From Planctomycetota bacterium (GTDB taxonomy: Bacteria; Planctomycetota; Planctomycetia; Planctomycetales; Planctomycetaceae): a stretch of DNA of 64,000 nt. This document shows positions 1 through 64,000 of the stretch, in pieces. A program made the position numbers and the translations under genes. Position 1 is the first letter of the stretch; every line of letters starts with the position of its first letter. The notes beneath the pieces are model-generated. The model made no database searches. It was not told where the DNA came from and saw only the letters and a list, made by a program, of their open reading frames with translations. The stretch is taken from positions 1 through 64,000 of the forward strand of contig JAHZKX010000041.1 in assembly GCA_022600195.1 (NCBI GenBank), read 5' to 3'.

Positions 1-5
1 TTCGT

Positions 6-180
6 TGGGGTATGTGGCCCCAGCAGAGTTTGCGAGTCGCTGTGCAGTTTCCAATCGGGCTGCGCCCTCACTACAACTGCACAGCGAAATTACCTAAACC
101 AACCTTCATAAGGGCTGGTACAACTTTTTAATGCAGGTCAACAGAATGTGATTTTATCTATGTGGTTCTACATTTTTTTT
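6..180 (+). ncRNA. Possible structured RNA or gene-end hairpin cluster
   Basis: A first hairpin pairs TGGGG (6-10) with CCCCA (18-22). A second is a perfect 12-bp stem, CGCTGTGCAGTT (38-49) with AACTGCACAGCG (75-86), and its loop holds a nested GGGC/GCCC hairpin (57-60, 64-67). A weak 5-bp stem (160-164/169-173) followed by eight T residues (173-180) could end a plus-strand transcript. The arrangement suits the 3' part of a small structured RNA whose 5' end lies outside the window, or hairpins at the end of an upstream gene. I do not recognise the RNA family, and the strand is inferred only from the T-run. Confidence 0.25.
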
Positions 181-549
181 ACGAAATTATATTTTCTCTC
201 AGACTTCTTTAGTAAGAAAAGCCCCTCACTATACAATTTACTAGTGACATCAGTACTTTGTGCAGGCGATTTATAAAGAAATAAGCTAAGGGAGTTCTCT
301 ATCTTCTTATTTCGATTCAGTCAAAGTTCTGGCAGGCACTATGAAATTGAGTCAACTCACTTACACTGATGGCAGGAACTCCCTATGAACATTCTGCCAA
401 ATATTCAGAAAAACATCATTTTTCATCGAACTTGGACTCGTGAATGCAAGCCATATCGATTTAAAGACTTACAACTATTGAGTTCAGAACATTTTTGAAA
501 AATAGACACTCGAAATAATTGCAAAGTCGATAATTTTTAATTGCCATAC

Positions 550-578
550 TTGTCGTGTAGACGACAGTATACTAGAAT
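550..578 (+). promoter_or_regulatory. Candidate lexA promoter with overlapping palindromic operator
   Basis: TTGTCG (550-555) and TAGAAT (573-578) are separated by 17 bases, giving a plausible sigma-70-type promoter. A perfect inverted repeat TGTCGT-GTAG-ACGACA (551-566) lies over the -35 hexamer and the spacer, where a repressor would block polymerase. LexA proteins usually repress their own gene, so this is a candidate LexA box. It matches neither the E. coli CTGT-N8-ACAG nor the Gram-positive GAAC-N4-GTTC consensus as I know them. The implied leader of about 195 nt is long. Confidence 0.4.
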
Positions 579-779
579 GAACCCTAATACAACTTCAGAA
601 GAATTTATGTCAGTGCTTATCACACAAGACGTCCCCTCTATTAGTTCCTGATGCTGTATCGTGTTTTATTTCAAATTCTTTCTTTTTTCTTTTTTATGGG
701 ACATATTTTTGAATTCCTGATCGTTTTAGGAATGTATTTTTATTTCACTCTTCATTTTTAAGGAATGAGGTACTTTGTT

Positions 780-1382
780 ATGGCAGGCACCAAAGCAAAC
801 CTTACACAACGACAACAAGAGATTTATGATTTCTTGAAAGACAAAATTATTAACCGAGGCTACGGACCTACAGTTCGTGAAATTGGTGCTAATTTTGGCA
901 TTCGCTCACCCAATGGCGTCATGTGCCACTTGAAAGCGCTGGAAAAGAAGGGGCTTATCACCCGTGAATCGCATATGTCACGAGCAATTCAACTCTGTGA
1001 TCATTCTCAAAAGCGAACGCGTCTTCCACTGGCTGGACAAATTGCTGCAGGTAGCCCTGTTCTTGCCGTCCAGGATGACGAACATATCGACTTCGGACCA
1101 TTATTTGATCCGGATGATCAGTTTTGCCTGAAAGTCAAAGGCGTATCCATGATCGAAGATCAGATCGCTGATGGTGACTTCGTAGTTGTCCACAAGCAAA
1201 ACACATGTAAAGAAGGCGACATCGTCGTTGCTTTAGTGGATGGCCAGGAAGCCACACTCAAACGCTACTATTCTGAAGGTGATCGTATTCGCCTTGAACC
1301 AGCGAATTCCAGTATGCAACCAATCTATTCCAAAAATGTCGACATTCTTGGAGTTGTCACTGGTGTCATTCGAAAATACTAA
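780..1382 (+). CDS. lexA: LexA, SOS-response repressor with self-cleavage
   Basis: LexA represses DNA-damage genes and cleaves itself when RecA filaments form. Counting from the ATG at 780 the protein has 200 residues. Residues 1-70 form the winged-helix DNA-binding domain (TVREIGANFGI as helix-turn-helix). The Ala90-Gly91 cleavage pair lies in QIAAGSP. The S24-type peptidase domain has the catalytic Ser123 in KGVSM and Lys161 in EATLKRYY. An in-frame ATG at 765 would add five residues, but GAGG at 767-770 sits at good spacing for 780. The gene stands alone: no recA, dinB or imuB follows, and it ends at a strong terminator. A palindrome over the candidate promoter suggests autoregulation. Confidence 0.96.
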   Translation: MAGTKANLTQRQQEIYDFLKDKIINRGYGPTVREIGANFGIRSPNGVMCHLKALEKKGLITRESHMSRAIQLCDHSQKRTRLPLAGQIAAGSPVLAVQDDEHIDFGPLFDPDDQFCLKVKGVSMIEDQIADGDFVVVHKQNTCKEGDIVVALVDGQEATLKRYYSEGDRIRLEPANSSMQPIYSKNVDILGVVTGVIRKY

Positions 1383-1446
1383 AAAAAACACATCACGAAA
1401 ATCGATGGTCTGTTATCAAGTGTGACAGGCTATCGTGAAAGTCGTA

Positions 1447-1468
1447 GTCAACCCGGTCACGGGTTGAC
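1447..1468. repeat. 9-bp inverted repeat downstream of lexA
   Basis: GTCAACCCG (1447-1455) pairs perfectly with CGGGTTGAC (1460-1468) around a GTCA loop. It has no T-run, so it is not itself an intrinsic terminator, and it lies just upstream of one. Such short GC-rich palindromes are sometimes dispersed REP-like units; only one copy is evident here. Confidence 0.45.
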
Positions 1469-1488
1469 CACAATGTCAGGCACTAACA

Positions 1489-1522
1489 AAAAACACTCTG
1501 GTTTTATCCAGAGTGTTTTTTT
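1489..1522. terminator. Strong bidirectional intrinsic terminator
   Basis: AAAAACACTCTGG (1489-1501) pairs with CCAGAGTGTTTTT (1508-1520) around a TTTTAT loop. There is an A-tract on the left and a T-tract running to 1522 on the right, so it can end transcription both of lexA (plus) and of the response-regulator gene arriving on the minus strand. Confidence 0.9.
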
Positions 1523-1553
1523 ATGCGCAGAATCACATATCTGTCAAACCTGA

Positions 1554-2945
1554 TTAACCAGCGGCCCGGGTTTGATACTGATTCAATTTGTTATACAGCG
1601 TCTTCAATGCAATTCCCAGTTCGGCGGCACACTTTGGCTTATCGCCATCATGCTTGTCAAGCACGTGATAGATGACTTCCATTTCGATATCACGTAACGT
1701 TTTACCTTCGGTACGTTCAACCCAGTTAATCGAAGAACCAGTAAAGGGAATTGTGGAATCTCGGGTGAGATGGGAGGGCAAATCGGTCGGCATGATCTGT
1801 GAACCATCCCATAAAATAATAGCATGTTCTAATGCATTGGCTAATTCGCGAACATTGCCTTTCCAATCTGATGACTGAAGAATTTCTAGTGTTTCCGGTG
1901 CAAGAATATCGGTCGGAATGGAATCTTTTTTCAAATGCCTTTTCAACAATACACGAGAAATCTCTGATATATCACTTTTACGATCCCGTAAAGCAGGTAA
2001 ATCAATTTCAAAGGTATTTACACGAAAATAGAGGTCTTCCCGAAATGTTCCCTCATTGACCATTTCCTTGAGATCGCGATTGGTGGCACAGACAATGCGA
2101 ACGTCAACATGAAAAGTTTCACTGTCGCCCACACGCCTTACTTCACCCGACTCCAGAAAACGCAGCAGTTTGACCTGCATTGTTTTATCCAATTCACCAA
2201 GTTCGTCCAAAAAGAGAGTGCCGCCGTTCGCAATTTCAATCAATCCCTTGCGAGGAGTATCTGCCCCCGTAAATGCGCCTTTGCGATGACCAAATAATTC
2301 ACTCTCCACCAGATTTTCAGGCAACGCACCACAATTGACAGGCACAAAAGGCATCGATGCACGCAGACTCAAATCATGCACTCGTCGCGCTACAAGTTCC
2401 TTACCAGTTCCTGTTTCACCCAAAATAAGGGCGGTAGAATCAGTTGGCGCAATTTTCTCAATCAGTTTTTTAACTCGTAACATCGGAGGCGACTCACCTA
2501 CAATCTGGCAAGGCCCCTCTGCAATCTTGAGTCGTGACTCAAGTGCAATATTTTTGTTTTCCAGAGAACGCTTATCGGCCACTTTCTGGAGAACCGTCGC
2601 AATATCGATCAACTTACACGGTTTTGGTAGAAAGTCATAAGCCCCCCGACGAATAGCCTGAATAGCTTCATCAACACTGCCATGACCCGTACTGATGATT
2701 ACCTCTGTCTCGGGCGATACTTTATTGATGTGGTCCACAACATCCCAGCCACTCAGACCAGGCATACGTAAATCCACGATGGCTGCATCAAATGTGATCT
2801 TATCCAATGCGAGCAAAGCCGACTGACCATCCTCACAAATGGTGACATCATGTCCCATTCGAGGAAGTTCAATTCGCATTACTTCGCGAATTGCGGCTTC
2901 ATCGTCGACAAACAAGACTCGTAATTTATTGACCGAATTACTCAA
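1554..2945 (-). CDS. NtrC-family response regulator, sigma-54 activator
   Basis: The protein has a receiver domain, a sigma-54 AAA+ ATPase and a Fis-type helix-turn-helix. I favour a TTG start at 2945 (463 residues), because AAGGAG sits about 7 bases upstream and the receiver begins straight after; the next upstream in-frame start (2993) adds a basic extension. The receiver has the acidic pair D14/D15, phospho-acceptor D58 in AAIVDLRMPG and a conserved Lys in LPKP. The AAA+ part has Walker A GETGTGKE, an intact GAFTGA loop and Walker B GGTLFLDELGE. With the kinase gene next upstream it forms a likely two-component pair that switches on sigma-54 promoters. Its place after the flagellar genes makes flagellar control possible but unproven. 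Confidence 0.93.
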   Translation of the reverse strand: MSNSVNKLRVLFVDDEAAIREVMRIELPRMGHDVTICEDGQSALLALDKITFDAAIVDLRMPGLSGWDVVDHINKVSPETEVIISTGHGSVDEAIQAIRRGAYDFLPKPCKLIDIATVLQKVADKRSLENKNIALESRLKIAEGPCQIVGESPPMLRVKKLIEKIAPTDSTALILGETGTGKELVARRVHDLSLRASMPFVPVNCGALPENLVESELFGHRKGAFTGADTPRKGLIEIANGGTLFLDELGELDKTMQVKLLRFLESGEVRRVGDSETFHVDVRIVCATNRDLKEMVNEGTFREDLYFRVNTFEIDLPALRDRKSDISEISRVLLKRHLKKDSIPTDILAPETLEILQSSDWKGNVRELANALEHAIILWDGSQIMPTDLPSHLTRDSTIPFTGSSINWVERTEGKTLRDIEMEVIYHVLDKHDGDKPKCAAELGIALKTLYNKLNQYQTRAAG

Positions 2946-3336
2946 GTTGTGCTCCTTCTTCCTTCTTTGACGTCCTGTCAAAGAGAAAGCCATTTAACAA
3001 ATTTTATATCGAATGGTATTCAGGAAGGAATAGGTGAAAGGTGCTGAAGAAATCATGTCCGAATCAGGCGAACTCATCCTTTTCTCCAGTTGTTCGACTC
3101 TCAATGGGGCAGCCCCGGAACCGGGACTACATCCAGGACCTTTCTCTGCACACTACGTGAAAAATCGGGAAGGGGGATTTTCAAAGCAATATGCTGTACA
3201 GAGAACATCCATTTTCTCCTGTATCGTTAACTTTGTGTGAATCATTCATGGGGAGGGACGTGTGATATCAGATTTTAAAAAATGTGGCAATCGGAGAATC
3301 CCGGAAAGTTGTAATTCAAATTATTTTCCTAACTAC
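2946..3336. other. Gap between kinase and response-regulator genes
   Basis: This 391-base stretch separates two genes that would normally be nearly contiguous. A 68-codon plus-strand frame at 3034-3240 has no ribosome-binding site or recognisable motif and is judged spurious. No sigma-54 element (GG-N10-GC) or strong sigma-70 pair is evident on the minus strand. It could hold a separate promoter for the regulator gene. Confidence 0.5.
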
Positions 3337-4899
3337 CTACGCAGCCTTACTTTGTGCCTTAGCCTTTTTGGGAAGTTCCACAAAAATTGTACTGCCCTGC
3401 CCCGGCCCGTCACTTTCGACTTCAATCTCACCACCATGATCCTTAATAATCCGGTGAGTGATCGACATTCCTAAACCAGTACCGGTCCCATCAGCACGCT
3501 GTGTAAAAAATGGATCAAACAGACTTTCCTTGACTTCCTGTGTCATACCACAACCATCGTCCCTGAATATGAGGGTTACGGAATCCACATTTTCACGAAC
3601 TTCTATTTCGAGATTCCTCCCCACTTCCATTGATTCCAGGGCATTGGTCATAATATTGAGAATCACCTGTTTGATTTCTGCAGGGTTTATCTCAGCAGTG
3701 CAGGGATTCTTGTTTGTAAACAGAATATTCCGCCCCTTCAGTCGCTTAATCAAGCTGACCATTGAACAGACTTCCTCGATCACATTCACCAGATCGTTTA
3801 CGCTTCTCTCAGAGTTTTGCCCACGGGAAAAATCAAGTAGCTTGGAAGTGATGTCTTTGCACCGCATCGATTCTCGCTGAATCAATCCGAGATATTGTTC
3901 CACCACTTGAATATCTGTTTCATCAATATGTGTTTTCAGCTCCAACACCCGCCCTTGCAATGACTCAGAGGCCATCGAAATGGCAGAAAGAGGATTATTG
4001 ATTTCATGGGCCACACCTGCCGCCAATACACCAATCCCCGCCAGCCTTTCTGATCGCACCAGTTGCTTGCTGCGTTCGTCGACTTTGTGATTCAACTCGT
4101 CCCGTTTTTCTTTAAACCGCATCGTCATAAGGTTGAACGCTTCTGCCAACTCTGCCATCTCATCATTCGATTTTATCTTGAATTGATGGTCAAAATGCCC
4201 TTGGGCAACTTTGCGGGCTCCCTCGTGTAAATCCTGAATGGGAGAAAGTACGGTCCGGTTCCCATACAAAATCAGGCATCCAAAAGCGATAAAAGCTACA
4301 AGACATGTGACCCAAATCAGTTTGTTACGAGAACGGTAGACTTTTGACGCACGTTCCAGAACGGCTTTCGTACCGGAAGGTACATCGCGCACTTCCAAAA
4401 TCAACGTTTCCAGACGAGCCACCTCAATTATCATTTGTTCGGCTATTCTGTGTCTTTCCTGAGCATTCTCCAATCGAGCCTGCATCAGAGAAAGTTTCTT
4501 CAGCGTATTCTTACTCGCGCTATGTTCACCAAGTTGCGACTTAATAAAACCTCTCCAGGTTCGAACAGCAGGATCTGGAGGTAAACGATCTACTTTTTGA
4601 AGAAACTCCTGTATTTCGATATGTACCTCATTCAAATGTTTTGCAAACATCTGTTGATAATGAGAACTGGCTTCTGGACGGGAGTACAAGATTTTCTGCA
4701 GAGGATCATTCAGGGCAACAATAGAGACGATCAGTCGATCGCGATCTGGGAGACTATCCAGTGAGTACTGAAACTCATCGACCGTATCACGATAGGACTG
4801 CAAACCAGAGACGGCGCCATAAGCCAGTAGAATCAGCATGCAGAATATAATTCCCAGGCCAAATCCTAATTTGCGACGAATTGTTTGAGTAAAGAACAC
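3337..4899 (-). CDS. Membrane sensor histidine kinase (HAMP, HisKA, HATPase)
   Basis: A 520-residue sensor kinase. A transmembrane helix near residues 12-31 and a second near 195-215 flank an extracytoplasmic sensor of about 160 residues that is mostly helical and charged. A HAMP linker follows (RTVLSPIQDLHEGARKVAQG). The HisKA phospho-acceptor His is in AAGVAHEINNPLSA, the NtrB/PAS-type H-box usually paired with NtrC-like regulators. The ATPase has an N-box (NIMTNALES), G1 (DDGCGM) and G2 (GTGTGLGMS). It is transcribed towards the sigma-54 response regulator and is its probable partner. FlrB/FleS flagellar kinases are usually soluble, so the membrane sensor argues for an outside signal. Confidence 0.9.
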   Translation of the reverse strand: MFFTQTIRRKLGFGLGIIFCMLILLAYGAVSGLQSYRDTVDEFQYSLDSLPDRDRLIVSIVALNDPLQKILYSRPEASSHYQQMFAKHLNEVHIEIQEFLQKVDRLPPDPAVRTWRGFIKSQLGEHSASKNTLKKLSLMQARLENAQERHRIAEQMIIEVARLETLILEVRDVPSGTKAVLERASKVYRSRNKLIWVTCLVAFIAFGCLILYGNRTVLSPIQDLHEGARKVAQGHFDHQFKIKSNDEMAELAEAFNLMTMRFKEKRDELNHKVDERSKQLVRSERLAGIGVLAAGVAHEINNPLSAISMASESLQGRVLELKTHIDETDIQVVEQYLGLIQRESMRCKDITSKLLDFSRGQNSERSVNDLVNVIEEVCSMVSLIKRLKGRNILFTNKNPCTAEINPAEIKQVILNIMTNALESMEVGRNLEIEVRENVDSVTLIFRDDGCGMTQEVKESLFDPFFTQRADGTGTGLGMSITHRIIKDHGGEIEVESDGPGQGSTIFVELPKKAKAQSKAA

Positions 4900-5060
4900 A
4901 CTGACCTCCGTGTCATAAGTCCTTCAAATCGGAATGAAGAGCCGGATCATATCGAAAACGAGACAGGAATCCAATGTTAAAATGGCAAACTTACTACTGG
5001 CTGCCAATTCTATGCTGGAAACCCAGATCTGGAATCACACAAGGATGTTACGAACTGGAC

Positions 5061-6407
5061 TCACTCATTCGCAGGTGGTGAGGACGAACTTTTTTTCCAT
5101 CGAGCCTGATGAACCATCTCTTTACGATAGGAATGCAGACCTGTCATTAAAATATCGATCGCACGCGAAAAATCACGAAAAGCTTTCAGGTACTTCTTCT
5201 TTTCCAACTCTTCCTTGGCTGCATAGTAAATTTTGTTGTGGGACGACCATTCAATGGTCCATTCCTCTTCCATTGCAGCTCGTTGTAACTCCGACTCCAT
5301 CGTAGTGAGGTACTGCAGAAAATCCATATTAAATTTTAATCGCTCTGACCGATATGGTTTCCATTCTACGGTTTTGCTTGTATCCAGATACTCTTCGTGC
5401 CGACTCGATTCTCTTAACGAAAACACTTTTCGTACCAGCAACATGACCAGTAAGGACATCCCTCCAAATGCCAGGAACTCTCCCTGGTCAAACTTTGTCA
5501 AGATCCACATGGCGATACCAGTCGCCACCATCAGAGAAGCTCCCCAGACACCAGCCAGCCAGAACCAATCACCATAGCTCTTCTCCAGATCCAATTCAGG
5601 TTCGGGCATATCTTCCGGATTTTGTTCCTCAGACAGATTGCCACCGGGAAGCTCTCCCACGCGCACCACTATCACGGAAATATTATCAGAGCCTCCTCGC
5701 AAATTTGCCAGATTAATCATTAACCGGCATGCATCGCTGGGCCCCAGATAATTGGTAATCATTCCAATTTCATCATCTTTCAGATGGCTGGTTAACCCAT
5801 CACTACACAGGATGTATTGATCCCCTTCCATCACCGGATACGGTCCTTCAATGTCGACCTTCACGGTCGGCTCGGGACCTAATGAACGAGTAATGACATT
5901 CCGAGGCTCGTTCAGGTAAACGTCCTCCGGTTTCATTCTCCCCTGTCGAATGAGTTCCCATTGCAGGCTATGATCAAATGTCAGTTGATCAATACGATTC
6001 TTGCGAATGCGATAAACGCGGCTGTCTCCCACATGGCCGATGACCGCACCCTCGGCACAAAGACATAACGAACTGCAGGTTGTTCCCATCCGCATGAATT
6101 CACGATTGGCCATTCCTCGCTCATTAATCGCCTGATTAGCCACTTCAATAGCTGACTTCAAAGATTTGGCGACCGGTCCCGGCTTATTTTTAAAAAACGT
6201 ATGCGGTACCATTTCTGAAGCGATTTTGCTTGCCAATTCACCAACGGCATGACCGCCCATTCCATCAGCAACGAGAAAGAAGTGACCATGTTCCCGCCAA
6301 CTTTCCTGCTCCTTACAAATGCGAACGGAGATCGAATCTTCGTTATTCCTCCGTCGAAAGCCAACATCACTTTGCGATGCGAACTGAACTGGATGTTCCC
6401 AACGCAT
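5061..6407 (-). CDS. PP2C-family Ser/Thr phosphatase with membrane helices
   Basis: Residues 1 to about 255 form a PPM/PP2C phosphatase that would remove phosphate from Ser/Thr using two metal ions. Metal and phosphate motifs are visible: SQSDVGFRRRNNEDS, LVADGMGGHAVGE, GDSRVYRIR, LCSDGLTSHL and GGSDNISVIV. Two hydrophobic helices follow (WLAGVWGASLMVATGIAMWI and AFGGMSLLVMLLVRKVF), then about 100 cytoplasmic charged residues ending in a helical segment. The phosphatase domain is N-terminal and should face the cytoplasm. It lies 218 bp downstream of flhB and upstream of the kinase gene. Planctomycetes have many Hanks-type kinases, so a partner kinase elsewhere is likely. A link to the flagellum is only positional. 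Confidence 0.88.
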   Translation of the reverse strand: MRWEHPVQFASQSDVGFRRRNNEDSISVRICKEQESWREHGHFFLVADGMGGHAVGELASKIASEMVPHTFFKNKPGPVAKSLKSAIEVANQAINERGMANREFMRMGTTCSSLCLCAEGAVIGHVGDSRVYRIRKNRIDQLTFDHSLQWELIRQGRMKPEDVYLNEPRNVITRSLGPEPTVKVDIEGPYPVMEGDQYILCSDGLTSHLKDDEIGMITNYLGPSDACRLMINLANLRGGSDNISVIVVRVGELPGGNLSEEQNPEDMPEPELDLEKSYGDWFWLAGVWGASLMVATGIAMWILTKFDQGEFLAFGGMSLLVMLLVRKVFSLRESSRHEEYLDTSKTVEWKPYRSERLKFNMDFLQYLTTMESELQRAAMEEEWTIEWSSHNKIYYAAKEELEKKKYLKAFRDFSRAIDILMTGLHSYRKEMVHQARWKKSSSSPPANE

Positions 6408-6625
6408 TGATCCCCCTTAAATTAGTCATGAAGCTGATGATTTTAAAATCCGAATACTCTTTTTAGTATCTTGGTGAGAAAGTGGATCAAACACCAGAGT
6501 ACACTGCCTGAAAACTCGCTTTTGTTCCTGAAAAGTAACGATTAAGATCGATTTCCAAGATCGCATGAAGGTCATACAACAAGTGTAATCTGCGCGAATC
6601 ATCTAATGGAGATTTGTTTGAACCC

Positions 6626-7705
6626 CTAGTTGGATTCTGGCATTGTTTTCCCACTCAGGTTATAAACATAGGCCATAATTTCCACAAATACTTCATATAG
6701 TTCAAATGGAATTTCCTGACCGGTTTTCACATCACGATACATCTGTCGTGCCAGACTTTTACGTTCAATAATAGGAATCCCATGTTCATTCGCAAGCTTA
6801 CGAATCTGAAAGGCGATCTCACCGGCACCTTTGGCAACAACAACTGGTGCCGGCATCGATTCGGGATCATACTTGATTGCGATTGAAATATGAGTCGGGT
6901 TCGTAACCACTACATCTGCTGACGCCACTTTGGAAAGTTCCTGTGACGTCGCCAGTTTTCGATGTGCTTCACGCCGACGCTGACGAAGCAGAGGATCACC
7001 TTCCATTGATTTCATTTCTTCCCGGATCTCCTGCTTGCTCATCATCAGATCTTTTTCATGCTTCCATTTTTGAAAAGCGAAATCCAACGCTCCCAACAAA
7101 ATCAAAGCCAAAGCCAGCAGAATTCCCAGTTCAACTGTGGAATTAAAAATATCACGCAGAATTGTTTCAGGAGGCGCTCCCATTAACGCGACAAAACTGG
7201 GAAATACCACATAGCTGAACCAGCTCGCTATCAGCACCAGTAAAGTCAATTTCCCCAGACTCACACCTAGCTTCATCAAACCACGAACAGACACGATCCG
7301 CTTGGCACCTTCAATGGGATTCAACCGTTCCCACTTGATTTGCAGTACATCCGGCGAGATCATAAATCCGACTTGAACGATATTCAAAAACACCGCCGAA
7401 ATGAATAATACGAGCATGGTCAAGGCTGTTCCCTGCAGGAACATTTTCACTATCGACTCGCAACGCTGGATGATCAGTACTGGCTCAACGCGCAACCAGA
7501 CGGGAGTTGTTAACGTAGTCTCCATCAGATTTTTCATATCGCTATTGAGGCCAATTGCAAAAAAATAAAGTGCACCGGCCGCTGCTAACATCATGCCGGC
7601 TGCGTTCAAATCAGTACTTTTCGCAATGTTCCCCTTCTCGCGGGCTTCAGTTCGCCTGCGATCGGTGGGCTGTTCGGTTTTTTCTCCTGTATCATTTTCT
7701 GCCAT
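6626..7705 (-). CDS. flhB: FlhB, flagellar type III export switch protein
   Basis: FlhB sits in the flagellar export gate and switches export from rod/hook subunits to filament subunits after cleaving itself. The protein (359 residues) begins with the typical polar stretch GEKTEQPTDRRRTEAREKG, followed by four hydrophobic helices (about 35-210). The cytoplasmic domain contains the autocleavage motif NPTH within VVVTNPTHISIAIKYDP. It is the last gene of the flagellar run, 22 bp after fliR. In many bacteria flhA and flhF follow flhB; here a phosphatase and a two-component system do instead, so flhA must lie elsewhere. Confidence 0.97.
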   Translation of the reverse strand: MAENDTGEKTEQPTDRRRTEAREKGNIAKSTDLNAAGMMLAAAGALYFFAIGLNSDMKNLMETTLTTPVWLRVEPVLIIQRCESIVKMFLQGTALTMLVLFISAVFLNIVQVGFMISPDVLQIKWERLNPIEGAKRIVSVRGLMKLGVSLGKLTLLVLIASWFSYVVFPSFVALMGAPPETILRDIFNSTVELGILLALALILLGALDFAFQKWKHEKDLMMSKQEIREEMKSMEGDPLLRQRRREAHRKLATSQELSKVASADVVVTNPTHISIAIKYDPESMPAPVVVAKGAGEIAFQIRKLANEHGIPIIERKSLARQMYRDVKTGQEIPFELYEVFVEIMAYVYNLSGKTMPESN

Positions 7706-7727
7706 AATTTAAAGGTCTCAATCCGAT

Positions 7728-8717
7728 TTACATCACGGCACTACGACTTAATTGATCGATGGCCGTCGGAATCGATTCCACCACAATATCTGCTGCTCCT
7801 GATAAAGTAAAAATCAATACGACAAGGCTGATCATCGCGCGTACCGGAAAACCGATTACGAGTACATTGATCTGAGGAACCGTGTGCCCCAGATATCCCA
7901 TCGACAGCGATATCAAAGCACTGATAGCCAATAATGGTGCTGCTACTTTTATTGAGAGCACCAACGATTGATGCATCAATGTCTGTAGCAAATCAAGAGT
8001 ATTCGTGGAAACGATCCCCTCCCCGACAGGGAACACCTGAAAAGTATCGATCAGAGAGGAAAGCATTAACAGATGGCCGTTAACCGGCTCCATGATTAAA
8101 AAAATGGAAATACCAATGAAATACAGATACTGACCGCTGAGCGAAGCATTCATGTCAAAACCAGGATTGAATACTTCTCCTAAAGCCATCCCCGCTTGCT
8201 GATCAATCATCTGACCCGCCATCTGAAGACTTAATAAAATGATATACACACCCAAACCCAGAGAAAATCCTAATGAAAGTTCTCCCAATATCGACCAGGC
8301 ATAATCTAAGAGCGAAGTAGGCATTGTTGACACAAATTTGTAGTCGTTTACAGATAGTTCCTGTGTCCCCTGACGGCCAGCGTTGACGATCAGACTGTCA
8401 AACCGGTCTTGCAAATGCACAGGGACTTCGTCTCTACTAAGTCGGTGATCTTGATTGATATCCATCTCGTAAAAGCCCACCGTTACCTGATCGTGCAAAG
8501 TCGGTGTAATGAGCATCGAAAGGCTCAAAATCAACAAGATACGGATATTTGTAGGAAAGATCGGTTGACCGAATACCGGGCCAATGATCATCAAACCACT
8601 GATCCGTACTACGACCAACGTGAATGCATAAAACTGGAGCATCGCCCATTGCAGAATCTGCCCCGGAGCCAGCTGCAAGAGAGGATTCATCACATATTGG
8701 TCGAGAAGAGCACTCAC
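7728..8717 (-). CDS. fliR: FliR, flagellar export gate protein with EF-hand insertion
   Basis: FliR forms the export gate core with FliP and FliQ. Membrane helices and the C-terminal region (ISLSMGYLGHTVPQINVLVIGFP, split across helices) are typical. The protein is 329 residues against about 260 usual. The excess is a hydrophilic insert at about residues 75-133 between the first helices. It contains a textbook EF-hand calcium loop, DINQDHRLSRDE (86-97: Asp, Asn, Asp, backbone Arg, Ser and Glu at positions 1, 3, 5, 7, 9 and 12), followed by a helix and a second degenerate loop ending ELSVNDYKF. The start is taken as GTG at 8717; an ATG at 8690 is possible. Confidence 0.93.
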   Translation of the reverse strand: MSALLDQYVMNPLLQLAPGQILQWAMLQFYAFTLVVVRISGLMIIGPVFGQPIFPTNIRILLILSLSMLITPTLHDQVTVGFYEMDINQDHRLSRDEVPVHLQDRFDSLIVNAGRQGTQELSVNDYKFVSTMPTSLLDYAWSILGELSLGFSLGLGVYIILLSLQMAGQMIDQQAGMALGEVFNPGFDMNASLSGQYLYFIGISIFLIMEPVNGHLLMLSSLIDTFQVFPVGEGIVSTNTLDLLQTLMHQSLVLSIKVAAPLLAISALISLSMGYLGHTVPQINVLVIGFPVRAMISLVVLIFTLSGAADIVVESIPTAIDQLSRSAVM

Positions 8718-8756
8718 AGGTTTTTCTTTTGTCCAGCCTCATTGGCTTTCAGAGGA

Positions 8757-9023
8757 TCAAAGGCGGGAAGGAATATTAGTTATCAGATTCGTACTGTATT
8801 CCACCAATAATGAAGTAATCCAGGGCAACGTATATAGAATCGCAAGCACCATCATGACAATTTTGGGAACAAAACTGATTGTCTGATCCTGAATCTGGGT
8901 CACAGCCTGACCAATACTGATCACTAATCCCACAACGACGGCAGTCAGCATCACAGGACCACTGACTTCCAGCATGATTAGTAATCCCTCTCGTCCCAAT
9001 TCCAGAACTGTTGAACTATCCAT
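8757..9023 (-). CDS. fliQ: FliQ, flagellar export gate protein
   Basis: An 88-residue protein with two hydrophobic helices, the length and layout of FliQ, the third core component of the FliPQR export gate. The recognisable central motif is ISIGQAVTQIQDQTISFVPK (near residues 35-54), with the conserved Q-x-x-x-I-Q-D/E-x-T segment between the helices. A GAGG-rich ribosome-binding site lies just upstream of the ATG. It lies between fliP (49 bp upstream) and fliR (39 bp downstream), the standard P-Q-R order. Confidence 0.95.
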   Translation of the reverse strand: MDSSTVLELGREGLLIMLEVSGPVMLTAVVVGLVISIGQAVTQIQDQTISFVPKIVMMVLAILYTLPWITSLLVEYSTNLITNIPSRL

Positions 9024-9072
9024 TCCTCATACCTCTACTTTATATTGCTGCGCGCAAAGGTAGCGCCAGAGT

Positions 9073-10044
9073 TCAACCGACTGCCCTGATGCTTTCCAAT
9101 AACATTCCCACAGTCAATAACCAGCCATCGATCAAAACAAATAACAAAATCTTAAAGGGTAATGAAATCAAGACGGGAGGCAGCATCATCATCCCCATAC
9201 TGATGAGAATAGAACTGATCACCATATCGATCACTATGAATGGGAGATATAACTGAAAACCAATCAGGAAGGCCGTTTTGACCTCACTTAGCATATAGGC
9301 AGGCAATAAAACTGTCAGCGGAACTTCGTCGTAATTACTGGGGACTTTATAATCTGCTGCTCCTGGAGAACCCGCCAGTGGTTGCTGATAGTCCAGAAAC
9401 ATCCACACCGTATCGCTGTTTCCCGTTAATTCAATTTGATCACTCATGAATTTACGCAGAGGTGCCACTGTTTTTTGAAACGCGACTTCGAGCGAAACCG
9501 GCGATTGCTGAGTCTGGTTCGAGTAAGGAACGATTCCTTCATCGTAGGCTTTTTGCCAAATGGGGGCCATCACCATAATCGTCAAAAACAGACTGAGCGA
9601 TGTGAGTACCTGATTCGGTGGAAGTTGCTGAGTTCCCAGCGCCTGCCTCAACAGACCGAAGACAATCACAAACCGAATGAAACATGTTGTCATGATCAAT
9701 ACGGAAGGTGCTAAACTTAATACGGTCAACAATAAAAAGATTTTCAGCGTCGACGTCAACCCCTGAGGTGATGTCATTTGTTCCACATTCAGCAGGTCTG
9801 GCATTCCAGATGTATTCGTGCCAGGCGCTTGTTGTGTGAATGTCGGCTGAATCTGAGAGGCTTGAGAATTTTGATTGGCACTTCCCTGATTTGAAAGAGC
9901 CTGATTCGTCCTGGCGGGTTGTGCCTGTACCGAAAGAGAACTAACAACGAGTACCAGAAGGCCTGCAACCGCAGACAACACCTTTTTTCGCAAAAAAGTG
10001 GCAGCACCTGGTTTCTGTTGTTGCAGTTCCCCCTGCCTAAGCAT
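9073..10044 (-). CDS. fliP: FliP, flagellar export gate protein with long N-terminal extension
   Basis: FliP is the main subunit of the export gate pore. The FliP domain begins near residue 100 ([19 protein letters not shown]) and shows family motifs such as [20 protein letters not shown] and the [16 protein letters not shown] stretch. I favour the ATG at 10044 (323 residues): GGAG lies about 10 bases upstream and the start overlaps the fliO stop by 8 bp, suggesting coupling; ORF extension to 10065 is possible. FliP is usually about 245 residues. The extra N-terminus has a signal-peptide-like helix ending VQAQPA and about 55 residues rich in Gln, Asn and Ser. Confidence 0.95.
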
Positions 10045-10906
10045 GTCCGGACTCCGCATTTTCATTCAACGACTGTCGAGAAGACTGATGTAACTTGTTT
10101 TGTAATCGACTGACCGCTGAATCGTAATCTGCAAATTCTTCCATCACTGGTGATTCGGAAGATTGTTCCAACTCTGGTTTTTCGATCGGATGAAACGTGT
10201 CAACAGATGGACTCTGTTCTCTCAAACTCGATTTCTTTTGAGTCGCCTGAAATAGATTCAGAAACGTATTATTTGATCGACCGGAATCTGCACGTTCTCG
10301 ACACATCCCCGTGATCAGATCAACTTCAACCGGATCCAAAACTTCGCTGAGCATTTCCAGACCAGCGGGAGAAGATCCTAATATAAGGATTCGAGAACCA
10401 CAGCGTACAAAATGGATCGTCTGACGAGCATCCAGGGGACGCTTTCCTAAAACCTCCATCACCTCCAGAGGCAGATTGGTTGAACCCAGTGGATGATGTT
10501 TTTTAAATAACTTTGCTATAACGAAAATAATCGAAATCACTACTAATAATGCACCAAATGTTCCCCAGATCGAAGGAGCTTGCCGAGGTACCGTATTTTT
10601 AGCCTGACTTTGATCACCCGACTTTTGTCGGTCTATGGGCGTGATCCGTTTAGGAGAGGCCTTGGCTTTCACTTCAGCCTGAGCACTTTGATTCTTCCCT
10701 CTGGATGGCATCGCCTGCTGTGAATATTGATCAGGAAGGGAGCGTACAACCCGCCCGGTAGCTGGCAATCTCACTGCTTCAGTTCGTTGTGGCTGGCGAA
10801 ATCCTGAAGTTTGAACAGCAGGATTTACATCCCCTGAAACTGCACTTGATATGCAACTCAGACTGCAAATCAGTATGAAAACAAATAAATTGAAAAGACG
10901 AATCAT
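10037..10906 (-). CDS. fliO: FliO-like flagellar export assembly protein
   Basis: FliO helps FliP assemble. This 289-residue protein has an N-terminal hydrophobic segment that may be a signal peptide ([19 protein letters not shown]), a polar linker, one membrane helix ([20 protein letters not shown]) and then the short FliO fold: [31 protein letters not shown]. The C-terminal 90 residues are polar and less conserved. FliO is weakly conserved overall, so position (fliN-fliO-fliP) and the fold segment carry the call. It overlaps fliP. Confidence 0.85.
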
Positions 10907-10965
10907 TAAACCCTTTTGTCGTCAATCTCTTTGAGAGACAGGAAATCAGTTTCCCCTGCCGCAGT

Positions 10966-11664
10966 CTAAATTTCGGGTGAAATGATCTCTGCAACACGCA
11001 CACAGAAATTATCATTCAAAACTAATACTTCACCCCGAGCGATAATTCGGCCATTCACCAGAATATCCACGGGGTCACCAGCCAATTTATCCAGCGGGAC
11101 AACAACCCCTTCTTTCATTTTTAATACTTCTTCGATCAATAACTCTGTTCTGCCAAGTTCGATGCATAAATCCAGTTCCACGTTCTGCAATGACGAAAGT
11201 GCCATTGCCTCTTCGGGACTACTCGCTATTGATTCAAAATTTGGAAACTCAAATGATTTCGTGCCTCCCAAATCCCCCGGTATACCATCTCCAGGCCCCA
11301 GATTGGGAGAGATGGCAGCCGCCAGATTGGCCTCCGCCTGATTGAGCAAGGCTTCTGTTTCTTCATGGGTAGATATCGGCATTGCTGATTGATCGCCAGA
11401 TGATGCGCCCGGGGCTAGCTGATTGAAGAGTGCATCAATATCATCATTATTGACGACTGGACTCACTTCTGCATCAGAACTACTCTCGGCTGAATTCGCA
11501 CCTTGAAGCATCTTTTCAATATCTGAAGAGTCAAGAAGATCATCTCCTGCACTGCCCGACTCTGAACCAGATGCATCCGCTCCAGCTGGAGGATCTGCTC
11601 CTTGAGAGTTCAGTAGCTTTTCGATTTCTGATGGATCCAGAAGATCGTCATTCTCTTCGGCCAC
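10966..11664 (-). CDS. fliN: FliN, flagellar switch protein with four FliM-like N-terminal motifs
   Basis: The C-terminal 80 residues form the SpoA/FliN C-ring domain ([20 protein letters not shown], then [19 protein letters not shown] and [14 protein letters not shown]). The rest is unusual: four acidic motifs at residues 8-18 ([11 protein letters not shown]), 43-53 ([11 protein letters not shown]), 70-80 ([11 protein letters not shown]) and 97-107 ([11 protein letters not shown]), joined by Ser/Ala/Gly linkers. These resemble the FliM N-terminal CheY-binding motif (LSQDEIDALL type). FliN is normally about 110-140 residues; this has 232. It starts at GTG with AGGA 8 bases upstream. fliM, which usually lies between fliL and fliN, is absent. 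Confidence 0.93.
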
Positions 11665-11690
11665 GGTTGTATCCTGTTAGTTATCAGACA

Positions 11691-12251
11691 TTATTGCGTC
11701 ATGGTACGATATTCACTGATCACGGTTTCAATCACATAACTCTTCTTGAGGACTTTGTTGATCGCCTCTTTCATCATACGCTTCACCGTACTCAACTGAG
11801 GGTCATTCAGATCAGCTAAACTGGCTTTACGCACTACCTCGATTACTGCCTGCTTCACACGTGCTTTATTATTCGCTTTGACTTTCGCTTCAAAATCCGA
11901 TGCTGCTCCCTGTTCAACAAGCGCGACCAGATTGAATGTCACGTGAATCGTTGCCCCGGGTTCCGCAATATTATTCGTAACACTAAAGTCATTAATCATG
12001 ACTTCAGAAGTATTCACCTGCAGATTTTCACTTTCTTTTGAAAGCGCTTCGTCTGTGACTTCTTTTGGTTGATCCGGCGTTAGCAGCCAATAGGAAACAC
12101 CTATCTGAAGGATGATTACAACCAGCAACAGCCCTCCGACCTTGATGAGCTTCGATTTAGAGTGACCGGAAGAGGCTTCTTCTGTTGTTTCGTCAGATGC
12201 TTCTACATCCGTATCGACACCAGGATCTTCTGTTTCGGTGTCTGTTGCCAC
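11691..12251 (-). CDS. fliL: FliL, stator-associated flagellar protein
   Basis: FliL surrounds the MotAB stator and supports torque. The 186-residue protein has an acidic cytoplasmic N-terminus (about 38 residues rich in Asp, Glu and Thr), one membrane helix (KVGGLLLVVIILQIGVSYWL) and a periplasmic domain with the FliL pattern: a beta strand (ATIHVTFNLVALVE), a helix and a final conserved segment LSTVKRMMKEAINKVL. It lies 27 bp upstream of fliN, downstream of motA-motB, matching its function. Confidence 0.88.
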   Translation of the reverse strand: MATDTETEDPGVDTDVEASDETTEEASSGHSKSKLIKVGGLLLVVIILQIGVSYWLLTPDQPKEVTDEALSKESENLQVNTSEVMINDFSVTNNIAEPGATIHVTFNLVALVEQGAASDFEAKVKANNKARVKQAVIEVVRKASLADLNDPQLSTVKRMMKEAINKVLKKSYVIETVISEYRTMTQ

Positions 12252-12410
12252 GAGTCTCCTCCTTGAACTCTCGCATCCTGTGTGAACAAAGACAAATCCC
12301 TTGTCTTGTGAGACACCGTTTATGACGGGCCATTTGTTCTACAGGCTTGGTGATTAATAACCGAGTGCATCAACAATAACACCCGATCAGGCCAAATCGA
12401 TCATTAGAAA

Positions 12411-13133
12411 TCAACGATCGCCTGTCTTAGGAGAGACTATATACGTATCAATTAAAAATACGTCAACCCGACGATTCAAGTATTGCTCTTCAGGGTTTCG
12501 TGTGATGGCTCTAGGCTCTGCATCACCTGCTGAACTGACTATCAGTCGTTCAGGCTCAATTCCCTTGGATTCTAGGAATTCAGCAACATTTTTTGCCCGA
12601 TAAAAGGAAAGCTCCTGAGAGTCTCGGTACTTTGAGTCCTTTGGAAGAGGTTCCGGTGAGGCATGTCCCCGTACAATCAGGCGATTGGGTGTCGGCAAAA
12701 GAATTTCTGCGATGATATTCAACTTCGCCATGAGCTCTGGAGTTAATTCTGCAGAATACCGATCAAAACTGGCTGTCCCCCCCAAAGTCACCTCTGTCCC
12801 ACTGTTGATACGTTCTACCGTTTTATTCGCTCCCCCTCCACCATCTGACTTTGCTTTTCCCGCTTTGGTACCTCCGTCAGAACTCGTACCTTTCGAAGCC
12901 GGTTTACTCATACTGCTGCTTGGGTCAAGTGATTTCCCTGGAACGGCGGCGACTCCCGGCTGACTACCAAAACGCTCCCGCACGGAATCCAACATCGCGC
13001 GCACGCTTCCTTCATCATTGCGGATTTCACTCATCGATACCAACATGATGAAAAACGTCAGCAACAATGACATCATATCACCATACGTGACAACCCATTC
13101 AGGAACTCCTGGAGGTCCTTCTTCTTCCGGCAT
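12411..13133 (-). CDS. motB: MotB, flagellar motor stator subunit
   Basis: MotB anchors the ion channel of the motor to peptidoglycan. The single membrane helix follows PEWVVTYGDMMSLLLTFFIM, with the ion-carrying Asp at residue 19. A Gly/Ser/Lys-rich linker (about 65-100) leads to an OmpA-like peptidoglycan-binding domain with RGHASPEPLP, YRAKNVAEFLESKGI and YLNRRVDVFLI. The 240 residues match the family. A peptidoglycan-binding stator fits the view that planctomycetes have peptidoglycan. It follows motA. Which ion is used cannot be told. Confidence 0.96.
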   Translation of the reverse strand: MPEEEGPPGVPEWVVTYGDMMSLLLTFFIMLVSMSEIRNDEGSVRAMLDSVRERFGSQPGVAAVPGKSLDPSSSMSKPASKGTSSDGGTKAGKAKSDGGGGANKTVERINSGTEVTLGGTASFDRYSAELTPELMAKLNIIAEILLPTPNRLIVRGHASPEPLPKDSKYRDSQELSFYRAKNVAEFLESKGIEPERLIVSSAGDAEPRAITRNPEEQYLNRRVDVFLIDTYIVSPKTGDR

Positions 13134-13237
13134 TGCAATCTGAGAACACTCCTTTTCAAGTCAGGCACACAATCATTCTACTTAGAATGCTTAGCGGTAA
13201 AAGGACCACATTAGTTCTATGATAGAGGGGAACAGAA

Positions 13238-14020
13238 TCAGGCAGCGTCCTGGTTATCTTTTCCGACACGCTTCTCCTGGGGTAGAAACGTATTTAGTTT
13301 CTGTTCAATCACGCGTGGATTATCCCCTTCCTGAATCGATACTAAACCTTTGATAACAACTTCGCGCACCTGAAATTCCTGTTTGCTATAGTAGGCCAGC
13401 TTGTCTGCAAACGGGAGAAAAAACAGGTTGGATACGATCGCACCGTAGAGTGTGGTAATTAACGCCACTGCCATACCAGGACCAATGGCTTCAGGATCAT
13501 CCATGTTTCCCAACATAATGATCAATCCCATCAATGTTCCGATCATCCCAAAGGCAGGCGCATAGCGGCCTACAGTATCCATCAACGACTTTCCATTTTT
13601 ATGACGGCCAGCAACGGCATCCATTTCTGTTCGCAGGATCTGCTCCATCAATTCCACATCGGTTCCATCCACCGCCATCTGAACACCCAACAGAATAAAC
13701 GGATCCTCTATTTCTTCTGTTTTGGCTTCTAATGCCAGAATGCCATCCCGGCGAGCGATTTCAGCAAACTCCACAAGCTGTGTTATTACAGGTGCCAACT
13801 CTTGTTGCTTGGGGACAAAGACTTTCTTCAATACCCTGGGAAATAACAGCATGGCTGCGCCGGGGAATGCGATGAATGTGGCAGCAATCGCTCCTCCGAT
13901 AACTACGGCGGCAGAGGGAATATCAATAAACGCAGCAAAACTGGATCCCGGCGCGATCGCAATCGCCAGCAAAAGTAATGCGACCCCTGAAACTAGTCCA
14001 CCGGCTGTTGCCTTGTCCAT
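13238..14020 (-). CDS. motA: MotA, flagellar motor stator subunit
   Basis: MotA surrounds MotB and forms the torque-generating contact with FliG. The 260-residue protein has four membrane helices: two near the N-terminus (ATAGGLVSGVALLLLAIAIA, then SAAVVIGGAIAATFIAFPGA) and two in the second half. A cytoplasmic loop (RRDGILALEAKTEEIEDPF, then MDAVAGRHKNGKSLMDTVG) lies between, and the family signature GPGMAVALITTLYGAIVSN precedes the last helix. It is immediately upstream of motB, gap 104 bp, and 119 bp downstream of flbD. Confidence 0.97.
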   Translation of the reverse strand: MDKATAGGLVSGVALLLLAIAIAPGSSFAAFIDIPSAAVVIGGAIAATFIAFPGAAMLLFPRVLKKVFVPKQQELAPVITQLVEFAEIARRDGILALEAKTEEIEDPFILLGVQMAVDGTDVELMEQILRTEMDAVAGRHKNGKSLMDTVGRYAPAFGMIGTLMGLIIMLGNMDDPEAIGPGMAVALITTLYGAIVSNLFFLPFADKLAYYSKQEFQVREVVIKGLVSIQEGDNPRVIEQKLNTFLPQEKRVGKDNQDAA

Positions 14021-14139
14021 TTCTGCAAATGTTCCTGATGAATGATAACTGTTGTTGAATCCTCAAACACAGACCGCTATACAGTCATAAACCTAAATCA
14101 CAATTTGATTTCTCTTATCATTAATCTGTGAATCGATTT

Positions 14140-14334
14140 CTAAAGGCCAGGAACAAGACGAATGGCCCTGGAGTAGGCTATCGATCGCTTGACAACCTCT
14201 TCCACACTTTCCCGCACGATCAGTCGATCCGTCGAAGTCAGAGTGATAAAGGTATCTGGCCTGCTTTCAACACATTGGATTAATTCTGCATTAATCACAA
14301 ACTCTTCACCATTCAGCCGGGTCAATTTGATCAT
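14140..14334 (-). CDS. flbD: FlbD-family small flagellar protein
   Basis: A 64-residue protein of the FlbD family found next to flgE and motA in many bacteria (not the Caulobacter sigma-54 activator of the same name). The pattern is a short beta-rich fold: IKLTRLNGEEFVINAELIQ, then ESRPDTFITLTSTDRLIVRES, then a helix EEVVKRSIAYSRAIR. The exact role is not settled in the family. The ATG at 14334 has weak ribosome-binding sequence. It lies between flgE and motA on the same strand. Confidence 0.9.
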   Translation of the reverse strand: MIKLTRLNGEEFVINAELIQCVESRPDTFITLTSTDRLIVRESVEEVVKRSIAYSRAIRLVPGL

Positions 14335-14485
14335 GCCGCCATACTCCCGGGTACAACAATATCATCATTCCAAATACGAGGAGTCTTCATCCTGATCTCA
14401 TTCGAGCGCATCCCGTTTAACTATAGCGCCTTTCACTCTATTATATTCGTGTCAAATGGCCTCGGAGACGCTACTGTAAACCGGC

Positions 14486-16177
14486 TTAACGTCCCAGAAC
14501 CAGAAGCTCATCGACCAGTTGCTGCACTGAGCTGATCACTCGCGCGTTTCCTCGATAGTTCGTAGAAGCCACAATCAGATCCACAAGGTTTCGCCCGACA
14601 TCGGTATTCGATAACTCAATCGAACCGGCACGAATCGTACCAGCACCAAAGTTACCGGGTGTTACCAGAAACGGTGGACCGGAGCTGACCCCTTCCTGGA
14701 ATGTTGAGTTCCCTGCTTCCAATAGCCCCTGAGGGTTCGCGAAACGAGCTAGAGTGACCTGACCTAATGTTCGAATGATACCGTTATCAAACACACCATT
14801 GATAACGCCGGTTTCATCAATCACGAAACTGGAGATCGTTCCCGGGTCAGATCCATCCTGCAAGGTCAGTTTTAATGTACTACCAGCAGACTGAGATGAA
14901 ATACCTGATATTGTCGAGAGGTCGAGAGTCACATCCATTTCATCCGCAGCTGACGAAACGCGACTTACTCCAAACGTATTTGGCGTATAATTGGTGACAT
15001 TTCCTTTACTGTCAAAGGTAATGGTTCCAGTGGATACTGCAATATCACCATCATTATCATCAGAACTTTCCAGAAAGTAGCGGAAGATCGTATTATTGGA
15101 CGAGCGAGACTCCAGCACGCTGGTCATTTTCATCGTAACGGGTTCACCCAGAGAGTCAAAAATGATGAAGTCAGTAATGGCACTTTCACCATCAGCCGAT
15201 TGCGATTTCACAAAAGGTAATGAGACAGTAGAACCATTTGATGTGATATTACCAATCGTTACGGAAAGATCATTCACTGTCCCTGAGTTACCCACAATTT
15301 GAAATGCCCCCCCAGCAGTCACACTGACTCCTGGCTGCGAACCTGTGCCAGCATCATTCGCGATACCACTTCCATTTTGAATACCCATCGTTCGATCTAT
15401 AAAATCAGTAAAATCTGCGGCTGTCGTTCCTGCGCCTACGAGTAAAGTCATAGGATCAAGGGTTCTACCACCTTTGGTAGGGGCAAATGACAGTGTCTCA
15501 CCTACAGTAAAAAGGGGAGTCCCGATAGAAGCTTCCACATCGGTCAACAAGGTAGCCCCCGTGATGGCAGCATTCGCATTACCGGCATCCGTTAATGCCG
15601 CGGTTGTTAAGACCGCCCCTAACGTTCCAAGCGTACCCGTTGGTAACAATGCACCACCGATCTCCACATTCTTGGTAGCTTGAGCGACGTTTAAATCCCC
15701 CAATGGGACTTCGATATCTGCTAGAGTTGTGGTGACAAGATTGAAGTCTTCGTCAACTCCATATCCCTGAACTTTGAAACCCGTCTGGCTTGTCAGCAAA
15801 CTCTGACTGTTGAGTTCAAAGTTACCGTTTCGAGAGTAAACCTGACCATCGGGACTGTCCAGTACAAAGAAACCTTCACCCTGAATAGCAAGGTCAGAAG
15901 GACTGGTACTGTTCGTCACACTTCCCTGAGTAAAGTCTTTTCGAATGGAAGCACTCAGAGCACCTAAACCGATCTGACGAGGATTCGTACCACCGTTTGT
16001 CGTTGTGGGACGAGAACCCACACTCAACGTTCGTGATAACTGGGTCGTAAACAGCACGCTCGATGCTTTGAATCCATTCGTTCCAGCGTTGGCGATATTA
16101 TTTCCCAACACATCGATACTGGTTTCATTCTGGGCCAAACCACCCAAAGATGTATTTAATGCAGACGTCAATCCCAT
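14486..16177 (-). CDS. flgE: FlgE, flagellar hook protein
   Basis: FlgE polymerises into the hook. The ATG at 16177 (563 residues) is preferred over an upstream start at 16198, because GAGGAG lies just before it and MGLTSALNTSLGGLAQN is the classic N-terminus. The N-terminal D0 motif (DVLGNNIANAGTNGFKASS) and C-terminal D0 helix (GRNLVDLIVASTNYRGNARV, then ISSVQQLVDELL) are clear. The middle (about residues 170-470) is a variable Thr/Ser/Gly-rich surface domain, making the protein longer than the 400-residue E. coli FlgE. It follows flgD after a 193-bp gap with no coding frame. Confidence 0.96.
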   Translation of the reverse strand: MGLTSALNTSLGGLAQNETSIDVLGNNIANAGTNGFKASSVLFTTQLSRTLSVGSRPTTTNGGTNPRQIGLGALSASIRKDFTQGSVTNSTSPSDLAIQGEGFFVLDSPDGQVYSRNGNFELNSQSLLTSQTGFKVQGYGVDEDFNLVTTTLADIEVPLGDLNVAQATKNVEIGGALLPTGTLGTLGAVLTTAALTDAGNANAAITGATLLTDVEASIGTPLFTVGETLSFAPTKGGRTLDPMTLLVGAGTTAADFTDFIDRTMGIQNGSGIANDAGTGSQPGVSVTAGGAFQIVGNSGTVNDLSVTIGNITSNGSTVSLPFVKSQSADGESAITDFIIFDSLGEPVTMKMTSVLESRSSNNTIFRYFLESSDDNDGDIAVSTGTITFDSKGNVTNYTPNTFGVSRVSSAADEMDVTLDLSTISGISSQSAGSTLKLTLQDGSDPGTISSFVIDETGVINGVFDNGIIRTLGQVTLARFANPQGLLEAGNSTFQEGVSSGPPFLVTPGNFGAGTIRAGSIELSNTDVGRNLVDLIVASTNYRGNARVISSVQQLVDELLVLGR

Positions 16178-16370
16178 GACAACTCCTCGGTTTTTCAACC
16201 AGGTTAAAAACCTAATCCTTTGGTTTTAGTCGCGCAACATCAGCCGAAACTGCGCTACAACGCTACTTTATATATCGTCTAAACTCATCCTGATCATGTT
16301 TCATTTTTTGGGTTTTCTTGAGTTCTTCTTCTTCACCCCAATTTACTAAATGATCGTAAACACCAACTAA

Positions 16371-16799
16371 TTAAGCACTTGCTGCCTGCTGAACATTACT
16401 GATTGCAGAAACCGGTAGCTCAAATCCACCCACTCCCACATAAGCTTTGCCTTCTCGTACGAAAGCACGATCAACAATTCCGGCCACAGGAGGCTGTTGA
16501 CCGTCCTGACCCTCTATCTCTTTACCAATCAGGCCCGCGGCTTGTGTTAAACCCTGTCCCGCTGTAATTGCTGTAAGCGTATCTGACAGCTCAATATTCG
16601 ACTGCAATTCCCGCATGCTGGAGAGCTGAGCCAATAACTGTTCATTACCCAGCGGTTCAGTCGGATCCTGATTCTGCAACTCCGTAATCAACAGCTTTAA
16701 AAAATCTTCGGCTTTCAAACCGCTGAATCCGGCCTCATCTTTTTCAATCACATTGATTGCCGAGGCACCACTACTGCCACCAACTCCATCTACTGCCAT
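16371..16799 (-). CDS. flgD: FlgD, hook-cap assembly protein (short form)
   Basis: FlgD caps the growing hook. The N-terminal signature is intact: FSGLKAEDFLKLLITELQNQ then DPTEPLGNEQLLAQLSSMRE. The protein stops at 142 residues, whereas enteric FlgD is about 230 and has C-terminal tudor/Ig-like domains; here only a short beta segment (QPPVAGIVDRAFVREGKAYV, then GVGGFELPVSAI) remains. Short FlgD forms exist in other phyla, so this need not be truncation. AAAGGAG precedes the ATG at ideal spacing. fliK lies 30 bp upstream. Confidence 0.93.
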   Translation of the reverse strand: MAVDGVGGSSGASAINVIEKDEAGFSGLKAEDFLKLLITELQNQDPTEPLGNEQLLAQLSSMRELQSNIELSDTLTAITAGQGLTQAAGLIGKEIEGQDGQQPPVAGIVDRAFVREGKAYVGVGGFELPVSAISNVQQAASA

Positions 16800-16829
16800 C
16801 CGGAAACTCCTTTCACTCTGTTAGTGAAC

Positions 16830-18755
16830 TTAAATTTGCACATCTATTTCTTCCACATTCTCCGTCGCAACTCCCTGCGAACGAACAACCTGTGGGTTCT
16901 CCAGCTCCGCTTGTTCGGCCTCTTCATCGCGTTTGGCAGCATCCTCTACCGAGGTCCGCTCATCCTGTCCCTGATCAGAATCATTTGAATTTTCAGAGAA
17001 CTGCTCTGACTGAAACTCACTCCCCGACTTTGATCGTGCCTCGGACTGTGATGAATGATGGTCTTCGCTGGAATCCGTATTGATATTGACTTCAATTCGA
17101 TCAATGGCAATCCCACTCTTTGACAGTGACTCTTTTAATTGTGCCATGTTGTCATTAATGACTTTTTGAACCCGGTTGTTTTGCACTTCCAGCTTCGCTG
17201 TGTACTCTCCATTCTTCAATGAAACTTCAATCTGAAGCGTTCCCAACTCGGGGGGACTCAGGCGAATTTTGAGTTGCTGTCCCGTGGACTGAGTTTGGCG
17301 AACAGTGGCGACAATCCGCTCGACTAACTGCTCAATCTGCTTGACATCCACAGCAGGAGCGACTGGTGTATTGGCTTGAGTACTCGAAGTAGAAGCTGAT
17401 TGACTGGCTGTAGTCTGTAGAGAAACAGGCTGATCATTGTCGATGGAAGAGATGTTTTCTCGTAAAACAGAGCTTGTTTTTGCTGCTTCAGCCTGAATCC
17501 GGTTCTGGGTGTCCAATGCAATATTGGGATTCAGAGTTGCAGTACGCTGGTTCACTTCATTCGTTTCCGGCTCTGCCTGCCCAGATTCACGCGTCTGCTT
17601 TTCACTCACACCGGCCTGTTCTGATTTCAATCCTTGTGAAACTTGCTCAATCTCCGTATCAGAAATTGCTTGAACTGCTTCCTGGTCCAACGTCAACTCT
17701 CCGTTGTCCGATTCCGTTTCAGAAGATGTGGATTGCCCTGAATTCCGGGTGTGCAACGATTGTTGTTGAATGATTGATTGAACTTCAATCTCATTCTCCC
17801 CCGTAGAGTCAACCACGTCACCCGAATTGATTTTCTGATTTTCCTGAATTACCTGCTCTAAATCGTCTGTCAATTTCAACTCGGGAAGATCTTCAGAATT
17901 CAATAAAGCTTCAGCATCAACTGATGATGCTTCGCCTTCTTGTAGACCCATCAATTCTACAGTCTTCTGTAACGCCGAATTGACTTCCTGATCTTCAGAG
18001 CTGGAATCGACTGATTGAACTTCCTGACCAGAAACGGTTTGTGATGTATCAATTACCTGCTGCTTCAAAAGTTCAGCCAACCCTTCTGGAATGGGAATCG
18101 CTTCATCTGAACCGGTTTCTGTGACTTGCACCTGCAAATCAGCAAGACGCTGATCTTCCGCAAAATGAAAATTCGCAGGGGGAGGAATCTCACCTGTTTC
18201 GGTTGTTGTCTCTTGTTTTAATTCCCCTTCATGTTGAGTAACAAAGGTCGAATCAAACAGAGAATAGGAAGGCTCCTTACCTTTGACTGGCTGGTTGATT
18301 TCCTGTTGTGTATTGAGACTTTCCTCCGCAGAATCAATCGATTCAGAGGAATTCTGAAATTCCGACTCTTGGGCCGTCGTTGATTTTTCTGAGGCTGAAG
18401 TAGCAATCTGAGATTCATCATCAGATACGGTGCTCTCTTCCTGCCTGCTCGCAGCCTGTTGACTTTCCAATTGCGTTCGATTTTCTCGAGACCCATCTGT
18501 GAGTCGTGAATCGGAACGATCGTTTTCAGTGCGTTTTTTATCCGAAGGATGATCAATTGATCTGGATTCGGTTTCCGTTTTATTATCGATTGACGGACTG
18601 GATTGTTTTTTAGATAACGATTCGCTTAACTGCTTGCGATAGCTGGATTCCGCATTACGGGTTGGTCCCCGATTTTGATCAAGGTCTTTTTTCCCATATT
18701 GACTCAAACCAGGCGTTTGGAGATCAAGTAGGGAAAGCTTGTGAGAATCAGACAT
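16830..18755 (-). CDS. fliK: FliK, hook-length control protein
   Basis: FliK measures the hook and signals FlhB to switch export. Residues 1 to about 440 are low-complexity, rich in Ser, Gln, Glu and Thr, as expected of the unfolded ruler part. The C-terminal Flg_hook domain (about 465-560) has LKIRLSPPELGTLQIEVSLK then YTAKLEVQNNRVQKVINDNM, the core motif contacting FlhB. A final charged tail of about 80 residues follows. At 641 residues it is longer than enteric FliK (405). GAGGTGATGAG precedes the ATG. It lies between the motE-like gene and flgD. Confidence 0.9.
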   Translation of the reverse strand: MSDSHKLSLLDLQTPGLSQYGKKDLDQNRGPTRNAESSYRKQLSESLSKKQSSPSIDNKTETESRSIDHPSDKKRTENDRSDSRLTDGSRENRTQLESQQAASRQEESTVSDDESQIATSASEKSTTAQESEFQNSSESIDSAEESLNTQQEINQPVKGKEPSYSLFDSTFVTQHEGELKQETTTETGEIPPPANFHFAEDQRLADLQVQVTETGSDEAIPIPEGLAELLKQQVIDTSQTVSGQEVQSVDSSSEDQEVNSALQKTVELMGLQEGEASSVDAEALLNSEDLPELKLTDDLEQVIQENQKINSGDVVDSTGENEIEVQSIIQQQSLHTRNSGQSTSSETESDNGELTLDQEAVQAISDTEIEQVSQGLKSEQAGVSEKQTRESGQAEPETNEVNQRTATLNPNIALDTQNRIQAEAAKTSSVLRENISSIDNDQPVSLQTTASQSASTSSTQANTPVAPAVDVKQIEQLVERIVATVRQTQSTGQQLKIRLSPPELGTLQIEVSLKNGEYTAKLEVQNNRVQKVINDNMAQLKESLSKSGIAIDRIEVNINTDSSEDHHSSQSEARSKSGSEFQSEQFSENSNDSDQGQDERTSVEDAAKRDEEAEQAELENPQVVRSQGVATENVEEIDVQI

Positions 18756-18956
18756 TTCTCATCACCTCTGGATAAAATACAAGTACGGATATCGTCGAAT
18801 GACATTCTCAGAGAGAACTGCGCAGTAAAGAGCACAGGAGGTTTCGACTGTTACACCAGTATCATATTCGTCAGAATCGGCACTGAGACATTACGTAAGA
18901 ATACGTAAAATAGACTATTTTTATCGAAAAAAGGCATTAGGCTTGCAGGGAAGACC

Positions 18957-19607
18957 TCAATTGTTTTCCGTAAGCTGTTCCAATGTTTCATCCGACATGC
19001 CACGGAAAGGTTGGTCCTGAGAGATCTCTTTGAAAATCTCCTTGCCCCGCTTGATCACCAGAGGATTTTGCGCCGCCAGGAATTCCTTTAACATCTTGGC
19101 AATAAACTTTCCATCCATTCCTTTTAAAAGATCGATGTCTTCTTTGATGGAAACCTCCATGAGATATTGCACGGCATCACCCGGAGACATTGCAACAAGT
19201 ACACTCTGTGTTTTTTTCGTGGCGGCAGTTTGACTTTCTTTCTTGAGTTGTAACAAATTTTCTTCGTATTTCTTTTTAGCCTGCTCAAATGCAAGACGAT
19301 CTTGTTTCAACGAATCTGATGACTGTGTAATCGAACTTTTCAGCATATCAATTTCATCTTCACGCGACGCCAATTCCAAAATGCGCATCGCACGGTTCTG
19401 GGCCACATCGTCAAGAGAAGGTAATGTTGTCTCTTCTTCGACAATTTCTACATCATCCAAAGACTGACCTGTCAAAATCATTCGAATATCATGAATCGAA
19501 TCTGAATTCAGGTGCCCCTGATACCACAAAAAACTCAAACCAAGCATTTCTGAGATAATTGTCGCTACACAAAAGACACTAACTATTATGGCTACAGAAC
19601 GAATCAT
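18957..19607 (-). CDS. MotE-like membrane coiled-coil protein
   Basis: A 216-residue protein with one N-terminal membrane helix (SVAIIVSVFCVATIISEMLG), a long coiled coil (about 65-130, LASREDEIDMLKSSITQSSD and onwards) and an MgtE-N-like C-terminal domain (LVAMSPGDAVQYLMEVSIKE, then LLKGMDGKFIAKMLKEFLA). This layout is that of MotE/FlaA-linked chaperone proteins found next to fliJ, which in some bacteria aid MotC or stator assembly; that role is inferred. Its ATG overlaps the fliJ stop by 4 bp, so the two are probably translated together. Confidence 0.72.
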   Translation of the reverse strand: MIRSVAIIVSVFCVATIISEMLGLSFLWYQGHLNSDSIHDIRMILTGQSLDDVEIVEEETTLPSLDDVAQNRAMRILELASREDEIDMLKSSITQSSDSLKQDRLAFEQAKKKYEENLLQLKKESQTAATKKTQSVLVAMSPGDAVQYLMEVSIKEDIDLLKGMDGKFIAKMLKEFLAAQNPLVIKRGKEIFKEISQDQPFRGMSDETLEQLTENN

Positions 19608-20056
19608 CTTGCCACTCCCGTTTGTTGAGTCGCTGACCAGGTTTCTTCAAGCTGCAGCGATTCTTTTCGATTTTGCTCATAGTGAAACTGATCGCGGTAT
19701 TTGTCAGACAATTTCTCCATGGCTTTGACATCTTGTTCAGCACGTGCCAGAGTCTGTTTGCAGAGTACGATCTGTTTTTCCACAAGTTTACGATTTGCTG
19801 TCACGGTTTGAATCTGAGCCTGCAACTGCCCGGCATAGAATCGCAGACTGGTAGCACCATCGATATCAACCACACCTTTTGCCTGTCTCAATCGAATTTC
19901 CTGAAACTGTTCTTTCCTTGATCGCTCCAAATTCTGTTTCTGCTCCATCAGTCGTTGATCAGTCTGCAGAATCTCACCCAACAACTGACGACACAAACTT
20001 CGTTTATGACGCCGAATTTTGAGTACCGATTCAAATTGAAATACGTATTTTTTCAT
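19604..20056 (-). CDS. fliJ: FliJ, flagellar export ATPase stalk protein
   Basis: FliJ is a coiled coil inserted into the FliI hexamer, comparable to the gamma stalk of F1. The 150-residue protein starts with the family pattern YVFQFESVLKIRRHKRSLCR and is helical throughout, rich in Gln, Glu, Arg and Lys, ending after a stretch such as YRDQFHYEQNRKES. Sequence identity in the family is low; the N-terminal FxFxLxxVLxxR motif and position after fliI support the call. It overlaps the motE-like gene by 4 bp. Confidence 0.88.
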   Translation of the reverse strand: MKKYVFQFESVLKIRRHKRSLCRQLLGEILQTDQRLMEQKQNLERSRKEQFQEIRLRQAKGVVDIDGATSLRFYAGQLQAQIQTVTANRKLVEKQIVLCKQTLARAEQDVKAMEKLSDKYRDQFHYEQNRKESLQLEETWSATQQTGVAR

Positions 20057-20112
20057 AAAGTGCAGCTACTATATATATTAATCTACATTCAAACTGGATT
20101 GCGTTAAACTTC

Positions 20113-21483
20113 TTAAGTGGTGTTACCCGCCCCTTCGACTTCCTGTTCGATTGCAGGTTCAGGTTTCAGTGACTTAATTTGTTCTGCGCGAACTCTCAGA
20201 TTATTCAGTCCCTCGGCTGCATCCTCAAAATTGGAGTTTTCTAGACTTCCCTGTTTCAAGTACTCGCTCCATAAAGGCTTTAATTTTATCGCAAGGTCAA
20301 CTTCCGGATTCGAACCAGATTGATAAGCTCCTATCGAAATTAAATCTTCCGACTGTTGATAGGCGGCCATCAATTTCTTTAAATAGGCAGCTGACTGCTG
20401 ATGTTCAGGGCTGGTAATATCATTCATCGAACGGCTGATACTGAGCAGTACATCAATCGCCGGCCAGTGAGACTCATGTGCCAGCTTTCGGGAAAGCATG
20501 ATATGCCCATCCAGAATCCCACGTACCGTGTCTGAAATTGGCTCATTGGCATCATCGGCTTCGACCAGAACCGTGTAGAAACCAGTAATACTTCCGGAAT
20601 CAGTCCGGCCACTGCGTTCAAGTAGTTTTGGTAGAAGAGAAAAGACACTGGGTGGATATCCCCTGGTGGCCGGTGGTTCGCCAGCAGCTAATCCAATTTC
20701 TCTCTGCGCCAAAGCATATCGGGTCACACTATCCATCATCAGTAAAACGTCCTGGCCTTGATCACGGAAAAACTCCGAGACGGCCGTTGCCAGATGAGCC
20801 GCGCGGAGACGGATTAGAGCAGGTTCATCACTGGTCGCTACGATCACAACACTGCGGGCCAATCCTTCAGGACCTAAGTCACGGTCCAGAAACTCACGCA
20901 CTTCACGCCCACGTTCACCTACCATACAAACCACGTTTACATCGGCGGAACTCTGTCGGGCCATTTGGCCCATCAATGTACTTTTGCCAACGCCACTTCC
21001 AGCAAATATTCCAAGCCGTTGCCCTTTTCCACATGTTAATAAACCGTCAATCGTTCGAATGCCAGTACTGAGCGGCTCATCAATACGCGGGCGACTTAAG
21101 GGAGAAATCGGCTTTGATTTCAGATTGGCACGATGTGACAGCATAGCCTGATTCTTGCCATCGATACAGCGACCACGACCATCCAGAACCCTCCCTAATA
21201 TTTCCTGGCCCACTGCAACAGCTGGGACCGATTGGATCAGAGACACACGATCGCCACGTCGAATTCCCGTTAACTCTTCATAGGGGAGCAATAACGTTTC
21301 TTCATCCTGAAACCCGACAACCTCCGCATCAACTGCTTTCCCATTTTCTCGATCAATGCTACAGACTGCTCCTAAAGGAGCGGGAAACCCTGATACAGAA
21401 ACGGTCAAACCCACAATCCGTGTGACTCGTCCGGAAAGGCGAAAAGGTAAAATCTGTTTTATCTGCTGAGAGACATCGAACAT
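20113..21483 (-). CDS. fliI: FliI, flagellar export ATPase
   Basis: FliI drives early steps of flagellar protein export. The 456-residue protein has the beta-barrel N-terminus, Walker A in GIFAGSGVGKST, the catalytic region VCMVGERGREVREFLDRDLG, Walker B VLLMMDSVTRYALAQREIGL and the conserved AGEPPATRGYPPSVFSLLPK. These match the F1-beta-like type III ATPase family along the whole length. The stop is followed 56 bp later by fliJ, and fliH lies 9 bp upstream, the standard H-I-J order. Confidence 0.98.
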   Translation of the reverse strand: MFDVSQQIKQILPFRLSGRVTRIVGLTVSVSGFPAPLGAVCSIDRENGKAVDAEVVGFQDEETLLLPYEELTGIRRGDRVSLIQSVPAVAVGQEILGRVLDGRGRCIDGKNQAMLSHRANLKSKPISPLSRPRIDEPLSTGIRTIDGLLTCGKGQRLGIFAGSGVGKSTLMGQMARQSSADVNVVCMVGERGREVREFLDRDLGPEGLARSVVIVATSDEPALIRLRAAHLATAVSEFFRDQGQDVLLMMDSVTRYALAQREIGLAAGEPPATRGYPPSVFSLLPKLLERSGRTDSGSITGFYTVLVEADDANEPISDTVRGILDGHIMLSRKLAHESHWPAIDVLLSISRSMNDITSPEHQQSAAYLKKLMAAYQQSEDLISIGAYQSGSNPEVDLAIKLKPLWSEYLKQGSLENSNFEDAAEGLNNLRVRAEQIKSLKPEPAIEQEVEGAGNTT

Positions 21484-21492
21484 GCGATCTTC

Positions 21493-22212
21493 TTATTCCT
21501 GAGTATGAATGATGAGCTCTTGAGAAATGCGGTCTAATTGAGCTTCAATTGTGGCGTCGATGGTTCCATGTTGTGTCTCGATAATACAACCACCAGATGA
21601 GATTGATTCATCTTCAATTATTTCACAGGTCTGGCATCCGGTAAGTTGAGAAATAAATGCTTTCGTACCTTCTGCTAATTGCGCCACATCAACCGGATTC
21701 ATTTGGAACTTGATGTGTTGTGTTCCCGATGCCAGTTTGAGAGCCTCGCTCATCATAGCCCTCACTGACTCGGGACGCGTTTTAATCTCATGACGAATCA
21801 TTTTTTCTGCGACACTCAGACATATTTCCAATGCTGTCGCATCCCAGACGCGCCGCCAATTGATCTGCTCCTGCTGTAATCCTTCAACGGCTGCTTGCAT
21901 TGCAGGATAAATCATGCCTATTTTTTCTTCGACCGTGCGATTCGCAATCTCTTCAGATCGCGTCTTGATCAACGCTTCCAGTTCGCCCTGGGCTTCTGCA
22001 TAACCCTGCTGTTTGCCTGACTGATAGGCATCCTGTTTGAGCTGCTCGGCTTCCTGCTGGGCATCCACAAGCATTTGGCGTGTCTGATCACGCACATTCA
22101 GAATGTAATCCTCACAGCGTTTTTCAATGTCTTTGAAATTGTAGGCAACCTTCGAACCCAATGCTCGAAATGCTTCCGCTTTTAACAATTTCGTTGTTTC
22201 CATTTCCACCAT
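21493..22212 (-). CDS. fliH: FliH, regulator of the export ATPase
   Basis: FliH binds FliI and links it to the C-ring. The 239-residue protein has an N-terminal coiled coil with Gln/Glu-rich helix (LVDAQQEAEQLKQDAYQSGK, followed by GYAEAQGELEAL) and the C-terminal FliH/YscL domain (WDATALEICLSVAEKMIRHE, then DESISSGGCIIETQHGTIDA), the latter a hallmark also of V/F-ATPase E/delta subunits. The start is either the ATG at 22212 or one at 22203; neither has a decisive ribosome-binding site. Confidence 0.92.
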   Translation of the reverse strand: MVEMETTKLLKAEAFRALGSKVAYNFKDIEKRCEDYILNVRDQTRQMLVDAQQEAEQLKQDAYQSGKQQGYAEAQGELEALIKTRSEEIANRTVEEKIGMIYPAMQAAVEGLQQEQINWRRVWDATALEICLSVAEKMIRHEIKTRPESVRAMMSEALKLASGTQHIKFQMNPVDVAQLAEGTKAFISQLTGCQTCEIIEDESISSGGCIIETQHGTIDATIEAQLDRISQELIIHTQE

Positions 22213-22300
22213 GTTGATGACTTTTTCTAAAAACCAATAAATCTATTTGTTTAAATCAAAAAAACGACAGCATTGAGACCGGCTTTTCGCACTATGTCAT

Positions 22301-23296
22301 TTATGTGATATATTGTTCGTTCTCATTTCCAGCAGCAATGTCAATTTCACCTGAATCTTCTAACCGTCGAACACTATCGACAATCTGCTGTTGAACTGCC
22401 TCAACATCACTAACGCGAATCGGCCCTAAATATTCCATCTCTTCACGGAGTAAATCAGCTGCCCGTTGTGACAGATTTCCGAGAACTTTCTGTTTGATTT
22501 CTTCAGAAGCACCTTTGAGCGCCACAGCCCATTGATTGGTTTCAACTTCCTTCAACAAGGATTGAATTGCCTTGCTATCCAGTTTCACCAGATCATCGAA
22601 GACAAACATCAACCGCCGAATCTCATCGGCAAGATCTGGTGCATCTTGATCCATGTTTTCCAGAATCCCTTTATTGGTCATCCGGTCGGTAACGTTCAGA
22701 ATTTCTGCAACCAGCTCGACACCACCTGCGTTTTCCATTCCTTGACTGAAAGTATTTTTCATACGATGTTCGAGACTCTTTTCAACATCCCGAACCACTT
22801 CCGGACTGGTTTGTTCCATGTTCGAAATCCGCTTGATCACATCAATCTGCTTATTCGAAGGCAGACCAGCCAGCACTTCCGCTGCCAGATTACTAGGCAA
22901 ATGTGACATGATCATGGCAATGGTTTGAGGGTGCTCCTCAATTATAAAAGTCAGCAAGTTGGTCGCACCTGATTTTTGCAAAAAACCAAACGGAACAGAA
23001 TTCATGGACTGGTTAATGCTATCCAGAATCGAGCCTGCACCTTCTTTTCCCAGAGACTGTTCCAGAAGTTCATTCACGGCATCCAGCCCACCCCGCTCCA
23101 TACTGGTCTGCTCACTACGAATTGTTGTGAATTCATTCAAAACCGTTGTTTGCTGTTCTTTAGAAACATCAGACATCTTGGCAATTTTCATTGTCACTTT
23201 TTCGACATCTTCTTTTTTCATCAAGCTGAGAACTTCTGCGGCAAGCGCTTTATCCAGACTTAATAACAAGATGGCTGCTTTTTGTAATTCATCCAT
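22301..23296 (-). CDS. fliG: FliG, flagellar switch protein
   Basis: FliG joins the MS-ring to the C-ring and touches the stator. From the ATG at 23296 it has 331 residues, the same as E. coli; a TTG 33 bases upstream is unlikely. The N-terminal region is typical (LQKAAILLLSLDKALAAEVL), the middle domain has the EHPQTIAMIMSHLPSNLAAE segment (the EHPQ motif that binds FliM), and the C-terminal torque helix shows LMFVFDDLVKLDSKAIQSLL then LREEMEYLGPIRVSDVE. The EHPQ FliM-binding motif is intact, implying that a FliM exists elsewhere in the genome. Confidence 0.97.
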   Translation of the reverse strand: MDELQKAAILLLSLDKALAAEVLSLMKKEDVEKVTMKIAKMSDVSKEQQTTVLNEFTTIRSEQTSMERGGLDAVNELLEQSLGKEGAGSILDSINQSMNSVPFGFLQKSGATNLLTFIIEEHPQTIAMIMSHLPSNLAAEVLAGLPSNKQIDVIKRISNMEQTSPEVVRDVEKSLEHRMKNTFSQGMENAGGVELVAEILNVTDRMTNKGILENMDQDAPDLADEIRRLMFVFDDLVKLDSKAIQSLLKEVETNQWAVALKGASEEIKQKVLGNLSQRAADLLREEMEYLGPIRVSDVEAVQQQIVDSVRRLEDSGEIDIAAGNENEQYIT

Positions 23297-23354
23297 TTTT
23301 TTCAATCCACAGTCTAATCGATTTACCAACTCGATATATTAATGTGATCCCCGG

Positions 23355-24971
23355 TTATGTAGTCGACTGTATCCATTTACTCAATACCTGCGCTGCCACT
23401 TCTGGGTTATCGCGTACTTGAAGCTGAACCTCATCTCGTTGTGTCAACTCACTTGGAGTTTGGGGGGCATCCTCTTTTGATTCTGCCACCTGTGCCATTG
23501 GTGTCGGAAGACTGATGCTTTCAGTATCGATCTCTTCAATCTGCGGCATGCTTTTGTTGAGCATCCATAAAGCCCAAATAGCAAATAAGCCCAATCCAAT
23601 CGTACTGCCCCACTGGCTCACAAATTCACCAAAACTTTCCGTCAAAGGCAATTCTAATTCTGGTACATCAGCATCAACACGGACATGGGAAATAACACTG
23701 ACTGCATCAGCCGCTGACTGTGATGGTATTAACTTCTGTACTTGTTTCTTAATGTTCGCCTCAATTTCAGTTTTGATGGCATCCGTTTCCTGCTTGAAGG
23801 CTGCAATCTCTGCTTCAGCTTCTCCTTTTTTGACCCCACGCTTCACTGCAACTGCTGAGTAATAATCTTCTGGAATAGAAACCGAAACCTGCACAGTACT
23901 GGGCATCGCTGCGACAAATTCTTTTTCAGTCCAGGTAAAAGAAGGTGCCGTCGTCGATTCATTATTCGTTTCTGTTACTTTCTCAGTTTTCTCATTTCCT
24001 CGAGCCACAGTCAGTGAGTTAGGTTGATTTGATCTCGCACCCGGTTCTGCACGAACCGGCTTCTGAATAATATCACGTTCAGTAGATTGTTCTTTTGATT
24101 GTAAAGTGACAGACCCTTCGGTACTGATTTCCTGTTTTCGTTCAACGTATCGCTTCAGGTTTTCTACATCGACGTTCACATTGACAATGACATCCGGAAC
24201 GTAAGAGATAGAATCAAGTATTTTATCCTGATAGTTTTTCGTATGTTTGTTGACCCAGGAAATAAATTTGCTGTCGAAGGCATCGTCCTTATCATCCGCC
24301 CTATATGACGTTCCCGTTGATTGATCGAAAACGGTTACCGATTCCGCTGTCAAATCGGGAACCATCGTGGCAACAGCAGCACGCAGGCTGGTGATGAGCG
24401 TGTGCGTTAATTCTTTTCCTGGTAGCGGCGTGACCATCACCGTGGCGGTCACTTCAGGCGTCGTATTGTTCCAGCGCAGGCGTTTCTTGGAACGTGCCCA
24501 CATCACACTGGCATCTTCAATTGCAGGAATCGCTCGAATCATGCGACGTAACTGATTTCCCAACGCGATATCCCGCATGACCTGCAGTTGATCTTTGCTG
24601 ACAAACATGCTTGATTTCTCGAATTGTTCCTGCCATTCCGAAGCCCAGTCGGTAGGCAAGCCTCCCCCTTCAATTAAAGCAGCGTTATAACGGGGGACTT
24701 CAGACTGGGGAACCAGGATTCGTTGACCCCTTCGGGAAAAATCAGTCAGGCCAGCTCGCAACAGAACTTCCTCTGCATGAATCACCTCCTGAGTTGTAAA
24801 ATCTTTTCCCAATGAAAGTGAAACATAGCTGGAATTGCTGTCTCGAAAAAAGAGAACCCCAAAGGCCAGCATCATCAATACCGGAACCGCCAGCAGGATC
24901 GCGCGCTGACTGCCTGACATTGAATGATATAAAGCCAGAAACTGTTGATATATTTTTTTAAGAGTATCCAT
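23355..24971 (-). CDS. fliF: FliF, flagellar MS-ring protein
   Basis: FliF forms the membrane MS-ring on which the flagellum is built. The 538-residue protein has two membrane helices (AILLAVPVLMMLAFGVLFFR near residue 25; FVSQWGSTIGLGLFAIWALW near 465), with the large periplasmic ring-building domains between (YSKF-like LLRAGLTDFSRRGQRILVPQ; LRRMIRAIPAIEDASVMWAR). The cytoplasmic C-terminus ends ...VRDNPEVAAQVLSKWI, the conserved FliG-binding tail. It lies between fliE and fliG. Confidence 0.96.
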   Translation of the reverse strand: MDTLKKIYQQFLALYHSMSGSQRAILLAVPVLMMLAFGVLFFRDSNSSYVSLSLGKDFTTQEVIHAEEVLLRAGLTDFSRRGQRILVPQSEVPRYNAALIEGGGLPTDWASEWQEQFEKSSMFVSKDQLQVMRDIALGNQLRRMIRAIPAIEDASVMWARSKKRLRWNNTTPEVTATVMVTPLPGKELTHTLITSLRAAVATMVPDLTAESVTVFDQSTGTSYRADDKDDAFDSKFISWVNKHTKNYQDKILDSISYVPDVIVNVNVDVENLKRYVERKQEISTEGSVTLQSKEQSTERDIIQKPVRAEPGARSNQPNSLTVARGNEKTEKVTETNNESTTAPSFTWTEKEFVAAMPSTVQVSVSIPEDYYSAVAVKRGVKKGEAEAEIAAFKQETDAIKTEIEANIKKQVQKLIPSQSAADAVSVISHVRVDADVPELELPLTESFGEFVSQWGSTIGLGLFAIWALWMLNKSMPQIEEIDTESISLPTPMAQVAESKEDAPQTPSELTQRDEVQLQVRDNPEVAAQVLSKWIQSTT

Positions 24972-25032
24972 ACCGGGTGACCAATCGACTAATCCGTGTC
25001 AAAATGGGAATGTTTATTATTTTCGATATGCT

Positions 25033-25347
25033 CTACATTTGCATATTCTGAATCTCATTATAGGCTTCTAAAAGTTTATTCCGCATTTGAACCATCATTC
25101 TCAATGCCAGATCCGCTTTCTTGATTGATGAAAACACTTCTGCCTGTGTGATATCCTCACCAATCAAACCACCTTCAATCGCCTGCTGTGACTGAACCTG
25201 CAACTGATTGACATTATCGAGTGACTGCAACATCATATCCTTGAAAGAATGTCCGCTGGTCGCAATACCGGCCCCATTCTCATTCATTCCGACAGGTGGA
25301 ATGCCAGGCAAAAATGTGTTTCCGATTTGACTGATTGAATTTGTCAT
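25033..25347 (-). CDS. fliE: FliE, MS-ring/rod junction protein
   Basis: FliE links the rod to the MS-ring and is the first exported part. From the ATG at 25347 it has 104 residues, the family length; AAGGAAG lies about 8 bases upstream, so the longer frame from 25380 is not preferred. The C-terminal motif is diagnostic: QAEVFSSIKKADLALRMMVQ, then MRNKLLEAYNEIQNMQM. It lies between flgC and fliF in the usual flgB-flgC-fliE-fliF order. Confidence 0.95.
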   Translation of the reverse strand: MTNSISQIGNTFLPGIPPVGMNENGAGIATSGHSFKDMMLQSLDNVNQLQVQSQQAIEGGLIGEDITQAEVFSSIKKADLALRMMVQMRNKLLEAYNEIQNMQM

Positions 25348-25408
25348 CTTCTTCACTTCCTTGAGATCAGATGAATTCATGATTCATTAAAATAGGGGTT
25401 TCCTGAAA

Positions 25409-25822
25409 TCAAGCCAGGATTCTTAACGACGTATTAAACATATCTTTGGAAATATCCAATGCGGAAATATTGGCCTCATAAGCGCGGCCGGCTTCTAATG
25501 CGTTGACAAACTCTTTCACAACATCAATGTTAGGATAGGTTACGTTTCCATCTTGGTCCGCGTGAGGATGTCCCGGACTATATGTTTTTCGTAATTCGCT
25601 GTCTGTATCAATTTCAATCTTGTATTTGACACCGACACCCGTCGATTCGGGGTCCAGACTTTCAGTATCTGCCTGAAATGTAAGATATCTGCGATAAAAA
25701 GGGGCTTCCCCACTGTTAGGATCATGCGATACATTCACAGCAGCGATGTTGCCGGCGATTGTATTCATACGTTGACGTTGTGCAACCAGTGCACTAGTGC
25801 TGATGTCAATTCCCTTTAACAT
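25409..25822 (-). CDS. flgC: FlgC, proximal rod protein
   Basis: A 137-residue proximal rod protein. The N-terminal rod motif is LKGIDISTSALVAQRQRMNT then IAGNIAAVNVSHDPNSGEAP (slightly altered from the usual IANANT), with PFYRRYLTFQ and the C-terminal helix MFNTSLRILA. The segment SPGHPHADQDGNVTYPNIDV is typical of FlgC. It forms an operon with flgB upstream (gap 46 bp) and fliE downstream. Confidence 0.97.
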   Translation of the reverse strand: MLKGIDISTSALVAQRQRMNTIAGNIAAVNVSHDPNSGEAPFYRRYLTFQADTESLDPESTGVGVKYKIEIDTDSELRKTYSPGHPHADQDGNVTYPNIDVVKEFVNALEAGRAYEANISALDISKDMFNTSLRILA

Positions 25823-25867
25823 GTCTTGCTCCTTAAAATATCTTATTTCTATAATTCTGGATCAAAA

Positions 25868-26332
25868 TCAGGGACGTTCGGAAATCACCATCATTAACTG
25901 ATTCATCTGTGCCATCATGACTTCAACAGCAAACTGTTGCATCAACGAGTTTTTGGTCATCTGCATGACCTGAGATTCGATACTGCGATTATTTCCATCC
26001 TGAAAAGTTAAATTCTGAGGTGAAGCTTCCTGAGCCTGAAACAGGCTGCGGGGAAACAGACTTTCCAGCTGTGTTTGTAATGCCTGATTATTTGAAACCG
26101 TGGCTGGCATTCCCAATGAAGTTTGTGCCGCCCCGGGGGATAAAGTATCTTTTAATTGAATCGCTTCACGTAAAGCCACCTGAAAATCGTTCACAGGCAA
26201 ATCGCGCATTTTATATTCAGGGGTATCAATATTCGCAATATTCCCAGCCAGTACTTCCTGCCGACGTTCAGCGAACGCCGCCATCTTTTCCAGCAAAGGT
26301 AATGATTGAGAATTCAGAATTTGATCTAACAT
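25868..26332 (-). CDS. flgB: FlgB, proximal rod protein
   Basis: FlgB is a proximal rod subunit. The ATG at 26332 (154 residues) follows GAGGTGG at good spacing, so a GTG nine bases further upstream is not preferred. N-terminal rod motif: RRQEVLAGNIANIDTPEYKM and RDLPVNDFQVAL. The C-terminal helix SLMQQFAVEVMMAQMNQLMM is characteristic. flgC follows after 46 bp; the regulator gene upstream ends 40 bp before, so it belongs to the same transcription unit. Confidence 0.97.
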   Translation of the reverse strand: MLDQILNSQSLPLLEKMAAFAERRQEVLAGNIANIDTPEYKMRDLPVNDFQVALREAIQLKDTLSPGAAQTSLGMPATVSNNQALQTQLESLFPRSLFQAQEASPQNLTFQDGNNRSIESQVMQMTKNSLMQQFAVEVMMAQMNQLMMVISERP

Positions 26333-26371
26333 GAAATCCACCTCATCAATTTAATCATGCCTGATGGGCAA

Positions 26372-27820
26372 TCAAGCTGCTCTCCTGACCGTAAATTTTC
26401 GTTTGGAATCCGGACCGCCTCGTGGCGGGTATCCGTAAGATCTCAACTTGCCCGACAACGTCCGTAAACCAATATCAAGCATCTGAGCTGTATTTTCTCG
26501 ATTCCCACCACAACGAGCGAATGTGCTTTCAATCAACTTTTGTTCCATTTCCCGCAAAGTCATTCCAACCAGAGAATCTGCGTCTGTGACCGTCTCAGTT
26601 CCCAACCATGGCATGAGACTGGCTTCATCAAGCCGAGGTCCGTTATCTACCAGATTCACATGTCGAAGCAGATTGCGTAACTCTTGAACATCTCCGATCC
26701 AGTCGTGTTTCTTTAATGCTTCCAGGCCATCTAAAGTCAGCATTTTGGAAACCGTGCCCTCTGTTTTGGACACTTCATTTAAAATATGTTCTGTTAACAG
26801 AGCCAGATCTTCCTTACGATCATTCAATCGGGGAACCGAAATTGTTGATCCGGCAAGAATGCCACCCAGTTTTCTCTTAAATTGATTTTGAGAAACCAAT
26901 TCCGTTAAAGGAACATGACTCAAAGAAATGATATGACTGTTCACGACCTTTTGCTGTTTCTCTTCGGGAGAGATATACTCACCATGCTCTAATATCTTCA
27001 ACAGCAGGGCTTGAACCGGTAACGATGCCAGATGAACCTGATCAAAAATCAGAGTCCCCCCTTCTGACTGCTCGATTCGACCAGGATTCCAGACCGGCTC
27101 GTTCGAATATTGACTCTCTTCATGTGAAAAATAACCTAACAGCTCACGCTCAAAATTTTCCGTTGTTAAGGTACTGCAATTAACCTTAATAAGAGGCTGG
27201 TCATTCAAGAATCTCGAATCATGAATCATTTCTGCGACCAGCGACAACTCAGAACCTGATATCCCCTGTACCAAAACGGGAATATTCAAAGGAACCACTT
27301 CTCCAATGCGATCTCTCAGTGTCTGAATCCCCTGACTGAACCCGATCAGTCTGCGACTTGACCGAGTATTTAATTCAGAAATCAAACCTGAGCACTTGCG
27401 CGATAACCGCGCATATTTGATTGCCGAGTCAAGTAAGCTTCTGGTACTGTCCAGAGTGTCTTGGGGCCGGATTTCTGCAAACGGAACCAGTGACTCACGG
27501 GAATGGCTTCTTAATGGTTTTACAATTTCGTTTTGAGGCTTCTCTGCTAACGAGGGATAAAATAACATGGGAAACAAATTTTGCTCAGAGGTCTGTTCCA
27601 CAGAAAAAGATATTTCCGAAATCGTTTTTTGATCTAACAGTACACAGATATCCGCATCCGGATATTCTGACGTTTGTGAAAAAACCACATCCGCCAGCGG
27701 AATCACCGAATATCCCAGATTAGTAAATTGAGTGCATACTTCCAGCCGTCGTATCCGATCCTGAGAAACAACCTGGATCACACCTCGTGATGCTGAATTA
27801 TTAATTACGTTTGTATTCAT
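26372..27820 (-). CDS. Degenerate sigma-54-activator-like regulator with Fis helix-turn-helix
   Basis: A 482-residue protein with the three-part layout of FleQ/FlrC: an N-terminal pseudo-receiver (about 14-130) without a clear phospho-Asp, an AAA+-like centre (about 158-395) and a C-terminal Fis-type helix-turn-helix (REMEQKLIESTFARCGGNRE, then TAQMLDIGLRTLSGKL). The catalytic residues are gone. At 186-193 the Walker A is GISGSELS, with Leu in place of the essential Lys; the GAFTGA segment is replaced by SHEESQYSNEP; Walker B reads GGTLIFDQVHL with Gln for Glu; the arginine-finger region is altered. It probably binds DNA without driving sigma-54 itself. It lies between flgN-like and flgB. Confidence 0.85.
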   Translation of the reverse strand: MNTNVINNSASRGVIQVVSQDRIRRLEVCTQFTNLGYSVIPLADVVFSQTSEYPDADICVLLDQKTISEISFSVEQTSEQNLFPMLFYPSLAEKPQNEIVKPLRSHSRESLVPFAEIRPQDTLDSTRSLLDSAIKYARLSRKCSGLISELNTRSSRRLIGFSQGIQTLRDRIGEVVPLNIPVLVQGISGSELSLVAEMIHDSRFLNDQPLIKVNCSTLTTENFERELLGYFSHEESQYSNEPVWNPGRIEQSEGGTLIFDQVHLASLPVQALLLKILEHGEYISPEEKQQKVVNSHIISLSHVPLTELVSQNQFKRKLGGILAGSTISVPRLNDRKEDLALLTEHILNEVSKTEGTVSKMLTLDGLEALKKHDWIGDVQELRNLLRHVNLVDNGPRLDEASLMPWLGTETVTDADSLVGMTLREMEQKLIESTFARCGGNRENTAQMLDIGLRTLSGKLRSYGYPPRGGPDSKRKFTVRRAA

Positions 27821-27868
27821 TATTCAAAACCATTTCGTCGAAAGACAAACCATTTAAAATTTCTTACA

Positions 27869-28321
27869 CTATTGATCAATATTCAAATGTCGATGAGTGA
27901 CAGGGGCTAAACTGTCCCGGTATGCTTCACCCACTTTTTCTCCCTGGTTCAATGACTGAACCTGCTGTTTAGTACGATCTCGTCGATCAACCATACTCTT
28001 CGTGCTGGTGTCTTCGATTTCGAGCAGCTTCGACAGAACCTCTTCAGATTCACTCAAGATCTCTTCACACGTTTCACGTTGTTCGAAAGCCAGAAGACTA
28101 CGCTCACGCTTCCACTGCTCCCAGAGAGAGGGCAGTTTTCTGGTATATTGATCTAACTGACCTAGTAGACGCTGTTTTTTTCCTAACACATCTAACAGGC
28201 CTGAATAGTCGTCCTGATTTATCAGCGTCTGCTGTTGAATCGAAAGTTTCAACAACGCCTTTGAATATTCCAGGCGAACCGAAAAAAGTTTGAGGTAATC
28301 GATTTTCTGTTTGGATGTCAT
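27869..28321 (-). CDS. FlgN-like flagellar chaperone or related coiled-coil protein
   Basis: A 150-residue, almost fully helical and charged protein. The segment YSGLLDVLGKKQRLLGQLDQ resembles the KQ-x-LL motif of FlgN, the export chaperone for hook-associated proteins, and length and heptad pattern agree. Identity in this family is very low, so the name rests on that motif and on position at the head of the flagellar run. It sits 48 bp upstream of the regulator gene. A perfect inverted repeat (28355-28380) lies 34 bp before its start. Confidence 0.55.
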   Translation of the reverse strand: MTSKQKIDYLKLFSVRLEYSKALLKLSIQQQTLINQDDYSGLLDVLGKKQRLLGQLDQYTRKLPSLWEQWKRERSLLAFEQRETCEEILSESEEVLSKLLEIEDTSTKSMVDRRDRTKQQVQSLNQGEKVGEAYRDSLAPVTHRHLNIDQ

Positions 28322-28354
28322 AAGAAACTACATAAAATTCAGGTTAATTATTAT

Positions 28355-28380
28355 CTGAATCAAACTGCAATCTGATTCAG
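28355..28380. promoter_or_regulatory. Inverted repeat upstream of the flgN-like gene
   Basis: CTGAATCA (28355-28362) and TGATTCAG (28373-28380) are perfect inverted repeats separated by 10 bases, in a 95-bp gap between the TPR gene and the flgN-like gene. Half-site centres are 18 bp apart, nearly two turns, as for a dimeric helix-turn-helix protein. A related half-site (ATTCAGG) lies near 28337. It could be an operator for the degenerate Fis-type regulator two genes down, or a hairpin between the genes; no T-run follows. Confidence 0.4.
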
Positions 28381-28416
28381 GGTTCCAGGCTTGAATTCAT
28401 TTTCTGTTACACAACT

Positions 28417-31020
28417 CTAAACCCCGTTACCTGTCTGTAATTGATTGATTTTGGCATTAGATTTACGTAATCCACGAGACCAGTCTAACCAGCGATTCCA
28501 TTCCTCGCGTCCCAGGTTAGTTGCCTTGGACTCAAACACTTTATCAGGCATCTGTTTCAGAATAATTTTTGCCTGTTCGAGCATACTCTTGGCTTCATTT
28601 TTTTTGCCCAGACTTTCATAACATCCGGACATCTTCATATAGGCTATCAAGACCTCAGTGCACTGAGGGTAGCGATTAACGGCATCATGATAAGATTTAA
28701 TTGCTTCATTGTATTCTTCTGTTCGATACAACAGATGTGCGGTCCCAAAGCAAGCAGACTTCAGCAACCGTTTCCCCAGAGAATCTAGTCGATCCTGAGT
28801 TTCCAGTTTTCTCAACTCACGATTTAAAATCTGGAGCTGCAGATTTGCCATTTTTAAATAAGCAAATTCTTTACGTTTCAGCTCCATTCTCGCATTTTCT
28901 GTTTTTGCAGATTTCATTTCCTGACGAGGTCGACCAGCCTGATTCTGTAATGATCGTGCTAATAAATAACGTGCCTCGTGAACTTGTTCTGATTCCGGAT
29001 AACGATTGACATATTCACTCAAACGCTTCGTGGCCTCTTCATAATAGTCAATTTTCACTTCCGACACGGGTTGCTCTTCCGTTTTCGTATCGTTTTTGGA
29101 TTCGGCAGTCTGAATGTCTGCAATCTTGCCTCGATGGTAATTCAGCTTTCCCAATGCAAAAAGAGAATCCTTCCACTGTTTTGCTTTCGGAGTCAAAATG
29201 CTCGATTCCAGAATTTCATTCCAGATACGGCTGGCCTGGTCAAGTTCATCCTTCTCAAGATAAGTTACACCCAATAAATACTTTGCCTCAAAAGAAGCGA
29301 CATCGGTGGGATAGTTGGTCATTACGCGTTCAAAGTGATTAATGGCGTCATCCAACTGATCAAGCTCAATTAATATCTCCCCTCTGCGTACGAGTGCCTG
29401 AGGCATTTTTTTGTCCGGCTTGGTATTAATAAAACGAGTCAGAACTTTGATTGCCGTCTCAAAATCCTGCCCTTTCTGAAAATGCTCAGCTGATACCGAT
29501 AAAATTTCGCCATAGCGGTCCGTAGTTTGAAGGAGTCTGGAAAGATCATAATAAGCTAAACCACTTTGCTTCCAACGCTCTTTCAGCTTGGGCTTCATTT
29601 CTTCGTGCTGACTCATCGGTGAGGCCTCAACAAGTCGCTCATAATATTCGGCCCATCGCCGATTGGCGTTAGCCGCAAGTTCTCTTGCTTGAACCTCTGG
29701 TAGCAAGGGAGGCAGAAAATCTGCCAATTGAATTGCCGTATCAAAAGTGGTTACTCCATTTTGAATTTTCTCTTCGTCAACCCAGTCATTCCAGGCATCC
29801 AGAACATAAGCTTGCACCTGTTCCAGATTCATCCAGCGATTTCGAAAATCCTGAGGACTGTTAATCGACCTCAAAGCGGCCCGATAGGCAATCAATGCCT
29901 CTTCTGTTCGACCATTTTTTCGTAGTAGATCGCCGAGATGCAAATACGCAGCCAGTCCTTCGTGTGAACCCGCATAACGGTGTGTCGTCTGTTCATAAAA
30001 TCCGATGGCCGCTTCTGAATCATTCAAGGATTCCGCACACAACCCCATCAGATAAGAGGCTTGACGCGAAAACTTACGCTCTAATCCCAGATTGTCTTTC
30101 ACAGGAGCCAAAATGGCTAATGCTTCCCGGTATTTCTTCTCAGCCATCAATGTCTGTGCCTGGAACACAACTGTTACCTGATTCACTGAATCCTTCTGCT
30201 TCACTTTTGCCAAAACCTGTTGAGCCTCACTGTTCTTACCTTGTGCAAGAAAGATCTGTGCTCTCTGCAAATACAATCGGTCCAGAGTCACAGGATTCAT
30301 TTCTTCGGTCTGCAATGCTTCTGTATTCAATTCAAAAGCCTGATTTAAATCGGCTTCTGCTTTGTCATCGAGATAGATATCAGTCAATAACATCGAAGTC
30401 TTTAATTTTCCCGGCGGATAGGTCTTGATCGCTTCCTCCAGAAGCGGTCGTGAATCTTTCATGGCACCCAGTAAATACAGACATGTTCCCAGCGCAAAAG
30501 TCCATTCCGGACGATGGTCTTGATCTACAGCTCGTTTCTCTGCCTCTTTGAGGTAACGACTGGCAATCAAATATTGATGGTCCTGAGATTCTCCAGTGAG
30601 TTCTTCTGCATTTCTAAAGGAAACAACTCCAAAAATAAAATACAGAGCCCCGGGAAAATCTGGATCCTGGTACTCCATTTTCTTCAGAGTATAGGCCATC
30701 TCCTGCGCCTCGTTTCGCGTTTTTTGATCTTCTGATGATTCCAGGATTATTAATGCTTCCGCTAATATTTGTTTTGGCGTTTTTTCTGGTGCGCCCGATG
30801 TCGTCCAAAAATAGACCAAGGTCAAAACCAGCACAGCAGCACTGATGGCCAGAGGTTCCCAACGCGCCCGGGCAAATTTCGTCAGCTTTGCACGTAACGA
30901 AAGTTGTTCCGCTGTTGTATCATCGACCCCAGTTTTCTCAGCCGCGCTGTCGGGCAGTTCTTTCACCCCAACGCTAGCAGATTCGTCTGGTTCTGGTTGA
31001 TTAATGTTTTCTTCTGCCAT
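28417..31020 (-). CDS. Membrane-anchored TPR-repeat protein
   Basis: An 867-residue protein with a short acidic cytoplasmic N-terminus, one membrane helix near 54-73 (WEPLAISAAVLVLTLVYFWT) and a large domain of tetratricopeptide repeats. TPR-type motifs recur, for example YHDAVNRYPQCTEVLIAYMK, HFERVMTNYPTDVASFEAKY and YLEKDELDQASRIWNEILES, with the G/A-Y-A-x-F-P spacing. No catalytic motif is seen. It would face the periplasm and scaffold protein complexes. It lies between ftsI and the flagellar genes, so either cell-envelope division or flagellar assembly could be its field. A TTGACA-type promoter lies upstream. Confidence 0.85.
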   Translation of the reverse strand: MAEENINQPEPDESASVGVKELPDSAAEKTGVDDTTAEQLSLRAKLTKFARARWEPLAISAAVLVLTLVYFWTTSGAPEKTPKQILAEALIILESSEDQKTRNEAQEMAYTLKKMEYQDPDFPGALYFIFGVVSFRNAEELTGESQDHQYLIASRYLKEAEKRAVDQDHRPEWTFALGTCLYLLGAMKDSRPLLEEAIKTYPPGKLKTSMLLTDIYLDDKAEADLNQAFELNTEALQTEEMNPVTLDRLYLQRAQIFLAQGKNSEAQQVLAKVKQKDSVNQVTVVFQAQTLMAEKKYREALAILAPVKDNLGLERKFSRQASYLMGLCAESLNDSEAAIGFYEQTTHRYAGSHEGLAAYLHLGDLLRKNGRTEEALIAYRAALRSINSPQDFRNRWMNLEQVQAYVLDAWNDWVDEEKIQNGVTTFDTAIQLADFLPPLLPEVQARELAANANRRWAEYYERLVEASPMSQHEEMKPKLKERWKQSGLAYYDLSRLLQTTDRYGEILSVSAEHFQKGQDFETAIKVLTRFINTKPDKKMPQALVRRGEILIELDQLDDAINHFERVMTNYPTDVASFEAKYLLGVTYLEKDELDQASRIWNEILESSILTPKAKQWKDSLFALGKLNYHRGKIADIQTAESKNDTKTEEQPVSEVKIDYYEEATKRLSEYVNRYPESEQVHEARYLLARSLQNQAGRPRQEMKSAKTENARMELKRKEFAYLKMANLQLQILNRELRKLETQDRLDSLGKRLLKSACFGTAHLLYRTEEYNEAIKSYHDAVNRYPQCTEVLIAYMKMSGCYESLGKKNEAKSMLEQAKIILKQMPDKVFESKATNLGREEWNRWLDWSRGLRKSNAKINQLQTGNGV

Positions 31021-31369
31021 AACTTAGCAGCCCATCAGGATGACGGGAGACCCTCTAAAATAAATTGTTGCTTGATATGAATCGAAGTATCTGGAATTCA
31101 GATTTGTGAAATGTGTGCAGCGTTGCCGAAACTACGAACAGAATTCCCATCTCGTGAAATGAAAACCACGTAGAATCTGGTGGAGAGTTTTTTTGTCTGA
31201 AAGAAAGGAAGTGAATGAGAGAGGAGTGAAACTTGAGTCTTAATACAAAAAATATGGGTTTTTTGTCAATATCGATTCAAGTTGATGAGTGAAGTTCTCT
31301 CGCTGCAACCACCATTGAAAACAGATAAAATACACAGCTTGAATAAAGAAACTCAGCCAGTCGGGATCT
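31021..31369. other. Gap between ftsI and the TPR gene, with one candidate promoter
   Basis: 349 bases with no convincing coding frame. It separates the division genes from the TPR/flagellar run and contains one minus-strand promoter candidate (31241-31271). Downstream of it is a purine/pyrimidine-biased leader of about 210 nt. No strong intrinsic terminator for ftsI is evident, so read-through from the division cluster is possible. Confidence 0.55.
31241..31271 (-). promoter_or_regulatory. Candidate sigma-70 promoter ahead of the TPR/flagellar run
   Basis: On the minus strand a perfect TTGACA (31271-31266) is followed after 19 bases, with an A-tract and a T-tract, by TATTAA (31246-31241). 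The spacer is at the upper limit. It would start transcription near 31234, about 215 nt before the TPR gene. It is the best promoter-like pair in the gap, and no sigma-54 element was found here. Confidence 0.35.
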
Positions 31370-33175
31370 TTAACGTAATGCGTTTCGTGGTCTGTCAGTC
31401 ATTTGTCTCAATGGTTTTTGCCCCGATTTATCGAAGGGAACCCGCAGATACATCAATGTTTTATTGAGTATCTCGGCAGCCGGAGGTCCAGCAATCGTCC
31501 CACCGTAGTGGTTGGGCCCAACGGAAGGTTCGTTAACTACCACGAGTACCAGCACACGGGGATCGTGTGCCGGAGCACCACAGATAAAAGAACTTACATG
31601 TAATTGCGACGAATACCGACCCGTTTGAGGGTCAGGTTTCTGAGCAGTTCCTGTCTTACCAAACACAGTATAACCTTCAAGCTGCGCCTTTCTCCCAGTC
31701 CCCCTGCCCACGGTTTCCACCATCGGAACCCTGACAAGCCAGTCAGCCACCTCTTCAGAAATCACCGGGGTGGACACCAAAGGGCGAACCTGTTCCGGTT
31801 CTTCATGAGACCGTGGATAGTAATTGTGATCGATCTGATCACGGATCAAACGAGGGTTGAGTAACTTTCCCTGATTGGCTAGCGCCACATGGGCGGTAAT
31901 CAACTGAATCGGTGTAACTGCAATTTCCTGTCCCATTGGGATAGAGCCGGTCGAATAGATATTCCATTTCTCCAACGGTCTGACGATCCCTGTCAGCTCA
32001 CCGGGCAGTTGTATTCCTGTCTTCTGACCGAAACCAAATGCTGTCACGGCTTCGTACAGACCGGCGTTCGTCAGTCTTTCACCGATTTTAGCCATCCCGA
32101 TATTGCTCGACTTGACTAAAATATCGGTCACACTCAACATCCCATAACTGTGGTGATCATGAAGCAGACGCTTTCCCATTTGGTATTCACCCCGCTCACA
32201 ATCGAATTGTTCCTCTGTTTTCAACAGGCCTCTCTCAAGTGCGGCAGCAACGAGAAATGGCTTTAAAGTGGAGCCGGGTTCATAAATGGAGGCAATCGCA
32301 GTATTTTTCCAGGCGGTCTCGGAAATTTTTTCTGGATGATTTAAATTGAATGTGGGCACAGACGCCAATGCCAGCACTTCGCAAGTTTTCGCGTCCATCA
32401 CAATTGCACAGGCACTTTTAGGTCGCCATTTCTCGAGGATCGACTCTAACTCTCGTTCAGTATAAAGCTGAATGATCGAGTCCAGTGTCACAACCAGAGT
32501 CTCCCCATTACGGGCTGCTTCACGTGCGTCATTGCGCACTTCAATCACACGACCATGAGCATCACGAACCAGAAAACGATGGCCGTTTTGACCACTAATT
32601 AAATGATCAAACGCCTCTTCAATTCCTCCCTGCCCTTTCCCATCAATATCTCGCAATCCCAGCGCATGTGCAGCCAGCGCACCCTGTGGATATTTCCGAC
32701 GATATTCCTGACGAAAGCCCCAGGCTTTATCAGGGAGATTGAGAGATCGGACCCCTGCTAATTCGTCGTCTGTCAGTCGCCGTTTGACCCAGAGAAACAA
32801 TTTATCCTGGTTCTTTTTCAGTCGATCCTGAAAATATTCCTGGTTGATACTGAGAACCGTGCAGACCTCTGAGACGTTTTTCTGATTTTTCAGCTCCTGC
32901 GGTACCATGTATAGACTATTGGTGACAATTGTTGTTGCCAGCAGTCGCCCGTTACGGTCAAGAATATCACCGGGACGGGCTGGTATTTTTTCTTTACAAA
33001 CCTGCTGCCGCGCAACCACTGATGCGAATTGACGGTGGCCGATATATTGGAGAAAAATGAGACGTCCGGAAATTACAATCCAAGACAACACAACCAGGAT
33101 GATGAGACTCCAGGTGCGCCAACTGATTTGAACCTTCGAGTTTTCGGAATGCAAGAAACTACTCACCTGCTTCAA
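31370..33175 (-). CDS. ftsI: FtsI/PBP2-type division transpeptidase
   Basis: A class B penicillin-binding protein that crosslinks septal peptidoglycan. The 601 residues contain an N-terminal membrane helix (SLIILVVLSWIVISGRLIFL), the dimerisation domain (RPGDILDRNGRLLATT, typical of FtsI/PBP3) and the transpeptidase with all three active-site motifs: SxxK in YEPGSTLKPF, SxN in VKSSNIGMAK and KTG in VFGKTGTAQKP. It follows the ftsL-like gene by 31 bp, the usual dcw order. That a planctomycete keeps this gene without ftsZ is known for the group; ftsZ itself is not in this window. Confidence 0.95.
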   Translation of the reverse strand: MKQVSSFLHSENSKVQISWRTWSLIILVVLSWIVISGRLIFLQYIGHRQFASVVARQQVCKEKIPARPGDILDRNGRLLATTIVTNSLYMVPQELKNQKNVSEVCTVLSINQEYFQDRLKKNQDKLFLWVKRRLTDDELAGVRSLNLPDKAWGFRQEYRRKYPQGALAAHALGLRDIDGKGQGGIEEAFDHLISGQNGHRFLVRDAHGRVIEVRNDAREAARNGETLVVTLDSIIQLYTERELESILEKWRPKSACAIVMDAKTCEVLALASVPTFNLNHPEKISETAWKNTAIASIYEPGSTLKPFLVAAALERGLLKTEEQFDCERGEYQMGKRLLHDHHSYGMLSVTDILVKSSNIGMAKIGERLTNAGLYEAVTAFGFGQKTGIQLPGELTGIVRPLEKWNIYSTGSIPMGQEIAVTPIQLITAHVALANQGKLLNPRLIRDQIDHNYYPRSHEEPEQVRPLVSTPVISEEVADWLVRVPMVETVGRGTGRKAQLEGYTVFGKTGTAQKPDPQTGRYSSQLHVSSFICGAPAHDPRVLVLVVVNEPSVGPNHYGGTIAGPPAAEILNKTLMYLRVPFDKSGQKPLRQMTDRPRNALR

Positions 33176-33206
33176 AAGTCAATTAGATCATTTTCCAAAA
33201 ACACTA

Positions 33207-33518
33207 CTATTTATCCGGTTTCGAGGATCTGTTTAAATGCCATTGCAGCAACGGCATTTCACGACGATTGGTTGATGCGGGACGTCGGTTTGACTTCACA
33301 TCAAGTTCGCCCCGTTCAATGGAATTTAAAACCTGACCGGGAGAGCCTGCCTGCTGTGTAGCCAATTTCATCTTGGCATGCGCATTGATCAACACTTCCA
33401 ATTGGTAATGCTGACGACTGACCTGACGTTTGAGTTTCAGGCTTTCTTTTTCAAGACCTATTCCGACCAGAGAGATAGCAACCGCTAATAGGATGGCACT
33501 ACCAAAACGGAATAACAT
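33207..33518 (-). CDS. FtsL-like small membrane coiled-coil protein
   Basis: A 103-residue protein from the ATG at 33518, which follows GGAAGGTGG at good spacing. One N-terminal membrane helix (FRFGSAILLAVAISLVGIGL) is followed by a charged coiled coil (EKESLKLKRQVSRQHYQLEV) and a polar tail. This is the layout of FtsL, which forms the FtsQLB bridge to FtsI. FtsL sequences are barely conserved, so the call is from layout plus position between rsmH and ftsI. The LysM gene separates it from rsmH here. Confidence 0.68.
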   Translation of the reverse strand: MLFRFGSAILLAVAISLVGIGLEKESLKLKRQVSRQHYQLEVLINAHAKMKLATQQAGSPGQVLNSIERGELDVKSNRRPASTNRREMPLLQWHLNRSSKPDK

Positions 33519-33614
33519 CGAAACCCACCTTCCCAAACCAGCAGGTCGACCAGAGATCGATTTACAGCCGGTTTAGAATCCCATGAAAAAGACGGACACA
33601 CACGCCTGTTTTCA

Positions 33615-35477
33615 CTATCGGCTGGATGAGTTTCCGGGAACAAGACTGACTCGGCTGGCGTCATAAGGGAGCTGTAATTCAGCGCCAATTTGTAGCTTAT
33701 TCGGGTTTTGCAGTTTTTGGCGATTGATCTGATAAATCTGATACCAGCGGGAAGAACGCCCCAGATGTCTCTGTGAGATATCGGTCAATGTATCGCTGCT
33801 GCCGACGCGGTACATCGGCTGACCATCCTGGCTGATAAAAAAGCCCGATGGTTTACTCTGTTTGCGAATCGTCTTTTTGCCTGCAAATTCAGTGACAGTT
33901 TTCCGCGCTGCATTATGACGCGCCTGATATTGTGCATCAATCGAGGCACGATCAGGTGCCAGCAATTTCAACCCCGGTTTCATCTTGCGAGGATCACTCA
34001 CACGGTTTCTGTTGATTTCTGCCAGTAATTGAAAATAGCGTCCGCTCCCATAAAGCTTTTTGGAAATCGTCCAGAAGTTCTCCCCATTCTGTACCATATA
34101 CTCACCGCGTACATTCTGAACAGGTTGTTGAATGAATGACTCCTCTTGAACAGATCCAAATTCCTGTGTCGACACTTCCTTCACAGGGGCAGGATCATCA
34201 AATAACCCACGAGCCTGAGGAACTTTCTGCTCCGCAGTCATCTCGGAATCACGAAACGAACCCGAATCAATGGCAGCTGCAGGACGCTTGACGGTCGTTA
34301 CACTTTCTGCCTGTTCTGCTGAAAACTCTTTCGCACGAAAATTCCCAAAACGCTCCTCGTTTTGATTCGTCTTCACTTCGCTGAACTCGGATGACTCTGG
34401 CTGTTCGAATTCTTGAGCAGCGGAAGCCGGCTTCTCCTGTTGGAATGCATTCTCAGTGGGAGTGATCGAAGCCTGAGGTTCATTTTGTGAAAATTCAAAC
34501 GAGTTAGAATCTTGGGAGCTGGAGATATCAGTAATTTTCACCTGCGCTGATTCTGCTGAAAATTCATCAACATTTTGTTTCTGTGCTGAATTCGTTTCGT
34601 CTGCCAGACCAAAATTTTCAAACTCATTTTTCTCAGCTTGCTGAGGCTGTGCGGGCATATTTTGCCCCGCTTCTGATGTGGAACTTCCAAAAGGATCTTC
34701 CTCAACTTGAATGGCACCGGTTGCTCCCTCTGCTGCCTGAGCAAATTCATTATCAGCAGGCTGTTTCATCAGGCCCGAATTTTCGCTGCTTGTGTCAGGC
34801 GAAAATTCCGATTCTGGTTCGCTGTTAAAACTATTCTCCTGCACCGTCCCTTCTGAAACTGATCCCGGCTGTTGCGCAAATTGATCTGCACTGGAAAATG
34901 CATCCTTTTGAGGATTATCAAAAGTAGCGGGCTCTGATTGAAATTCATTCTGGGAAGGATTCGCAAATTCATTCTTCGAACGCGTCGGTGGATCAAATTG
35001 CTGGAAACCATTCTCTGCCTGATTCGAAGCAACCTCTGTCGTCTGCTGAGGTTCACTTTGATTTTCAAATGCTTTATTGGAAAATGGATCGCTTGCCGCT
35101 GTTTCTGACGACTGCTTCTCAAACGGATTCTCCTGATTCTCTCCCTCTTGTGGGGTTGAAAAACCAGAGTTATCCGCCACTTGATCCAACTGACCGGGCT
35201 GATTTTCCACCTCATCTGAAGAATCAGATTTCCCATCTGCAAACGGATCATCTGCCTGTGGCTGACTCGTCTCTGATGTTTTTCCTTCAGGGTTGTTGAC
35301 TGCCAGATTCTCCTGCGGGCGATTAATTTTTTGATAAACAACCAAACCAAACGCACTCAGCAGGATGAATATCAGGCAAAGCCCCACTTTGGTTTCGATG
35401 GCGATTCCTGTTTTGGGTTTTTCAATGCCCCAATCTTCTTCATCCGATTTTTTTTCTGATTTTTTTTCTGCAGCCAT
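33615..35477 (-). CDS. Membrane-anchored protein with two LysM peptidoglycan-binding domains
   Basis: A 620-residue protein. A membrane helix near 28-48 (VGLCLIFILLSAFGLVVYQK) anchors a long low-complexity region (about 50-450) rich in Gln, Glu, Asn, Ser and Phe with recurring short motifs such as NEF, DPF and QNEF. The C-terminus has two LysM domains: YMVQNGENFWTISKKLYGSG (near 460) and YRVGSSDTLTDISQRHLGRS (near 560). It would tether the membrane to peptidoglycan across the periplasm. It sits inside the mraZ-rsmH-ftsL-ftsI cluster, where most bacteria have no such gene, so a role in division or envelope shape is likely but inferred. Confidence 0.85.
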   Translation of the reverse strand: MAAEKKSEKKSDEEDWGIEKPKTGIAIETKVGLCLIFILLSAFGLVVYQKINRPQENLAVNNPEGKTSETSQPQADDPFADGKSDSSDEVENQPGQLDQVADNSGFSTPQEGENQENPFEKQSSETAASDPFSNKAFENQSEPQQTTEVASNQAENGFQQFDPPTRSKNEFANPSQNEFQSEPATFDNPQKDAFSSADQFAQQPGSVSEGTVQENSFNSEPESEFSPDTSSENSGLMKQPADNEFAQAAEGATGAIQVEEDPFGSSTSEAGQNMPAQPQQAEKNEFENFGLADETNSAQKQNVDEFSAESAQVKITDISSSQDSNSFEFSQNEPQASITPTENAFQQEKPASAAQEFEQPESSEFSEVKTNQNEERFGNFRAKEFSAEQAESVTTVKRPAAAIDSGSFRDSEMTAEQKVPQARGLFDDPAPVKEVSTQEFGSVQEESFIQQPVQNVRGEYMVQNGENFWTISKKLYGSGRYFQLLAEINRNRVSDPRKMKPGLKLLAPDRASIDAQYQARHNAARKTVTEFAGKKTIRKQSKPSGFFISQDGQPMYRVGSSDTLTDISQRHLGRSSRWYQIYQINRQKLQNPNKLQIGAELQLPYDASRVSLVPGNSSSR

Positions 35478-35567
35478 GGCTCTAAACCATTTCCCGTTAA
35501 ACGTATTGAATGTCTTTTTCAGACAAACAGGATTCTGTTTGTCTACCAGCCAATTTGAGTGTGATAA

Positions 35568-36488
35568 TTATGTTTTCATAGCCACTCTCAGTTTCGCCGT
35601 TCGGCAACGTGGATTCACTCGTTGTTCCGCCTGCGTTGCTATCATTGGTTTCGCTGTTAAGTTTTTCCAGAGCGTCTTATTTTTAAAAGCCTGCTTCACC
35701 AGGCGATCCTCCAGAGAGTGAAAACTGATGATCGCAGCTCGGCCTCCCGCCTTCAGTACTTGTGGTAAAACAGAGTCCAACATGGTTTCTAATTGTTCGA
35801 GTTCCTGATTCGCTGCAATCCGTAACGCTTGAAAGACACGTGTTGCCGGATTCTTCCTGGCTGATGCCAATGCTTTGGAGGGAATGGCTTGCTCAACGGC
35901 TTTGATTAATTGAGCAGCCGATCGGATCGGTGATATTTTTCGCTGCTTGACAAGCTGGCTGGCAATTCGCTGGCTGAACCTTTCTTCGCCATATTTTTCC
36001 AAAATCTCACTCAATTCCGGTTCGGAAAGTGTTTCCAACAGTTTCCAGGCTGGAATCCCTGTTCTGGTATCAAACCGTAAATCTAACTCTCCCGTCGATT
36101 CAAATCCAAATCCGCGCGCGTCGTCTACCAATTGGTCCGAAGATAACCCCAGATCTAATAGAATTCGATCAATTTGATTCAATTGCAGTTCTTCCAAAAC
36201 TGCCGGAAGTGCTGCATAACTGGATTGCCTGAGATGACATTGCCCGCTCGGCAATTGATCACATCCTATTTGTTCTCTGGCAAATTTCAGCATCATCGCA
36301 TCTCGATCTAAACCTATTAAAGTTCCCTCTACACCAATTTTCTGCAGAATATGCTGGCTGTGACCGCCGGCTCCTACCGTTCCGTCAACAACTACCAAAC
36401 CGGGAGATAAATCTAATTGCTCAATAACTTCACGCAGCATGACCGGTAAATGGATCGGCCTTTTCTGATCACCGGACATACCTGGCAT
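35568..36488 (-). CDS. rsmH: RsmH (MraW), 16S rRNA C1402 N4-methyltransferase
   Basis: RsmH methylates C1402 of 16S rRNA using S-adenosylmethionine. The 306 residues match the family: IHLPVMLREVIEQLDLSPGL, the SAM-binding DGTVGAGGHS, LLDLGLSSDQLVDDARGFGF, RVFQALRIAANQELEQLETM and SFHSLEDRLVK. The N-terminal ATG is 36488; a second at 36479 is equally usable. It is the second gene of the dcw-type cluster, but 666 bp separate it from mraZ, far more than usual. Confidence 0.96.
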   Translation of the reverse strand: MPGMSGDQKRPIHLPVMLREVIEQLDLSPGLVVVDGTVGAGGHSQHILQKIGVEGTLIGLDRDAMMLKFAREQIGCDQLPSGQCHLRQSSYAALPAVLEELQLNQIDRILLDLGLSSDQLVDDARGFGFESTGELDLRFDTRTGIPAWKLLETLSEPELSEILEKYGEERFSQRIASQLVKQRKISPIRSAAQLIKAVEQAIPSKALASARKNPATRVFQALRIAANQELEQLETMLDSVLPQVLKAGGRAAIISFHSLEDRLVKQAFKNKTLWKNLTAKPMIATQAEQRVNPRCRTAKLRVAMKT

Positions 36489-37154
36489 TCACTTGGTAAC
36501 GATTCTAAATAAAATATTCCAGCACACATCGCACAGAGGAAATCTGTTCGACTGATAATTGAAATGATAATGGAATTAAGGGGGGTAGAGACTTTTGAAA
36601 TGAAACTCTGAGAGACTGCTGGCGACTCAAGTTGAAGAACCAAATTGAGACTCGAGCGTGGGAAGTCTAGAAAAATCTCGTTTTTTTGGCAAGATCAGAT
36701 AAAGATTTTTTGAAATGCAAAACAGCAAGGGGCCTAAGTCATTTTCCAGATCGAATTTAACGAAAGCAAGCCAACTCCAAACCGAATGGGATTCGTCGAG
36801 AATAGAGTCCAAACATCTCAAAAATCCAATCGAGTACTGAAATAATTCATCCCGATTGAGAAATCGAAACGGCCAAATCTGAGAAAATCTCACTTCTGTC
36901 CAATGTGGGAACCCTGAAGCCATCCGTCTCAAGCAGCATCCATTCCACTTGTATCAGGAGACGAACGACCGGTGGCCCAACCCAATATTCTGAGCACACG
37001 CAGGTGACTTCCATTTCACCTTCAATCCGCAAAGCCCGGCAGCCAGCGGAAGAGTTCCAATATTTCCTCCTTGAAAAATTCCCGATTTAGTGTTTGATAA
37101 CAGTTTTGTCACATTGGTAGTCATTCCCGTTCTGTTCCACAGTACGACAAATTT
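36489..37154. other. Unusually long non-coding gap between mraZ and rsmH
   Basis: 666 bases without a gene I can support. Short minus-strand frames (for example 36627-36932) have no ribosome-binding site or recognisable motif. The left part is purine-rich and AT-rich, with homopolymer runs. In most bacteria mraZ and rsmH are almost adjacent. The gap could hold an internal promoter for rsmH or a small RNA; a TGGTAG/CTACCA pair near 37117-37160 just after mraZ is a weak hairpin candidate. Confidence 0.5.
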
Positions 37155-37610
37155 CTACCAGGGCATTTGACCAAAGGCCTGAGAAGCCATCTCATCAAAA
37201 TGAGGCCCATGCTGGTTAAGATAGGTATTCCAACGCTCAATACTCCACAGCTCGGCATGGTCCTGAACTCCAATCAGCACCACTTCCTGCTTTGTTTCCA
37301 AGAGAGCCAGATCAGCCAAACGTTCGGGGATGCAGATACGTCCTTGTGAATCTACTTCCACTTTCTCTGCCCGTGAATAATAAAGGCGGAGATATTGAGC
37401 TGCCTCCGGTCCATTCTTGGAATACTCTTTTAATCGTTGTGCCTGCTGTTCAAATCCTTTCTCCGAAAAAAGCAACAAAGATGATTCAGTACCAGGTGCA
37501 ATGTAAATCTGAGTGAATTCTTTGTTGACAAGCTCTTCCTTGAGTCTTTTAGGGATCGCTAATCGACGTTTTCCATCCAAAATCTTGTTGAAAGTTCCCG
37601 TTAACGCCAT
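37155..37610 (-). CDS. mraZ: MraZ, transcriptional regulator of the division cluster
   Basis: MraZ binds direct repeats before its own gene and regulates the dcw operon. From the ATG at 37610 the protein has 151 residues, the family length. The two SpoVT/AbrB-like halves each carry the DxxxR signature: DGKRR in TFNKILDGKRRLAIPK and DSQGR in VEVDSQGRICIPERL. A longer frame to 37640 would start inside its own repeat site and is not preferred. It heads the division genes and has a promoter (37650-37677) and a MraZ box (37617-37639) directly upstream. Confidence 0.95.
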   Translation of the reverse strand: MALTGTFNKILDGKRRLAIPKRLKEELVNKEFTQIYIAPGTESSLLLFSEKGFEQQAQRLKEYSKNGPEAAQYLRLYYSRAEKVEVDSQGRICIPERLADLALLETKQEVVLIGVQDHAELWSIERWNTYLNQHGPHFDEMASQAFGQMPW

Positions 37611-37616
37611 TGATCC

Positions 37617-37639
37617 CCACTTGCCACCATTCTTCACCA
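37617..37639 (-). promoter_or_regulatory. MraZ box: three TGG direct repeats with 10-bp period
   Basis: On the minus strand TGG occurs at 37639, 37629 and 37619 exactly ten bases apart, giving TGGTGAAGAA, TGGTGGCAAG, TGGGGATCAA. The MraZ site known from E. coli and mycoplasmas is three TGGG/GTGG-type repeats spaced by 10 bp, so this fits autoregulation. It lies in the leader and ends at the start codon, covering the ribosome-binding region. Confidence 0.65.
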
Positions 37640-37649
37640 CAGAGTGATG

Positions 37650-37677
37650 AATTTATCAGGCAGAATCGAATCGTCAA
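37650..37677 (-). promoter_or_regulatory. Candidate mraZ promoter
   Basis: TTGACG (37677-37672) and TAAATT (37655-37650) are 16 bases apart on the minus strand. Transcription would start near 37643, just before the MraZ box, leaving a leader of about 33 nt. It is the only good -35/-10 pair seen in the 200 bases upstream. Confidence 0.5.
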
Positions 37678-37812
37678 GCACGATTGAAAGCCAAATCAAA
37701 AAAGAAAGAACTTGAATTGACCTAGATACTTATCACGATTGGAATTGGGAATTTTTAGATTTTTAAATTTTGTTTCCCAAAATCAATTTTGATGTCGAAA
37801 TTTTGTCGAATA

Positions 37813-38952
37813 TCAGTCATTTGATGTGAGAAGTTTCTCATAGATCTGCTCGTATTTCTGAGCAATTGAATCCCATGTAAACTCTTTTTTGACAGTATTT
37901 TGCGCATTTTCTGCCATCTTTTGAAATACGGCAGGACGCGAACTCAAATCCAGCAGCGCCTCAAGTATCTCTTTTGAACTGCCAGAGGCCACCAGCGTCC
38001 CCTGCTCCCCATCCTGAATCAATTCCGAAACACCATCCACGGCCGTCGAAATGACCGGTAAACCGGCAGCCATCGCTTCCAGAACGACGTTCGGCATCCC
38101 CTCCCATAAAGAAGGCAGCACCAGACAACTGGATGCTTTCATTAATTGAGGGATCTGAGATTGCCAGCCTGCAAAATGAATGCGTTTTGCACAAGCCAAT
38201 TGAGAAACATCCTGTTCTAACTCAACTCTCAACGGACCATCACCAACAAACAGCAGATGAAATTCAGTATTCTGCTCTGCGAACTGGTCAAAAGCGGTCA
38301 AAAGATTACCAGGTGCTTTCTGAGGATCAAGTCTTCCGACAAACAAGACAACTTTCGCGTCTGCAGGGATTCCCCAAAGACTTAAATCCATCGCTTCTGC
38401 AGAATCAAACAAATCGTAATCGACGCCATTGGGAATGACTGTCACTTTAGACTCCGAAAGCTTTCCGTGTTGAACAGAAAAGTCTGACACCGATTGACTG
38501 ACGCAGATATTTAGCTCCACCAGCCTGTTCGTCAAACGATCCAGTAGTAGATGTCCATTTTTCCTTTTTTCAGATACACGTATCCCCGATACAGTATGTT
38601 TGATTCCCGCCAGTCGTGCCGCAAACCTTCCAGCGAGATTGGCATGAAATAAGAATGTTTGCAGCAAAACCGGTTTTTGTGATTTGAGTTTTCGGGCAAG
38701 TCTCCAGATAATACGTACGTCCCAAGATAATTTGGCATCTAAAATCTCTGTCGGAATTCCTGCCTTTTCCAATTCATCAACAAGAGGCCCTGTGCCAGTC
38801 AGAGAGTAAACAACAGGATCCCAGCGCTCACGATTTAACCGCTTCACAATTTGAACCAGCGCACGTTCTGCCCCACCGGGCTGTAGTCCGGTAATACAAA
38901 ACGCAATCGGAGTGGGAGATTTTCGGTTCGTCAACAGTCGATTCTCTCTCAA
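37813..38952 (-). CDS. GT4-type glycosyltransferase
   Basis: A 379-residue family-1/4 glycosyltransferase of the GT-B fold. The N-terminal acceptor domain begins IAFCITGLQPGGAERALVQI, the GGAE motif of this family. The C-terminal nucleotide-sugar domain has VVLFVGRLDPQKAPGNLLTA, LLFVGDGPLRVELEQDV, the SSCLVLPSLWEGMPNVVLEA retaining-GT signature (E-x7-E) and VDGVSELIQDGEQGTLV. It likely transfers a sugar to a lipid or glycan in polysaccharide or glycolipid synthesis; the acceptor cannot be told. It stands alone, 202 bp upstream of mraZ on the same strand. Confidence 0.9.
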   Translation of the reverse strand: MRENRLLTNRKSPTPIAFCITGLQPGGAERALVQIVKRLNRERWDPVVYSLTGTGPLVDELEKAGIPTEILDAKLSWDVRIIWRLARKLKSQKPVLLQTFLFHANLAGRFAARLAGIKHTVSGIRVSEKRKNGHLLLDRLTNRLVELNICVSQSVSDFSVQHGKLSESKVTVIPNGVDYDLFDSAEAMDLSLWGIPADAKVVLFVGRLDPQKAPGNLLTAFDQFAEQNTEFHLLFVGDGPLRVELEQDVSQLACAKRIHFAGWQSQIPQLMKASSCLVLPSLWEGMPNVVLEAMAAGLPVISTAVDGVSELIQDGEQGTLVASGSSKEILEALLDLSSRPAVFQKMAENAQNTVKKEFTWDSIAQKYEQIYEKLLTSND

Positions 38953-39174
38953 GGCAACAAATAGTCAGCAAACTTCCTGTTTTATCAGTCATGACCTGAA
39001 TTCTATTGTTCGAAGGCTGAAATTATCGACAAGCTTAGATTCCGAAAATGTGTTTAATATGCTAAGAGAAAATAAAAATCTTCGTTAAAATCCGCCATTT
39101 ACAGTAATTTCAGACATAATTTGAGCAGATCACTCCAAACTCGATGGAAGTCTCATAATCTAGAAACCCACCAG

Positions 39175-40230
39175 ATGACCGAATTGAATCACTTCAACTA
39201 CGAACTTCCTCCGGAATTAATTGCCACCGAACCCTCAGAGCAGCGTGATCAATCTCGACTGCTGGTTCTGGATCGCCAGTCACAAACGATCAGCCATAGT
39301 TCGATTTCCGATCTTCCAAACTTTCTGGCGCCGGGAGATTGCCTGGTCCTGAATGATACGCGCGTGCTCTCTGCCCGCTTATTTGGTGTGAGAACAGCAA
39401 CGGGCGGAAAGTGGGAAGGTCTCTATCTGGGGTCTAACGACACTGGACAATGGAAGTTAATGAGTAAAACAAGAGGCAAGCTGGTACCGGGAGAAATCAT
39501 CGAACTGAAACCCGCTCATCAACGCGCGTTACAAAAACGAATCTCGCTCAAGTTGGAATCTAAAGATACAGAAGGCTATTGGACCGCGACGCTCCAGTCT
39601 GACGAAGACCATCATACACTTCTTGAACATTTCGGAACGATGCCCCTCCCTCCCTATATGCGCAGGGAACTGGCGACAGATGAAGACCGGGAACGTTACC
39701 AGACCGTGTACGCCAACCAACCCGGAGCCGTCGCAGCTCCAACAGCCGGCCTGCATTTTACACCGGCCCTGTTAGAGCGCTGTAAGCAAAAAGGGATTGG
39801 CATTGCGAAAGTCACTTTGCATGTCGGCATTGGAACCTTTAAACCGATCTCCACTGAAACTTTGGAAGAGCACAAAATGCATTCCGAATGGTGTGAATTG
39901 TCGAAAGAATCTGCGGAACAGCTCAACACAACCCGAAAAAATGGAGGCAGAATTGTTTCCGTAGGTACTACCAGTGTCCGGACTCTGGAATCGGTTGCCC
40001 GTGAAGGCGCGCTCAAAGCCTGGAGCGGTGAAACAGATATTTTCATCTACCCACCATACCAGTTCCAGGTTGTCGATTGCCTGCTGACAAATTTTCATTT
40101 GCCAAAATCAACACTGCTGGTTCTGGTCAGCGCCTTTGCCGGTACCGAATTAATTCGCCAGGCCTACGAAAAAGCTGTAGAAGCCAAATACCGCTTCTAC
40201 AGCTATGGTGACGCCATGTTAATTTTGTAG
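39175..40230 (+). CDS. queA: QueA, tRNA queuosine synthesis enzyme
   Basis: S-adenosylmethionine:tRNA ribosyltransferase-isomerase, which builds epoxyqueuosine on tRNA. From the ATG at 39175 it has 351 residues; a TTG frame 54 bases upstream is not preferred because family proteins begin near FNYELPPELIATEPSEQRDQ. Other signatures are DCLVLNDTRVLSARLFG, LPPYMRRELATDEDRERYQT, VAAPTAGLHFTPALLERC, HVGIGTFKPI and the C-terminal NFHLPKSTLLVLVSAFAG. There is no strong ribosome-binding site. It is divergent from the glycosyltransferase and convergent with the next gene, 10 bp apart. Confidence 0.96.
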   Translation: MTELNHFNYELPPELIATEPSEQRDQSRLLVLDRQSQTISHSSISDLPNFLAPGDCLVLNDTRVLSARLFGVRTATGGKWEGLYLGSNDTGQWKLMSKTRGKLVPGEIIELKPAHQRALQKRISLKLESKDTEGYWTATLQSDEDHHTLLEHFGTMPLPPYMRRELATDEDRERYQTVYANQPGAVAAPTAGLHFTPALLERCKQKGIGIAKVTLHVGIGTFKPISTETLEEHKMHSEWCELSKESAEQLNTTRKNGGRIVSVGTTSVRTLESVAREGALKAWSGETDIFIYPPYQFQVVDCLLTNFHLPKSTLLVLVSAFAGTELIRQAYEKAVEAKYRFYSYGDAMLIL

Positions 40231-40240
40231 CTCAAAAAAA

Positions 40241-43200
40241 CTACTGAGGTTTGGCAATTTCTTTGGGGACCTGCCCGCCCAGATAACGCCAGTTTTTGAT
40301 AAACGAAATCAAATCGGCCATCTGTTGCGGATTGATCGTTTTTTCCAGGCCGACAGGCATTAAAGAAACGCCATTGGATTTCATTTCTTCAATTTCTTCC
40401 TTGAGCACCGTAATTGTTTTTCCTTCAGGTTGCTTCAATGTGATCGCAGAACCACTATCGGAAGAAATGACTCCAGTATGAACCACTCCATCAATCGTGA
40501 TGATCGTGTAGCTGAAGAAATTCGCATCGATGGCCCGGTTGGGATCGAGAATATTCGTCAGTAAATACTCGGGAGTTTTCGTGCGTGAATCTCCAATATC
40601 AGGTGCGACATTCACGCCGACATCTCCAATTTTATGACAGGTGACACAGTTCTTAACAAAAACCTGTTTGCCATGTAGTGGATTGGCCTTCAACTTCAGT
40701 GATTTCTGATAGGCGGCAAGAATTTTTTGACGGTCTGCTGGAATCGCAGCAGCAAATAACGCTGCTGCGCGTTTCTTGATTTTAGCATCACGGTGGCGTG
40801 ATAATCGAGTCGAACGCGAGGGACCCAGTTCAGAAATTTTAACCTGATCCTTTTCAATTGCATCCAGTAACAAGTTGGTTCGATTCAAATTTGACAGCAT
40901 CGCATCCAGAATCGCGCGTCGCATGCCGGGAGTTTGTTTGGCAAATCCCTTCATCAGAACAACGCCAATCTGATTCTCTGAATAGGGACTGATTGCACCA
41001 ATGGCTGCAATTTTAATTGCCTGTGAGGGATTGTCCTGAATTAAAGAAAGCAGTGTCTTACCACTCGCCTCGAAACCAACAAATCTTAAGACGCCGATCG
41101 CACTTAGTTTTTGAGCAAGTGGAGTTTGGGGATCAGCAGCAGCATCGACAATTTTCTGATAGAAGGCTTTTAACTTCTCTTGATCAGCCGAAGATAGACC
41201 TTTTTGGTATTGTAAAATCGATTTACCTCGGCGTGCCAAACTCGTCCCCAACCCTTCAAATCCGGCAACCTGAAGCGCCAGATATTGATTGGTATCCAGA
41301 CCGGAGATCAACGAAAGTGCTTCCTGAATTTCATCTGCTTTGAGACGCGGACCAATCACAGCAGCCATTTCCCGAATTGCATCGGGAATTCCTGGTTGAC
41401 TGGATTGTTTCTTGCCTTTTGTTGTGAGCTGATCCAGAAACGATTTGAAGATCGCTACCGTATTTTCTGGGGTAGAAGACAGAACAGCCGCACGCGTCCA
41501 GGAATCATTGGCTCCATTAAGCATTAGTTTTGCCAGCGGGGCAACCATTGATGATGCATCGTTTGCTTCACCCAGACTGATCGCCAATTGAAATCGCAGT
41601 CGGCCATCCGCAGAATCAACAAGCGAAAGAACCTCTTTTTTCAGTTCTGCATTTTTTGACAATCGTGGTTCGCTTAATCGAACAGCCTGCCCTCTCACTC
41701 GTTGAGATTTATCTTTCAATGCCGTTTTCAATATAGAATCACTTAATTTCCCCAGTCCTTCCAATGCCCACAACGCATGAATTCGGGCCTGTTCCACTTT
41801 TCCACTGGAAACCAGTTGTTCTAATTGAGGCGAGAGCGAAGCGTCCTGTCGTTCAAAAATCAGACGAGCAGCCGTTTCGCGCTGCCAGGCATTTTGCGAA
41901 GACAGTGCTGAGACTAATTGTTGCGGAGTCGCATCTTTCAATGCCGTATAAACGCTTTTGTCAATTTTGGAATTCTTGGGAACAATGCGATAAATGCGCC
42001 CGCGATCGATGCCATCATTCAGATCTGAACGTTCTTTTAATTCCACGGGCATAAACTGGGGATGCTCGATCACTGCGCGATATATATCACACAGGTACAA
42101 TGCACCATCGGGACCATTGGCCATATTTACAGGGCGGAACCACTCATCACGACTGGCAATAAACTCAACCTGATCACGACCGTACTTCGAATCATAAGTA
42201 GCTCCCATCGGCGTCAAAATATCACGATGAACCAGATTCGCCGTCGGTTCGCAAGTCAGACTGTTCCCATAAAAACCCTTGGGAAACAGGCCCCCTCGAT
42301 AAATCGTCACGCCACACGCAGCTGTGAACTGCCCCGCATGTAGCGTGGATGTCGTCCAGGGGCGACTGATGGCATACACGCGGGAATCTTCACCATCTGT
42401 AGAGACATCATGATAAACAGACTTCACCGCCAGATAGGGGTTCCGCTTGAGATAACGATTTTCCAGAACGATATGTTTATTCGGATTCCGGTTCGTACAG
42501 ACAAAACGGTTTCCATAATCATCAAAAGTCAAACCAAACTGACCAATTCCCGATATCGATTCGTAATGTCCGGTTTGTGGATGAAAACGAAAATCGAGAC
42601 CATTAATCGGAACCTGTTTTGCTTTTTTCTTCCATTCGGGATGTGTGGAAATGACCGATCCACCACGCAATCCATTGGAAATATAAATGTGATTGTCCAA
42701 ACCCAATGTAGGATGATTTGCTCGCAGCTGAGAGTTATCTTCTTTAAAACCGGTGAACCATGTTTCCACGATGTCGGCTTTGTCATCACCGTTTGTATCT
42801 TTCATAAACTGAACTTTACCCGCCAGAGTAACGATCAATCCCCCTTTCCAGGGCTGGACACCGGTGGCAAATAATAACTTGTCTGCAAAAACTGATGCGG
42901 TTTCGTAGAAACCATCCTGATCCTTGTCACGCAGTAATTTGATGCGGCTTTTAGGCGATTCACCAGGTTTGGGGCCGTGTGGGTAATCAGTCATTTCCAC
43001 AACCCACAGCACACCAGTCTCATCAAACGCCACAGCGACCGGGTTGATGACATTGGGTTCCGACGCCACAACCTGCATTTCGAAATCAGGATGCACCACA
43101 GTCTGTTTTAATGATTCAGCAGGAGATAAAGGCGACTTGGGTATCTCTTTTGACTTTTCAGCGGCTTGAGCAAATGACAGGCTCACACCGATCGCCAGCA

Positions 43201-43300
43201 ATAATCCCACCCATCTCAGACGAGAATAAATTGTTCCTGAAACTAAATCATTCTGTCCTGCGGGACGTTGTTTCAATACTAGAATCTTAGTTCGTTTCAT
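40241..43300 (-). CDS. PVC-type membrane-bound dehydrogenase-like protein with HEAT repeats and cytochrome c domain
   Basis: A 1019-residue secreted protein common in planctomycetes. A basic N-terminus and hydrophobic segment (WVGLLLAIGVSLSFAQAAE) suggest a signal peptide. The first half (about 60-440) is a propeller-like domain with PDGALYLCDIYRAVIEHPQF. HEAT-like helical repeats follow (about 460-860). The C-terminal haem domain has CxxCH in NCVTCHKIGDVGVNVAPDIG, then NILDPNRAIDANFFSYTI. The family is thought to oxidise sugars or alcohols in the periplasm, but substrates are mostly unknown. A 12-bp palindrome lies just upstream. Confidence 0.9.
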   Translation of the reverse strand: MKRTKILVLKQRPAGQNDLVSGTIYSRLRWVGLLLAIGVSLSFAQAAEKSKEIPKSPLSPAESLKQTVVHPDFEMQVVASEPNVINPVAVAFDETGVLWVVEMTDYPHGPKPGESPKSRIKLLRDKDQDGFYETASVFADKLLFATGVQPWKGGLIVTLAGKVQFMKDTNGDDKADIVETWFTGFKEDNSQLRANHPTLGLDNHIYISNGLRGGSVISTHPEWKKKAKQVPINGLDFRFHPQTGHYESISGIGQFGLTFDDYGNRFVCTNRNPNKHIVLENRYLKRNPYLAVKSVYHDVSTDGEDSRVYAISRPWTTSTLHAGQFTAACGVTIYRGGLFPKGFYGNSLTCEPTANLVHRDILTPMGATYDSKYGRDQVEFIASRDEWFRPVNMANGPDGALYLCDIYRAVIEHPQFMPVELKERSDLNDGIDRGRIYRIVPKNSKIDKSVYTALKDATPQQLVSALSSQNAWQRETAARLIFERQDASLSPQLEQLVSSGKVEQARIHALWALEGLGKLSDSILKTALKDKSQRVRGQAVRLSEPRLSKNAELKKEVLSLVDSADGRLRFQLAISLGEANDASSMVAPLAKLMLNGANDSWTRAAVLSSTPENTVAIFKSFLDQLTTKGKKQSSQPGIPDAIREMAAVIGPRLKADEIQEALSLISGLDTNQYLALQVAGFEGLGTSLARRGKSILQYQKGLSSADQEKLKAFYQKIVDAAADPQTPLAQKLSAIGVLRFVGFEASGKTLLSLIQDNPSQAIKIAAIGAISPYSENQIGVVLMKGFAKQTPGMRRAILDAMLSNLNRTNLLLDAIEKDQVKISELGPSRSTRLSRHRDAKIKKRAAALFAAAIPADRQKILAAYQKSLKLKANPLHGKQVFVKNCVTCHKIGDVGVNVAPDIGDSRTKTPEYLLTNILDPNRAIDANFFSYTIITIDGVVHTGVISSDSGSAITLKQPEGKTITVLKEEIEEMKSNGVSLMPVGLEKTINPQQMADLISFIKNWRYLGGQVPKEIAKPQ

Positions 43301-43659
43301 GTTTGATCACCGTGTTGATACAGTCCTAATTCTGGTTTAAACCACTACACCATCTTGTTCAGCGTTATTCTATCGTAACCGACACACTGAGGATTCTCTA
43401 TCTCACCCAAAGCATGTTTTGAGGAATCTGCTGAATTTATTAACAATCTTTACGTTTAACAGCCCCCAGTGCAATTAACGCTGGCAAACTGTTTTGATTT
43501 TTCCATTCCTTCACCATCTATTTTGGTAATTCATGATCTCAAAAGATCAAATGGGTTTCATGTCTCTCGGAAAATTGTTTACTCTGAGGGATATCTATTT
43601 GAAATTACAAATGACGTATGAATGCTTATCAGAAGATCTATTTTTTTTAAAAGTGAACT
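43301..43659. other. Divergent gap with a 12-bp palindrome near the haem-protein gene
   Basis: 359 bases between two divergent genes. The perfect palindrome TGGTTTAAACCA lies at 43333-43344, about 33 bases upstream of the haem-protein start, where an operator could act. A GATCT/AGATC pair (near 43535-43550) is a second small dyad. No convincing coding frame is present; a plus-strand frame from 43533 runs into the next gene in another phase. Confidence 0.5.
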
Positions 43660-44136
43660 ATGCAGTCTTTCAGTCTGGTTTTAATTCGATTCTGTTTATC
43701 AGCCTGGGTTGGCGCGGCTGTGATCTTTGTCATTACCGGTGTTCAGGATGTGACTTTTAAGCAATTTGACTCTTTGGTAAGAGATCAACTCATTTCGTTA
43801 CACTTCCCCGTCTATTATACGATGGCCTGGGTCTTATTAGTGGGATCAATTCTGGGAGGTTTGGGAATACGAAAGATCAAAGAGATTTCTCACCGCAGAT
43901 CCAATCTCATTTTTTGTCTGGTTGTGATCATTCTGGGTCTCAGCCTGATCGACTACTTCTGGATCTATTCTCCATTGGAATCAATGATCACTCCTCCCGG
44001 AAGCCCGCGCCCTGCAGAGTTCAGGTCCTACCACCAGGCTTCCAAATACATAAACTGCCTCAATATTCTGTTAACGGTGGTTGCTGCTATTCTGGTGAAT
44101 CTGCCAGTGAAAAACCGGGACCAGACCGACGCTTAA
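43660..44136 (+). CDS. Small four-helix membrane protein, DUF4149-like
   Basis: A 158-residue protein with four hydrophobic helices (VLIRFCLSAWVGAAVIFVIT, YYTMAWVLLVGSILGGLGI, LIFCLVVIILGLSLIDYFWI and LNILLTVVAAILVNLP). The layout and the W-x-G motif in the first helix, with FHQASK/YHQASKYINCLN before the last helix, resemble DUF4149 proteins, whose function is unknown. It may be more distantly related. It is convergent with hemA, only 10 bp apart. Confidence 0.6.
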   Translation: MQSFSLVLIRFCLSAWVGAAVIFVITGVQDVTFKQFDSLVRDQLISLHFPVYYTMAWVLLVGSILGGLGIRKIKEISHRRSNLIFCLVVIILGLSLIDYFWIYSPLESMITPPGSPRPAEFRSYHQASKYINCLNILLTVVAAILVNLPVKNRDQTDA

Positions 44137-44146
44137 AAGAACTCGA

Positions 44147-45427
44147 TCAGTCCCGAATATGGAACAGCTGCTTGAGAGCATCAAGTAATCCGTGCGGAGT
44201 GCCCTCTCTGGCTTCTTGCCTTAGCACCTCTAACGGAGGATGCAGTAGTTTATTCACAATCTGCTCAATAGAACGTTCGATCAATTCCTGATCTTTCTCA
44301 TCCAGATGTGAGAGTCTGCCAAATAGTTTTTCGACTTCCTGTTCACGGACTTCGTGCCATTGCTCCCTGAGCTGTTTAATGATTGGCCCCGTGGCCCGGT
44401 GATAAATACCGTGCATGAAGCGGTCCGTTTCTTCATCAATGATCGCCAGTGCTTTTTCGACTTCTTTTTGTCGCGCATGCCGATTTTTTTCGCAAGTTGC
44501 TTCCAGGTCATCGATATCATAAAGAAAGATGTTGTCATTGATTTCACCGACAGCAGAGTCGATATCGCGGGGCGCTCCCAGGTCGAGAATAAAAAACGTT
44601 TTGTTACCAGACTTCTCTAAAACTCGCTGAAAGCAGGGAACATCGACAATTGGCTGGTTGGAGCCCGTTGTACTCACAATCACATCTGCCTTGGCCATAC
44701 AGTCTTCCAGATCCTGATAAGGCCTTGCCTCACCTCCAATTTTGGTCGCCAGCTTTTGCGCATTTTCCAGACTGCGATTCACAACCACGATCTGATCCAC
44801 ACCTTCATCTTTCAGGTAAATCAGCGTTTCTTCAGCCATTTCACCAGCGCCGATGATTAAAACCGTTTTATTATCAAAGCGTTCAAAAATCCCTTTTCCG
44901 AATGTGCCCACTGCCACACTGGCAATCGAAACGCGACCTTCAGAAAGTTGTGTCTCTGTACGCACACGAGCGGAAACACGAATCGCCTGCTGAAACAACG
45001 CATGTGTCAAGGGACCACATAAGGAATTGTCAGTCGCACGTTGGTATGCTTCTTTCACCTGATTGACAATCTGTGGTTCGCCCAGCACCATACTGTCAAG
45101 ACTGGAAGCCACTTGAAACAGATGCCTGACAGCATCCGGTCCGGTACGCTCCAGAAAATCTTCGAAAAAATCACTGACGGGAACCTGATGAAATTCCGAA
45201 AAGAATTTTGCCAGATCCTGATGAGAAGGCCCGCTTTCAGATTCTTGGGTAGCCGTATAAAGCTCAACCCGGTTACAGGTCGAAATCACAACCATCTCCG
45301 TTTCGGGATATGATTTCTTCAAGACAGAATAGGCGCTATCCAGCTGTTCTTTCGACGAAAAAGCGAGCTTTTCGCGAATATCTAATCCCGCTGTTTGGTG
45401 ATTACAATATACGACCTGCAGATTCAC
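44147..45427 (-). CDS. hemA: HemA, glutamyl-tRNA reductase
   Basis: Reduces glutamyl-tRNA to glutamate-1-semialdehyde, the first step of haem synthesis from C5. The start is GTG at 45427: GAAAGGATC lies about 7 bases before it and the upstream frame has no family similarity. This gives 426 residues with catalytic Cys51 in VISTCNRVELY. The NADPH motif is LIIGAGEMAEETL; KEAYQRA and VGTFGKGIFERF also match. The start overlaps the hemX-like stop in GTGA, so translation is coupled. Confidence 0.96.
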   Translation of the reverse strand: MNLQVVYCNHQTAGLDIREKLAFSSKEQLDSAYSVLKKSYPETEMVVISTCNRVELYTATQESESGPSHQDLAKFFSEFHQVPVSDFFEDFLERTGPDAVRHLFQVASSLDSMVLGEPQIVNQVKEAYQRATDNSLCGPLTHALFQQAIRVSARVRTETQLSEGRVSIASVAVGTFGKGIFERFDNKTVLIIGAGEMAEETLIYLKDEGVDQIVVVNRSLENAQKLATKIGGEARPYQDLEDCMAKADVIVSTTGSNQPIVDVPCFQRVLEKSGNKTFFILDLGAPRDIDSAVGEINDNIFLYDIDDLEATCEKNRHARQKEVEKALAIIDEETDRFMHGIYHRATGPIIKQLREQWHEVREQEVEKLFGRLSHLDEKDQELIERSIEQIVNKLLHPPLEVLRQEAREGTPHGLLDALKQLFHIRD

Positions 45428-46332
45428 GAATTGATCCTTTCTGCAGATTCTCCCTGAATTTCCTGCAAAGGCACTGAATAATGAGAGTGCCACGAATCAA
45501 AATTCAGAACTCGCACATTCGTGAGAATTTGAATTCCGATAAAAGTTAATAACAGCAGTCCTCCAGTCCAGATGGTCAATTGCGCGATATGTTTTTGATT
45601 CAGTTGCTTCGTTCTGAGTATAAAAATCACGCTGATCATCATGACTGCCCAGACGATTTCATAGATAATAATCACCGGGTCATAGAACGAAATCGACTGT
45701 GCCCCTTTACGAACATAAACTCCTAATCCAATACCGATTCCCATTCCTATGGTTAAAAGTGGTGCAGAAATCATGAGCGCCCCGCGATTCAAACGTGACA
45801 GTTTCGCCAGGCTGGGAAGATGAAACCCTTCAGAAAAGTTCTGTTTCTGTTTCAGTCGACGATGTTGAATCAGATACATAGCGCTGATCACAAAACAGAG
45901 CGCGATCCCCACCCCGCCCAGTACCAGCAGAGAAGCGTGCAGTAATGCCCAAGAACGAATTGCTGGTTCCACCAGTGGATTCGTAACACTATCCACAAAA
46001 TAAGATGAAATCACCAAAACCAGAACTAGTGGAAACAAAAACAAACCAATCGAAAGCTGCTCATCAATCAAATTGATAAACAAAAAAATGGAAACAAGTA
46101 ACCACGAAAAAACAATGAGCCAATCATGTGATGAGCTCAACAAGGGTGGAAGTTGTGTTTCCTGGGCACGATTAAAAATGTAAGCGGTCTGTGCCACCAG
46201 CCCTGCAAAGGAAAAGAGAAAAATAAGCGGTCGAATGAACTTGTTTTTTTTACGCAGAAATCTGGCCAGCTCTAACCCGAAGGCCACGAGATAACTGGCC
46301 ATAAAACAGAAAACAGTCACATTCGATAACAT
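45424..46332 (-). CDS. HemX/CcsA-type membrane protein
   Basis: A 302-residue protein from the ATG at 46332, with about eight hydrophobic helices. A family feature is LLHASLLVLGGVGIALCFVI, followed by YLIQHRRLKQK. The tryptophan-rich WWD motif of cytochrome c synthases such as CcsA/CcmC/CcmF is absent, so HemX is favoured over CcsA; in Bacillus, HemX limits HemA. Its stop overlaps the hemA start, supporting this. A longer frame to 46383 (GTG) is less likely. TATAAT lies upstream. Confidence 0.78.
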   Translation of the reverse strand: MLSNVTVFCFMASYLVAFGLELARFLRKKNKFIRPLIFLFSFAGLVAQTAYIFNRAQETQLPPLLSSSHDWLIVFSWLLVSIFLFINLIDEQLSIGLFLFPLVLVLVISSYFVDSVTNPLVEPAIRSWALLHASLLVLGGVGIALCFVISAMYLIQHRRLKQKQNFSEGFHLPSLAKLSRLNRGALMISAPLLTIGMGIGIGLGVYVRKGAQSISFYDPVIIIYEIVWAVMMISVIFILRTKQLNQKHIAQLTIWTGGLLLLTFIGIQILTNVRVLNFDSWHSHYSVPLQEIQGESAERINS

Positions 46333-46407
46333 GTTTGAGACTTCATAAAAACGACAGAATAAAAGTGGTGGGCTCTCTGTCACTGAGGAGAATCAGAACG
46401 ACTCTCT

Positions 46408-46438
46408 ATTATATGGCTGTTCAGCAAGTGAAGGGCAA
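46408..46438 (-). promoter_or_regulatory. Candidate promoter of the hemX-hemA operon
   Basis: A perfect TATAAT (46413-46408) lies 19 bases downstream of TTGCCC (46438-46433) on the minus strand, in the gap after the upstream regulator gene. Transcription would start near 46400, about 70 nt before the hemX-like ATG. The -35 box overlaps slightly with the end of the neighbouring gene at 46440, being separated by only a base or two. Confidence 0.45.
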
Positions 46439-46439
46439 G

Positions 46440-47480
46440 TCATCTTGCTTCAGATTCTAATTCGTACTCGGAGATTTTTTTGTGCAACGTGTTACGATTG
46501 ATTCCCAAACGTGTCGCTGTCTTGGTCTGAACTCCCTGACAGGAACGTAAAACCTGCAAAATCAATTCCTTTTCTACCTGTGACACCACCTGTGCATGCA
46601 CATTAGTAGAGGAATCCCCTACTTGCTGCAATTCCAAACTGACCAGTTCGCGACAGAGAGCCTCCGGATCCAGTCCCTGAGAAGGATGCGACCGAGAAGC
46701 TGATTTCCCTGTCACATGTCCCGGTAATAAGTCAAGGGAGGGTCCATCTTCACCAGACAGCACAATCAATCTCTCGACATAATTCTGCAATTCTCTCACA
46801 TTTCCCGGCCAGGAATAGTTTTTGAAAGTCGATAATACCTCATCAGAAAAATCAGGCAACGGAATCTGCTCTCCTGCAGAAAACTGCTTTGCAAAAAAGT
46901 GGAGCAATTCCGGAATATCCTCTGAGCGATTGCGCAGTGGTGGTAAATCTACTGGTATGACGTTTAAACGATAATACAAGTCTTCACGAAATCGACCCGC
47001 TTCAATCTCATCCAACAGATTTCGATTCGTGGCCGCTACTATGCGACAATCAACCTGAATCGAGCGTGTGTCACCAACCCGTTCGAATTCATGCTCTTGC
47101 AGCACACGCAATAATTTCACCTGCAGTGTAAAGCTGACCGAATTGATCTCATCCAGAAAGATCGTACCGCCATGTGCCGCTTCAAAACGCCCTGTCCGAT
47201 TTTCGACGGCACTGGTAAACGCACCTTTGATATGTCCAAAAAGTTCACTCTCCAGCAGGCTTTCACTGAGCGCACCACAATTCACTCGAATAAAAGGTCC
47301 TGTGGCGCGGGGACTTAACTCATGGATGGCTTTGGCAATCAATTCTTTACCAGTCCCGGTTTCACCAGTCAGTAGTACCGTCGATGAGGTACTGGCAGCG
47401 CGGCGGGTCAGTCGATAGACGTTCCGCATGGCCTGACTGTCTCCGACCATCTCTTTTAAAATTGGGCGATCGTCTTCCAT
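46440..47480 (-). CDS. Orphan sigma-54 activator with GAFTSA loop
   Basis: A 346-residue protein with only the sigma-54 AAA+ domain and a C-terminal Fis-type helix-turn-helix (LQVLRSCQGVQTKTATRLGI, then NRNTLHKKISEYEL); there is no receiver or other sensor domain. Walker A is GETGTGKE (39-46). The sigma-54 contact loop reads GAFTSA (86-91) rather than GAFTGA. Walker B GGTIFLDEINSV and the arginine fingers FREDLYYRLN are intact. Such PspF-like proteins are controlled by partner proteins or by level. It lies upstream of hemX-hemA, co-directional, gap about 107 bp. It may drive sigma-54 promoters elsewhere. Confidence 0.9.
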   Translation of the reverse strand: MEDDRPILKEMVGDSQAMRNVYRLTRRAASTSSTVLLTGETGTGKELIAKAIHELSPRATGPFIRVNCGALSESLLESELFGHIKGAFTSAVENRTGRFEAAHGGTIFLDEINSVSFTLQVKLLRVLQEHEFERVGDTRSIQVDCRIVAATNRNLLDEIEAGRFREDLYYRLNVIPVDLPPLRNRSEDIPELLHFFAKQFSAGEQIPLPDFSDEVLSTFKNYSWPGNVRELQNYVERLIVLSGEDGPSLDLLPGHVTGKSASRSHPSQGLDPEALCRELVSLELQQVGDSSTNVHAQVVSQVEKELILQVLRSCQGVQTKTATRLGINRNTLHKKISEYELESEAR

Positions 47481-47802
47481 TCTTAGTATCAGAAATCCTA
47501 TTCATTCGCAGGGGGGAAAATAAACAGAGTCACTCTAGAAGCAAATCACTAAATTGTGAAATCTCGCAATTCGGCTTGGCATTCCGGGAGATAACTCAGG
47601 ACCCACTAATACAGCATGAAAAAATTGCACCTGGATGCACAATAAGATGGCGAACGCACCATTATCATAGTCAGTCATGGGCTATGAAAAAAGAGGCAGA
47701 CGGAAAATTTTTGCGAACGAGTCTGTTTTGCCTGATTAATTCGACAACAGGACGTCAAAAGTGCCTAAAAAATGAGCATAAGCATATTCCCAAGGCACTC
47801 TC
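47481..47802. other. Gap between panD and the orphan activator
   Basis: 322 bases. A plus-strand frame of 154 codons (47384-47848) crosses it but is antisense to two genes and shows no motif. A panD-proximal hairpin is listed separately. The remaining sequence has no clear minus-strand promoter for the activator; a TGCA-CCTGGA-TGCA dyad near 47627 is weak. Confidence 0.5.
47760..47799 (-). terminator. Possible terminator of panD
   Basis: On the minus strand AGTGCCT (47799-47793) and AGGCACT (47766-47760) form a 7-bp stem with a 26-base AT-rich loop, followed by TTTT, starting 4 bases after the panD stop. The long loop makes it weaker than a textbook terminator. Confidence 0.4.
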
Positions 47803-48183
47803 TTATTCAGTCTCGAAGGCAACCGAAGTCTCTGCAGGAACCGCATGATTGAGACCATCCACCAGAACCACCTTGGGTTGGTGCTTCCTCGCTTTTTTCC
47901 CTTTGTACTCTGCATAACTGGCAATGATTACCAGGTCAAAAGGCTTAATCAGATGCGCTGCCGCGCCATTGATGCAAATGACTCCAGAACCTGCTTCTCC
48001 GGTAATAGCATACGTGGTCAGTCGGGTACCTGAAGTGATGTTGTAGATTTGTACTTGCTCATATTCAACAATGTCTGCCGCTTCCATCAGGTTCTGGTCA
48101 ATGGTCACACTGCCATTATATTCCAGATTGGCCTCGGTGACGGTAGCACGGTGAATTTTCGATTTAAGTAATACGCGTTTCAT
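47803..48183 (-). CDS. panD: PanD, aspartate 1-decarboxylase
   Basis: Makes beta-alanine for pantothenate. From the ATG at 48183 the protein has 126 residues, placing the self-cleavage Gly-Ser at Gly24-Ser25 in YNGSVTID, exactly as in known PanD. The fingerprint continues with [35 protein letters not shown] and [20 protein letters not shown] lies just upstream of two tandem ATGs (48186, 48183). It stands alone; no panB or panC is adjacent. Ser25 is the precursor of the pyruvoyl cofactor. Confidence 0.96.
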
Positions 48184-48323
48184 CATTCTCAACCTAGAAG
48201 AAGCGGGACTTCTTTCCGACTGTTCAAACGGACTCACAGATCCAACTGTCGGCGTATCCTAACCAGACGCCTGATTAACAAGCAAGAATATATCCATTTG
48301 ATCATATTCTGCAAGCTTCACTT

Positions 48324-51300
48324 TCAGACTGGCACAATTTCCGGGAATTGGTCTTCCTCTGCATTATATACCGTTGTGGATTCCGATTCATCAATTTTTC
48401 GATCCCAGGGTTGATCAGGCTGTGCTCCCATAAGCCGGGCATACAAATAATAGTAAGTGGGAATGAGAAACAAAACCAGACCGGTTGCCAGCATCAAACC
48501 GAAAATCAGACTGGCTGCCATCGGAATCAAAATCTGTGCCTGAAACGAAGTCTCTTTTAAAATGGGAGCCAGACCAACGATCGTCGTCATCGAGGTTAAT
48601 AAAACAGGACGAAAACGACGACGACCTGCTTCCAGTAATGCCGTTTTCAAAGGAAGACCATCTGCAATACGATGATTTATAAAATCGATTAATACAATAG
48701 AGTCATTGACTACGACCCCGGTTAACGCAACCAGACCGAATAATGAAAACAAAGTCAGTTCCATCCCTAAGACTGCATGGCCGAATACGGCCCCAATCAC
48801 TCCAAAAGGAATGATTCCAAGCACTATTAATGGTTGAATATACGAACGAAATTCGACTGTTAATAACGCAAACATCGAAGCCAAAGCAATCATCAGTCCA
48901 ATGATTAAACTATTGACCGATTCATCCGTCTGTTCCTGCTGCCCTTCCCAGCGCACCTGGACATCCGGGTATTTCAGTAATAACTGATCCATAAAGCCAC
49001 CCGGCTTTTTCATGGCCTGTACTATTTCGCGGGCATTCCCTTCTTTTTCATTCAAATCGGAATACACCGTAATGGACCGTTTCTGATCAATTCGATTGAT
49101 TTCAGAGTAACCTCGTTTTACGGTAACATCAGCCAACTCCGTTAAGGGGCGTTCCGATCCATCTCCTGTGCGAATCCTGATATCATCAAAGCCCATCAGA
49201 GAACGCCGTTCTTCTCGCGGATAGCGAACCATTAGTTTGACTTCATGGCGACCCCGTTGCAGCCGCATCACTTCTTCACCGTAATAAGTAGCACGAACGG
49301 TCTCTGCCACATCCGCCAGTGGAACACCCATCGCGCGGGCCTTATCTTTGATTTTAATCTGGAATTCCCATTTTCCAGGACTCGAATCGTCGTTGATATC
49401 TTTCACACCCGGGTAACTTGCCAGCTCCTGTTTACTGGCTTCAACTGCCGCTTCCAGGTCATTCAGATTTTCAGCGCTTGCCAGCAGCTTGAATTCAATC
49501 GGTTTGCCTCCCGGTCCCATTGAGGGAGACTTGATCGTCAGACGATCGACTCCTGGAAGCTCTCCGATCTCTTTTCTCCATAAGTCGATAATCTCTTCAC
49601 TACCTAGCGTGCGTTCCTCTGCTTCTACAATCTCGACGCTGACCTTTCCAACATGACTGCCTTCGACACTCCCCCCTACACCGCCGCCTGACTCATCCCT
49701 TGTTCCAAAACCGACATTTCTTCGAACGAGTTTGATCAGCGAGTTTCCATGTTGCTTTTGATAGTTCCGGTTCAGTTCTTCAAATGATTTCTGGATATGC
49801 AGTGTTGCATCCCCCGTCACAGACTGCGGAGTTCCATCTGGAAATTCAACGGTCGCTTCGATCATCCGAAAATCGGTTTTCGGAAAAATATTAAACGGCG
49901 CAAAGCCTCCCATTATCAATCCGGCGGACAACAGCAGAAGGGCCGCTGCCACCGCCAGGGCTGATGATGGATAATCTAAGGCCGATTTTAAAACTGGCAG
50001 ATAACAGCGGTCGACAAACCAGTTCAGCTTACGACCCACATAGCCAACTTTCTGCTCTGAATCCATTTTCCCATGTGCCAGATGGCAGGGAAGAATAAAG
50101 ATACTTTCTAAAAGTGAGATCAATAACATCGCAATGACGGCAATAGGCATCACAGCAATAAATTTCCCCATGATCCCCGAAACAAAGAGTAAGGGCATAA
50201 ATGCGATGATAGTTGTTGTCACCGATGCACACACCGAAGGCAACACCTCGACCGCACCATCAACGGCAGCCTGAAATATGGATTTGCCCATCTGTCGATG
50301 CTCATAAATATTTTCCCCGACAACAATCGCGTCATCAACAACAATTCCCAGGGCCATCAGAAATGCAAACATGGAAAGCATATTCAATGTCTGTCCGGTA
50401 TAGTACAAGACGATACAGGCACCGAACATCGAAATAGGAATTCCCAACGCGACCCAGAACGCTAACCGAAACTCCAGAAAAATCGCCAGTGTAATAAAAA
50501 CTAAAATCAGTCCCTGCACACCATTTCGACTTAATAACTGCATTCGATCACGTACATCAACAGATTGATCCCTCCACAGCTTCAATGAATAACCCGGAGG
50601 CAGACTGGCTGTTTTTACATAAGCACGGACTTCCTCCACAATCTGCAACAGGTCTTCTTGCGCAGTTCTTTCAACCGAAACCGATAAAGCCGGCTTTCCA
50701 TTAATTTCACTAATCATCGTCGTATCGGTAAACTCATCTCGAACACGACCCAGATCTCCAACAGTTAACACGACCCCTCCGGGCTCTGTTACCAGCGGGA
50801 TCTTCTCGATTTCACTTCCAATCAGATGTTTATTCTTTCCTCGCAGCAGTAATACATGTGAGTCTGTTACTAATTTTCCACCCGGCAATTCCAGGTTTTC
50901 CCTGCGAACGGCATTGGCAACATCTTGCAAAGTCAGACCATACTTCCGAAGTGTGGCTTCTGGAATTTCTATATCAATTTGAAAATCTCGCGCACCCGCG
51001 ATATTGACCTGCGAAACGGACTTTAGCTGGAGCAGTTCATCCCGAATCCGTTCGCTCACGGCGCGCAGTTCCCACTCACTATTCTCATCCGATTCCTCAG
51101 GACCAATCACCGCTACATCGATTGCCACCTGCCTGAAAGTAATCTGCTGAATGTCTGGATCTTCAGCCAGTTCGGGAAAGCTCGGAATACGGTCAATTTC
51201 AGAACGGACCTCGTTTAATATTTTCTGGACATCGGGTACATCGGCCCTCAATTCCAACACGACAGAACCTGAGCCTTCATTGGCGATTGAGGTGATTTTT

Positions 51301-51536
51301 TTGATACCATCAATCGAGCGGACTGCCTCTTCCATTTTTTGGCAGATCCCTTCTTCCACTTCATCAGGACTTGCTCCCGGATAGGGTACCGCTACCAGAA
51401 TGATTTCCAGTTCAAACTCTGGAAAAACTTCTCGACGCATAAAAAGTAATGAAACCAGCCCCACTCCCAGAATGGTGACCATCAAGGTATTCATCGCAGG
51501 CGAGTTATTGATTGCCCATTTAATGAGCGACTTCAT
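48324..51536 (-). CDS. RND efflux pump, inner-membrane transporter
   Basis: A 1070-residue HAE1/AcrB-type RND transporter that exports compounds using the proton gradient. Twelve helices in two halves are expected; the conserved Asp pair in the fourth helix is visible in ALGIVVDDAIVVGENIYEH. The two large periplasmic loops are also typical (LSVSVERTAQEDLLQIV; GREVFPEFELEIILVAVPYP GASPDEVEE in the first loop). The ATG at 51536 overlaps the adaptor stop by 4 bp. No TolC-like channel gene lies nearby, so a shared outer channel is likely. Metal versus drug specificity cannot be told. Confidence 0.93.
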   Translation of the reverse strand: MKSLIKWAINNSPAMNTLMVTILGVGLVSLLFMRREVFPEFELEIILVAVPYPGASPDEVEEGICQKMEEAVRSIDGIKKITSIANEGSGSVVLELRADVPDVQKILNEVRSEIDRIPSFPELAEDPDIQQITFRQVAIDVAVIGPEESDENSEWELRAVSERIRDELLQLKSVSQVNIAGARDFQIDIEIPEATLRKYGLTLQDVANAVRRENLELPGGKLVTDSHVLLLRGKNKHLIGSEIEKIPLVTEPGGVVLTVGDLGRVRDEFTDTTMISEINGKPALSVSVERTAQEDLLQIVEEVRAYVKTASLPPGYSLKLWRDQSVDVRDRMQLLSRNGVQGLILVFITLAIFLEFRLAFWVALGIPISMFGACIVLYYTGQTLNMLSMFAFLMALGIVVDDAIVVGENIYEHRQMGKSIFQAAVDGAVEVLPSVCASVTTTIIAFMPLLFVSGIMGKFIAVMPIAVIAMLLISLLESIFILPCHLAHGKMDSEQKVGYVGRKLNWFVDRCYLPVLKSALDYPSSALAVAAALLLLSAGLIMGGFAPFNIFPKTDFRMIEATVEFPDGTPQSVTGDATLHIQKSFEELNRNYQKQHGNSLIKLVRRNVGFGTRDESGGGVGGSVEGSHVGKVSVEIVEAEERTLGSEEIIDLWRKEIGELPGVDRLTIKSPSMGPGGKPIEFKLLASAENLNDLEAAVEASKQELASYPGVKDINDDSSPGKWEFQIKIKDKARAMGVPLADVAETVRATYYGEEVMRLQRGRHEVKLMVRYPREERRSLMGFDDIRIRTGDGSERPLTELADVTVKRGYSEINRIDQKRSITVYSDLNEKEGNAREIVQAMKKPGGFMDQLLLKYPDVQVRWEGQQEQTDESVNSLIIGLMIALASMFALLTVEFRSYIQPLIVLGIIPFGVIGAVFGHAVLGMELTLFSLFGLVALTGVVVNDSIVLIDFINHRIADGLPLKTALLEAGRRRFRPVLLTSMTTIVGLAPILKETSFQAQILIPMAASLIFGLMLATGLVLFLIPTYYYLYARLMGAQPDQPWDRKIDESESTTVYNAEEDQFPEIVPV

Positions 51537-52984
51537 TCCGCCTCTCCTTTTCTCCGAACCAGCATTCCTTCTGATGCAACACTCAGGGGCGACGTCACAA
51601 CCTGATCCCCCGTTTTCAGACCGGAAGCACCCAGTTCAACCAGCAACTGTTCGCCACTCGTGTCCACAACACGAATTTTCTCGCCATGCAGTTTCCCCTC
51701 TCTGACAACCCAAACAAGATTCCCGGGGCGAACCGCCGTTTCGGGGATCTCCAGCAAGGCGACATTACCTTCGAGCGGAATTTCTATGGAAACATACATA
51801 CCTCTCGTTAAAGGAGGCGCTCCTACAAGCTGATCTGTCGGACGGCCATTAACTAAAATTGCGGAAGCTTCAGGATCTGAAACCACAATCCGACAGGGAA
51901 CCGTTCTGGTTTTTTCATCCAGACCGATCCCATCATAGCGAGAAAGTTTGCCTTTCCAGACAAACGTTCTTCCTCCCAGTTCATAGCGCACATTTACAGG
52001 AAGTTGAGGAAGTTGATAGCCCAGATTATGCCGATTGGTTTGAGTTGCCCCTGACTCTGATTGACTTTTTCTCGCTGTTTGAGCAGCGTGCTGCCAAAGT
52101 TGGTATAATTCTTCCATGCGCAAGTTGGAACGAACCTCAACAGCCGAAGTGTCTTCAATCGTAACCAGTGGATCACCAATTTTCACATAGCCATCCTTCT
52201 CAACCGAGTCCTCGACAATTACACCGTTGATCGGTGAATAGATGCGTGTGCGACTCAAATCCAGCTTGGCTCTTGAAAGTTGCACGCCAACCAAATCGCG
52301 AGCATGTTCCATCCGTTTACGTCGCGACTTGAGTAAATCAGATTCATTGGTTAATTTTTGCAGCGAATTCCGCGCGGCAAGTTCCGTACGCTTGGCTTCT
52401 TCATAGTCGGTATCTGAGACGACATTTTTTGCACGTAATTTCTCTACGCGGTTCAAATGGCTTTTCTGTAGTTGAACCTCTTCATGGACTAAGTCAATGA
52501 CCGCTTTCGAATTATCGATCTCGACTTCTAGTTCATCAATGACATCTTGTGCCTGTGCATGTTCCTGAGTAAGCCGTTTTACTTCCAGCTCATAATTTTC
52601 CGGATCAATCTTGATTAATAGATTCACGGTACCCGCGACTTCGCGTTCCTGGTCAGTTGCTTTCCGAACGATATTTCCTACTTTACAACCATCACGGGTA
52701 TAGAGCACTCTTCCAGAAACCTCTGCAGCGAGTTTCACCTCTCGGGAAGGAACCACAACTCCGTCGACAGTAATGGTGATACCCGATTCGGAAAGATCAA
52801 TCATTTCAGTCAAAACAAGCGGCGCTGAATTCGCCAACAGCTGATCGCTCTTCTCGGGATCTTTTTTCATGGCTTTAAGAACAACCAGACTTCCACCACC
52901 AATTGCGATGATAAAAATCGGCAACAGAATGTGTTTGATCCTGTTATAAAAACTTCTTGGCTTTTCTATTTTCAAATCTGACAT
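51533..52984 (-). CDS. RND periplasmic adaptor (HlyD/MFP family)
   Basis: A 483-residue membrane fusion protein linking the RND pump to an outer channel. The N-terminal membrane helix (LLPIFIIAIGGGSLVVLKAM) is followed by a lipoyl half-motif (VKLAAEVSGRVLYTRDG), a long coiled-coil hairpin (about 145-240), a second lipoyl half (IYSPINGVIVEDSVEKDGYV) and beta-barrel domains ending LLVELGASGLKTGDQVVTSP. It precedes and overlaps the transporter gene. A 16-bp tandem repeat lies 110 bp upstream of its start. Confidence 0.92.
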   Translation of the reverse strand: MSDLKIEKPRSFYNRIKHILLPIFIIAIGGGSLVVLKAMKKDPEKSDQLLANSAPLVLTEMIDLSESGITITVDGVVVPSREVKLAAEVSGRVLYTRDGCKVGNIVRKATDQEREVAGTVNLLIKIDPENYELEVKRLTQEHAQAQDVIDELEVEIDNSKAVIDLVHEEVQLQKSHLNRVEKLRAKNVVSDTDYEEAKRTELAARNSLQKLTNESDLLKSRRKRMEHARDLVGVQLSRAKLDLSRTRIYSPINGVIVEDSVEKDGYVKIGDPLVTIEDTSAVEVRSNLRMEELYQLWQHAAQTARKSQSESGATQTNRHNLGYQLPQLPVNVRYELGGRTFVWKGKLSRYDGIGLDEKTRTVPCRIVVSDPEASAILVNGRPTDQLVGAPPLTRGMYVSIEIPLEGNVALLEIPETAVRPGNLVWVVREGKLHGEKIRVVDTSGEQLLVELGASGLKTGDQVVTSPLSVASEGMLVRRKGEAE

Positions 52985-53094
52985 GACTATTTTCTATAAT
53001 GAAACGTGTCACAAAAATTGTTGGCATCACAATTCAATTTGTGAACAAGAGCGGATTCGATTTCCTGGCACAGAATCTCACCGACGAAAACTTT

Positions 53095-53126
53095 TTACAT
53101 TGTCCGGTTATTACATTGTCCTGTTA
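53095..53126. repeat. Tandem 16-bp direct repeat upstream of the RND operon
   Basis: TTACATTGTCCGGTTA (53095-53110) is followed at once by TTACATTGTCCTGTTA (53111-53126), one mismatch in 16. A shorter repeat TGTTAATTT recurs right after (53122, 53135). It lies between the TetR gene and the adaptor gene, 110 bp before the latter, where repressor or activator sites would be expected. A period of 16 differs from a palindromic TetR site, so the binding protein is unclear. Confidence 0.5.
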
Positions 53127-53194
53127 ATTTTTCTTGTTAATTTCTATTCAAAATCGTCTGTTTAAATAATGACTTCTATTCTGTCTGAAAAGAT

Positions 53195-53863
53195 TCAAAT
53201 GCGATGAACAGGTGAAGAAGATTCGATTTCTGACTCTGTTAATTCCTGCTTCAGATTCTTAATTGCTGACAGTGAAAACTGGAGAATATGCTCTACTAGC
53301 TGCTCCATGTTATAATGAGTGTCTTTCTCTGCCTGCCCCAGCATTAAGGTCACCAGACCATCGGAAACTCGATAGAATTGGCATTGTGCAGCAATGCTGA
53401 ATACACATTGCATTCGTCGATATTCAGGGACTGATTCCCCCAGAATCTCCTTCAAGATCGAGTCTGCAACATTCACAAAGGGACGAAATAATTCTTGAAT
53501 CAGATGTTCGCAAGCCTTGGTCGGTCTCAGTACTTCACGCATAATCAAGTGATTGCTCCAGGAGAGTTCGCCTGTTCCTAACATCCGTCTCACTAAAGTC
53601 GTGATCCAGTCTCGCAATTTCTGTTCGGGTGAAGTGGCAGACGTCCATTCCGGAAGAGGAGCGCGTGAAACTCCCATCTCTTTAGCCAGACAAATGACTT
53701 CCAGATAGAGCTGCTCTTTATCGCCAAAATAATAATTGACGCTGGCCAGATTGACATCTGCCTTCTGACAAATTTCACGAACCGTGGTCTTTTCAAAACC
53801 CTTTTCAGAAAAAACAGGCCCGGCCACCTCCAGTAATCGATCACGAACATTACAAGACGACAT
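53195..53863 (-). CDS. TetR/AcrR-family repressor
   Basis: A 222-residue regulator from the ATG at 53863, preceded by GATGAAG; a longer frame to 53962 lacks family similarity. The N-terminal domain is typical: SCNVRDRLLEVAGPVFSEKG, FEKTTVREICQKADVNLAS and VNYYFGDKEQLYLEV. The C-terminal part (about 80-200) is a ligand/dimer domain resembling the CecR-type group. It lies just upstream of the RND adaptor and transporter genes, co-directional, so it probably represses them. The ligand is unknown. Confidence 0.9.
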   Translation of the reverse strand: MSSCNVRDRLLEVAGPVFSEKGFEKTTVREICQKADVNLASVNYYFGDKEQLYLEVICLAKEMGVSRAPLPEWTSATSPEQKLRDWITTLVRRMLGTGELSWSNHLIMREVLRPTKACEHLIQELFRPFVNVADSILKEILGESVPEYRRMQCVFSIAAQCQFYRVSDGLVTLMLGQAEKDTHYNMEQLVEHILQFSLSAIKNLKQELTESEIESSSPVHRI

Positions 53864-53981
53864 GAGTTCTTCATCCCAAATCTTTATATCGCGAGAATGC
53901 AAACTTGACGACAAACCTATCTGGAAAAATCCAAAAACAGCAGTTTCAAGACCCTGTTTCAAACAATTGTATTAAACATGC

Positions 53982-54037
53982 GTTTTAAAACAACCGGCAT
54001 TTTAGAGAAAACAGTTGAAAACATCATAAGATCTTAT
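53982..54037. promoter_or_regulatory. Palindromes upstream of the tetR gene
   Basis: Two perfect dyads, GTTTTAAAAC (53982-53991) and ATAAGATCTTAT (54026-54037), lie 118-175 bases upstream of the TetR-family start, in a 193-base AT-rich gap. An AAAC-ATGC-GTTT arrangement (about 53975-53986) overlaps the first. TetR-family repressors bind palindromes and often regulate their own gene, so one of these could be the operator. AT-rich dyads also occur by chance. Confidence 0.3.
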
Positions 54038-54155
54038 CGTTATGTACCTTATGAGCTATTTATACCCTTGATTTGAAAGAGAGTGACCGACTCACCGCGA
54101 TCGTTTATCTGGCAGGTCAGAAGAAAAAAAGACGCTCCGCCATGAAATCAATCTG

Positions 54156-54560
54156 CTATCCGGTAAGTCGTTCCGGACCATCCTCACGGAAATCGAAGCG
54201 TTGGTAACCGCTCTCATCCAGTCGCTGCCTTAGAAGTTCTTTCCAGAGCGCTTCGGGGAGCCCGTTCAGAACACCGTACAAGACCATGCCAATCGTAAGG
54301 CTCGCAACTTCAACTACACGCATGGGTAAGGAAAATTGCTTCAGGTCTGCGAAAATCTCGTCGGCACTGCAATATTCGCCAAATTTCTGATCATGGTACA
54401 TAAACTCAACCCCTGCGAAATCCTGGCTCCATTCATAATCAAATGGTCCAAACTCTCGCTTGCGGTGGAGAACCCAGAACCGGGTCCCTTCAAAGCGTAT
54501 GCCGTGTGTACCTCTCAAAATGTTGAATCCTGCATCTGTCCTGGTCATTTTGAGTGCCAT
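54156..54560 (-). CDS. Unrecognised protein of about 134 residues
   Basis: I do not recognise this gene. From the ATG at 54560 it has 134 residues; a longer start at 54596 is possible and neither has a strong ribosome-binding site. The sequence has an aromatic-rich beta-like N-terminal half (LRGTHGIRFEGTRFWVLHRK, then REFGPFDYEWSQDFAGVEFM) and a helical C-terminal half (VVEVASLTIGMVLYGVLNGL, then ALWKELLRQRLDES). No signal peptide or catalytic motif is evident. It is divergent from the polymerase gene. It could be a small planctomycetal family. Confidence 0.55.
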   Translation of the reverse strand: MALKMTRTDAGFNILRGTHGIRFEGTRFWVLHRKREFGPFDYEWSQDFAGVEFMYHDQKFGEYCSADEIFADLKQFSLPMRVVEVASLTIGMVLYGVLNGLPEALWKELLRQRLDESGYQRFDFREDGPERLTG

Positions 54561-54825
54561 TGATGAATGAACCCATTGAGCCAGGTGAAAAACCATATCG
54601 AACGATCCATTCTACGGCATTCCTCACTCTTTGCGAAGTCCGTTTTCTGAACCTTCTGCCTCTTTTCTCTGTCCTGAAACCCCCACCTTCGTGACGAATT
54701 TGAATGAGGAACTCCACATTATCGTCCAAAAACTCACGGACATAAGTCGATAACTGATCAGAACTTGCTATGATTACAAGTCGACAGTATTCAAATCTCA
54801 TTTTTTTACAGACACCCCAACACTC

Positions 54826-56094
54826 ATGAAGCACACAGAAGCTTATCACACCGCGGTCAAAGTGGTCCAAAAACTACGTGATGCCGGATTTCAGGCTCTC
54901 TGGGCGGGTGGTTGTGTACGTGATCTATTACTGAAAAAAGAGCCTCAGGACTACGATGTCGCAACCAATGCTCTACCAGATCAAGTCCGCGACCTGTTTG
55001 GAAAGCGACAGACGTTAGCAGTGGGAGCCAGCTTTGGCGTCATCATTGTCCGAGGCACTCAGCCGGACTGTGATGTCGAAGTCGCCACGTTTCGCACGGA
55101 AGGCCCTTATCTCGATGGACGTCGTCCCGAAAACGTGACGTTTACGACAGCAGAAGAAGACGCTCACCGTAGAGACTTTACCATCAATGGCATGTTTTAT
55201 GATCCCGTGACAGAATCGATCTCTGATTTTGTGAATGGACAATCCGATCTGAGACAACAAATCATTCGAGCCATTGGCAACCCGCTGAAACGTATGCAGG
55301 AAGATAAACTTCGACTGTTACGCGCCATTCGCTTTGCCTCCACTCTCCGATTTCGACTGGATGAAGTCACATTTGAAGCAATCCAAACGATGGCATGTGA
55401 AATCTGTGTAGTAAGTCCTGAACGAATCGCCGACGAATTACGAAAAATGCTGATACATCCCAATCGCAGCCATGCCATTGATCTGGCCCAGAGTGCTGGT
55501 TTATTAAATTCCATCATCCCTGAACTGGCTTTTTTATGGGAAGATCCAGAACAATTGCCCCTCTGGGAATTCACACTACTACGTCTGGAAAGACTGAGTA
55601 CAAACAACTTTGAGACCGCGTTTGCTACATTACTACTTGATCTGCCAGCAAAAAATCCAGCCGATCAGCTCGACAAGATTCATCAAATCTGTAAACGACT
55701 TCGCTTTTCGAACCATGAGCTGGACTTGATTTATTGGTTGGTTCAGCACAGGGAGAGTCTCACGACGGCCTCGGCTTTAAAACTTTCTCAACTCAAACGA
55801 CTGCTATCACACAAAAACTGTCCTCTTTTGTTTGACTTGATTCAAGCTGACTTGATTTCTCAACAACGACCTTTGGACGAGCTTGAATTTTCTCGCCAGT
55901 ATCGAGATCATACTCCCACAGAGATTTTGAACCCAGCACCGCTCATCACGGGAAATGACTTGATCGATTATGGCATTAACTCAGGCCCGGAATTCAAAAA
56001 ACTGCTCACACAGATTCGAGATGCACAATTGGAGGGATTGATCAATACCCGGGAAGAAGGGCTCACACTTCTCGCCAGCTTGCATCAAAAATAA
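54826..56094 (+). CDS. CCA tRNA nucleotidyltransferase / poly(A) polymerase family enzyme
   Basis: A 422-residue class II nucleotidyltransferase. The head domain has GGCVRDLLLKKEPQDYDVAT, holding the GG-x-VRD and catalytic D-x-D motifs, then HRRDFTINGMFYDPVT and the neck motif LRLLRAIRFASTLRFRLDEV. The C-terminal helices resemble CCA-adding enzymes and PcnB. Telling CCA addition from poly(A) addition by sequence alone is unreliable. The start ATG at 54826 follows a weak ribosome-binding site. The gene is followed at 46 bp by the oxidoreductase gene. Confidence 0.88.
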   Translation: MKHTEAYHTAVKVVQKLRDAGFQALWAGGCVRDLLLKKEPQDYDVATNALPDQVRDLFGKRQTLAVGASFGVIIVRGTQPDCDVEVATFRTEGPYLDGRRPENVTFTTAEEDAHRRDFTINGMFYDPVTESISDFVNGQSDLRQQIIRAIGNPLKRMQEDKLRLLRAIRFASTLRFRLDEVTFEAIQTMACEICVVSPERIADELRKMLIHPNRSHAIDLAQSAGLLNSIIPELAFLWEDPEQLPLWEFTLLRLERLSTNNFETAFATLLLDLPAKNPADQLDKIHQICKRLRFSNHELDLIYWLVQHRESLTTASALKLSQLKRLLSHKNCPLLFDLIQADLISQQRPLDELEFSRQYRDHTPTEILNPAPLITGNDLIDYGINSGPEFKKLLTQIRDAQLEGLINTREEGLTLLASLHQK

Positions 56095-56140
56095 CTTATC
56101 AATTCTACTATATTCAGTAGTCACACACGAAGGATCATAC

Positions 56141-57244
56141 ATGACAGATTCAGTTCGTATTGGAATCATCGGCGCCGGCGCCGTTTCCGATTATCATCAT
56201 GTCCCAGGCATTAACATCGATCCGCGCGCGGAACTGGTCTCCATCTGCGACCCCAATTCAGAATTACTGGCACAACGACAGGCCGATTGGGGAAAAACAA
56301 AAGTCACCACCAGTTATGAAGAAATTGCCAGTGACCCCGAGATCGATGCAGTCATAATCGCCACTCCCAACTTTACGCATCATGAAATCGCACTGGCCTG
56401 CATTCGTGGCGGAAAACATGTCATGTGCGAAAAGCCGTTGGGTTTGAACTATGCTGAATCTGCGGAAATGTATCGCGCTGCCCGAGATGCCAACTTGCGC
56501 CATATGACAGCCTTCACTTATCGTTTCGCTCCTTCCATGCGGTATGTAAAACACCTCGTGGAGTCAGGCGCGCTGGGAGCACCTCGCCACTTCCGCAGTC
56601 AGCGGTTTCTCGACTGGCCTGAATCCAGCTGGGGCTGGCGACAAAGCAAAAAACTGGCAGGTGCCGGCGACCTGTTTGATATGACGATTCATCGCATCGA
56701 CTTCGCCCAGGACTTACTCGGCCCCATCAAAAGCATCTGCGGCGCCGTGGCCCAGTTCGTTCCCCGGGATCAAACTGACGACGGCTTGCCCTGTGAACCA
56801 TCAGAAGTGGATGACTGGTCTTCACTCATCGGGCAATTTGAAAATGGTGCCGTCGGTGTCTGGGAAGGTTCTACATTGATGAAAGGCTATCACAATGATG
56901 GGTTTGGCTATGAATGGGCTGAAGTGAATGGCTCCGAAGGTTCCGCCGCTTACCAACTGACTGATCCCAATAATATCTTGATCGGAAAACCAGGACAGAC
57001 AATGGAAAAACTTCCGGTTCCGGAAGAATATCTGATCATCGAGGGCAGTCCGCGACAGCCTCACGAAGGTGTTCCGAGCACTGTCTTTCGTTATGATCTG
57101 GTCTACGAATTTGTTTCAGCGATCGTGGAGGAACGGGATGCCATTCCCGGGTTCGATCATGGCGCTTTAGCCCAACTCGTTGCCGACTCGGTTCTCGAAT
57201 CGTTTGAGAAACGAACCTGGATCGATATTCAATCTGACCTGTAA
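56141..57244 (+). CDS. Gfo/Idh/MocA-family oxidoreductase
   Basis: A 367-residue NAD(P)-dependent oxidoreductase. The Rossmann motif GIIGAGAVSDYHH is at the N-terminus, followed by IIATPNFTHHEIALACIRGG and the EKP motif in HVMCEKPLGLN. The catalytic C-terminal domain carries FDMTIHRIDFAQDLLG with the conserved Asp/His pair. The family acts on sugars and cyclitols; the substrate is unknown. Planctomycetes have many paralogues. It shares the strand with the preceding polymerase gene and ends 3 bp from the convergent next gene. Confidence 0.9.
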   Translation: MTDSVRIGIIGAGAVSDYHHVPGINIDPRAELVSICDPNSELLAQRQADWGKTKVTTSYEEIASDPEIDAVIIATPNFTHHEIALACIRGGKHVMCEKPLGLNYAESAEMYRAARDANLRHMTAFTYRFAPSMRYVKHLVESGALGAPRHFRSQRFLDWPESSWGWRQSKKLAGAGDLFDMTIHRIDFAQDLLGPIKSICGAVAQFVPRDQTDDGLPCEPSEVDDWSSLIGQFENGAVGVWEGSTLMKGYHNDGFGYEWAEVNGSEGSAAYQLTDPNNILIGKPGQTMEKLPVPEEYLIIEGSPRQPHEGVPSTVFRYDLVYEFVSAIVEERDAIPGFDHGALAQLVADSVLESFEKRTWIDIQSDL

Positions 57245-57247
57245 TCC

Positions 57248-58336
57248 TCAAAACGTCAGTTGATAGCGAATCATACCGGTGGGAGAAATATCGTAATCAC
57301 CCATTTGTGATTTGTATTCCAGCTTGCGATTGAATACGTAGCCAATTTCAAACTGGCTGATCATGCCATTGGTATGTTTGGTTTCCAGACCACCAATCAA
57401 TCGCAGATCACTGTAAGTGGCAACATCGTCAACACCCGCTGTACCCCGACGGATTCCCCAGGAACCTCCACCAAATTCGCCAGCGACATACAGCCAGCGT
57501 TCTTTTGACTCATCCTTTTCAATCCGATAAGTAAACTTCGGTTTCGGAAAAATCAGTTCCAGACGCGAGCCCTCACTAAACCACATAATCATACCCACAG
57601 CGGGAAGCAAACTCAGATCTTCACGATCCAGATAAACAACTCCCACCACAAATTGCTTGGATCGCGAGTGCATATAGTAAGCCAGCCCTCGACCCGTAAT
57701 GCGAACAGAGTCAGAGGTCACATTTTTAAAATCGCTGTATACTCCCGGTGCGACTTCCAGTTCATATGACCATTTATCATTGAATTTTTTAAACCAGCGA
57801 AAAGCAACTGAAGTGTCATAGACACGCGCCGGTAAGTCTGTACGCACGGGACCATCCAGATAATGCACACCAAACCGGGGAGTGACAGTGAAGCCCTCGG
57901 ATCGGGGAAAATCGAAAGTTTCCGATAAATTCAAACTGAATATCCCTAATTCATCACCATTACCGGGCAACCATGTGGTACCTGCCGTCGCACGCTTATG
58001 CGCAATCAAAGGCACAAACGTTTCAATTTCTTCATCTTCTTCAGGTAATTCACTCCAGGACTGTTCTTCGTCCAGCAACTGTGGAGGAATCCCCAGTGCA
58101 TCCCGAGCCTCAGCGTCTAAAACATCCGGAACCTGAGGCGATTGCCCCATCAGTTTTATTTCATTCTCGCGAGGCATAAAAATGGTGCGATGTCGTAAAG
58201 CCGGAGATTGAGACGACGCTTCGTTTTGATGCAAGGGAGGCAGACTCTGAGCAAAAGCCGTTTCTCCCACGACATCACCCAGGAAAAAACCCAGCGCAAT
58301 TATCAGAAAAACAGCCAGACGAGACTGAAATAACAT
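57248..58336 (-). CDS. DUF6268-like predicted outer-membrane protein
   Basis: A 362-residue protein with a signal peptide (LAVFLIIALGFFLGDVVGET AFAQ), a linker of about 70 residues, and a beta-rich C-terminal domain with alternating aromatic strands such as FGVHYLDGPVRTDL, SYELEVAPGVYSDFKNV and MISQFEIGYVFNRKLEYKSQ. It ends in Phe (RYQLTF), which is typical of outer-membrane barrels. The layout matches DUF6268 as I know it; the function is not known. It is convergent with the oxidoreductase gene. Confidence 0.72.
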   Translation of the reverse strand: MLFQSRLAVFLIIALGFFLGDVVGETAFAQSLPPLHQNEASSQSPALRHRTIFMPRENEIKLMGQSPQVPDVLDAEARDALGIPPQLLDEEQSWSELPEEDEEIETFVPLIAHKRATAGTTWLPGNGDELGIFSLNLSETFDFPRSEGFTVTPRFGVHYLDGPVRTDLPARVYDTSVAFRWFKKFNDKWSYELEVAPGVYSDFKNVTSDSVRITGRGLAYYMHSRSKQFVVGVVYLDREDLSLLPAVGMIMWFSEGSRLELIFPKPKFTYRIEKDESKERWLYVAGEFGGGSWGIRRGTAGVDDVATYSDLRLIGGLETKHTNGMISQFEIGYVFNRKLEYKSQMGDYDISPTGMIRYQLTF

Positions 58337-58649
58337 AACCGATGATTTCCAAATTGATGAGGAGTGACTTCAAAACACGCTGTAAATCTCCCCATTCCGG
58401 GCAAGATTTTTGAAATGAGGGCGTGAGGATCAACAAAAAAAGAGATGAGAGAGTGGGGTATGACTGAAATACCAAGGAATAGAGATGAGGTCAACCCGAA
58501 TTCAAAATCAGACCTTCTCTCGAAATCTCTGGTAAAATGGTCTGCATTGATTGTTGCCCCTTGCCACAAGAGATGTTAGAATCATTACTTGAGTCGAAAT
58601 ATATACATTCGAACACATTACTTTCACCTGAATCAGGAATATTTGAGAA
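58337..58649. other. Gap containing a promoter for the small basic gene
   Basis: 313 bases between two divergent genes. The right half carries a good plus-strand promoter pair (58554-58582). No minus-strand promoter for the DUF6268-like gene is obvious. Two minus-strand frames (58303-58569, 58508-58768) show no motif. Confidence 0.5.
58554..58582 (+). promoter_or_regulatory. Candidate promoter of the 56-residue gene
   Basis: TTGCCC (58554-58559) and TAGAAT (58577-58582) are separated by exactly 17 bases. Transcription would start near 58589, about 60 nt before the small gene. With the terminator at 58851-58883 this defines a short single-gene transcript. Confidence 0.55.
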
Positions 58650-58820
58650 ATGGGACGTGTTGAAAAAGGACGTGAGCTCGCTTCACGTCGAAGCCGGAAA
58701 CACAAACTGAAACAACTCCGCACCAAATTCGCAAAAGCAAAAGACGAATCTGAAAAAGAAGCGATCAAAGAAAAAGTTCGTAAAATCAGCCCTTTTGTTG
58801 TTTTGGAAGAATCAGCCTGA
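58650..58820 (+). CDS. Small basic protein, planctomycetal type (possibly DUF6800)
   Basis: A 56-residue gene too short for usual cut-offs. The protein starts MGRVEKGRELASRRSRKHKL, continues as a basic helix (KQLRTKFAKAKDESEKEAIK) and ends KVRKISPFVVLEESA. The Arg/Lys-rich helical start and the SPF-hydrophobic end match a small family I associate with planctomycetes (DUF6800, from memory). A good promoter, a weak AGGAA site and a terminator enclose it, supporting a real gene. The charge (many Lys/Arg) suggests nucleic-acid or ribosome binding; the function is unknown. Confidence 0.72.
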   Translation: MGRVEKGRELASRRSRKHKLKQLRTKFAKAKDESEKEAIKEKVRKISPFVVLEESA

Positions 58821-58850
58821 GACCACTTCTCTCAGAAGCCATAAAAGAAT

Positions 58851-58883
58851 GACGCTGGCTGTTTATAGTAAGCGTCGTTTTTT
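58851..58883 (+). terminator. Terminator of the 56-residue gene
   Basis: GACGCT (58851-58856) pairs with AGCGTC (58871-58876); a flanking T-G pair extends it by one. After G58877 come six T residues (58878-58883). It lies 31 bases after the stop codon. Confidence 0.65.
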
Positions 58884-59027
58884 CATGCTCAGTGCTAAAT
58901 GGCAACAGCCAATCACCCGTAGATGCGATTGTTTCAGACATAATGAACCGAAAAGACCAACGCAGTTTGAGAGAGACATCTCTGAAACTGGGATAATCCC
59001 GCCAGGTTAGGTTGTGGTTATGATACG

Positions 59028-61643
59028 TTACTTTTCAGAAAACAGAAACAAACCTTCGTGAGCATCCACAAAAATTGTGGCCCCTTCCGAAAAGTCTCCC
59101 GAAAGTAACTTGTTCGCCAATTGATTCTGAAGATTCTGCTGAATCGCTCGCTTTAAGGGACGCGCGCCATATGAAGGATCATAGCCTTCTTCAGCTAATA
59201 GATCCTTGGCAGTATCGGAGACCTCCAATACAAACCCATTGTCTTCCAGCAATGCGGACAGATTCTTCAACTGCAAATCGACAATCTGGCGAATTTCCTC
59301 CCGTCCCAGCGGATGGAAAACGATGACTTCATCAATCCGGTTCAGAAACTCAGGCAAAAATTCATGCTGAAGTGCATCCATCACACGATTTTGAATGAGT
59401 TGCTCATCTTCCTTACCAGACAAATCCATAATTGTCTGACTCCCGATATTGGAAGTCATCACGATAATGGTATTTGAGAAATCTACCGTTCTGCCATGAC
59501 TGTCAGTCAGACGCCCATCATCAAGCAGTTGCAATAAAATATTGAACACATCACGGTGTGCTTTCTCTACTTCGTCCAACAGAACAACCGAGTATGGCTG
59601 ACGCCGCACTGCTTCCGTCAATCGGCCCCCCTCTTCATAACCGATGTATCCCGGGGGCGCACCAATCAATCGTGATACAGAATGCTTCTCCATGAATTCA
59701 CTCATATCAATGCGTATCATATTTCGTTCGTCATCAAACAGAAAACCTGCGAGTGCCTTACATAACTCCGTTTTCCCGACACCCGTCGGTCCCAGAAACA
59801 TGAACGAACCAATCGGGCGACTTTGGTCCTGTAAACCAGAGCGAGAACGGCGAACGGCATTCGATACCGCTTCGACTGCTTCATTTTGATTGATCATCCG
59901 TTGATGAATCTCATCCTCCATCCGCAACAGTTTCTCCCTTTCACCCTGCAACATTTTCGAAATGGGAATCCCGGTCCACATGCTGATCACCTTCGCGATA
60001 TCTTCCGGCGTCACTTCTTCGCGCAATAAACGCTCACCCGTATCATCACCCAGTTCTGTCACTCGTTCTTCCATTTCGGACAGACGCTGGCGAGCAGCAT
60101 TCAATTCCTGCTCTGAATTGTAGGCTGTGGAATAATCTTCATTCGCATTCGTTTGCTGCGCCCGGTGAAAGGCCTGCTCATAAGCAGTATTCAGCCGGTC
60201 GATCTCTTCCTTCAAAGGTTGTAGTCCTGCCAGCGCTTCTTTTTCCGTTTCCCAGCGCGTTTTTAAAGCATTGACGCTCTCTTCTCGGTCAGCGATCTGT
60301 TTTCGTAACTCTTCCAGCCGCTCCTGACTCTCTGCCGTTGTTTCGGTTGCCAGTGCAGCCGCTTCGATCTGCATTCGCGTTAACTGACGCGTTGCCTCAT
60401 CGATCTCCGAAGGCATCGAATCCATTTCCATCCGCAACTGGCTGGCCGCTTCATCGACCAGATCAATAGCCTTGTCGGGAAGAAAACGATCATTGATATA
60501 ACGATCGGACAATGTCGCTGCATTAATCAGCGCGTCATCCATGATTCGGACACCATGATGTGTTTCATAGCGTTCCTTCAAACCACGTAGAATGGAAATC
60601 GTATCCTCAACAGTGGGCTCCTGCACGACGACAGGTTGAAAACGCCTCTCCAACGCAGGATCCTTCTCGATATATTTGCGATATTCATCGAGTGTCGTCG
60701 CTCCCACACAATGTAGCTCCCCCCGAGCCAGAGCGGGCTTTAACAAGTTCGAAGCATCTGCTCCCCCTTCCGCTGCTCCCGCTCCGACAACCGTGTGTAG
60801 CTCATCGATAAACAGAATAATCTGGCCTTTGGACTGCTCGATTTCTTTCAGAACTGCTTTTAGTCGATCTTCAAATTCACCGCGATATTTGGTCCCTGCA
60901 ATCAATGCCCCCATATCTAACGCGATGACTCGTTTATTTTTCAGATTTTGTGGTACATCGCCCATCACAATTCGATGTGCAAGCCCTTCCACAATCGCCG
61001 TCTTTCCGACTCCTGCTTCTCCGATTAACACCGGATTATTTTTTCGACGGCGGGAGAGAATTTGAATAACGCGACGGATTTCCTGATCACGACCAATGAC
61101 CGGATCGATCTTGCCCTGACGCGCCAGTTCCACAAGATCCTTTCCATACTGCTCCAGCGACTGATATTTCTCTTCCGGGTTTTGGTCAGTAACCTGTTGA
61201 CCACCCCGCACTGCCTGCAATGCAGACAAAACATCGTCCTCTTCAATACCATTTAATTCCAGGAGCCGTTTAGATTGATCCTCTACCGTTGTCAAAGCCA
61301 GTAAAAGGTGCTCGGTAGAAACAAAATTATCCTGCATCTGGTCGGCACGATCCTGTGCTGCCTGAAGAACTTCAAGCAGACTCTGGCCAAGGCCTACTTG
61401 CATCGCAGCGCCTGTCACTTTGGGTAAACGATCGATTTCGTCGTCAACCATTTTCTGAATTTGTGGAAGATTGCAACCGATTTTTTGAATCAGTGGCTTC
61501 ACGACCCCCTGCTCTTCATCTAATAGCGCTTTCAGTAAATGCAGTGGTTTTATTTCCTGCTGGCCAAAATCCTCAGCCGTCTGCTGTGCACGCTGTACCG
61601 CTTCCTGTGCTTTAACTGTCAGTTTTTCAAATCGAAATGCCAT
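59028..61643 (-). CDS. clpB: ClpB, protein disaggregase (HSP100)
   Basis: An 871-residue AAA+ chaperone that pulls proteins from aggregates together with DnaK. The N-domain (1 to about 145) is followed by the first ATPase domain with Walker [14 protein letters not shown] and [15 protein letters not shown], a coiled-coil middle domain (about 410-520, ClpB-specific) and the second ATPase with [13 protein letters not shown] and [16 protein letters not shown]. The length fits ClpB, not ClpA or ClpC. GGGAGGAG precedes the ATG. It lies downstream of dnaK on the same strand, gap 266 bp; no CIRCE element was seen before it. Confidence 0.97.
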
Positions 61644-61854
61644 TAGACTCCTCCCATTCTATCTGAACTCGGCGCAGCAATTTATCAGCTCGGATGATCT
61701 TAAGAAATTAGCAGCCAGCGAGTAAATTTTTACGCAACGATACTTGTATTATGTCACAGGCTCGGTGAGGTGGGTCGAAATGGTGCCTGCGAATTACGAT
61801 GTGTGTCTAAAAAAATAACCATCATACTCGATAAGTTTTCTGAACGCGGGCATC

Positions 61855-61880
61855 TGGGACTCAAGACAATTCTTGAGCCC
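61855..61880 (-). terminator. Hairpin downstream of dnaK
   Basis: GGGACTCAAGA (61855-61865) pairs with TCTTGAGCCCC (61870-61880), 11 bp with one G-T pair, around a 4-base loop. It starts 29 bases after the dnaK stop on the minus strand. No T-run follows, so it may stabilise the 3' end or only partly stop transcription before clpB. Confidence 0.5.
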
Positions 61881-61909
61881 CTCTCCCCTCAATCAGAATA
61901 TGATTCGCA

Positions 61910-63823
61910 TCAGTCTTTTTTCTCAAATTCTGCATCAATGACATCTTCTTCTTCAGCAGCTGCAGCTCCGGCTCCGCTATCTGGAGCCGCTCCTTCGCCA
62001 CCTCCCGCAGCTTCAGCCTCTTTATACATCTGCTCGGTAAATGCATGAGTCGCCTGCTGCAGTTCTTCACATGCAGTATTGATTGCAGCGACATCATCGG
62101 TTTCGATCGCATCACTTACTTTTTTCACAGATGCTTCAATTGCTGTCTTGGAAGAGTCATCGATTTTCTCTGCATGCTCTTTCAACAGTTTTTCGACATC
62201 GTACACAATGCGGGAACCATTATTCTTCGCTTCAGCCAGTTCCTTTTTCTGCTTGTCTTCATCTGCATGTGCTTCTGCCTGACGCTGCATGTCTTCAATC
62301 TCAGCCTCAGACAAACCACTGGACTGCTCAATCTTGACCGATGTTTCCTTTCCGGTGGCAACATCCTTTGCCGAAACATTCAAAATCCCGTTCACGTCGA
62401 TATCAAATACCACTTTAATTTGTGGTACTCCACGTGGTGCAGGTGGTATATCTTCCAGATTGAACTGACCTAACAAACGATTGTCAGTAGCCATCTGCCG
62501 TTCACCCTGGAACACTCGCACGGTCACTGCGGTTTGATTATCCGCCGCGGTTGAGAACACCTGATCCTTGGTGACGGGAATGGTTGTGTTGCGCTCTACC
62601 AGTTTGGTCATCACTCCCCCTTCGGTTTCAATACCCAAAGAAAGTGGAGTGACATCGAGTAACACAACATCTTGAACGTCACCAGAGATAATTCCACCCT
62701 GAATCGCAGCACCTATGGAAACGACTTCATCAGGATTGACCCCTTTATGAGGCTCTTTATCGAAGATTTTCTTGACAAAATCGTGGACGAGGGGCACACG
62801 AGTCGATCCACCGACCAGTACGACTTCATCGATCTGACTGGCATCAAGTCCAGCATCTTTCATTGCCTGCTCAACTGGCTTTCGACAACGTTCGACCAGA
62901 GGGTCAATTAATTTCTCGAATTCTGCACGTGTAATTGGCATCTGCAAGTGTTTTGCACCAGTACTGTCTGCAGTGATAAACGGTAAATTGATATCGGTTG
63001 CTTGAGAAGAAGACAATTCTTTCTTGGCTTTCTCAGCGGCTTCACGCAATCGCTGTAATGCCATTGCATCATCCCGCAGATCAATCCCCTGCTCTTTCTT
63101 AAAAGCATCAGCTATGTGATTGATCAGTTCTTCATCGAAATCATCACCACCCAGGTGACCATCACCATTCGTGCTCAACGTTTCTATAATTTCGTCTCCC
63201 ACTTCCAGAACGGATACGTCAAATGTACCGCCCCCAAAGTCAAAGACGACAATCTTTTCATCGTTCTTTTTCTCTAATCCATACGACAATGCAGCAGCCG
63301 TAGGCTCATTGATAATACGCGATACTTCCAGACCGGCAATCTGTCCTGCATCTTTAGTCGCCTGTCTCTGGGCATCATTGAAGTAAGCTGGTACTGTCAC
63401 CACTGCTTTATTGACTTTGTGCCCCAGATAGCTTTCGGCGGCTTCTTTTAATTTCCGTAAAATCGAAGCAGATATTTCCGGTGGTGTAAAAGTCTTTGTA
63501 CCCGCTTCAATTTTGACGTAATCTTCCGGGCCACCAATAATTTTATAAGGAACGATTTTTTCTTCGCTCTGCACTTCATTATGCCGACGTCCCATAAATC
63601 GCTTGACGGAATAAACCGTATTTTTGGGATTCGTCACAGCCTGACGTTTTGCCGGCTCTCCTACCAGCGTCTCGCCTTTATCCGTGAAAGCGACCACACT
63701 CGGGGTAATCCGGTTTCCCTCCAGGTTGGGAATCACTTTGGCCTCCCCACCTTCCATAATGGAAACCACTGAGTTTGTGGTTCCTAAATCAATTCCAATG
63801 ATCTTTTCACCTTGAGACGACAT
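61910..63823 (-). CDS. dnaK: DnaK, Hsp70 chaperone
   Basis: A 637-residue Hsp70. The ATPase domain has [20 protein letters not shown], the phosphate motif [17 protein letters not shown] and [14 protein letters not shown]; the linker [18 protein letters not shown] and the peptide-binding domain follow. The C-terminus ends [14 protein letters not shown], the usual DnaK tail. GAGGAG precedes the ATG. dnaJ and grpE are not in the window. A perfect sigma-54-type promoter lies upstream at 63976-63991, unusual for a heat-shock gene. clpB follows on the same strand. Confidence 0.98.
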
Positions 63824-63975
63824 TCCTGTTTCTCCTCTTTTTTATTCTTGATTCAGATGTGTACAAAAGACGGATTCAGGACGAATCTCACAGCCTCGTA
63901 CACCACTCTTGTTCTAGATTTCAGTTTCAATGAAGCCAGTTCATTTTTCATAACCGGATTGCTGTATTACAAATT

Positions 63976-63991
63976 AGCAATGAGTGTGCCA
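63976..63991 (-). promoter_or_regulatory. Consensus sigma-54 (-24/-12) promoter facing dnaK
   Basis: Read on the minus strand, 63991 to 63976 is TGGCAC-ACTCA-TTGCT, identical to the sigma-54 consensus TGGCAC-N5-TTGCW. It lies in a non-coding region, and the next gene downstream is dnaK, 153 bases away. Transcription would start near 63965, leaving a 140-nt leader. Sigma-54 activators are present elsewhere in the window. The window ends 9 bases upstream, so an enhancer or other gene there cannot be judged. Confidence 0.6.
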
Positions 63992-64000
63992 AGCAGCAGT

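Follow-up and report, generated by a model that had tools for sequence, protein, structure and literature searches.

The core of the export gate is regarded as one architecture common to flagella and injectisomes in an excerpt of PMC6593402, with one FliR per gate (PMC11673145). According to excerpts of two further studies the C-terminus of FliR is periplasmic (PMC7064499), and residues 106-122 of the Salmonella protein form a plug sealing the channel (PMC8239009). FliP carries a periplasmic domain (FliPP) between TM2 and TM3, which consists of three helices in Thermotoga (structure 5H72; PMC5542437).

In the window, i.e. the whole 64,000-nucleotide stretch of planctomycete DNA analysed here, fliR is placed between fliQ-fliP-fliO and flhB, so that it has the neighbours fliP, fliQ and flhB expected of a FliR (Table 1). 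Its product matched Pfam Bac_export_1 (PF01311) with E = 2.1e-44 and 152.3 bits against a curated cut-off of 27.8, and both the FliR family profile match along the core and the FliR fold were found. The protein shares the family, the fold and the fliP-fliQ-fliR-flhB gene order with Salmonella FliR and SctT of injectisomes, and 99% identity with FliR from an uncultured Gimesia genome. According to Pfam the flagellar cluster continues with fliN, fliL (match slightly below the cut-off), motB, motA, a FlgE-like gene, fliK and the genes of a FliI-type ATPase, fliH, fliG and fliF. The Pfam domain of the window FliP starts only at residue 112, leaving an N-terminal stretch longer than a simple signal peptide would require.

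Table 1. Positions of the export-gate genes and of the FliR segments in the window
Feature	Position	Strand	Basis
fliR with EF-hand insert	7728-8717	minus	329 aa, GTG start
Insert with the EF-hand pair, residues 75-133	8319-8495	minus	EF loop in FliR rows and predicted fold
Helix leading into hand 1, residues 74-85	8463-8498	minus	helix 56-85 of full-length model; 2-13 of insert-only model
Canonical EF loop 1, residues 86-97, DINQDHRLSRDE	8427-8462	minus	positions 1, 3, 5, 8, 12 kept in 31/31
Helix between the loops, residues 100-113	8379-8420	minus	full-length and insert-only models
Degenerate EF loop 2, residues 114-125, strand 120-122 retained	8343-8378	minus	conservation and models
Final helix of hand 2, residues 123-130	8328-8351	minus	helix 51-58 of insert-only model
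Residues 175-191, outside the insert, aligned with the plug of Salmonella FliR (106-122)	8145-8195	minus	alignment
flhB, next downstream in the export-gate cluster	6626-7705	minus	PF01312, E 1.2e-113
fliQ	8757-9023	minus	PF01313, E 7.4e-26
fliP, with a periplasmic domain in the corresponding position	9073-10065	minus	PF00813, E 4.6e-71, and alignment
fliE	25036-25263

The EF-hand insert in the window FliR is confirmed. The extra segment had been annotated as residues 75-133, which map exactly to 8495-8319. An alignment of the solved Salmonella FliR with a profile of 38 of the 40 available insert-bearing FliRs stops at about Salmonella residue 63 and restarts at 68, so that an EF-hand pair of about 59 residues takes the place of the usual four or so, whereas positions 63 and 68 almost adjoin in the alignments of two Salmonella-type FliRs. 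Across the insert-bearing rows the insert is 56-71 residues long. The initial annotation had described the whole protein as about 70 residues longer than usual; it does exceed the 264-residue Salmonella chain by 65 residues, but a part of this excess is a longer N-terminus. The insert had moreover been assigned to the first non-membrane loop, which the full-length model contradicts by placing it in the second inter-helix connection, between helices 56-85 and 136-175.

An EF-hand is characterised by a 12-residue loop with D at position 1, D/N/S at positions 3 and 5, a hydrophobic residue at position 8 and E/D at position 12. Within the conservation set (31 of the 40 inserts, nine near-copies being omitted) the first hand satisfies this consensus without exception, since D1, N/D3, N/D5, [LIV]8 and E12 are present in 31/31 inserts together with P14, the latter being replaced by S in one row of the named set (L112). 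The second hand retains the hydrophobic residue at position 8 in all 31 inserts, E/D12 in 24 and an aromatic residue at position 13 in 30, while the ligands at positions 1, 3 and 5 are mostly gone and a full ligand set was not found in the second hands of the 31 inserts; "pair" therefore refers to the fold and not to two sites. Both loops thus agree with the initial annotation, which had credited the first with all canonical ligands and the second with a preserved hydrophobic core and lost ligands. Calcium binding by loop 1 appears likely, because its ligands are kept everywhere and position 12 is a glutamate.

The pattern D.[DNS].[DNS]..[LIVM]...E was detected in 70 of 167 FliR rows (many of them apparently one genome present in two collections), which are exactly the 40 and the 30 rows with this type of insert. 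It was absent from the other 97 rows, among them a contig-end fragment starting after the loop (L121) and two proteins with long loops at the insert site (L163, L051). These 97 rows are in line with the claim that FliR normally has no EF-hand domain, and they speak against an alignment of the insert with ordinary FliR loops. A chance motif was ruled out by the distribution over the rows (70 rows with the insert versus 0 of the other 97), by shuffling of the window insert, which produced the pattern in 376 of 100,000 shuffles, and by the complete ligand conservation. No second EF loop of this pattern was found among the frames of at least 80 aa in the 64-kb window.

The profile search proposed with the initial annotation gave a divided result: at E values up to 10, where the HMMER filters discard most matches above about 0.1, no Pfam EF-hand model was found on the window FliR or on its insert alone, but EF-hand_7 matched 20 of the 31 homologous inserts with E values of 1 or less, the lowest being 2.5e-4. 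A search of the PDB with the 31-row insert profile retrieved 468 sequences with E values of up to 10, the best 60 of which are all named as EF-hand proteins; the best E value of 5.3e-12 sums several hands, single hands being weak (at best 0.18 in the top match). AlphaFold2 predictions for the insert can be superposed at about 2 Å on three EF-hand proteins, frequenin, calmodulin and calcineurin B. The predicted models contain two helix-loop-helix units with one strand per loop. In the full-length model the incoming helix of hand 1 is continuous with the preceding FliR helix, and residues 123-130 are helical in the insert-only model and non-helical in the full-length model. Calmodulin, frequenin/NCS-1, calcineurin B and centrin share the predicted fold and the loop-1 ligands with the insert, which differs from these EF-hand pairs in its mostly ligand-less loop 2, in the P at loop position 14 and in being embedded in an export-gate protein. 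Combined, the sequence and fold data make a strong case for the EF-hand identity.

In a search of 99 relatives, FliR was located in 89. The insert was present in all 17 genomes of the window's genus (Gimesia or very close to it) and in 24 of the 44 other genera of the family, 23 of which were read whole, while in G060 the gene is split over two contigs and the FliR loop lies on one of them. The other 20 genera comprise 16 with insert-less FliR-type proteins, several of them very diverged, and four without a match. For the other families of the class, 38 genomes were searched and 32 matched; 29 FliRs were read, leaving out G076, G079 and G097, and none of these 29 contained the insert. A one-genome oddity or a misassembly is excluded by the 17/17 genomes of the genus and the 24/44 further genera.

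Among the named loci the insert was found in 30 of 79. L109, one of the 30, bears the label Rhodopirellula (Pirellulaceae) and groups with L126 at 100/82 in the FliR tree, beside G047 of the window's family, and its label is therefore taken to be wrong. In two surveys of the phylum (294 genomes), in which an insert in a distant FliR could go undetected, nine of the matches listed run through the insert, all in the window's family, and all others listed begin at query residue 126 or later. Several genomes of the family, G042 (L039, L079), G044 (L076, L091) and G052 (L054, L081), each encode two different FliR-type proteins, which suggests a second flagellar or related secretion system; in G042 the EF-hand is present in L039 and absent from L079.

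The insert is old and has been retained in the window's family. On a FliR tree calculated without the insert columns from 65 of the 118 rows of the first tree (35 with and 30 without insert), the trait changes 3 times versus 21.8 times for shuffled labels, and none of 500 shuffles was as low; this tree is unrooted, many of its forks are open, its bootstrap had not settled, and the row L045 shifts between the two trees. An early gain followed by a few losses would be the simplest account. Within the genus, the insert has a pN/pS of 0.204, loop 1 one of 0.134 and the flanking core values of 0.069 and 0.084, as calculated from 17 genomes with synonymous sites near saturation. A pseudogene is excluded by the open frame, the pN/pS of 0.20 and the surrounding flagellar genes, which are intact according to Pfam.

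The FliR tip loop of L163 (a Planctomicrobium piriforme MAG) has 66 residues, lacks the pattern and includes a scrap, GGDGRLHRNE, that resembles a decayed EF-hand, and that of L055 (G046) is a shorter, unlike linker. Both rows group together at 100/100 in the FliR tree, and their tip loops could be remnants after loss of the insert.

The insert profile yielded 12 matches at E up to 0.1 in the window's genome, FliR included. The next best after FliR were three stretches of one 393-residue frame (L172, G000:C55:99773-100621, also given as 99773-100366) with E values of 2.8e-9 to 7.8e-8. This frame encodes an EF-hand repeat protein that contains the loop pattern six times and has a signal-peptide-like start, apparently exported as judged by eye. 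It resembles the FliR insert in the signature LDxNxDxx[IL]xx[DE]E[VLA]P, in its match to the insert profile over positions 6-57 (E 2.8e-9) and in one copy whose second loop is also ligand-poor (by eye); unlike the window FliR it is free-standing, apparently secreted and without a FliR part. The E12-x-P14 signature shared by both suggests a local donor of the insert, namely an EF-hand protein of the same genome.

The homology of FliP and FliR described in an excerpt of PMC8239009 assigns the insert position to the slot of the FliP periplasmic domain, at the periplasm-facing top level, which is also where FliE starts the rod. FliPP is hence the positional equivalent of the insert in a structurally homologous subunit of the ring, although the former comprises three helices and the latter an EF-hand pair. 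The profile alignment of FliP versus FliR computed here (hhalign, global mode) was weak. Judging from the published structures of relatives, a periplasmic side of the insert is well supported, and for the window's organism we infer this side as well as the contacts and the structural role. Calcium at the periplasmic face is probably always high. No change matching the insert was seen in the FliP periplasmic length (FliP found in 100 of the 108 loci examined) or in the FliE open-frame length (44 of 59 genomes, compared by eye and without statistics).

We consider it somewhat probable that the inserted EF-hand pair acts as a calcium-ordered structural pad on FliR, stabilising the gate ring or the rod start. 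A planctomycetal EF-hand pair of the kind found in apparently exported proteins would have entered the short tip loop of FliR in one or a few events, in an ancestor within the family. The N-terminal half of FliR is built like FliP, and the insert lies in the slot that holds the periplasmic domain in each of the five FliP subunits, so that FliR would acquire a domain of about that size, at position six of the ring facing the periplasm. Loop 1 would bind one calcium, as its complete ligand conservation indicates, loop 2 would be its ligand-poor partner with the strands of both loops pairing, and periplasmic calcium would keep the site filled. The ordered pad may then make contacts with its FliP neighbours, with FliE, or with FliO during assembly, through which either the FliP5-FliR1 ring or the beginning of the rod may be stabilised. 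As the insert sits at the spot of the outward-facing domain of FliP, calcium may help to hold the export gate together. The initial annotation is thus partly supported: the EF-hand identity is upheld, but an effect of calcium on the gate appears less likely than a structural role, given the FliP slot, the distance from the plug and the probably always high calcium.

Reversible binding could instead turn the insert into a sensor through which external calcium changes assembly or secretion, providing a checkpoint in flagellum building. The canonical loop 1 with E12, the complete conservation of its ligands and the location on a single-copy subunit of the gate (PMC11673145) would suit such a sensor, and an excerpt of PMC13171946 describes a Caulobacter stress-regulatory circuit that includes an EF-hand protein of the periplasm. 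However, a single loop with ligands makes no cooperative pair, and outward-facing calcium is likely steady and high, so that a sensor seems unlikely. On the same grounds we give still less weight to a calcium-dependent assembly checkpoint in which the FliR EF-hand completes the ring of five FliP domains only when calcium-bound; if true, gate closure or rod initiation by FliE would be delayed until calcium is present on the correct side of the membrane.

The mostly lost ligands of loop 2, the variable insert length and the relatives without insert would also be compatible with a calcium-independent spacer, in which the EF fold serves as a compact pad and metal binding is incidental. A pure spacer should not hold ligands, though, and D1, N/D3, N/D5 and E12 are kept in 31/31 inserts while neighbouring positions vary, which renders this explanation improbable. 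A location on the cytoplasmic or channel side, where the insert might gate directly next to the FliR plug or FlhA/FlhB, is very improbable: pre-cryo-EM models had the first cytoplasmic FliR loop near FlhA (excerpt of PMC5113899), but the cryo-EM-based homology places the junction at the periplasm-facing top, the C-terminus of FliR is periplasmic (excerpts of PMC8239009 and PMC7064499, respectively) and the plug is a separate stretch.

One lineage has added a whole domain of a metal-binding type to the single-copy gate subunit, in a slot which all five FliP copies fill but which ordinary FliR leaves nearly empty. The insert is a natural test of the function of this slot and an experimental handle on calcium in flagellar gate assembly. 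Among the open-licence PMC papers listed no title matched an EF-hand in flagellar FliR or flagellar calcium in planctomycetes or Gimesia, and nothing was found there on EF-hand calcium binding in the flagellar export apparatus.

Apart from the insert, the window FliR has three residues more than Salmonella FliR before the conserved GH according to the alignment (residues 209-215, MEPVNGH), and a similar stretch occurs in some EF-hand-less relatives, e.g. MEPINGD in L043.
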